Assembly: GCA_002839545.1 (NCBI GenBank)
Contig: PGYG01000013.1
Span: 1 to 36,572 of the forward strand
DNA from: Candidatus Methanoperedentaceae archaeon HGW-Methanoperedenaceae-1
Lineage (GTDB): Archaea > Halobacteriota > Methanosarcinia > Methanosarcinales > Methanoperedenaceae
Length of the DNA stretch: 36,572 nucleotides
Direction: 5' to 3'
A model generated the notes under the pieces. That model was given only the letters and a program-made list of their open reading frames with translations. It ran no database searches and was not told where the DNA came from. Positions 1 to 36,572 of the stretch are shown one piece after another (within the stretch, counting starts at the first letter, position 1; each line of letters begins with the position of its first letter). The translations under genes and the position numbers were made by a program.

Positions 1-251
1 AAAGTAGAAGGCTGTGGATAAAGCTAAAGCTTTTAAATATCGTCTTTATTTCTTCAATATCGGCTTGTTCCGGCAGCTTCAGGGTTGCATTATCCATATC
101 TGTACCTTATAACCTATTCATATCAGTAATTCATCTAATACTCTAATAATCTTACCGATGATAAAATCTATAATGTAATAATATTTAAGAAAGTATTAAA
201 TATTAACTACAACTATTTGTATTTGAATATATTCAAAGGGGCAACTTCAAT

Positions 252-1370
252 TTGGCAAGATATATTGAACGGGAAAGACCACGAAGAATTAATGGATGGG
301 TTGAACGAAGGAAGTTGCAGATTGAAGAAGAAAAATTAAATATTGAAGATGAAAAGTTTCAAAGTTCTAGCGATTTTAAAGAGATAACTTTTGCAATAAC
401 ACTATTTGGTGGTTTATTAGCTTTTTTAATCAAGCTGGGAGATTATTTTAATAATAATGTTTTGGCGATTAGTGAATATTCATACTTAATTCTTTATTTT
501 ACAGTATGGCTTACATTAATTGTATTAATAGTATTATTCGTATTTTTGATATTAAAATGGTTATTAATATCTACATATGAAAGCAAGTTGAAAAATAAGT
601 TAAAAAATATAACACAAAAATTATTTAGATATATCCCATTATTTATTGTACTGTGGATAATTAGTTTATTTTCAAATATTTTTATAGATTATTATAAAGA
701 CGAAACAGATACGATTATAAAGATTTTATTATCAGGTCTCGTTTTTTTGATTATTGTTTTTGTAAAGACATGTTTTGATAATAAAACCATTTTGATTAAA
801 TTATTAAAAAGCGTCTCACTAAAAAAAGTACAAGAGGATATAGTATCTCACCTTAAAGATAACATTTTTACACATGTCATAAAAATTCAAAACAGTTTTT
901 ATATTGTTATATTATTATTGTTACTGTTAGTGTCTACATTTTTACTTTCAGCATATTTATTAACGGGTTCTTATTATATAGACGAATATCCATCTTCCAA
1001 CACTAATAGTAATATTATAACTTTTACAATCAAAGAAACAGGAATTTCGTATTCCAAGAACTTCATAACGTTATCTAAACTCGAAACAGGCAACGGTATT
1101 TTTCATTATATTGATAATGTCACAATAAATGCAACTCATGAAAAAATCTCTGAAAATAAATTGATGCTTGGTATAAACCATGAGGGAATATGGTATTTAA
1201 ACCTGAACACTTCCAATTTAACATCTGGAAATTATATGTTACATGCTGAAGTTACAAACGACTTCACAATAAATTCAAAATTCAAAACAATCAGAAAACA
1301 CGATGACATAATATTTTACATCCCTCCAAAAACTGACCTTCATTCCTACAATTCCACTCAGCAAGAATAG
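252..1370 (+). CDS. Hypothetical multi-TM membrane protein with extracellular C-terminal domain (TTG start)
   Basis: 372-aa ORF with about 4-5 hydrophobic segments and a Ser/Asn-rich C-terminus; very AT-rich compared with the following genes. Confidence 0.6.
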   Translation: MARYIERERPRRINGWVERRKLQIEEEKLNIEDEKFQSSSDFKEITFAITLFGGLLAFLIKLGDYFNNNVLAISEYSYLILYFTVWLTLIVLIVLFVFLILKWLLISTYESKLKNKLKNITQKLFRYIPLFIVLWIISLFSNIFIDYYKDETDTIIKILLSGLVFLIIVFVKTCFDNKTILIKLLKSVSLKKVQEDIVSHLKDNIFTHVIKIQNSFYIVILLLLLLVSTFLLSAYLLTGSYYIDEYPSSNTNSNIITFTIKETGISYSKNFITLSKLETGNGIFHYIDNVTINATHEKISENKLMLGINHEGIWYLNLNTSNLTSGNYMLHAEVTNDFTINSKFKTIRKHDDIIFYIPPKTDLHSYNSTQQE

Positions 1371-1425
1371 TTTACAATAAATAAACCCTTATATCCAACC
1401 TTTAACAATCCCTACCTGTGATTCC

Positions 1426-1879
1426 ATGAAACCCACAGACAAAGCAGAAGGACTGACAGGCATGCTCCTTTCATTCAGAAATAACATTCATCGGCTGTCC
1501 CGGCTGGTGCACGCCGTTTGCATCGCTTCTCACTTTTGTACTTCGAGGCACTGGCAAGGAATGCGTGTTCATACCAAACCTCAGGAAAGATATGGCTGCA
1601 AAAATTGAAATGACAGAATACGGGATGCTGCCTGGCGAATATGCCGACCCTGCATCCGACACTGTTGTGCTTCTCGGCGGGATTGCAATGCCGAAAATGG
1701 GCATAGATGTAAACGAAATGAAAACACTCATAGACGAAATAACAGAAGGCTATCCTGACAGGCTTATACTTGGATTCTGTATCGGCGGGATTTTCCAGAA
1801 TGCAGGATGGGATAAACTGGTTGATTTTGACTATATTGTGGACGCAGATATGGATGTAACAGTTTACGGGTTTAATTAG
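1426..1879 (+). pseudogene. DUF2124-like protein, apparently frameshifted (MKPTDKAEGLTGMLLSFRN in one frame, EITFIGCPGWCTPFASLLTFVLRGTGKECVFIPN... in the +1 frame)
   Basis: N-terminal fragment in the 1426 frame; the remainder is open in frame 2 from 1457 to the stop at 1879, with no ATG in that frame upstream. Family assignment from recall of the methanogen DUF2124 pattern. Confidence 0.5.
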
Positions 1880-1888
1880 GAGGAAGAA

Positions 1889-2302
1889 ATGGATAAAATA
1901 CCGCGTTTCTTCATAAAAGCAGGGCTTGTTTATCTTGGACTTAGTACGGTTCTTGGGATATTGATAGCAATAGGTCCTGGATACAGTTTCATGCATTCGC
2001 ATTTTGGCATGGTTGGATTCCTGTCGTTTGTGGTTTTCGGTATATGTTACCAGATAATTCCCAGATATTCAGGCACGCGCATCTTCAGCGAGAAACTTGC
2101 CGTTGTACAGTTCTGGCTTGCCAATATCGGACTTGTTGGGTTGAGCCTTGCATACCCGTTTATGAGAATGTATATGCTGAAAGGCTATGATTTTTCTGAT
2201 GCCCTGACAATGGTAATGGTATTCGGGATAATCGAAGGGATTTCGGTATTTATATTCATATTCAATATCTGGAAAACAATGGGAAAAAATAAAACCGATT
2301 AA
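1889..2302 (+). CDS. Small 4-TM protein resembling a heme-copper oxidase subunit I (cbb3/NorB-like) segment
   Basis: 137 aa; HSHFGMVGFLSFVVFGICYQIIPR resembles the HAHL..GF...fGv.Y.ilPR motif of short CcoN-like proteins. Confidence 0.5.
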   Translation: MDKIPRFFIKAGLVYLGLSTVLGILIAIGPGYSFMHSHFGMVGFLSFVVFGICYQIIPRYSGTRIFSEKLAVVQFWLANIGLVGLSLAYPFMRMYMLKGYDFSDALTMVMVFGIIEGISVFIFIFNIWKTMGKNKTD

Positions 2303-2324
2303 TGCGAAAAAACAGGTGAAATAA

Positions 2325-2837
2325 ATGGAATGGGAAAAAGACGCTGAGAAAGAACTCGGGAAAATACCGGAACATGTCAGGAAAATGGCAAAGATGGGTA
2401 TTGAGACCGCTGTTGAAAAGAAAGGAAAAAATTGTGTTACGCTGGATGATGTGACCGAAGCGATGGTGCGTTTTGGCGGTCTGATGCAAGAGGATGAAAC
2501 AGACAAAAAAACCACGAAGATTGCTATTGTCAGGTGCGAGACAGTAAGTGAAGCCTGTCCTGGTGTCGGGTGTTTCAAGGCGTTCAATAAACGCAAAGTA
2601 AAATTCAGCGAGTACGGACCTGATACTGAAATTATCGGGTATTTCACCTGCGGAGGATGTCCTGGACGGCGGGTTTACAGGCTTGTTGACAGCCTCCAGA
2701 AACATGGTGTTGATGTTATACACCTGAGTTCATGCATGCTGATGGATACGGGTTACCCGAAATGCCCGCATATTGACGGCATCAGGCAGATGATTGCTAA
2801 AAAAGGCGTGAAGGTGGTTGAAGGAACGCACCACTGA
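2325..2837 (+). CDS. PCP_red-like domain fused to CGGC-domain protein
   Basis: N-term WEKDAEKELGKIPEHVRKMAKMGIETAVEKKGKNCVTLDDVTEAM (PCP_red-like) followed by a CGGC domain with FTCGGCPGRR and LSSCM. Confidence 0.75.
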   Translation: MEWEKDAEKELGKIPEHVRKMAKMGIETAVEKKGKNCVTLDDVTEAMVRFGGLMQEDETDKKTTKIAIVRCETVSEACPGVGCFKAFNKRKVKFSEYGPDTEIIGYFTCGGCPGRRVYRLVDSLQKHGVDVIHLSSCMLMDTGYPKCPHIDGIRQMIAKKGVKVVEGTHH

Positions 2838-2946
2838 GGTCATGCCTTGCATTTTAAGTGTAATGATTTAAATGGATTGAAGACAGTAAGATTTAATAGG
2901 ATAGGAATTCATTACAATTCGTAAATATGCGAACAAAGGTATTATT

Positions 2947-3156
2947 ATGACTATAACAAAAGACATGAAAATCGAGGAAGTTGTGACGCAATACCCTGAA
3001 TCAATGATGGTGTTCATGAAACACGGGCTTCACTGTGTGGGGTGTCATGTTTCTGCATTTGAAAGCATCGAAGAGGGTGCCACTGTGCACGGTATCAGTG
3101 TAGAGGCTCTTGTGGAAGACCTGAATAAGGTTGTCTCTTCAAGGAATAAAAAATAA
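2947..3156 (+). CDS. DUF1858-type putative redox-disulfide protein
   Basis: 69 aa; PESMMVFMKHGLHCVGCHVSAFESIEEGATVHGIS is typical of the DUF1858 family. Confidence 0.8.
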   Translation: MTITKDMKIEEVVTQYPESMMVFMKHGLHCVGCHVSAFESIEEGATVHGISVEALVEDLNKVVSSRNKK

Positions 3157-3165
3157 TCTCCCCAT

Positions 3166-4128
3166 TCACCGGATTATCCGTGTTCCTGCCGTTCCAACAA
3201 GTGCAGGCAGGGCTTTTTCAAGGCTTGTGATAATTGCGTATTTCCCGCCGGATTTTACAAAGTTCATTCCGGAGCGCACTTTCGGTTCCATGCTGCCCTT
3301 GCCGAAGTGTCCTTCTTTTATGTACTCTTCCGCTTCACGGGTAGTCATTTTATCAAGGTCTGTCTGGTTATCCTTTCCGTAGTTCAGCGAGACTTTGTCA
3401 ACATCGGTAAGGATGAGTAAAAGTTCTGCCCCGACTGAAGCTGCAAGGAGGCTTCCTGTCAGGTCCTTGTCAATAACTGCTTCCACACCCGTTAGCAGCC
3501 CGTTTTTGCGAATTACAGGAATCCCGCCCCCGCCTGCTGCAATTACAATAAAGCCGTCTGAAACGAGTTTCTTAATTGTTTCCTCTTCGATAATCTGTAC
3601 GGGTTCCGGGGACGGGACAACCCTTCGGTAGCCGTGTGTGTCTTTTATCATCCTGATTCCAAGCGCTGTCATTTCCTGCGCCCTGAAATTCTGGTAATAA
3701 AGCCCTATGGGTTTTGTGGGATTTTCAAAAGATGGACTTGACTCATCCACAATAACCTGCGTGAGCACGGTTGTTACTCTTTTGTTAATCCCGCGTTCTT
3801 TTAACCTGTTATCAAGCGACTGCTGTAAGGAGTATCCAAGCATTCCCTGCGTCTGCGCCCCGCATACGTCAAGCGGCTGCGGGTGGACAAGACCGCATTC
3901 TTCCTGCATGGCAAGTATGTTCCCGATTTGCGGACCGTTCCCGTGTGTCAGGACAACCTCATACCCGTTTTCGATTATGGTGGCAATTTCGGCGCATGTC
4001 ATGTCAATCTTTTTCTGTGCTTCTTCAGGGCTGCCTTTTGCTGGATTTAATATTGCGTTCCCGCCGATTGCTATAACGATTCTGGTCATGTTCCCCCGTT
4101 TTCTATATGTTATTTTGCATTCATACAT
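3166..4128 (-). CDS. arcC: Carbamate kinase
   Basis: IAIGGNAILNPAKG, THGNGPQIGN, AAGGGGIPV motifs; full-length 320 aa. A start at the internal MTRIVIAIGGNA is likely. Confidence 0.9.
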   Translation of the reverse strand: MYECKITYRKRGNMTRIVIAIGGNAILNPAKGSPEEAQKKIDMTCAEIATIIENGYEVVLTHGNGPQIGNILAMQEECGLVHPQPLDVCGAQTQGMLGYSLQQSLDNRLKERGINKRVTTVLTQVIVDESSPSFENPTKPIGLYYQNFRAQEMTALGIRMIKDTHGYRRVVPSPEPVQIIEEETIKKLVSDGFIVIAAGGGGIPVIRKNGLLTGVEAVIDKDLTGSLLAASVGAELLLILTDVDKVSLNYGKDNQTDLDKMTTREAEEYIKEGHFGKGSMEPKVRSGMNFVKSGGKYAIITSLEKALPALVGTAGTRIIR

Positions 4129-4183
4129 GATATATTTCGTTATATCTATATACTGTCAGGGAAATCTAAAACCGGGTAATCGA

Positions 4184-5359
4184 ATGAAGACATGTATTAT
4201 GTGCGGCGGCGAGGGAACAAGACTCAGACCGCTGACTTTTGACAGACCAAAACCAATGATTCCGCTCCTGAACAAACCGTCACTTGTACACCTTGTGGAA
4301 CATCTTGCAAAGGAAGGGTTCAACGACATCGTGCTTACGCTTGGATATCTTGGCGGCGAGATTGAAGCCGCACTCGGTGACGGCAGTATGTACGGCGTGC
4401 ATATTGAATACGTTCACGAAAAGGAAAAACTGGGCACTGCCGGCGGTGTAAAAAATGCACAGGAACTTTTTGAGGACGAGCCGTTCATGGTGGTTGGGGG
4501 CGACCATGTCATGAACATCGGGCTTCGCGAGTTTTACCGTTTCCACGAGAAAAACGATGCGCTTGTCAGTATTGGTCTTATCCCGATAGATGACCCGCGT
4601 GATTACGGCATTGCAGAACTTGATGTTAACAGCAGGATAAACAGGTTTTTCGAAAAACCTGAAGCAGGTGAGATTTTCAGCAACCTTGCAAGCACAGGCA
4701 TATACGTGTGCGACCCTGAGGTACTGGACTGGATACCTGAGAGGAAGTATGATTTTGCAAAAGACCTTTTCCCTGACATAATGAGCAAGGGTGAACATAT
4801 CAACGGTTACCTTGTCAGGGGCAGGTGGACTGATATCGGGAACCCGCAGGCGTACAGGGAAGCATGCAAATGGATGCTTGAGCAGATGCCTGGCACACAG
4901 CTATCAGGCAATATCAGTATAAGGGATGCCAAAGTAACCGGTCCTGTCGGGATAGGGCATGACGTTTCAATCGGTTCCAATTCCCTTGTTGTCGGTCCTG
5001 TTATAATAGGCGAGAACACGTCCATTGGCGATAACGTTCTTATCGGGCCTTACACTTCCATAGGCTCAAACTGTAAAATTGCCGATAATTCGAGAGTCCT
5101 TTCTTCGTATATATTCAATGATGTCGTGATTGGTTCAAATACTGCGGTTTCAGGGGTGACTATTGATAATGCCACCCGTATCAATGATACGTGTGTTATT
5201 GAAACAGGCGCTGTTATCGGGCCGAGGGTTTTAATTGAAGATGGTGTTACTGTAAATTCAAATGTAAGAATATGGCCTGAAATTACAGTAAAAAAGGGAA
5301 TGAGGGTCAGCGAGACCCTTATGAATGAAAAATTCGGTAACGGGACAAACGGTCCCTAG
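4184..5359 (+). CDS. Sugar-phosphate nucleotidyltransferase with left-handed beta-helix C-terminus (glucose-1-P thymidylyltransferase / mannose-1-P guanylyltransferase-like)
   Basis: [27 protein letters not shown] signature and C-terminal hexapeptide repeats. ATG at 4184 chosen; the ORF upstream to 3707 is antisense to arcC. Confidence 0.88.
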
Positions 5360-6039
5360 AATTCCATGATTTGTACTGAGCCGTCTTTTTTCCCGATATA
5401 GACTGCATTTACGTTTGTGAATATCCCGTGTTCCACAATGCCTGTACATAGTGAAAGGTCACTGGAAAGGGATGCTGGATTATCTATTACCCCGAAATCT
5501 GCATCCATTATGAAGTTGCCGTTGTCTGAAATAACAGGACCGTCTTTTTCAACACCCATGCGAAGCCGTGTTTTTCCTCCGAGGTCTGCAACCTGCTTTT
5601 CCACAAGTTTTCGTGCAAATGGCAGGACTTCAAGTGGAACGGAGTGGTTCAGGACATCTGAGTATTTGGATTCGTCCACCACGACAACAAACCGTTTTGA
5701 TGAGAGCGCCACGATTTTTTCCCGTGTATGGGCTGCGCCGCCGCCTTTTATGGCAGTGGAATTCATTATCTGGTCAGCGCCGTCAATGTCAATGTCAAGC
5801 TGTGGATGTTCGTCAAGTGTTGTGAGCCGGATGCCGTTTTCGCAGGCGATGAATGCTGACTGGTATGATGTTGGAACACCCATAATATCCAGACCTCTGG
5901 AAACCCGCTTCCCAAGTTCTTTTATTGCATAGGCGGTTGTGGAGCCTGTGCCAAGCCCGACTACCATGCCGTCTTTGACAAGCTGTGCTGCTTTTTCTCC
6001 TGCTGTTTGCTTTGGGTTTATTTGTCCGGAGTTGTTCAT
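5356..6039 (-). CDS. rpiA: Ribose-5-phosphate isomerase A
   Basis: [37 protein letters not shown] motifs; 227 aa. Confidence 0.93.
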
Positions 6040-6369
6040 GTTAGGGCTTTTATGTTGTATTGGTTTATAAAATGTTTATCTTGTTAGCAGTGTGCAGATG
6101 GCATTTATATAGAAATACATGGAAGTAAGTATTCATTATTATAATAATTATCAATACCGGTACCCGGCATCGAATAGAAACATATTTAAGTAATAAATCC
6201 AATTTTTAAATTGCCTGAATATATACATTTAACTTAAATTTATCATTCATGGACTGTAAAAACGGGGAAAAACGAGTGGGCTTTCGGGAAGTCTAATATT
6301 AAAAACGAGATAGCAATGGCTATTTACCTGATTTAGTTTGTCTTCCTGATAATATCATAGCTATAGAAA

Positions 6370-6453
6370 AACGGACATGTACAATGGATATGTGCATGGT
6401 AAAAACGTGGAATGTATCCTGAGCAGGATGGATAGGGTAGGAATATGTCCGTT
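6370..6453 (+). promoter_or_regulatory. Inverted repeat spanning the start codon of the giant cytochrome (AACGGACAT ... ATGTCCGTT)
   Basis: Perfect 9-bp complement 6370-6378 / 6445-6453, with an inner ATCCT-gagc-AGGAT stem at 6416-6429; the right arm begins at the ATG. Confidence 0.4.
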
Positions 6454-9400
6454 GGCGAAGATAGGGACTTAGAGGATTATAAAATAGGCAGTGGTAAATC
6501 AAACAGAGCTTTGTTTTTAGTTTTAATTGTTTTATCGGCGCTGTTTGCATCTGTTGGAGTGGCAGAGGCTGCGGGGACGCCGACGAAATTGATTGTGTTT
6601 ACTGATAAGAAAGTTTATATTGGTTGGTCAATGGGTGGTGGACAACAAGCTGCTAAACCACCGACAACTACACTTTTAAATACTTACCCAGCCCAAGACT
6701 TAAGAATATCTGTCTACGCTCTTGTTCTTGATGATGACGGAATGCCCATGTCTGGCAGGACTGTTACTGCTACTATAGCTGATGAAGCACATTTGGATCA
6801 CTACAACAAAAATGATAATACAGTCCATCACGTTGTTGATTCATCAATTTCTTCTTTCTTCAACATTGGTCCAGTCACTTTAACTGAAAGTGGTGGGATT
6901 TACTCATCTCAGGTAGATATTCCTGATATCGATATTACAACAAATTTATCATTAGCTGACGACCACATTTATGTGAATGTTACAGTAACTGATTCAGTGT
7001 TAGGTACACACAATTTGACTGTACTGGTTTCAGGGGTGAGATGCCACAATTCCTATGAAAGTGCTCATTCAGGCACACATTTCGGAGACGGCGCTGGCGG
7101 TCAGGATAATTGTGGGGTGTGTCATGCAGGCAATGAACATTGGTATGAAAATATTTCTGGTACAATTCCATATGAACAACAGGATGTTCATTTTAAGAAA
7201 ATGCCGTCTTTTGAATTTTATGGGGTGGGTAAAGACTTCAGTGATTTTGAATGGAATCTGTCTTATAGACCTGACGCTGTTAGAGAAAGTGCTAATTGGG
7301 GGGTTTACTGGCCAGGCTCCCAGTATTGTGGGGCATGCCATTTGAATCGAATAGGAACTACTAATTATAATTATGATTACGGGGTAGATAGGGCGGATTT
7401 AAATGATAAGCCCTCGTGTGGTTTTGCAAGTACATATTCATTTTCAGGAGGACCTGCATCAAGTAAAAATGATGCAACCACTTATCAAACCATTGGATGC
7501 CATGCTACAACTGAAATGCAAAACACAGCAATACCTTTGTGGTCGCCAGGTGCGGCGAGTTCTACTGAATATTGGAATAATAATATTAATTCGGGGAAGT
7601 CTCATAATATTTCAGGGAATAGCCCGAATGTTTCATGTGCCACATGTCATTTAACGGTTCATGGTCTAACCCTACCAAATAAGACAGTTTCAACAAATGT
7701 AAATGACCAATGCAACTATTGCCACACCAGCGACGGTCCTTCAACTGCACCCCATACCACATCAACTACAGACTGTACAGTATGCCACAAAAGCGATGTC
7801 GGTGTGCTTGACGCCCATATTCCGACTGCTTCATCAGGCGGCGTGAACTGTGCCTCCTGCCACGACATCTCCGGCACAGCAGGTGCTGACATCGACATAA
7901 CCAACACAGACAGCAGTGCCCATGCCAACTTAAACAACCTTTCCCAATACACAACCGGAAATGCCAGCAACCGCAAATGCTGGGCATGCCACGGCAACTC
8001 CTCAAACAGCTATGCCAACGAAACAAACCAGCCGGACGGTCATTATTCAACTTACAAAACACCCAGAACCTGCCCAGACTGCCATGACAATACCGACCCG
8101 AACTCAAACTTCAATGCCCCGCAGGCAGTCGAACACACACAGGGCGCGCCGACAGTTCCAACAACAGACATTAAATGTTCAATCTGTCACAACAACAGCC
8201 TGACCTCAATAACCGAATCTGACGGCTTCGGTCTTTCAATAGGCGGCGATTCAAAGAACGCTTCAGTATCCCACTACCTGACCACATCAAGCCTTATGAC
8301 AAGCAGTGATTGCAGGTGGTGTCATATTACCAACAACTTATCAGCAGATTGGGGAACGCCGTTTGACCCCCGAAACGGTACTAATTATGCCCATACAGAA
8401 GACAATGTTGCCCTTAACGCAAACTGTTACAACTGCCACGGCGGACTGACAGCCTCCGTCAAACTCCATGACACCGGAATAACAGCAGGCGGCTCAGGCG
8501 GTCAGGACTGTGTAAACTGCCATGACGGCACAACCGGCAGCAAGGTAAACGTGGATAACATGAACAATTCAGACAGCATCCACCTGAACCTGAACACAGG
8601 CGGCACTGCAAACGGCAGGGCTGAGAACAAGATATGCTATGCCTGCCATACCAATGACAGTTACATTGCAGGTGGTGTTGTCAATAACAACAGCATTCCA
8701 ACAAGTGACCATCCGACAGGATACCTTACACCAAAGAACTGTACCCTGTGCCACATAAACACAAACTCAAACACTAACTTCAGCGCACCGCAGGTATCAG
8801 AACACTACATGAGCGGCACGGAACTACAGACAAGGAATTATGCTAACCTGAACGACTCCTGTATCGGCTGCCATATAGAGAACGAAATGCTCCAGCCTTA
8901 CTCTGATGATACGGGCACGAGTTACAGCAATATCTCACACTACGGAAAGAGCAGGAACAACACTGCCCTTGTGGCAGGCGATGTTGTCAACTGCAAGTAC
9001 TGCCACGATAATGGTTCAAGTACCACATTTGACTTTGTAGATACCACAAACAGGACAATATCCAACCACAGCGCTAATTCATTAACAACCCCGGAATGTA
9101 CCCTGTGCCATAACGAAGGCAGGATGCACGACGGGAATCTTACAAGTCCGGCACTTGACGAAACTCTCTGTACCGGCTGCCATACAACCCGTGACAACCA
9201 TAGCGGGTTAGTATCATGCCTCTCTTGCCATGTCAACAGCAGTGCTTCAAGGGACAAAGTCCACCCAATCAATTATATTACTACATCAGGCACATTCGCT
9301 GCCGCCAATACCACGGCGGTAAATTGTGAAGATTGTCACCAGGGTTCGGGTATTGCAGGATTTGAAAACGCTCCAAGAGTTGCCCAGCCGGTAAATCACA

Positions 9401-12400
9401 GCACCGATGCAAATTCAGGTCAGAAATGGGGCAATTACTGGTTATCTGACAATGCGTCATGCGAATACTGCCACGGTGACACAAGGCATAACATCACAGC
9501 CCTTGGTAATCCTGCCAGCTTCCAGGGCAGTAACGTTATTGGCAGCGATCTTACAGGCACATGGTGTCTTGGCTGCCATTTAAACGGTTCAGCCAATTAC
9601 AATAATATGCTTGACAACCTATCTCTGGCTCCGCCTGAAATCACGGCAGGTGACACAAATTATCCGGTAAGCGGTACTCCAAAGGATCATACTGGTTTAA
9701 CCATGGTAACTGACAATGACTGTACGGTTTGCCATGCAGGTGATACCACAAACATCACCACCTACATGCATGACTTGGAAGTCGGGCAGGAAGGCGGTCG
9801 TGATTGTGTTAGCTGCCACGACATCGGCAAGAGTACGGCAAAAGTCGATGTCAGCAAGATGAATACCAGCACTTCCATCCATACAAACCTGAACTCATTA
9901 GCAACTGCCAGTATAACAGATAACAAACGCTGCTGGGCTTGCCACAGTAACAGCAGTGTATCAGGTGACGGACAGGTTGATGAATCCGAACTCCCGGACA
10001 GCGGTCATCCAGACGGTTACGACACACCAAAGAACTGTACCCTTTGCCATGTTGACAATAACTTCGGGGCTTTAATTGTCGGTGAGCATTTCACAGGCGG
10101 CACTGATATTAAGACAAAATCATACGGCAACACCAACGATTCCTGTGTCAATTGCCATAACAAGACAGAAATGCTCCTGTCTAACAGCGACCCCGCCGGC
10201 ACGAAATCCATTTACGCCAGTGTCAGCCACTACGGCGACAACAAGACAGGCGTTTCCCCGTATAACACAGGCAGTACTTCCAACTGTACTTACTGCCATA
10301 ACAACAGTGGTACTGCATTCAGTACCGAAATGGTCGATTCAGGAAGCAATACTTCCATAACCAACCATACGAACCTTGGCACGAATCCGGGATGTACAAA
10401 CAGTACGTGCCACAACAGCGGCAGAATTCATTTTACAACGTTATCCAAACCAACTGTCAGTACAGCTTTGTGTACAAACTGCCACGATACAAAATCCCGT
10501 CATAATGATAGTATAGAATGCAGTTCATGCCACCTTGAAACAAACCTTAGCATCCATGGCATCCAGTATCTCCAGCCAGACACAAGCTGGGGTCTTAACA
10601 GTCCAGGAAATAAGAGCAGTGCCGTCAACTGTACCGACTGCCACCAGGGAACGGGCATCACCGGCTTCAATGCCGTTATGATTCCTGACCCGATGAAACA
10701 CAGTTCTAATCTTTCAAACGGCAGCATCTGGGGAACGTACTGGAATACAACAACAGAATCCTCCTCTTCATGTGTTTACTGCCACAACGATACAAGGCAC
10801 AATGCCACAGGTCTTGGTAAAATAAATTCCCTGTTAACAGATGGTAATAATAGTAAAAACGGTAACCTTGCCACGACTACCTGGTGTATCGACTGCCATT
10901 ACAGCGGTGCCCAGAATTATCTCGGAAGCATGTGGACTCCCAACCCGCCGAAGATAGACACCAATAACACAGGCAAGACAAACTGGGAAGACCATAACAG
11001 CTACCTCTCCGCAGGTGTAAAAGACAGTAATTGTCAATCCTGCCATGCCCTTAATGTCAGCAGCGGTGCCTATACAGCAACTTCATTAAATTACTCTCAC
11101 AGCCTTGATGAAGGTGTTGCAGGCGGACCTAATTGTATCGAATGCCACAGTCTTGAAGCAGGTCTTGTTGGTGCTTCTTCAGGAATCAACTTCACTGCAA
11201 TGAACCTCAGCGCCCACTTCGGAATGAACAGTGCCAATGCAACAGCACGGGGCTATGTTCCGGCAGTAGGAGCATGCTGGGCATGCCACCAGAGTAACGG
11301 CAATGTCACAAGCGGTCATCCTGATAGAAAGACAGCTCCCAAAACATGTACTGAGTGTCATCTCGGAACAGGCACATTCAACGCATCTGCATATAATGCA
11401 ATGATAGTCAGTGAACACTACTATGGCGGCAATGATATCAAGGCTGGAAACTCAAGTTCAAGTATTGCATCCTGTCTTAACTGCCATGAAAACGTCAGTG
11501 AGATGATAACACTCAACAACGACAATGATTACGGTTCTTTCACAGGCGATGGGATAAGACTAAACGGCGGCAACATGAGTGCCTACCACTATGGCAAACC
11601 AAGGACAGACCTGAGAGTCGGCAGCGGTTCAAGGGAGTCGAATTGCCTGTACTGCCACCAGAACTTAAGCACAGCCTTTGCAATTGCAATGGAAAAACCA
11701 GGAATTAGTATGTATATTTACAACCATACTGATAACCCGGGACAAAGATGTGCATCATGTCACGGTTCAAACAACCGCCTGCACAATAACAGCTTATCTA
11801 TTCCAAACAGCGGCATAGTGGACAATGATTATTGCCAGACCTGCCACGGTCTAGGAGTTGCGGGTACAAGAGCCATACCTGACACGCATAATAGTTTTAC
11901 CATGAATTGCTGGAATTGCCACCAGGACCCAAATGAAACTATGTACCAGACTCCTGTTCACGGTATGATGTACGCCCAGACCAATGGAAGTTACCAGAGG
12001 TTCATTAAGGGAAGCCCTGCGAATTGTACTACATGCCATGTTTATAATCTTGTGAACACTTCTACAAACTATGCAACACTTATCCCTGAATTGAATCATT
12101 CAACTGATTCATACGCAGGTCAGAAATGGGGCAGCTACTGGAATAATACCTCCATGATTACAGCGTGTTATTATTGCCACCAGACTGAACCGCATAACAT
12201 AAATTCAGCACTCATCGGCAATGTATCAACTTACATACAAGGTTTAAATACTTACAATAATCCCGACATCTCTACTTCAACATGGTGTGCAAATTGTCAT
12301 TATGCAGGTGCTGCAAATTATGGCGGGAATAATCTTGTTCCGGTTCCACCCGAAATAACCGATTCAAGTTTGACCTCTTCGGATGGTACACCTTTCGAAA

Positions 12401-14235
12401 ACCACAGCACTTACTTCCCAGGTGGATATACGGATGATACATGTAAGGAATGCCACAGCCCTGTCGGAAATTATGAAGAGACTACACGCAACTTTTCACA
12501 CAGCCTGAATGAAGGAGGCGGCGGACCTGATTGTGTTTCCTCAGGCTGCCATGGTTTAACAGGTTCAGCTACATCACCATACATGAACTGGACATCACTA
12601 AAATCAGGCATGCATGCCGCCCTCAACAGCGGGGCTGACACGACAGGCATGACCGACCCGATAGTGGCAGCCTGCTGGGCATGCCACGGCGACGGCACAA
12701 AACCAAGCGGACATCCCACGAACTACCAGCAGCCATATTACTGTAAAGAATGCCATCTTGCTTCAGGGAATATTACAGGAAAATATCCTGCTAAGAATGT
12801 ATCTGAACACCAGCATATTGATGCAAAGGTTCTCACTAATTCCAATTATGCCAGATGCGAGGATTGCCATAACAACAGCCTTGCTGCGTATTCGGATAAT
12901 GAGACAAATGCATTATTCAATTATACACTTGGCAATGTTTCCCATTATGGCGCTAATAAGACAGCGGGCAAACTGATGGAATCCACAGTAAATTCCACAA
13001 ATTGTGTTTATTGCCACCTCAACAATTCAAACAGGCAGAAATGGTCAAACGCTACCAATGCCACAGCGACAAAACCTGATATCCACAGCAATTACAATGC
13101 TGCTACATCCAGCAGTGAATGCTGGGGCTGCCACGTGGACGGCGGTGTTTCATCGGTAAATGCCGGATTCACCCTGCATGATGATTCATTAAATCCGGGT
13201 GCCAGTGAATTCTGCATGAACTGCCATACACAGGGAGGAAGTGCCCAGAATGTCAATGTCAGCAGTAATGACCTCGGTCTGCACGTTAACCTGAATACAA
13301 GCGCTGGAACGGGAATTCTTAATAACAGTGACTGCTGGAGCTGTCATTTCGGGTATCCGAATGGTATATCGGGGACGCATTCATACGATGTCAGCCGCCA
13401 GAATACCTATTATTGTGAGGACTGCCATGGACCTGTTAAAAATGGTACTGCACAATCCAGGGGTTATGCCTCGTCGGGTCATGCTTTAGCTGATTTCTAC
13501 CACGGAAAGACCATAGCAGATTATTTTGCAGGAAATCCTCCGAAATACAAGGACTGTACAATATGCCATCTTGCCAATGACAGCCGCACAGACATAAACG
13601 GTAATCGTTTAAAGATTTACCATAACCAGACACCACTTGGTAAAGTAGCAAATACCGGCTGGGACGGATGGACTGTGGGAATGGTGCCAGGCTGCAACGA
13701 CTGCCACCAGACGCGGAACCTCAATGACGGTCCGTTCCATGCGCCAGGTAAGGATCATTATGTCGCCTCATCAGGCGGGTGTAGTTACAATTGTCATGAT
13801 ATGCTGGCTGCAATCCCGGTACACGAACAGATATCATTTGGGGATGAGTTATCCAAAAAATATATTGGAGTTACCCCGCCGGAGATACGTTCCATAAGTG
13901 TCAACTCTCCTGTCGTGGAAGGTGCCAATGTTAATATCACTGCATTTGGGTTGGATAATTACCTCCAGATAGCAACTGGACAGTACAGGGTTGTCAACAG
14001 CACAGGCGCAGAAGTTGCTGGATGGACGACAATGACGCCCCAGAATAACAAATTCAAGTCCCGGGCGGAGACTTCACTGGGTACTATTGTTACAACTGGA
14101 TTTACGGCAGGAAATTATACGGTGTATGTCAGGGTGATGGCTTCAGGACCGAAAGCAGACCTGACTAAACGAGCTTATCCCTTAAACGGGGCGTGGTCAG
14201 GTACTTACAGCACAAAATTCACGGTGAAACCATGA
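6445..14235 (+). CDS. Giant secreted multiheme c-type cytochrome (56 CXXCH + 2 CX4CH + 1 CX3CH by hand count)
   Basis: 2596 aa; N-terminal signal sequence (ALFLVLIVLSALFASVGVAEAA), Ig/MG2-like N-term, dense CXXCH array, Ig-like C-term, no C-terminal TM. Confidence 0.95.
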   Translation: MSVGEDRDLEDYKIGSGKSNRALFLVLIVLSALFASVGVAEAAGTPTKLIVFTDKKVYIGWSMGGGQQAAKPPTTTLLNTYPAQDLRISVYALVLDDDGMPMSGRTVTATIADEAHLDHYNKNDNTVHHVVDSSISSFFNIGPVTLTESGGIYSSQVDIPDIDITTNLSLADDHIYVNVTVTDSVLGTHNLTVLVSGVRCHNSYESAHSGTHFGDGAGGQDNCGVCHAGNEHWYENISGTIPYEQQDVHFKKMPSFEFYGVGKDFSDFEWNLSYRPDAVRESANWGVYWPGSQYCGACHLNRIGTTNYNYDYGVDRADLNDKPSCGFASTYSFSGGPASSKNDATTYQTIGCHATTEMQNTAIPLWSPGAASSTEYWNNNINSGKSHNISGNSPNVSCATCHLTVHGLTLPNKTVSTNVNDQCNYCHTSDGPSTAPHTTSTTDCTVCHKSDVGVLDAHIPTASSGGVNCASCHDISGTAGADIDITNTDSSAHANLNNLSQYTTGNASNRKCWACHGNSSNSYANETNQPDGHYSTYKTPRTCPDCHDNTDPNSNFNAPQAVEHTQGAPTVPTTDIKCSICHNNSLTSITESDGFGLSIGGDSKNASVSHYLTTSSLMTSSDCRWCHITNNLSADWGTPFDPRNGTNYAHTEDNVALNANCYNCHGGLTASVKLHDTGITAGGSGGQDCVNCHDGTTGSKVNVDNMNNSDSIHLNLNTGGTANGRAENKICYACHTNDSYIAGGVVNNNSIPTSDHPTGYLTPKNCTLCHINTNSNTNFSAPQVSEHYMSGTELQTRNYANLNDSCIGCHIENEMLQPYSDDTGTSYSNISHYGKSRNNTALVAGDVVNCKYCHDNGSSTTFDFVDTTNRTISNHSANSLTTPECTLCHNEGRMHDGNLTSPALDETLCTGCHTTRDNHSGLVSCLSCHVNSSASRDKVHPINYITTSGTFAAANTTAVNCEDCHQGSGIAGFENAPRVAQPVNHSTDANSGQKWGNYWLSDNASCEYCHGDTRHNITALGNPASFQGSNVIGSDLTGTWCLGCHLNGSANYNNMLDNLSLAPPEITAGDTNYPVSGTPKDHTGLTMVTDNDCTVCHAGDTTNITTYMHDLEVGQEGGRDCVSCHDIGKSTAKVDVSKMNTSTSIHTNLNSLATASITDNKRCWACHSNSSVSGDGQVDESELPDSGHPDGYDTPKNCTLCHVDNNFGALIVGEHFTGGTDIKTKSYGNTNDSCVNCHNKTEMLLSNSDPAGTKSIYASVSHYGDNKTGVSPYNTGSTSNCTYCHNNSGTAFSTEMVDSGSNTSITNHTNLGTNPGCTNSTCHNSGRIHFTTLSKPTVSTALCTNCHDTKSRHNDSIECSSCHLETNLSIHGIQYLQPDTSWGLNSPGNKSSAVNCTDCHQGTGITGFNAVMIPDPMKHSSNLSNGSIWGTYWNTTTESSSSCVYCHNDTRHNATGLGKINSLLTDGNNSKNGNLATTTWCIDCHYSGAQNYLGSMWTPNPPKIDTNNTGKTNWEDHNSYLSAGVKDSNCQSCHALNVSSGAYTATSLNYSHSLDEGVAGGPNCIECHSLEAGLVGASSGINFTAMNLSAHFGMNSANATARGYVPAVGACWACHQSNGNVTSGHPDRKTAPKTCTECHLGTGTFNASAYNAMIVSEHYYGGNDIKAGNSSSSIASCLNCHENVSEMITLNNDNDYGSFTGDGIRLNGGNMSAYHYGKPRTDLRVGSGSRESNCLYCHQNLSTAFAIAMEKPGISMYIYNHTDNPGQRCASCHGSNNRLHNNSLSIPNSGIVDNDYCQTCHGLGVAGTRAIPDTHNSFTMNCWNCHQDPNETMYQTPVHGMMYAQTNGSYQRFIKGSPANCTTCHVYNLVNTSTNYATLIPELNHSTDSYAGQKWGSYWNNTSMITACYYCHQTEPHNINSALIGNVSTYIQGLNTYNNPDISTSTWCANCHYAGAANYGGNNLVPVPPEITDSSLTSSDGTPFENHSTYFPGGYTDDTCKECHSPVGNYEETTRNFSHSLNEGGGGPDCVSSGCHGLTGSATSPYMNWTSLKSGMHAALNSGADTTGMTDPIVAACWACHGDGTKPSGHPTNYQQPYYCKECHLASGNITGKYPAKNVSEHQHIDAKVLTNSNYARCEDCHNNSLAAYSDNETNALFNYTLGNVSHYGANKTAGKLMESTVNSTNCVYCHLNNSNRQKWSNATNATATKPDIHSNYNAATSSSECWGCHVDGGVSSVNAGFTLHDDSLNPGASEFCMNCHTQGGSAQNVNVSSNDLGLHVNLNTSAGTGILNNSDCWSCHFGYPNGISGTHSYDVSRQNTYYCEDCHGPVKNGTAQSRGYASSGHALADFYHGKTIADYFAGNPPKYKDCTICHLANDSRTDINGNRLKIYHNQTPLGKVANTGWDGWTVGMVPGCNDCHQTRNLNDGPFHAPGKDHYVASSGGCSYNCHDMLAAIPVHEQISFGDELSKKYIGVTPPEIRSISVNSPVVEGANVNITAFGLDNYLQIATGQYRVVNSTGAEVAGWTTMTPQNNKFKSRAETSLGTIVTTGFTAGNYTVYVRVMASGPKADLTKRAYPLNGAWSGTYSTKFTVKP

Positions 14236-16370
14236 ACCGAATAAACATTCTATTAAAACTGGTACTTGTTGGTTTTGCTGCCATAGCCCTGAGTGGTGTT
14301 TTATCGGAAAGGGTTAATGAAGAACAGTATGTAACCATTAAAGATAACTCTCGAACATCATTTATTCCCTTCGATTTACAGGAAAATGTACATGGAACTT
14401 TGATTGGTTCCACACCAAGTTTAATAAAACCGGATAATATCGAAAAACCCGGCATTTTTTCTTATAACTATGGTAAAGTAAAGAAACCCGGATTATCAGG
14501 ATTAACGGCAGGTTCCATCTCATTACAGGCATTGAAAGGAACAAACGATACTGACCTTGCCATCACATTCACTGATAAAAATACAACACTGGCAAGTCGA
14601 ATAAAAGTAGAAACATATTATATCAATAATACGAAAAAATATGTTACAAATTATAATAATGTTGCCATCGTGGATGGAGCCGTAAATCTTATTTTAACAG
14701 ACCTCAGCCGGAATGAGGTAATATCAGTCTGGGTAACAATCGGGAAAGGCAAATCTTCAACCGAAATGGCAGCTTCAACAACTGTTAAACTTCGACCTGA
14801 TATTGCAATCCAAAGCGTAGATTCTCCAATAAGTGCAAAACCTGAAACCGATTTTGAAGTCGGGATAAATATCACGGAATTAAACAAGGATTACGGTGCG
14901 GATTTCACATTAAGTATCAATGAAGGCAATAATACCCTTTATTCTGCACCTGCCAGTATTGCACAGGGAAGTAATCTGACAGTAAATCTCCAACTGAATT
15001 TAACCAAATTAGGGCTTCATAACCTGTCAGTATTGATAACCGCCTCTAATCCGGCAGAATATTCTATATTGAACAACAGGTATGATTTTACAATTGAGAT
15101 AGTCTCAGGAGTAATAATAATAGAAGACGGCATCTCAATAAAAGCATTAAAAGGAATAAGTAATACTGACCTTTATATTATTTTTAAAGACAGTACGACT
15201 TCTTTTGCGAATAATATCGAGGTTAATGCTTACAATACAGACGGCACTGTAAAATACACAAATAATTATAACGATGTTGAAATCTCAGGCGGGACAGCAA
15301 ACCTTGTTTTAACAAACCTGAACCAGGATGAGAAAGTAAGCGTTACAGTAACTATCGAAGATGGCAGTTCTGTATTCCAGATGGTAACATCAACAAATGT
15401 CAAACTGCGACCTGACCTGGCAATCCAGGGTGTAACTTCCCCAACGAGTGTATTGATTGGTTCTTTTGATGCAGGGATTGACATTGCCGAGTTGAACAAT
15501 GATTTCGGTTCTAATTTCACATTAAGTATAATTGAAGGCGGTAGTACACTTGCCAGCACAACAGGATATGTAAAACAGGGCGGTACTTATTCCGGGACTC
15601 TTTCTTTGCAGCTTGTCCAGCCCGGAACCCATAACCTGACCGCAGTTATTACGAATTTGGATACGGCAGAATATTCTGCTTCAAATAACCGGTATGATTT
15701 TACTGTGGAGATAACCAAACCCCAGATAAGTTTAGTAGGTTATACCAGCAGATATTATTCACAATCAGATGATTATTACAGCAGTAAGGATTTAACTGTG
15801 GAATCCCGCAGGGAAGTTTCAGTCTATTCTGAAAATACAATTTCTGAAAATTTCAAGTATGTTTTTACGATAAATACTGAGTTAGTCTCTCCAATAGATT
15901 ACCTTTATTTCCGTATCTCCAACGAATCAGGTATGGTGGAAGAACACGAATCCATTAATATTGAACCGTCAACATTTGCCTCTGGTAAAACTATCTCAAC
16001 CGTTTACTACAACGATACGGGAGCCGTTGTTACGATTACATCATCAGCAGGTTTAACAGAAGTTAAACTCGTGAAATCTGTTAAGTACCGTAATGTTTCC
16101 TCGTCAGGTTACGATTATTATTCGGAAACCGTTAACACAAGCTGGTCAACAGGTTCAGCAGATGAAACAGGATTATTAATGAACTCACGGGAAATAGCCG
16201 GGGTTTATTTTGAAATAATAGATGACGGGCTTGGATACGGCGGATACGGATTACTCAACATAACAGCCCCTGAATATTCGAATACAACATTGAATAGTGA
16301 AGGTGTAACAGGTTACAGGAACATTGAAACATACTATACAATTAAAACAGGGGTGACATCGGTTAATTAA
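14232..16370 (+). CDS. Secreted protein with two tandem CARDB-like beta-sandwich repeat blocks
   Basis: ATGA overlap with upstream cytochrome; signal peptide (ILLKLVLVGFAAIALSGVLS); two homologous blocks (ISLQALKGTNDTDL... and ISIKALKGISNTDL...). Confidence 0.8.
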   Translation: MNRINILLKLVLVGFAAIALSGVLSERVNEEQYVTIKDNSRTSFIPFDLQENVHGTLIGSTPSLIKPDNIEKPGIFSYNYGKVKKPGLSGLTAGSISLQALKGTNDTDLAITFTDKNTTLASRIKVETYYINNTKKYVTNYNNVAIVDGAVNLILTDLSRNEVISVWVTIGKGKSSTEMAASTTVKLRPDIAIQSVDSPISAKPETDFEVGINITELNKDYGADFTLSINEGNNTLYSAPASIAQGSNLTVNLQLNLTKLGLHNLSVLITASNPAEYSILNNRYDFTIEIVSGVIIIEDGISIKALKGISNTDLYIIFKDSTTSFANNIEVNAYNTDGTVKYTNNYNDVEISGGTANLVLTNLNQDEKVSVTVTIEDGSSVFQMVTSTNVKLRPDLAIQGVTSPTSVLIGSFDAGIDIAELNNDFGSNFTLSIIEGGSTLASTTGYVKQGGTYSGTLSLQLVQPGTHNLTAVITNLDTAEYSASNNRYDFTVEITKPQISLVGYTSRYYSQSDDYYSSKDLTVESRREVSVYSENTISENFKYVFTINTELVSPIDYLYFRISNESGMVEEHESINIEPSTFASGKTISTVYYNDTGAVVTITSSAGLTEVKLVKSVKYRNVSSSGYDYYSETVNTSWSTGSADETGLLMNSREIAGVYFEIIDDGLGYGGYGLLNITAPEYSNTTLNSEGVTGYRNIETYYTIKTGVTSVN

Positions 16371-16371
16371 C

Positions 16372-16977
16372 ATGACTTTGGGTACAGGCATCCCCAGAAA
16401 AACGGTTCTTTTGTCAATAGCCTTGCTGGCAGTTGGCATGTATTTCCTGCCTGCCACATTGTCTATCTTTTCAGGTCAGCATACTTTTGTTAACGGCAGT
16501 GATGTAAATTGCAGGAAATGCCATGAGGATATTTACCAGCAGTTAAATCCGTCATATGGCGATACTCCACACAGGTCACTTACGACATGTAATGTCTGTC
16601 ACCGCACAGGATTCCAGCCAGGCGGCTTTCCCGGTGCAACTCCGGGTTTTTTAGGGTATAAAGAAGTAAACGTAAGTGCTGACTACAATGCCCATTCTGC
16701 CATAACGTTAGAATGTGTGTTTTGCCACGATTTGATTACAAATGAAATTACAGGTTCTGATGAAGCACACGGCAGTTATTATAATGCATCCAACCAATCC
16801 ACGATACTGAAAGGAGGAAATGAAGCCTGCGTTGGCTGCCATACCCATACTACGGTAAATATAACATGGGTTCGCAACACAGGTTATGGAATGGATGTAG
16901 ATATCCTGTCAGGTACATGGAATATGTCATTCTCATTAAACGAGACTACGGTTAATACAACCTCAGCAGGTCAGTAA
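16372..16977 (+). CDS. Tetraheme c-type cytochrome, N-terminally anchored/secreted
   Basis: 201 aa; CRKCH, CNVCH, CVFCH, CVGCH; hydrophobic N-terminus. Confidence 0.85.
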   Translation: MTLGTGIPRKTVLLSIALLAVGMYFLPATLSIFSGQHTFVNGSDVNCRKCHEDIYQQLNPSYGDTPHRSLTTCNVCHRTGFQPGGFPGATPGFLGYKEVNVSADYNAHSAITLECVFCHDLITNEITGSDEAHGSYYNASNQSTILKGGNEACVGCHTHTTVNITWVRNTGYGMDVDILSGTWNMSFSLNETTVNTTSAGQ

Positions 16978-16991
16978 ATAAAAAACAATAG

Positions 16992-17459
16992 ATGAATACC
17001 AATAAAAAATCATCCTTAAAAACAGTATTTTCTGTTATCATTTTAATTTCTATAATCTTATTGGCAATTTATTCAATAGCTTTACATGAAGTTGAAGCTG
17101 CAAAAGTAATTGTTGAAATAACAAGAAGTGAGCCATTTGCTGCCTCAGGTTTCAATGATTCTGAAAAAGATGAATTAATCGGGGATGTTTCTCTCCATAA
17201 AATAAATATGAGGAAACTTTCAGTACCAGATGGGAATGATATGCAAATGCCTGGTATAAGCGCAACGCTTTCTGATGATAAAGGATATGTCCTTGGTGAA
17301 TGGATATCTATTGGAATAAAAGAAAAGGGGGTTTATGAACTTGATATAGGGTTAACCCGTCCTGTTATGAAGGGGGAACGTATCCGTGTTGCAGTGTATG
17401 TTAATGATGAAAAAGGGAATGTGGTTGTCGGGAAAAAGAAGACTGTAGTGTGGGAGTAG
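16992..17459 (+). CDS. Hypothetical N-terminally anchored extracytoplasmic protein
   Basis: 155 aa; single N-term hydrophobic segment; beta-rich remainder; co-directional with cytochrome cassette (14-nt gap). Confidence 0.6.
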   Translation: MNTNKKSSLKTVFSVIILISIILLAIYSIALHEVEAAKVIVEITRSEPFAASGFNDSEKDELIGDVSLHKINMRKLSVPDGNDMQMPGISATLSDDKGYVLGEWISIGIKEKGVYELDIGLTRPVMKGERIRVAVYVNDEKGNVVVGKKKTVVWE

Positions 17460-17752
17460 TAAGGGTGTAAGTATCGAGGTAACGACAGGGGACAGAAGTT
17501 AAGTTTGGTTCAGGTTTATGAGGTGCGGTCTGTCATCCCGGCGCTTCTCCTGCCATAAGTTGTAGGGTTCCGGTGGTTTTGGGTGAGAGGGGCGGGGTTG
17601 TTGGTAGAGGGCTGCTGTTGTTGAGTGATTTTTCCAGCGCCTAAAAAATTGCGGCAGGTTTTTAAGTGAAGGGGATTTAATTATATGTGGTGATAATAAA
17701 CTTATTTCTATTGGCATTAGTTGCGATAATATGAAACTTTTGAGGTGAAGTT

Positions 17753-18040
17753 ATGAGGCGGGAAGCAGCATTAAAAATTTTACGGGAGCATAAAAAGGAC
17801 TTAGAGGGGCGATACGGCATTACTAAGCTTGGAATGTTTGGTTCGGTAGCAAGAGATGAGGCTGTTGATAGTAGTGATGTGGATGTTGTCGTTGAGATGG
17901 CACCTGATATGCTGGCAAGGGCAAGCCTTAAAGATGAACTGGAGACGCTTCTAAATACAAAGGTTGATATTGTTCGTTATTGGCGGCGTATGAATCAATA
18001 CTTGAAAAGACGCATTGACAATGAGGCGCTTTATGTATGA
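17753..18040 (+). CDS. mntA: MntA-like minimal nucleotidyltransferase antitoxin
   Basis: GSVARDEAVDSSDVD matches GSX10DXD; overlaps the downstream HEPN gene. Confidence 0.82.
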   Translation: MRREAALKILREHKKDLEGRYGITKLGMFGSVARDEAVDSSDVDVVVEMAPDMLARASLKDELETLLNTKVDIVRYWRRMNQYLKRRIDNEALYV

Positions 18041-18422
18041 TGCAGCACTGCTTCTGGAAAAGCTTGAACAGATTGATGAAGCGTTAGGGAGAATCGAGAG
18101 GCGTTTTGTTGGTATTAGTTCGCCAGATGATTTTTTGGATAGCGAGAAAGGGCTGGATATGATGGATGGAATCGCTATGATGCTGATAGCCATAGGGGAG
18201 AATTTCAAAAAAATAGACAAGGATACCGAAGGGAAATTGCTTGCACAACATTATCCAGATATTAACTGGTCTGGTATCAAAGGAGTGCGTGATGTTATCT
18301 CCCACCAGTATTTTAATATTGATGCCGAGGAGATTTTTTATATCTGTACCAATGATGTGAAGCCTTTGCACAGGGCAGTACAGGAAATGATAAAGGAATT
18401 GGGTAGTGGCAAAACGCTTTGA
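18021..18422 (+). CDS. hepT: HepT-like HEPN-domain toxin (DUF86 family)
   Basis: RDVISHQY matches RX4HXY; start could be 18021 or 18033. Confidence 0.82.
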   Translation: MRRFMYDAALLLEKLEQIDEALGRIERRFVGISSPDDFLDSEKGLDMMDGIAMMLIAIGENFKKIDKDTEGKLLAQHYPDINWSGIKGVRDVISHQYFNIDAEEIFYICTNDVKPLHRAVQEMIKELGSGKTL

Positions 18423-18511
18423 TTTTAAACCCACCGAATTCGAGGGATTATATTATATAGGATATTTGACATATGTTATATTGAGTTAAAACGGGTTAAT
18501 CGGGAGGTTAT

Positions 18512-19258
18512 ATGTCTTATATAGCAAAGATTAGAATAGTTGACCCTGATGTCATAGATAGGGTAAGAGTGGAGAAGAAGAATTCGGCTAATAATACAAC
18601 AATCCGACAATGGGAGTTAGGTAATTTCCAGTCCACAGAAGATATTGATTTGGATGGCGGAAAAATTTACCTGAAGCTCACACCGTATATAGACCCGCTT
18701 CCGGTATGGTTCAAGGTGTTTAATCACGGTGATAAGAAGCTTATTGCTAAATGCGTACTCAGCGAGTTGCAACAGGAAGGTGGAAAACAGTTCAAGGATT
18801 TGGGGATAATTGAAAGAAACAAAACCCTCTATGTACCAGCATGCCTGGGACTGGAGTACCGAGTCCTGCGGTTTTGGCTCGGTTCGCTTGATGTGAGAAA
18901 ACTCAACGCTGTGACCATTAAGCACTGGAAAGAGCTTGTAAAAGAAAATATAATAACGGTAAAGGGCTTGGTAGATGCCAACCGTACAACAATCATCAGG
19001 ATTTTTGGAAAAGATGCGGATGCAGTACTGATTTCGGCTAAAACACTGTGTGATGCATCCATAGCGGAAGAATTTTGGCGCATTGAAAATCGCCATCCCG
19101 CCGCAATAGTAAAATTGAGCGAAAGCATGCTGGCGAAAGAAGCTGTGGTATCAGATGAAAAGGCACGGACGTTGTTGAGTTTACTTAAATATATAAATCA
19201 AGCTCTCGTTCCTTATGTTTTTGAGACTCTGTTAGTCAGAGACCTTATGGAGGTGTGA
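18512..19258 (+). CDS. Hypothetical protein, paralog A: beta-rich N-term domain plus HhH-like region
   Basis: 248 aa; shares IVDPDV, W.L..(F/Y)QSTE..DL..G, DPLPVW(F/Y)..., LEYR blocks with the next ORF. Confidence 0.65.
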   Translation: MSYIAKIRIVDPDVIDRVRVEKKNSANNTTIRQWELGNFQSTEDIDLDGGKIYLKLTPYIDPLPVWFKVFNHGDKKLIAKCVLSELQQEGGKQFKDLGIIERNKTLYVPACLGLEYRVLRFWLGSLDVRKLNAVTIKHWKELVKENIITVKGLVDANRTTIIRIFGKDADAVLISAKTLCDASIAEEFWRIENRHPAAIVKLSESMLAKEAVVSDEKARTLLSLLKYINQALVPYVFETLLVRDLMEV

Positions 19259-20028
19259 ATATGGTTAGCGAAGGTGTATTTGCCAGACTGACAATAGTAG
19301 ACCCCGATGTTGCAGTACGTATAGACGGGATTGACGTCAAGAAAGTAAGGTGTTCGGATAACAAGATAGTTAAAACATGGCGCCTTGAGGACTACCAGTC
19401 CACCGAGGAGGTTGACCTTGAGGACGGCGACTATTATTTAAGTGTCATTCCATACTGGAGACAGATTGACCCGCTTCCAGTCTGGTACAGCGTGAAGAAC
19501 ACAGGCACTGTAAAACTTTTAATTAAGTGCATCCTGTCTGAGGGGGGTAAAGCCTTCAAAAATGTGACAACCCTGAAAAGCGGCAGCGAGATGAATATAG
19601 CCGGATGCTACAGACTAGAGTATAAGATAGGTGATTACTCCCTCCAGAATCTGAGCGTGCTTTACATAAACGGTCTGGGCAGACGAAACATGCTAAAACT
19701 AGTGAATGCAGGTATAATGGAAATAAAAGACCTTGTTGGTAAAGAAGCATATAAGCTATCTGAAGAAACCAAAATCGGGATTACCAAGATGGCTGAGTAC
19801 ATAAGAAAAGCAGAAATAGCATGCAATATTGCCATTTCAGATGAATTCGAAATTATCGGGGGGAAGCGGGTTGACCATATTATTGCTACAAAAGTCAGCG
19901 ACATAATTAGACAAACAGAAAAAACCAGAGAAGAGGTTGAGGAGATGATGGATGTTCTCGGAAATTTGGCAGTTGCTATAGACGGGAGTTACTTAAGAAA
20001 ATTGCAGCTTGAGGATTTGTTTGAATAA
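19255..20028 (+). CDS. Hypothetical protein, paralog B (GTG 19255 or ATG 19261 start)
   Basis: 257 aa; 4-bp overlap with upstream paralog; INGLGRRNMLKLVNAGIMEIKDLV resembles a helix-hairpin-helix. Confidence 0.65.
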   Translation: MNMVSEGVFARLTIVDPDVAVRIDGIDVKKVRCSDNKIVKTWRLEDYQSTEEVDLEDGDYYLSVIPYWRQIDPLPVWYSVKNTGTVKLLIKCILSEGGKAFKNVTTLKSGSEMNIAGCYRLEYKIGDYSLQNLSVLYINGLGRRNMLKLVNAGIMEIKDLVGKEAYKLSEETKIGITKMAEYIRKAEIACNIAISDEFEIIGGKRVDHIIATKVSDIIRQTEKTREEVEEMMDVLGNLAVAIDGSYLRKLQLEDLFE

Positions 20029-20260
20029 GGGGAATATTGTGCCTTATATAGGCATTGAACTTTTTGAACGAAGATTTCTATCCATTAATGAGTAGTGGTA
20101 AAAATGTATTAGAAAGACATTTCACATCTCTCACATACCCAGATATAAAAAGTTCATTCGATAATGGTATGGAAGATGAATTAAAAAAGATTTATCAAAT
20201 AATAGAATCAAAAATATCTGACTTAAATTGAAAGTCAAAGCTTTAAAACAGATACTCCTT

Positions 20261-22711
20261 TCACCCCTCCATCCTCTTCCTCAACCCCAGCGCCCTATCC
20301 CTAACATCCTCCTTCCCCAGACTCCCGGCAATCAACTCCACAGCCTCAAGCGCCCTTGCTGCCCCGTCAAGGTAATTCAGCAAATCCCCTCCATAAGCAA
20401 ACACCCCGTACTGCTTCGTAAGCTCACCCACAATCCCCTCAGGCGACAGCCCGTCAGCACACATCTCAACCACCCTCGCAGAAAACTTCCTCTCAGGACA
20501 ACCGCAATACGGCGCATCCTTGCACCTGCACGCCATGAACTCGGTAGCAAACGAAAGCACAGGCTTTTGCAGGTTTGCAGGAAGCCTTGAAATACTCTCA
20601 GCAGAAAAAACAACATCCAGCCCTGCTCCGAAAACCCGTGTCGGTATGTCAGTACCAAGCGCTTCACCAAGCCGCGCAGCATGGCTGAAATACACAGAAT
20701 CCAGCGTATCAAGATCTGTCACTATATTAATCGGCGCGCGGTTTTTAAGCACCGCCTTCTTGATAAGGAACGTCTGCTCAACACTCAGGAAATGCGATGC
20801 AGCAATCCACCCGAGTTCTGTCGGCGCGTATCCCCCGCCTGTTTTATGGATAAACCCGTATTCCACAAGTTTACCCAGCAGGTAACCGGTATCACCGCCA
20901 CCCAGCAGCAGTTTGTTAAGCTTCCTTATATCAGGAAGCGTCCTTGCAACAACGGTATTCGACAGCATCTCCTCAAGCTGTTCATCTTCCTCATAATCTA
21001 CGCCGAAATGCTCAAACTCACCCCGCAGGAGCCGGAAAGCAATCTCATCCTCGGACTCCCCTTTCCCGAACCTCTTATCAGGTTCAGCAAGCAGGTAAAC
21101 GATTCCGCGGTCATGGTAATCAGGTCGCCCTGCGCGCCCGAGCATCTGCTGGAATTCACGCACAGTCAGCCACTCAATACCCATTGCAAGGGATTCGAAA
21201 ATCACCTGCGATGCAGGAAAATCCACGCCTGCCGCAAGTGCTGCTGTCGTAACAACAACAGGAAGCTCACCGTGTCCGAATTTTTGCTCAACAATCTTTC
21301 GCTCGTTATACGATAAGCCTGCATGGTACGGCATCGCCCTTATCCCCAGCCCTTCTGCAATCATGTGGCAGTTGCGGCGCGAGTTGGTGAAAACGATAGT
21401 CTGCCCCCTGAACCCTTTTGAAGAAGTTTCCTCGTATTCCTTGCGCGCCAGCTTCTCAATAAGGCGCCGTTTTGTGAATTCAGGTGTGAAAACAAGATGC
21501 CTTTCTATGGGGACAGGTCGTTCCTCGAAAACGATGAGTCCTGCATCCAGCTTTTGGGCAAGCCATTCAGGTTTCCCGACAGTGGCTGAAAGGTACACAA
21601 ACTGGGTATTAGGTGATATGAATTTCAGGCGCGCAATCATGCCGTCAAGCCGATGCCCCCTGTCATCATCCTCAAGCATGTGCACTTCGTCAATAACCAC
21701 AGTCCCGATTTTCCCGAGCTGCTCTGCTTTCCCTGACCTTAAAATAAAATCCATTCCTTCGTATGTTCCAACGATAATATCGGATGAAAGGCTTGTCATG
21801 ATACCCTTTGCCCTGCTCCCGACACGGCTTGTGCCCACCCTAAGCGATGTTGAAGCCACAGGTGAATAACGCTTCGTGAACTGCTCGTACTTCTGGTTTG
21901 CAAGCGCAACAAGCGGGACGAGGAACAGCATTTTTCCCCTTTCGTTTAATATGCTGTTAATACCCGCAAGTTCCCCGATAAGTGTCTTTCCGGTTGCAGT
22001 CGCCGAGACGATTAACTGGTTTTTCCCGTCAAGCAGTCCTGCTTCCACAGAAAGCGCCTGGACAGGCATCAGTTCCCGAAGCCCGCCAAGAAGTATGCTC
22101 TTAAATTTATCATGGATTGCCAGGTCTTTTACTTTTATACTCTTATCCACACGGCTTGCTGTTAGCGTGTCAAACCTTGTGAGCCCTGAATCAAGGTTTT
22201 CAGGGGTTAACATCCCAAGTACCCTGTCAAGGTCTTTTGTTTTAAGCAATGTCCTGTAAAGCCTGTCCAGTCCCAGAGCACCGAGCTTATGGAATTTCAC
22301 CTCTTTTTCCAGTTCGCTTCTTGCACATTCTGTGCATATTTTTTCGTTGTGGTAGCGGATGGAATTCTTGTCAATCGGCGTGTACCTGCCTTCAACAAGG
22401 CAGATGCGGCACGGGTTTGTGTAACCGTAATTAAGCTGGTAAGCCTCCAGGATTTGCTTGAATCCTTCTTCTGATTTCTCGTTTCCTTCAGCGAAAAGAA
22501 TCTTGTCAGCAAGCCGCAGGAGTTCTATCAGTTCATCTGGTGCGCGCAGTTCCTCCTTATCCCCGCGCTTTATCCTGAACCTTGCAGGACGTGCTCCTCT
22601 TGGTGTTTGCTTGAGTATCAGTGTGCCGAGGAATAAAGGGACATTATCGTTGTCTTTTATGGGGAGGATGATGAGATTTGATTTCTGGGGGTAGATGATG
22701 ACGTGGAGCAT
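20261..22711 (-). CDS. Archaeal superfamily II helicase, Ski2-like (COG1202 / DUF5814-containing)
   Basis: SATATGKT, VIDEVHMLEDDDRGHRLDG, YLSATVGKP, QMLGRAGRPDYHDRG; N-terminal CRIC...CTEC zinc-finger-like and C-terminal Cys cluster (CRCKDAPYCGC). Confidence 0.9.
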   Translation of the reverse strand: MLHVIIYPQKSNLIILPIKDNDNVPLFLGTLILKQTPRGARPARFRIKRGDKEELRAPDELIELLRLADKILFAEGNEKSEEGFKQILEAYQLNYGYTNPCRICLVEGRYTPIDKNSIRYHNEKICTECARSELEKEVKFHKLGALGLDRLYRTLLKTKDLDRVLGMLTPENLDSGLTRFDTLTASRVDKSIKVKDLAIHDKFKSILLGGLRELMPVQALSVEAGLLDGKNQLIVSATATGKTLIGELAGINSILNERGKMLFLVPLVALANQKYEQFTKRYSPVASTSLRVGTSRVGSRAKGIMTSLSSDIIVGTYEGMDFILRSGKAEQLGKIGTVVIDEVHMLEDDDRGHRLDGMIARLKFISPNTQFVYLSATVGKPEWLAQKLDAGLIVFEERPVPIERHLVFTPEFTKRRLIEKLARKEYEETSSKGFRGQTIVFTNSRRNCHMIAEGLGIRAMPYHAGLSYNERKIVEQKFGHGELPVVVTTAALAAGVDFPASQVIFESLAMGIEWLTVREFQQMLGRAGRPDYHDRGIVYLLAEPDKRFGKGESEDEIAFRLLRGEFEHFGVDYEEDEQLEEMLSNTVVARTLPDIRKLNKLLLGGGDTGYLLGKLVEYGFIHKTGGGYAPTELGWIAASHFLSVEQTFLIKKAVLKNRAPINIVTDLDTLDSVYFSHAARLGEALGTDIPTRVFGAGLDVVFSAESISRLPANLQKPVLSFATEFMACRCKDAPYCGCPERKFSARVVEMCADGLSPEGIVGELTKQYGVFAYGGDLLNYLDGAARALEAVELIAGSLGKEDVRDRALGLRKRMEG

Positions 22712-22730
22712 TAGTGAAATATTTATTTTT

Positions 22731-22925
22731 TTATCTTAAATCTCTCAGCTTTCTTATTTTTTCAATCCCGCCTTGCGTTTTTGCAAGGCGCTCATAGAAA
22801 TTGTTTGCCATGATAATCTGAGAGTCAATCAAAGTTTTCACTTCTTTTATCCACACGGAGCGCGGATGAGATTTTACATATTTTGCCCATCGTATTACCT
22901 GTTCTGAATGAGTCCTGTCCCTCAT
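22731..22925 (-). CDS. Small hypothetical protein paired with nucleotidyltransferase
   Basis: 64 aa; start overlaps the upstream gene's stop by 4 bp (ATGA type). Confidence 0.5.
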   Translation of the reverse strand: MRDRTHSEQVIRWAKYVKSHPRSVWIKEVKTLIDSQIIMANNFYERLAKTQGGIEKIRKLRDLR

Positions 22926-23458
22926 GATAACCTCAACCTGCGGATTTCATCAAGCTCATCTGAGTATATAATGCGCAAATGCTCTGCATCATCAATATCC
23001 TTTTCAGACGTGAGCAGTTCTTCCTTAAAAGCAATGTTCATTTCAATGCTTGAAAAATATAAATCCAGCCCTGTGAGAGGCAGTTTTTTGCGTGTTGTGA
23101 TCTGATATTCGTCCAGTTCATCCCTGGCTAATTTTAATTCCATTTCAGGGAGAAAATGTCCTTTCCTGATATATCTGACGCTGGTCTTTTCTTTCAAATA
23201 GTCATCATAGATCACATCGGAATCTTCTGACTGTATGCATTCAAAACCTGCCAGCAATAGGTCATTATGCATTGTTTTGAAAGTTTCTTTTCCAATTCTT
23301 TCTATGATCATGTCAACATCTTCTGTCCCTCTGCTTCTTCCATGTGCGATCACAACAAAACCTGAAACAATAATGTATTTTGCATGTTTCTTAACAATAT
23401 CCGCAAAGTCTTCGGCAAATCTATCAAGAATGGTCCGTTCTTTTATTTCTCTTTTCAT
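22922..23458 (-). CDS. Nucleotidyltransferase-fold protein (AbiEii/DUF6036-like), possible TA component
   Basis: VSGFVVIAHGRSRGTEDVDMIIE (NTase motif) and DIDDAEHLRIIY C-terminal block. Confidence 0.6.
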   Translation of the reverse strand: MKREIKERTILDRFAEDFADIVKKHAKYIIVSGFVVIAHGRSRGTEDVDMIIERIGKETFKTMHNDLLLAGFECIQSEDSDVIYDDYLKEKTSVRYIRKGHFLPEMELKLARDELDEYQITTRKKLPLTGLDLYFSSIEMNIAFKEELLTSEKDIDDAEHLRIIYSDELDEIRRLRLS

Positions 23459-23518
23459 TCAGGATAGTCATTATATTTGCGGGATAATATGTCTTTGCAC
23501 CATACCCGACCTGACTCC

Positions 23519-23713
23519 TTAGAGATATATGAGTTCCTCTGGCGCCATGAAGTCTTCCTTTTCACCCTGCAGTATCTTGAATTTGCCGGCGCGCGCGCCT
23601 TTGGGGGTTTGCTTCAGTATCAGGGTGCCGAGGAAGGATGGTTCCTTTGCGTTGTCTTTGAAGGGGAGGACGAGGAGCTTGGATTTTTGGGGGTGGATGA
23701 TGATGTGAAGCAT
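23519..23713 (-). pseudogene. Truncated paralog of the N-terminus of the 20261-22711 helicase
   Basis: 64 aa; about 41/64 identical (hand alignment) to helicase residues 1-64, including FLGTLILKQTP.GAR; stops right after EELI.L. Confidence 0.8.
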
Positions 23714-23920
23714 TGTTGAGGTACTGAATGGGGAAGTGGGGTATTAATTATGGGGGTGGGGCGGGAGTGTTTTTTGGAGGATTTTGGTGGGGAAATGCAG
23801 GAAACATCAGGGCATATAAACGGTTATAGGATATTGAGCGAAGCATAAGGGGTGGAAAACCGGGAACAAGCCCACCCTCATTCAAATAACAGGTATAATG
23901 ACTGACGTGCTTCGGCGTTC

Positions 23921-24559
23921 TCATGTGTCAATGGCTGTAAAAATTGAAGACATTACAAAATTGTCCACACCATATTTTACAAATGCATCCCTGTTTTTTT
24001 TAAGACAGTTGAAGGCAAAAAATTTTCTTGTTCTTCTGGCTTTTTCAAGTTCCTCATTGTAAGCAGCAATGGTTAATTCATAAGCATTTATTAGCGTACA
24101 ATTATTTTTTATCATTTCCAATATACCTTTATTAGCAGCTCTTTTGAATGCCAGAACATTCTGTTCATGAAACCATACTTCATCACAGTAACCTAAGAAC
24201 CCCATTCCGCCATACTCAACCATTTTTCTCCCCAACTCCTGACCACAACTGCATGAATGCAAGTAAAAGAAATTTTCACTGAATAGTGTACGATCATCTG
24301 CAGAGACAGAGGAGAGTAATTCCTCGTTATTATGACCTGTAAAAAGTTGTGGGCTTCCATGACCAAAACCAAAGACTATTGAGGGATGATTCTCAGGAGA
24401 AGATAAAAATCTCTCAACATTTTCACGTGTGGCGTCAATACTCAACAGGTCTCTGAACGAGATGCTCTTTTCTTCAAGAGCTTCCATTATTTCTGCTGCA
24501 CAAGTCTGTGCAAACAAAGTAAATGGGTCATGGCATGCTCTTATTAGAAGGCAATTCAT
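23921..24559 (-). CDS. Caspase/CHAT-like (clan CD) putative protease
   Basis: 212 aa; IVFGFGHGSPQLFTG (putative His) and FFYLHSCSCGQELGRKMVEYGGMGFLGYCDEVWF (putative Cys loop followed by G..GFlGY) follow the caspase-hemoglobinase order. Confidence 0.6.
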   Translation of the reverse strand: MNCLLIRACHDPFTLFAQTCAAEIMEALEEKSISFRDLLSIDATRENVERFLSSPENHPSIVFGFGHGSPQLFTGHNNEELLSSVSADDRTLFSENFFYLHSCSCGQELGRKMVEYGGMGFLGYCDEVWFHEQNVLAFKRAANKGILEMIKNNCTLINAYELTIAAYNEELEKARRTRKFFAFNCLKKNRDAFVKYGVDNFVMSSIFTAIDT

Positions 24560-24560
24560 T

Positions 24561-25142
24561 TTAATTAAGCACCTCTAGAGCAAAATCAGCCAAACTTTTT
24601 CTCAATTCTATTCCAAGGGGCGTTCCTTTTTTAATTTCATCAATAATTCGTTTCGGACTGTATTTATCTCCACTGGAGTTCACCATAATGGGTGTTTCCT
24701 TGTCAGGGCAACTTTTATACCACTTCTCATAAGTTGAAATAATACTATCAGTTTTGAAGTCTTCACATTTCTTGATTATCTTCTGAAGTTCACTTGCGGA
24801 TTTACTTTTACTGAAGTATTCGGCAATACCAAGATTTATTGAATTAATAAGAATCCGATCCATATCCGCCTCTTTTTCAAGTTGACCACTACAGAGAACA
24901 ATAGGAATAAACTGATCGTATGCCCTGATTTTAGTGATTACATCGATTCCGTTATCTTTGTTTGCCCCTCCATTGAGCAATTTGTAATCTATAATCAGGA
25001 CATCAAAGAAATCCTGTTTTATGAGTTCAATACCTTCGTTAGATTTAGTCTTGATTATTACCTCAATTCCTTCGGATCTCAGATATTCTGCAATATCTTC
25101 AGACCATTCCTCGTCATCATCAATTATCATCACTTTAGTCAT
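24561..25142 (-). CDS. Response regulator (REC domain + ~70-aa C-terminal extension, no DNA-binding HTH evident)
   Basis: KVMIIDDDEEW, DVLIIDYKLL (phospho-Asp), FSKSKSASEL (conserved Lys). Start reset to ATG 25142, 1 nt past the upstream stop. Confidence 0.85.
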   Translation of the reverse strand: MTKVMIIDDDEEWSEDIAEYLRSEGIEVIIKTKSNEGIELIKQDFFDVLIIDYKLLNGGANKDNGIDVITKIRAYDQFIPIVLCSGQLEKEADMDRILINSINLGIAEYFSKSKSASELQKIIKKCEDFKTDSIISTYEKWYKSCPDKETPIMVNSSGDKYSPKRIIDEIKKGTPLGIELRKSLADFALEVLN

Positions 25143-25143
25143 T

Positions 25144-27198
25144 TTAACCCCTCTTTGGAAAAACAAGCAAGAGAGACAAACCACCAAGTTTAGACGATTC
25201 TACACCGATGCTGCCGCCGTAGGTCTCCATTAGTTCCTTTACTATAGTGAGTCCTAAGCCCGTGCCTTCTTCATTTTCTTTTGTTGTGAACAATGGATAA
25301 AATATCTTATCCTGATTCTCAGGCGGGACCCCCGGACCGGAATCATGGAACCTTACAAATATACTTTTTTCATTATCATTAAACTCTACCTCAATTTTTC
25401 TCTGAGATACATCTTTATATTTCAAGAAATAAACCGAGTTCAGAAGCATATTTATGAGTATAGACTCAAAGTCTATTCTGAACATTTTGTAATTACTATC
25501 CTTTAACTCGTTCAATATCTTGTGTTCTATCCCAAATTTTTCCAAAACAAAAGAGAAATGTGTAAATATGTAATCTGCAACACCATATAAGTCAACAATC
25601 TTGGTCTTTCTTTTATCTTTCTTGATGTATCCTATGACGAGATCAATAAAAAGTTCGTTTTTATCCAATAGTTCTTTAATGTTGTCCAACCGTTTCAAAT
25701 AATTCGGGTCTTTTGAGAGATCCTTATCCTTATATAAAAAATCGAGTTGCGTTCTCATCCGACCAATAATCGGGCGGATTTCATGTGCGGAGTAACCCGC
25801 AGTCACGCCTATTGTTGCCAAGTTCCGGTATAAATCCTTCTGTTCTTTTTCTGAACTTATTTCCTCTTTTGCGTCATTAACAAGAGTCTGGATAATTCCT
25901 TTGATATCCGTCTTTTTATCAGGGCTTATATTTAATTTCTCGACAGCTGCATTGATTTCTTTCTCTTTCTCCTTTATTCTCTTTGTAAATTTGGATTTTT
26001 CTTTTTTCTCGATACTCTTTCTAAAGGTTGCAAATGCCCAAAGTGATTTTTCAAGAAAAATAACCATATCGTCATATGCATCGTTTCTTATGAGTCCTTC
26101 TCTTGTTGTTGTATCTGTTATCTGATAATTTTCATCACGAGTAATTTTGACATAACCAATAACCTGATTATTGTCCGGGTATTTTATTTGCCTGATATGT
26201 AGTCTCTTATGATACAGTTCCAGCCAGTCATTGCCTGGATCACCGTAAGGTTTGACCCTGAATCCGTCCCGGTATATCTTTATTCCTGATGCTGACTTGA
26301 GTTCACTGCTTATTTGCTGTCTCGTTTGTTCGGGATAAAACCTTTCTTCTCCAGAACCGAGAGGATAAAAGTAAAGTACAAAATTCAATTTTCCACAGAA
26401 TCGTTTACCTATGTCAATAACGCTGCTGATTTTTATGTCATCTTCAGTGATACCATATCTTGATCTGCCTTTGGAAGAATATTTGATTTTGGATTCGCCA
26501 TCATATTCTGAACGGAATACATATTTATATTCATCAAATAGATAATTGTCGAGATTTTCTTCATGAATCAGATACTCCTTGCATATCACATTGACTACAA
26601 AATCAGCCCCTACCTCTTTTGGGGGTGTTAGTATGCTGACTTCATCAGCAAAATTTTGAATCATCTTTTTTGTCCACACATCTCTTAATCCTGTGATCAG
26701 AACTCTGAACCCATGCCATTCATCGCTGACCGCATTTAATGTTGCTTCGTGTGTTACTTTGTCAAATGTTGTGCCGGGCTTCTCAAAGTCCTCCCAATTA
26801 ATACGGATAACTAGATCTTCAGGTTCTTTGTCCTTCTTGGTTGTAATTTCAGAAATCCTGCCAAGTCGTTCGATTGAAAATCTGCCAAGACCTTTCTCTC
26901 CGATTTTTCGTCTGCCTTTGTTGCTCATCGGATGTATTTCTTTGTCTTCGGTGCCCACCACCATCCATTTCAGTTTGAACTCTTCAAGGTTCATCCCGTC
27001 GCCATCGTCAATAACTTCAATAGATGCTTTTTCAGAATCTTCAGGAACAGAAAAAATTACTTTGACTTTTCTTGCATCTGCATCATAAGAATTTTTTATT
27101 AGTTCAAAAAGCGCAACAATTGGACTACTAACTGATTCTCTTCCGAGCAATCGTGCTATTTTTCCTGAAAATCTGAATGATAGTGGCTCTATTCTCAT
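25144..27198 (-). CDS. Dual-GHKL protein: N-terminal Hsp90/MORC-type ATPase fused to C-terminal histidine kinase
   Basis: N-term ALFELIKNSYDADA, VIDDGDGMN, IGEKGLGRFSIERLG; C-term SAHEIRPIIGRM (H box), LINMLLNSVYFL (N box), DSGPGVP, YPLFTTKENEEGTGLGLTIVKEL. Confidence 0.88.
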   Translation of the reverse strand: MRIEPLSFRFSGKIARLLGRESVSSPIVALFELIKNSYDADARKVKVIFSVPEDSEKASIEVIDDGDGMNLEEFKLKWMVVGTEDKEIHPMSNKGRRKIGEKGLGRFSIERLGRISEITTKKDKEPEDLVIRINWEDFEKPGTTFDKVTHEATLNAVSDEWHGFRVLITGLRDVWTKKMIQNFADEVSILTPPKEVGADFVVNVICKEYLIHEENLDNYLFDEYKYVFRSEYDGESKIKYSSKGRSRYGITEDDIKISSVIDIGKRFCGKLNFVLYFYPLGSGEERFYPEQTRQQISSELKSASGIKIYRDGFRVKPYGDPGNDWLELYHKRLHIRQIKYPDNNQVIGYVKITRDENYQITDTTTREGLIRNDAYDDMVIFLEKSLWAFATFRKSIEKKEKSKFTKRIKEKEKEINAAVEKLNISPDKKTDIKGIIQTLVNDAKEEISSEKEQKDLYRNLATIGVTAGYSAHEIRPIIGRMRTQLDFLYKDKDLSKDPNYLKRLDNIKELLDKNELFIDLVIGYIKKDKRKTKIVDLYGVADYIFTHFSFVLEKFGIEHKILNELKDSNYKMFRIDFESILINMLLNSVYFLKYKDVSQRKIEVEFNDNEKSIFVRFHDSGPGVPPENQDKIFYPLFTTKENEEGTGLGLTIVKELMETYGGSIGVESSKLGGLSLLLVFPKRG

Positions 27199-28505
27199 TG
27201 CATTAACCTTGCTATATTTTTAGCAATATTCATCGACATTAAAGGAGGAACCGAATTTCCAATCTGTTTGAATTTCTTGCTGATTGAACCACAAACAACA
27301 AAATCGTCAGGGAAAGACTGCATTCTTGCAGCTTCTCTTGGTGTTATCGTTCTTGCCTGTTCTGGATGGATAAATCTGTTTCCGTCTTTCTCAAGATGGG
27401 CGAAAACGGTTGTTGATGGCTGATCCCACTTCTGTTTCCTATACTTATCCTTAAATGTATCCATATTATATTTGATGAGCTTTCTTGCAAGTTTTGGATT
27501 TCTATTTATGAAATCTCCCGCAGTTTCGCCCTCATTCATGTTTCTGAATAGTTCTATATCCGAAGACTGTTGACCTCTAGCGGTGTGATGATCAAGATAT
27601 TCATAACCATTTGGTCTAACAAAGCAAAGGAATTGTTTTCCAGATTCGCTTATTTTGCTGATATGGTCTTCAAATTTGCTCTTGTCAAATATTGTTCTGT
27701 CTAATCCATTCTCAACTTTTGTGTTATGCCCCTCAACTACCTTCCATTTGTTTTTTGTTAGCCCGGTTTTTGTTATCTTAGGTTCGACTTTCGGGAGATC
27801 ACCTATTGCTTCATACAGGTTTACATATGGTAACAATTTTGTATCTGCTTTTTCTTTTGTTGAATTTAAATCATAGTGTGTTGGCTCAATTACAGGCACT
27901 TTAATGTCCTTCCATTTTCGAAGAATTCCAATTAGAATTACTCTTTCTCTTTTCTGAGGAACGCCGAAATCTGCAGAGTTGAGAATGATATATTTTTTCC
28001 CGTCATTATTCTCGAAATTATACCCTGATTTCTCTAAGTCAGAAATTATTTTGTCTATTATTTTATTTCCTTCCGGGTCTTTTTTTGAGAGTATTCCTTT
28101 CACATTCTCTATTACTACAATGTGCGGCTTCAGTTCTGAGACAATTTTAGTGAATTCCTTGTGAAGGTGATCCCTTCTATCCTGCTTGAACTGCTCCATT
28201 TGTTTTCCGTAACCTGAGCGTGGTCCTAGCAGCGAGAAACTCTGACATGGAATTCCTCCGACAACGATTAAAACATCTCCTTTGCATTCCCTGATGACCT
28301 GTTCATGGACTTCGGGTTTCGTGAGATCACCTTCAATTACTTTTTCAGTTCCATGTCTTTTTCGCAAAGTTTCACATGCATATTTGTCAATTTCAACAGC
28401 CTTATGCAATTCAAATACTGGATTACCAGAGTCATCTCTGACTAATTCAAAGCCAAGAGATAATCCCCCGGCCCCGGCAAACAAATCAAGTATTTTTATG
28501 GTCAT
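27195..28505 (-). CDS. C5-cytosine DNA methyltransferase
   Basis: DLFAGAGGLSLGFE (I), GGIPCQSFSLLG (IV), VIENVKGIL (VI), QIGNSVPP (X). Confidence 0.95.
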   Translation of the reverse strand: MTIKILDLFAGAGGLSLGFELVRDDSGNPVFELHKAVEIDKYACETLRKRHGTEKVIEGDLTKPEVHEQVIRECKGDVLIVVGGIPCQSFSLLGPRSGYGKQMEQFKQDRRDHLHKEFTKIVSELKPHIVVIENVKGILSKKDPEGNKIIDKIISDLEKSGYNFENNDGKKYIILNSADFGVPQKRERVILIGILRKWKDIKVPVIEPTHYDLNSTKEKADTKLLPYVNLYEAIGDLPKVEPKITKTGLTKNKWKVVEGHNTKVENGLDRTIFDKSKFEDHISKISESGKQFLCFVRPNGYEYLDHHTARGQQSSDIELFRNMNEGETAGDFINRNPKLARKLIKYNMDTFKDKYRKQKWDQPSTTVFAHLEKDGNRFIHPEQARTITPREAARMQSFPDDFVVCGSISKKFKQIGNSVPPLMSMNIAKNIARLMQ

Positions 28506-28920
28506 TGCGATATCCTTTTTCTAATAATTCTTTTAATACCGTAAGGTAACACTCGTTAATGTCTTTTTCTATTTCGTGTTCCCAGAATCTGAGAACTGTC
28601 CATCCTTCTGTCTTGAGCATCCTATTTATCTCGTTATCTCTCTTTACGTTACCATCTATCTTTTTAATCCAAAATCTCTTACGTGTCGCAGGTTCATTAA
28701 AATGCTCAGGGCATTTGTGCCAGAAACAACCGTCAACGAAAATAGCGACTTTATATTTCGAAAATATTATATCCGGTTTTCCTTGCACTCCGAATAATCG
28801 ATAACCCCTTAATCCTTTAAAAAATAATAATTTTCTTAACCTCATTTCAGGCTTTGTGTTTCTCCCACGTATCATTGACATGTTGTAACTTCTCTGCTTT
28901 TTTGTCAATACATCAACCAT
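28486..28920 (-). CDS. vsr: Very-short-patch-repair (Vsr)-like endonuclease
   Basis: SYNMSMIRGRNTKPEMRLRKLLF, GKPDIIFSKYKVAIFVDGCFWHKCPEH, GWTVLRFWEHEI. Confidence 0.92.
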   Translation of the reverse strand: MVDVLTKKQRSYNMSMIRGRNTKPEMRLRKLLFFKGLRGYRLFGVQGKPDIIFSKYKVAIFVDGCFWHKCPEHFNEPATRKRFWIKKIDGNVKRDNEINRMLKTEGWTVLRFWEHEIEKDINECYLTVLKELLEKGYRNDHKNT

Positions 28921-29047
28921 ACGTAACTCGTATTTATACTCCTTTTTATATTTTTATATATAGTCTTGTATGGTAATAAATTGATGCTTGGTCGCCACGT
29001 TCCAGTTTTCACGTTAGAAATCAATTGAACCTATTTTTCCTGTATGT

Positions 29048-29130
29048 GCCATACGCGCCACACCCCAGCCCCCCCGCGCGCAGACCCGGTGCTGGCGGCA
29101 TGCGCGGAGCCTGGACAGGTGTGGAGAACA
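29048..29130 (+). repeat. Interspersed GC-rich repeat, copy A (core 29081-29130)
   Basis: Core CAGACCCGGTGCTGGCGGCATGCGCGGAGCCTGGACAGGTGTGGAGAACA, preceded by a C-tract; 44/50 identical to copy D by hand. Confidence 0.85.
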
Positions 29131-29285
29131 CAGGAACAGTAAAAAATTATGGGTGTTTTATTGTTGTCAACGATGAAAGTGGGACAAATAAAAGCTGCTG
29201 CTGATTTATTGGATAGTTATTTGAATATAGGAAATCAATAATCTCATTAAAAATAATCGATTAAGCATATAAAGGGGCATAATCA

Positions 29286-29486
29286 ATGGAAACAGTGACA
29301 AAATTAAAAGACTTAACCGTCGACGAATTTAAAACTTTGATCTCAGATACGATAAGAGAGAGCATGGAAGATTTGCTTGAAGATCTAACTGCTCTTTCGA
29401 GTAAGGAGTATATAAGCTCTATCAGAGAAGCAAGAGAGGATTACAAGCATGGCAGGGTGAAGAGCATCGAGGAAATTGATGTATAA
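29286..29486 (+). CDS. RelB-like antitoxin
   Basis: 66-aa acidic protein overlapping the RelE gene. Confidence 0.65.
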   Translation: METVTKLKDLTVDEFKTLISDTIRESMEDLLEDLTALSSKEYISSIREAREDYKHGRVKSIEEIDV

Positions 29487-29727
29487 TGTACTTCTCACCC
29501 AGAAGGCATTAAAAGACCTGGATGCATTAGAAAAGCAAGTTCGTATCAGAATAATCAAAAAACTCAAAGAATATGCATCCAAACCTATAAGAGATATTCG
29601 AAAACTCGAAAGTCCAAAAATAGGAACATACAGATTTAGAGTTGGCGACTACAGAGTAGTATTTGATATTGATGGTGAAAATTTAGTCGTTTTAAGGGCT
29701 GGGCATCGGAAGACTATTTACAGGTAA
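29479..29727 (+). CDS. relE: RelE/ParE-family toxin
   Basis: YNVLLTQKALKDLDALEK... PKIGTYRFRVGDYRVVFDIDGENLVVLRAGHRKTIYR. Confidence 0.88.
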   Translation: MYNVLLTQKALKDLDALEKQVRIRIIKKLKEYASKPIRDIRKLESPKIGTYRFRVGDYRVVFDIDGENLVVLRAGHRKTIYR

Positions 29728-29746
29728 GCATACAAGGTCAAAAAGA

Positions 29747-29850
29747 AGTGCGCCGTACTAACTCCATCCATCCTTCTTGCGCCAGCCACCACCCCCTATC
29801 CCTTCTGGCAGACCTATTACGTGCGCCTGCGCGGAGAACCTATCACGAGT
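29747..29850 (+). repeat. Interspersed GC-rich repeat, copy B (degenerate)
   Basis: GTGCGCCGTACTAACTCC...CACCCCCTATCCCTTCTGGCAGACCTATTACGTGCGCCTGCGCGGAGAACC; same order of blocks as copies A, C and D. Confidence 0.65.
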
Positions 29851-29903
29851 TGGATTTCCCCTCTCAAACAACTATTTAAACCCCAAGAATAAAAATAAGA
29901 CTC

Positions 29904-30125
29904 ATGGCAAATGGCGAAATAATCGAGAAAATAACATCCATTGATGAACAGATACATGACCTTAGAAAGATGGTTCTCGAAAGCAAAAGCCGCACAAAGG
30001 ATGATGAAACAAGGGCGGCAGCAAGAGCATGGCTTGCTGAAGCAAAAAAACTCGAAAACAAATGGCCACAAACAGCCCCCTCTGTCCTTGAAATGACTAA
30101 AAAGGACCGGAGACATAATGAATGA
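29904..30125 (+). CDS. Putative antitoxin preceding PIN gene
   Basis: 73-aa charged helical protein with 4-bp overlap to the PIN ORF. Confidence 0.5.
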   Translation: MANGEIIEKITSIDEQIHDLRKMVLESKSRTKDDETRAAARAWLAEAKKLENKWPQTAPSVLEMTKKDRRHNE

Positions 30126-30535
30126 GACCGATATGCATTGATGCAAATGTTTTTATCGCCTCAACAAAAGGAAATGAGACTTATTCTTCTGATTGCAGGC
30201 GAGTGATAGAGGCTGTAGCTGGTGACGAATTCTATCTGATTGAACCCACGATATGCCTGACCGAGGTCATACGAAACATAGCAAAATACCTGGGGATGGA
30301 AGCAGGAAAGACCCAGGAGAATAACCTCCGGCGGATGGTTTCTATATAGGAAATATGCGATGACCATTTCTGCACCAGTGCCGGATACACAGGGGCGCTA
30401 TACGGCACTTATTCACTGGACTCAATTTATCTTGAAACCGCACTGAGGCATAATGCGATATTTGTAACCATGGATGATTTAGATTTTTGTATTTGTTTAG
30501 CTGGGAAAAAATCCCAGGAAACGATAACGGAAGAC
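30122..30535 (+). pseudogene. PIN-domain toxin gene interrupted by in-frame TAG (30347-30349)
   Basis: MRPICIDANVFIAS...TEVIRNIAKYLG...MVSI*EICDDHFCTSAGYTGALYGTYSLDSIYLETALRHNAIFVTMDDLDF: reading continues in frame after TAG with PIN C-terminal motifs. Confidence 0.75.
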
Positions 30536-30822
30536 TTATAGAATTTCTGAAGCAGAAGTTTACAATTGATTGGGTAAAACAAGACAATATTAAGAAAAAC
30601 GATGACGGAAAGACCACAATGGCAACTAATGAAACAAATTTTCTTTCACTAACACTTAACGATGACAAAACCAATGTAAACATAGAAATCGATGACGGCA
30701 GAACCTATCAATTCATTATGAAGAAAGAAAATGGTGAGCTAAACAAATACAGATTTTTTATCAAGAATAAAAGAGCGGGTAGGGATAGAAGTATATCATC
30801 CAAAAGATTTCCCATAAGATGA
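30487..30822 (+). CDS. Hypothetical protein/domain fragment (PGNDNGRLIEFLKQKFTIDWVKQDNIKK...)
   Basis: 111 aa; overlaps the tail of the PIN reading frame in another frame; no credible upstream start other than TTG. Confidence 0.4.
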   Translation: MYLFSWEKIPGNDNGRLIEFLKQKFTIDWVKQDNIKKNDDGKTTMATNETNFLSLTLNDDKTNVNIEIDDGRTYQFIMKKENGELNKYRFFIKNKRAGRDRSISSKRFPIR

Positions 30823-30859
30823 TCGATTCATTTTAACATTTTATCTGTATGTGAAAGAA

Positions 30860-30943
30860 TTGCGCTGTACTGACCCCGCCCACCCTCCGCTGGCAGACCC
30901 GGCGCGTGCGGGATGTGCGAAGACCGGACGGGTGCGGAGAACA
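30860..30943 (+). repeat. Interspersed GC-rich repeat, copy C (core 30894-30943)
   Basis: Core CAGACCCGGCGCGTGCGGGATGTGCGAAGACCGGACGGGTGCGGAGAACA; 41/50 identical to copy D by hand. Confidence 0.82.
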
Positions 30944-31100
30944 TCTTGGATATATATTCCGGGGATTATACTTAATCCGTGCTCTCTTTAGTTCCAGCAA
31001 GACGATCTTTTCCATCATCATCCCTGAGTGTCACAAACTCCCTCATTTATGCGGAAGTTGTCCGAAACTTAAATAATAATAGACCCCATTATATCAAACA

Positions 31101-31349
31101 ATGTATATGATGAATAGTACTATGACAAAGGAAATTTTAATACATAAGACCTTTGATTATTTAAATCGTCTTCCTCAGGATAAAGTTGTTGAAGTTGCAG
31201 AATTCGTTGAATTCCTATATCAGAAACATGAAGAGTATATTTTGAAAAAAGGAATTCAAAAGATGGTAACCGATTCTAAATCTTTCGAATTTTTAAAAGA
31301 AGAAGAGGAACTATATACTTTAGATGATTTAAAAGTGCGGTTCAAATGA
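31101..31349 (+). CDS. Antitoxin-like protein (MazF partner)
   Basis: 82 aa; LNRLPQDKVVEVAEFVEFL pattern; 4-bp overlap with MazF-like gene. Confidence 0.65.
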   Translation: MYMMNSTMTKEILIHKTFDYLNRLPQDKVVEVAEFVEFLYQKHEEYILKKGIQKMVTDSKSFEFLKEEEELYTLDDLKVRFK

Positions 31350-31672
31350 ACAAAGGCGAAATTATTCTGGTTACATTTCCTTTTACAGATCTATCAGGCA
31401 GCAAACTGCGGCCAGCTTTAGTCTTAGCCGCTGATAGAGATGATGTTACCGTGGCGTTTATTACAACTAACCTGCAGCAGGTTAATAATACCGATATGTT
31501 TGTGCAGAAAAGTAAGACTAATGGTTTAAAAAAAGATTCAATTGTGAAGTTGAATAAAATAGCTACGCTTGATTATAGTTTAATAATGGGTTCAGTAGGA
31601 TTATTAGTTGAGAATGAATTAAAAGAAGTGAATCGAAAATTATTACTTATTTTTAATATTAATGATTCTTGA
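31346..31672 (+). CDS. MazF/PemK-family toxin
   Basis: GEIILVTFPFTDLSGSKLRPALVLA...LKKDSIVKLNKIATLD. Confidence 0.88.
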   Translation: MNKGEIILVTFPFTDLSGSKLRPALVLAADRDDVTVAFITTNLQQVNNTDMFVQKSKTNGLKKDSIVKLNKIATLDYSLIMGSVGLLVENELKEVNRKLLLIFNINDS

Positions 31673-31717
31673 TGTTATTCTGCCGAATTTTTACTGTCAC
31701 GCAAAATAATTTTGTTC

Positions 31718-31795
31718 GGCCATACTCCAGCCCCCTCCCCGCAATCAGACCCGGTACGTGCGGCATGCGCGGAGCCAGGACAGGTGCGGAGAGCA
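31718..31795 (+). repeat. Interspersed GC-rich repeat, copy D (core 31746-31795)
   Basis: Core CAGACCCGGTACGTGCGGCATGCGCGGAGCCAGGACAGGTGCGGAGAGCA. Confidence 0.85.
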
Positions 31796-31895
31796 TATCG
31801 TAATCAAATGCTGTGTGTCCAACCTTAGGGTTTACAATTCTGGAGAGGTCACCACATGTTCAGTCGAGTGTGTTTGGTATGAAGTAAATTTAAAT

Positions 31896-31916
31896 ATATG
31901 TTTAAACATATGTTTA
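31896..31916. promoter_or_regulatory. Overlapping palindromes (ATATGTTTAAACATAT and TAAACATATGTTTA) upstream of vapB, putative operator
   Basis: Two perfect palindromes (16 bp at 31896-31911, 14 bp at 31903-31916) ending 3 nt before the ATG at 31920. Confidence 0.65.
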
Positions 31917-31919
31917 CTT

Positions 31920-32135
31920 ATGACAGCCAAGACTATAACCATACGCGAAGATATTTACAAAATGCTCCTCTCTATAAAGGGAACGAATGAGAGTTTTAGC
32001 ATTTTTTTTGAACGGCTCGTAAAATCCCGAAAAAATATTGATAAACTCAAAGAATTAAGAGCCTCTGTAGAATTCAGGAATAAAGAAGCTCTTTTGAAAG
32101 AGTTATCTGATAAAAGAAAAGAGATAAGATATTGA
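31920..32135 (+). CDS. vapB: VapB-type antitoxin (DUF217-like)
   Basis: MTAKTITIREDIYKMLLSIKGTNESFSIFFERLVK; overlaps the vapC start. Confidence 0.8.
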   Translation: MTAKTITIREDIYKMLLSIKGTNESFSIFFERLVKSRKNIDKLKELRASVEFRNKEALLKELSDKRKEIRY

Positions 32136-32509
32136 TCCTTGCTGATACCGATGTTCTTATTGAGATTTTCGATAAGAACTCAAATAAAGGGGCAGACGCT
32201 TTGCAGAGGATAGAGGAAGCCGGAGAGGATATTTCTCTCACTTCACTGAATCTTCATGAGATACTGTTTGGTATATATAAATATGCTGATAAGCAAAAAG
32301 CCGAGAAAATAATGCTGCTTGAGGTTGTTGATTTTACGAAAGATGATGCTGCTCTCTCTGCCAGACTTGAAGTGAAAGCAGAGAAAAAAGGGAATAAGAT
32401 ACCCAGGTTTGATACAATGATCGCAGCAGTTGCCATAAATCGGGGTTTCAAATTATTCACTTTTAATAAAGACCACTTTGAAGTTTTTGAAGAACTGGAA
32501 CTGTTTTAG
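32132..32509 (+). CDS. vapC: PIN-domain VapC toxin
   Basis: ILADTDVLIEIFDK..., LNLHEILFGI, PRFDTMIAAVAINRGFKLFTFNKDHF. Confidence 0.88.
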   Translation: MILADTDVLIEIFDKNSNKGADALQRIEEAGEDISLTSLNLHEILFGIYKYADKQKAEKIMLLEVVDFTKDDAALSARLEVKAEKKGNKIPRFDTMIAAVAINRGFKLFTFNKDHFEVFEELELF

Positions 32510-32567
32510 TTTAGAAAAAAAAGAAAAATAAATTTCAAAGATTTGGCTTTGATATTTATTTCAAAAG

Positions 32568-32756
32568 TCATGCATCCAATACCTTTAGTAATTCGGCTTC
32601 CGAAGCTATTCTATCCCGGCTCATTATCGCCTTAAGGTCTTCAGCTTCAGGTTCTTTTTCGGGGATCAGCCTGTCAACAAGTTTTGAATATAAATTCGTA
32701 AGCATATCAAGGTCAGCGCGAATCTTCCTCAATTCCACCACTGTTTCGGTTACCAT
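32568..32756 (-). CDS. Small charged protein, possible orphan antitoxin
   Basis: 62-aa helical ORF; no toxin ORF adjacent. Confidence 0.45.
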   Translation of the reverse strand: MVTETVVELRKIRADLDMLTNLYSKLVDRLIPEKEPEAEDLKAIMSRDRIASEAELLKVLDA

Positions 32757-32908
32757 GCAATATCATTAATATTTAAAACCTTATAAGGATTTTCCATTGG
32801 GATATATTAGTGCATTTTAAGCCTGATGCACTTTATTTAAACTCAGCAGAGTATATGTGTATTCCTGACATAGAACTTCAGGTTTTGAGGCATACGGAGT
32901 CATAGAAT

Positions 32909-33847
32909 ATGGACAAGTTAGCATTAATCACGAGGAACACGGAAGAAATAGTAGTAAAGGAAGAACTTGAAGCACTGCTCAATTCAGGCAAGACACCTTC
33001 TGCTTACGTTGGATACGAGCCAAGCGGGAAAATCCACATGGGGCACGTGCTGACCGTAAACAAGCTCCTCGACCTCCAGCAGGCAGGTTTTGAAATCACG
33101 GTACTTCTTGCAGATGTCCATGCATACCTTAACGAGAAAGGAACAATGGACGAAGTCCGTGAGGTCGCTGAATATAACAAGAGATGCTTCATTGCACTCG
33201 GTCTTGACGAGAATAAAACGCGATTCGTGCTCGGCTCATCATACCAGCTTGAACCCCAATATATGCTGGATGTCCTGAAACTTGCAAGAACCACCACGCT
33301 GAACCGTGCGCGGCGGAGCATGGACGAGGTAAGCCGGGAAACTGAAAACCCGAAAGTTTCCCAGATGGTATATCCCCTCATGCAGGCGGTTGATATTGCC
33401 CATCTCGGTGTGGACGTTGCAGTCGGCGGCATCGACCAGCGGAAAATCCACATGCTTGCAAGGGAAGGACTGCCTGAACTCGGATATAAGGCGCCTGTAT
33501 GCATCCATACGCCAATCCTACTCGGGCTTGACGGCAAGAAAATGTCATCAAGCAGCGGCAATTACATTTCAGTGGACGATTCACCTGAGGACATAAAGAA
33601 GAAGATGAAAAAAGCGTTCTGTTCCGAAGGAGAAGTCAAATACCACATCATGCCCCGTTTTCCAGGAATTACAATCCAGCGCCCTGAGAAATTCGGCGGC
33701 GACCTTCACTACGATAGCTATGAGGCGCTTGAATCAGCGTTTGCGTCAAAGGCGCTTCACCCGATGGACTTAAAAGCAGGTGCTTCGGATTACATGAACC
33801 AGATACTTGAACCTGTGAGGAAACTGATGGGGGAGGGGAGCAGTTGA
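32909..33847 (+). CDS. tyrS: Tyrosyl-tRNA synthetase
   Basis: YVGYEPSGKIHMGHVLTV; LLGLDGKKMSSSSGNYI; 312 aa. Confidence 0.95.
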   Translation: MDKLALITRNTEEIVVKEELEALLNSGKTPSAYVGYEPSGKIHMGHVLTVNKLLDLQQAGFEITVLLADVHAYLNEKGTMDEVREVAEYNKRCFIALGLDENKTRFVLGSSYQLEPQYMLDVLKLARTTTLNRARRSMDEVSRETENPKVSQMVYPLMQAVDIAHLGVDVAVGGIDQRKIHMLAREGLPELGYKAPVCIHTPILLGLDGKKMSSSSGNYISVDDSPEDIKKKMKKAFCSEGEVKYHIMPRFPGITIQRPEKFGGDLHYDSYEALESAFASKALHPMDLKAGASDYMNQILEPVRKLMGEGSS

Positions 33848-34137
33848 TAACACACATTGTGCTTTTCAAATTAAAAGACGCAAGTCCCGGAAATATCGAA
33901 AAAACAAGGAACGTGCTCCAGGGTCTTGACGGCAAGGTACCGCAGCTTCGCCGCCTTGAAGTGGGTGTGGATGTGATACGTTCCGTGCGCTCATATGATA
34001 TTGCCCTGGTTGCAAAATTTGACTCACTCAAAGACCTTGATGCGTACCAGAAACACCCGGTTCATGTTAAGGTAGCTGAGTATATTAATTCGGTAAAAGA
34101 ATCAGCATTCGCTGTGGATTATGAATCAGTGAATTAG
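33844..34137 (+). CDS. Dabb (stress-responsive A/B barrel) domain protein
   Basis: THIVLFKLKD...; YDIALVAKFDSLKDLDAYQKHPVHVKVAEYI; TTG start overlapping tyrS stop. Confidence 0.8.
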   Translation: MITHIVLFKLKDASPGNIEKTRNVLQGLDGKVPQLRRLEVGVDVIRSVRSYDIALVAKFDSLKDLDAYQKHPVHVKVAEYINSVKESAFAVDYESVN

Positions 34138-34138
34138 C

Positions 34139-34645
34139 TTAATCGCCAAGATACTCACCCTGAATACTCACGACTTCAGTGCTGTCTTTTGCATTTGAGT
34201 ATTCTTCCAGGGGCTCGCGGTTCATCTCAAGGAACGTATGTCCCCACTTGAACTTGTTAAGAATTAGGGCTGCCTGTTCTTTTTCGCCATAAATGTAAAG
34301 AGCAGCTGCAAAAGCCTCAACAGTGCTTAGCTTGAAGGGCTTTCCGTAGTTTACAGGATTTGCAGCCACAAGGAAGGGAAGGGCGCGGTGTTTGAGTTTC
34401 AGTTTCTGAAGTACTGGGAATACGCGTTCAACTTCCTCCCATGAGCAGTCAAGTACAATAATTCCGCGTGATGTGTCATCGGCAGGTGAGAGTGCCTGCT
34501 CTGCAAACGGGTCAAGGAGTATGCCTTCACGCGGGAGGTTTCCTGCCCTGTCATGCAGTGTTGCAAGATTGAATTTTGCAAGTTTTTTCCCTGAGCATTT
34601 CTTCGGGTCGCATTGTTTTGTATGGTAGAAATGCAAAGGAATCAT
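34139..34645 (-). CDS. tsr3: Tsr3-family (DUF367) rRNA aminocarboxypropyltransferase
   Basis: [49 protein letters not shown]. Confidence 0.85.
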
Positions 34646-34765
34646 AGTGCATAATAGATGCTGTGGTTTATTAGCATTTCCTGGTTCAAAGCCATGTTAC
34701 AAATCGAAACTGCTAAACCCGCGGTGATGCATAAATCAGTATAAAATGTTAAGGACGGGTTATCA

Positions 34766-35212
34766 ATGCCAGAAGATAAAATTATATTCCATAATTTAGT
34801 GATATGGAAAGGCGCGAAAAAAGCAGACCTGAGGTTTGTTGAGAGTAAAACGGAAATCGAGGTTGCAACGCCTCCGCAGTTTGGTGGGCATGAGGGCATA
34901 ACCAACCCTGAAGACCTTTTTGTTGCGTCTGTAAATGCGTGTTTCATGACAACATTCCTTGCTTTTGCTGATAAGATGGGGATAGAGCTTATGTCCTATG
35001 AATCGGAAGCAGAAGGGGTTCTTGAGAAGGTGGGTGATGCCAGGGTTTTTACAAAGGTGGTACTGAAACCAAGGATTAAGGCAAAGGCGGCAGTGGAAGT
35101 AATCAGGCAGGTTATCGATATGGTGAAGCAGCGGAGTATTGTTGTTAATTCCGTGAAGAGTGAAGTGGTTGTGGATGCTGAGGTCGAGGGGAGTAGCAAC
35201 TGTTATTTTTAA
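34766..35212 (+). CDS. OsmC family protein
   Basis: PPQFGGHEGITNPEDLFVASVNACFMTTFLAFADKMGIEL. Confidence 0.85.
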   Translation: MPEDKIIFHNLVIWKGAKKADLRFVESKTEIEVATPPQFGGHEGITNPEDLFVASVNACFMTTFLAFADKMGIELMSYESEAEGVLEKVGDARVFTKVVLKPRIKAKAAVEVIRQVIDMVKQRSIVVNSVKSEVVVDAEVEGSSNCYF

Positions 35213-35265
35213 ATTAATATGCTGATGCCATATAGCTTTTATAGTTTGAAAGCCCTATCTATTTT

Positions 35266-35502
35266 GTGTCGAATAGAGTAATTAAAGAAACTCGAATACT
35301 CGCAGAAGATGAAATAATTGACATCTCTGTAACACAGGTTCCAAAATCATCTAAAATCCCTCCCGGTGTCAGATACAGTTTTAATTATCGTGTCAAAACT
35401 GGTGAGGAATGGAGGACTTTAATACGTTTTGATAATGCCCATGCTGTAAAAGGACACAACAAAAGGGATCATAAACATATGTTTGAAAATGAGATTCAAT
35501 AA
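35266..35502 (+). CDS. TumE-like (DUF6516) putative toxin (GTG start)
   Basis: 78 aa; GVRYSFNYRVKTGEEWRTLIRFDNAHAVKGHNKRDHKH resembles TumE-family proteins; paired with HTH gene. Confidence 0.6.
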   Translation: MSNRVIKETRILAEDEIIDISVTQVPKSSKIPPGVRYSFNYRVKTGEEWRTLIRFDNAHAVKGHNKRDHKHMFENEIQ

Positions 35503-35572
35503 ATAGAATTCAACAGTCCGAAGGAGTTGATTGCTGAATTATTGAGATTAATAGAATATAACAGGAGGCGAA

Positions 35573-35956
35573 TTGATGAAATTAAAAGATGTTGAGATTA
35601 TGGTTATGAGTGATGACGAGTACGGCGAGCACCTGAACCAGTTGTTTGAAAGTGTAGGGGACGGGAAGATAACTGAGCCGGAACCTAATAAAATAATAGC
35701 CCGTAAAGCAGAGGATATCGGGAAGATATTAACAAATGAGCGTATCCGCCTGCTTCATATGATACGGGAAAAGAAACCGGATTCCATCAGTGAACTTGCA
35801 AGGATGTTGAATCGAAAAGAGCCGAATGTGCATAATGACATTACGTTCTTGAAAGGAATTGGCTTGCTTGAGATTAAGGAAAGCAAGAACCATGTCAAGA
35901 AAGTACCTGTTGTAGATTATGATGCATTGCATATAACAGTCCCGTTGACAGCTTAA
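35573..35956 (+). CDS. HTH transcriptional regulator (HVO_A0114/TumA-like), putative antitoxin
   Basis: ILTNERIRLLHMIREKKPDSISELARMLNRKEPNVHNDITFLKGIGLLEIKE winged-HTH pattern. Confidence 0.75.
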   Translation: MMKLKDVEIMVMSDDEYGEHLNQLFESVGDGKITEPEPNKIIARKAEDIGKILTNERIRLLHMIREKKPDSISELARMLNRKEPNVHNDITFLKGIGLLEIKESKNHVKKVPVVDYDALHITVPLTA

Positions 35957-35957
35957 C

Positions 35958-36572
35958 CTAATACTCACCCAGCTTCTTCTGCCCTTTCCCTGATTTCCCC
36001 AGAATCCTCCTGGAAGTCTCCCATGAACTCCTTGCAAATTCGGGCAGTTTCCCGTGTTCTGCAACCCATTTCTCAAGGAACATAATGGTTTTCGGGTCAG
36101 AAGGATAACCGCTTCCGATACTGACTCCTGCTTTTTTACCGATGTCCTTTACCAGCTCATCCCTCTTTACTTTAGCAAGAATGGATGCCGCAGCAACAAT
36201 AGGGTATTTATCATCTGCCCTGTGTTCTGACGTAATCTCAATACTGCCGCCGTATTTTTTCTTGATATTATCACCGAACCTGCCGGCATTAACATCAGCC
36301 GCATCCACAAAAGCATGGGTGGGTTTTAGTTTCTCAAGCACTTTCACATAACAGACAACCATTATCTCGTTCATGGTCATGACTTTCCGCAATTCGTCAA
36401 TCTGTGCTGCGCTGACCTCAAGAATAAAATACTTATCAGCAAGCTTCTTAATTCCCCATGAAATTTCCCCGCGTTGTTTAGCGGTAAGTTTCTTGGAATC
36501 CCGGACGCCAAGCCTGCCCAGTGCATCAAGTTTTCCCTCATCAATAAGCACCCCGCAAACGCACATCGGACC
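35958..36572 (-). CDS. rnhB: Ribonuclease HII, N-terminus truncated by window edge
   Basis: VRDSKKLTAKQRGE, HAFVDAADVN, ADDKYPIVAAASILAKVKRDE; the conserved GIDEAGRG start lies beyond the window. Confidence 0.92.
   Translation of the reverse strand, partial: GPMCVCGVLIDEGKLDALGRLGVRDSKKLTAKQRGEISWGIKKLADKYFILEVSAAQIDELRKVMTMNEIMVVCYVKVLEKLKPTHAFVDAADVNAGRFGDNIKKKYGGSIEITSEHRADDKYPIVAAASILAKVKRDELVKDIGKKAGVSIGSGYPSDPKTIMFLEKWVAEHGKLPEFARSSWETSRRILGKSGKGQKKLGEY

Follow-up and report, generated by a model that had tools for sequence, protein, structure and literature searches.

The closest described relatives of the locus analysed here are elements identified computationally in 628 bacterial strains, in which a dual-GHKL kinase and a response regulator (RR) occur with a C5-cytosine DNA methyltransferase (C5-MTase), often together with Vsr (Bellieny-Rabelo et al., 2021; PMC8011034). 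That study covers bacteria only, mentions no caspase, protease or effector mechanism, and links the kinase/regulator pair to the paraMORCs (Iyer et al., 2008; PMC2292703). Detocs combines a histidine kinase, a receiver and an effector for immunity, with kinase and receiver in one operon; Detocs/PNP has been reported to be absent from archaeal genomes, and caspases and gasdermins have been described as immune components (PMC11249213).

The window, by which we mean the whole stretch of DNA that was analysed, is contig PGYG01000013.1 (36,572 nt) of Candidatus Methanoperedentaceae archaeon HGW-Methanoperedenaceae-1, and all coordinates given here are window positions unless another locus is named. 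Its five-gene cassette resembles the HEF_HK/Response_reg_2 elements (PMC8011034) in the soluble kinase built of HATPase_c_3, a DHp-like His and HATPase_c, in the adjacent receiver protein, and in the C5-MTase, Vsr and HNH neighbours; the HATPase_c_3 plus HATPase_c architecture was found by domain search in 15 of 15 kinases. It differs from them in that the two profiles do not match window-type kinase and RR proteins: PF19191 (HEF_HK) matched nothing in the window's genome at E≤10 and none of the 15 kinases at E≤0.01, and PF19192 (Response_reg_2) was not found at E≤1 in the window RR, which matches PF00072 instead. With the paraMORC/MORC GHKL ATPases of restriction–modification (R–M) systems (PMC2292703) and the BbrUII/HgiDII enzymes the cassette shares an N-terminal GHKL module and C5-MTase and Vsr neighbours, but the window kinase has a histidine-kinase transmitter in the place taken there by helicases or nucleases, whether carried or recruited. 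Unlike Detocs, whose kinase–receiver–effector logic it shares, the cassette has a methyltransferase and a GHKL input module, and a domain search found no PNP (ATP-cleaving) effector domain in it. The methyltransferase recalls type II R–M, yet no cognate type II restriction endonuclease was found, only Vsr (of the mismatch endonuclease family) and a kinase scoring far below the BbrUII cut-off. Clan-CD proteases serve as immune effectors, as in the bacterial caspase/gasdermin and TPR-CHAT (type III-E CRISPR) systems, and the proposed effector here is a putative member of that clan; control is proposed to differ, running through a phosphorelay via a receiver-fused adaptor, and neither a gasdermin nor a CRISPR gene was recognised among the cassette's genes. 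Against PADLOC-DB 2.0.0 the MTase and Vsr match R–M models, the kinase and RR give weak partial matches only, and the protease matches no model.

The full novelty that the original prediction suggested is thus reduced, since four of the five parts (dual-GHKL kinase, regulator, C5-MTase and Vsr) are already known together in bacteria, without mechanism or effector (PMC8011034). The five-part arrangement as originally set out matched no characterised system, and no description of the caspase version was found in the literature searched, which was mostly open-access papers without bioRxiv preprints. The caspase effector, the adaptor link, the archaeal case and the swapping of effectors look new.

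Layout and extent of the operon

According to the ORF list, a tight run of five genes (vsr, C5-MTase, kinase, RR and protease) lies on the minus strand, with the following features.

28486–28920, minus strand: vsr, very-short-patch repair endonuclease, 144 aa (NCBIfam TIGR00632, 139.8 bits, cut-off 97.85; Pfam PF03852)
27195–28505, minus strand: C5-cytosine DNA methyltransferase, 436 aa, PCQ and ENV motifs (Pfam PF00145, 222 bits; TIGR00675 above cut-off)
25144–27198, minus strand: dual-GHKL histidine kinase, 684 aa (HATPase_c_3 and HATPase_c; ATP-site motifs and H472 kept across 102 proteins)
26773–27120, minus strand: N-terminal GHKL module of the kinase, aa 27–142 (PF13589, HATPase_c_3, 73.5 bits; NF050001, 65 bits against a cut-off of 550)
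25783–25785, minus strand: codon of the phospho-acceptor His472 of the kinase, motif AHEIRP (His in 100/102 aligned proteins)
25153–25473, minus strand: C-terminal HATPase_c of the kinase, catalytic domain, aa 576–682 (PF02518, 85.7 bits)
24561–25142, minus strand: response regulator, 193 aa, receiver and C-terminal adaptor (PF00072, 49.6 bits; structure model matches receiver domains)
24987–24989, minus strand: codon of the phospho-acceptor Asp52 of the RR (Asp in 95/95 regulators)
24561–24701, minus strand: C-terminal adaptor of the RR, motif YSPKRIIDEIKKGTPLG (common to receiver-less proteins directly upstream of protease homologues)
23921–24559, minus strand: caspase-like (clan CD) protein, 212 aa, proposed effector (AlphaFold pLDDT 90.4; best PDB matches are caspases)
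24359–24361, minus strand: codon of the putative catalytic His67 of the protease (H67-G68 invariant in 14 homologues, including distant ones)
24251–24253, minus strand: codon of the putative catalytic Cys103 of the protease (C103 invariant in 14 homologues; after core strand aa 97–101 in the model)
23926–29027, no strand: extent of the mobile cassette by blastn similarity to L059 (operon and ~107 bp upstream, with A/T-rich TATA-like sequence)

The ORF coordinates agree with the five packed, co-directional genes originally described: vsr and the MTase gene overlap by 20 bp, the MTase and kinase genes have ATGA (27195–27198) in common, and gaps of 1 nt separate kinase from RR and RR from protease. 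ORF calls in the neighbourhood are mechanical throughout, and that of the RR begins at a TTG (25187); the ATG at 25142 gives a clean receiver start and has GAGGGG directly upstream, inside the end of the kinase gene, and by these sequence features the RR start is best placed there. A scan for sigma-70 promoters and terminators gave no more than in shuffled sequences, as expected since the host is an archaeon.

The five genes recur in the same order in L059 (genome G339), which belongs to another genus of the same archaeal family, with 88% identity for the kinase and 78% for the protease. This conservation of the whole operon rules out a chance co-location of the five genes and upholds the unity that had been claimed for them. 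When the 16-kb L059 locus was compared with the whole window by blastn, one match only was obtained (23926–29027; 85.0% over 5106 columns), and the window outside the operon and its ~107 bp upstream had no blastn similarity to L059; as far as sequence comparison can tell, such a sharp-edged stretch of ~5.1 kb is what one would expect of a cassette that moves in one piece. Plasmids carry many relatives of the kinase, with 932 records when coverage is left free and 77 when at least 80% of the query must be covered, and a further 80 loci lie on viral contigs. Moreover, a phage-like contig (L192) carries a complete C5-MTase/kinase/adaptor-RR/caspase-like set, adjoining a 1449-aa protein that is likely a tail tape-measure protein.

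Elsewhere in the window, toxin-type genes lie near the cassette (ParE-type, 29476–29727; PemK/MazF-type, 31101–31672; PIN-domain, 31758–32509). At 6445–14235 a 2596-aa multihaem cytochrome with MtrC/MtrF-like and cytochrome c7 matches is encoded, with a small cytochrome c7-like gene nearby (16372–16977); these genes suggest extracellular electron transfer by the host.

Kinase, regulator and caspase-like protein

The kinase combines two GHKL ATPase domains in one protein. When 84,980 genomes were scanned using an alignment of the kinase, at least 80 loci were obtained from many bacterial phyla and from archaea, a set from which no prevalence can be read; in nearly all of these loci the gene right after the kinase encodes a regulator. 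The phosphorelay proposed at the outset gains from the conservation of both phospho-acceptors, the receiver Asp being present in every one of the 95 regulators (including those of the window, plasmid and archaeal loci) and the kinase His in all but two of 102 proteins. The two exceptions, L083 and L085, are without a kinase half and without a neighbouring RR, and in the similarly short L103, again with no adjacent RR, the aligned His falls outside any kinase half; these three provide a natural control for the phosphorelay. They are GHKL-only proteins of 554–574 aa with a differing C-terminal part, accompanied by a C5-MTase and by Vsr or an HhH-GPD-like glycosylase, and their GHKL module also matches MutL models, weakly. 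The window kinase matches NF050001, the model of the BbrUII/HgiDII restriction enzymes, over aa 24–179, at the score far below cut-off given above.

A second dual-GHKL kinase system is present in the window's own genome (L026, contig C128, 6739–11655), with a C5-MTase, a kinase, a 363-aa RR and Vsr and without a protease; the ORF at 11652–12209 of that locus, considered as an effector gene, has no family match and is likely a chance ORF.

The RR had originally been taken for a receiver protein without an evident output. No DNA-binding domain was indeed recognised in it, by domain search or in the structure model, but an RR devoid of an output part is ruled out, as its C-terminus is a short module with the motif YSPKRIIDEIKKGTPLG. 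Other archaea have small proteins that carry this motif but no receiver and are encoded immediately before protease homologues; L168, from the Spirochaetota sample, has a receiver-less protein with it as well. When a profile made from the receiver-less adaptor proteins only was run on 98 regulators, the seven protease-linked RRs took ranks 1–7, the weakest of them (L161) being marginal at E 0.08 and rank eight, from an HNH locus, having E 0.13. This ranking argues that the adaptor is specific to coupling with the protease, and judged from these sequences the adaptor is likely the output of the relay. In L168 (7855–10120) the adaptor and a caspase-like protein are directly followed by a DNA methyltransferase-like gene (DPPYG motif), without a kinase; L168 is possibly a kinase-free version of the adaptor/protease pair.

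A caspase-type effector was part of the original prediction, and the structure prediction for 23921–24559 speaks for it: the AlphaFold model is confident (pLDDT 90.4, pTM 0.88) and its best PDB matches by Foldseek are caspases (E 2e-4, prob 1.00), with a TM score of only 0.43–0.50, and the His-Cys pair is invariant in the 14 homologues. Profile and sequence searches name no peptidase, there being no significant match for the protein in Pfam, NCBIfam or PADLOC and no relative in a direct PDB sequence search. Taking model and conservation together, the protein has a caspase-like alpha/beta fold in the model, with a His-Gly and Cys pair placed after core strands, and is a putative clan CD peptidase. 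Neither a tblastn search of phages and plasmids nor a peptide-pattern search of viral contigs found relatives of it.

Some relatives of the protease stand in another setting. In L040 (6669–9754), L058 (5843–8510) and L060 (7585–10656) they are preceded by an adaptor protein, with a TTR-like domain in several, end in repeated C-R-[ST]-G-L-P-D-S-like segments and are followed by a radical SAM/SPASM-like protein; the upstream part of this arrangement is also found in L061 and L062. Such loci resemble RiPP-like clusters for peptide modification in which a caspase-like protein is fused to the core; given the radical SAM-like neighbour, the protease family is not restricted to defence.

Distribution and exchange of effectors

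The C5-MTase/kinase/adaptor-RR/caspase-like set recurs in L104, L140, L161 and L152 as well as in the phage-like contig, so that co-occurrence of kinase, RR and protease extends to L059 and to bacteria. Outside archaea the caspase version is found in Bacteroidota, Spirochaetota, one Clostridia MAG and the phage-like contig. It is rare: a single genome among the 345 of the Bacteroidota sample has it, and no more than three do among the 247 of the Spirochaetota sample. In the 80 loci compared, which were picked by their kinase only, the gene that follows the RR encodes an HNH protein in 24, a metallo-beta-lactamase (MBL) in 13, a protein of the U250 family in 12 and a caspase-like protein in 4, while most of the others have an extended regulator and no separate recognised effector; these labels come from simple profile searches, the genome samples are partial and several assemblies are MAGs. 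U250 is a family of ~245–270 aa that recurs where an effector is expected in dual-kinase loci of archaea and bacteria (L030, L031, L037, L096, L130 and others), and the two members searched had no Pfam match. One HNH protein from the slot was matched by PADLOC models of PtuB (Septu); for one MBL protein the matching models were those of LmuA (Lamassu), Avs1a and a reverse-transcriptase-associated MBL. Together with the mobility of the cassette and its presence on a phage-like contig, this relationship of slot effectors to Septu and Lamassu models bears out the defence-like setting claimed originally.

Effector type tracks the kinase tree: it changes 7 times along it, compared with 54 times after shuffling. 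Kinases coupled to a caspase-like protein form a bacterial clade and, elsewhere in the tree, the archaeal pair, but a single origin is not rejected (AU p 0.29). All caspase-like loci come with a C5-MTase; in HNH, MBL and U250 loci the MTase, where tagged, is of the adenine type. Genes for Vsr or for an HhH-GPD glycosylase recur beside the kinase relatives. Vsr itself was tagged near 8 of the 80 loci and near none of their four caspase-like loci, which argues against Vsr as the effector; the best reading of it is as the repair enzyme that usually accompanies C5-MTases.

Proposed mechanism and alternatives

The unity of the genes, their domain content, the conserved phosphotransfer and protease residues, the adaptor–protease link and the exchange of effectors in the slot were computed here, and with moderate confidence we suggest that the whole is best explained as a modification-gated, phosphorelay-driven defence cassette. 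In such a cassette the C5-MTase would mark host DNA and Vsr would repair the T:G mismatches that arise from deamination of 5-methylcytosine. Considering that the GHKL module is like that of BbrUII/HgiDII, and that the GHKL-only relatives sit beside a C5-MTase without a regulator, we propose that a DNA-inspecting module which elsewhere drives a nuclease here drives a kinase. The N-terminal GHKL module would then inspect DNA as a restriction enzyme would and, on meeting wrongly modified DNA, would activate the C-terminal histidine-kinase half without cutting. The kinase would autophosphorylate at His472 and pass the phosphate to Asp52 of the regulator, which, via its C-terminal adaptor, would release or activate the caspase-like protease (putative His67/Cys103). 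We infer that the protease is active and may cleave host or viral proteins, which would lead to growth stop or death of the infected cell, probably upon entry of foreign DNA. The signal sensed may be modification state, damage or a virus, and the defence outcome may be dormancy or death. Weighing against this reading are the low TM scores to caspases, the failure of every profile to name a peptidase, the radical SAM-like setting of some protease relatives and the rarity of the caspase version.

The same wiring could have been selected for self-maintenance, in a selfish addiction cassette in which loss of the MTase would leave unmodified chromosomal sites to be sensed by the kinase and the protease would kill cassette-free cells. 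R–M systems are known to act as addiction elements, and this general behaviour, the sharp edges of the mobile cassette and the kinase relatives on plasmids and viral contigs would all suit such a role; we nevertheless regard it as rather unlikely, given that the alternative effectors resemble those of antiviral systems and that one cassette lies on a phage-like contig, where excluding other phages is the simpler benefit. Addiction and defence are not mutually exclusive functions.

The recurrence of Vsr or HhH-GPD glycosylase genes, and the weak MutL-model matches of the GHKL module in the GHKL-only relatives, might instead point to a checkpoint for DNA damage or 5-methylcytosine deamination, in which a MutL-like GHKL module would act with Vsr on mismatches and the relay would tune physiology by limited proteolysis, with no part in defence. 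That is improbable in our view: the tagging of Vsr, near few loci and no caspase-like one, does not favour it, the adenine-MTase versions offer no 5-methylcytosine to deaminate, and the other effectors are mostly HNH and MBL proteins. More doubtful still is that the two-component pair regulates transcription or assembly of the methylation module, with the protease a regulator of the complex and not an effector. Two-component systems do normally control expression, but no DNA-binding domain is recognised in the RR, whose output part is specific to the protease, and nucleases are exchanged into the effector slot.

Returning to the modification-gated defence cassette, we see about an even chance that it represents a wider class, which may be called 'signalling restriction', in which a restriction-type DNA-inspection ATPase has had its nuclease replaced by a histidine kinase, so that in archaea and bacteria a check of DNA for self or non-self would feed, through a phosphorelay, into interchangeable effectors (HNH nuclease, metallo-beta-lactamase, the ~250-aa protein, or the caspase-like protease with its dedicated adaptor). 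If true, this would give a mechanism and effectors to widespread, functionally unexplained kinase–regulator pairs beside methyltransferases. It would also mean that a phosphorelay can connect the checking of DNA modification to programmed cell death, and that in an archaeon a caspase-type effector is placed under a receiver-fused adaptor.
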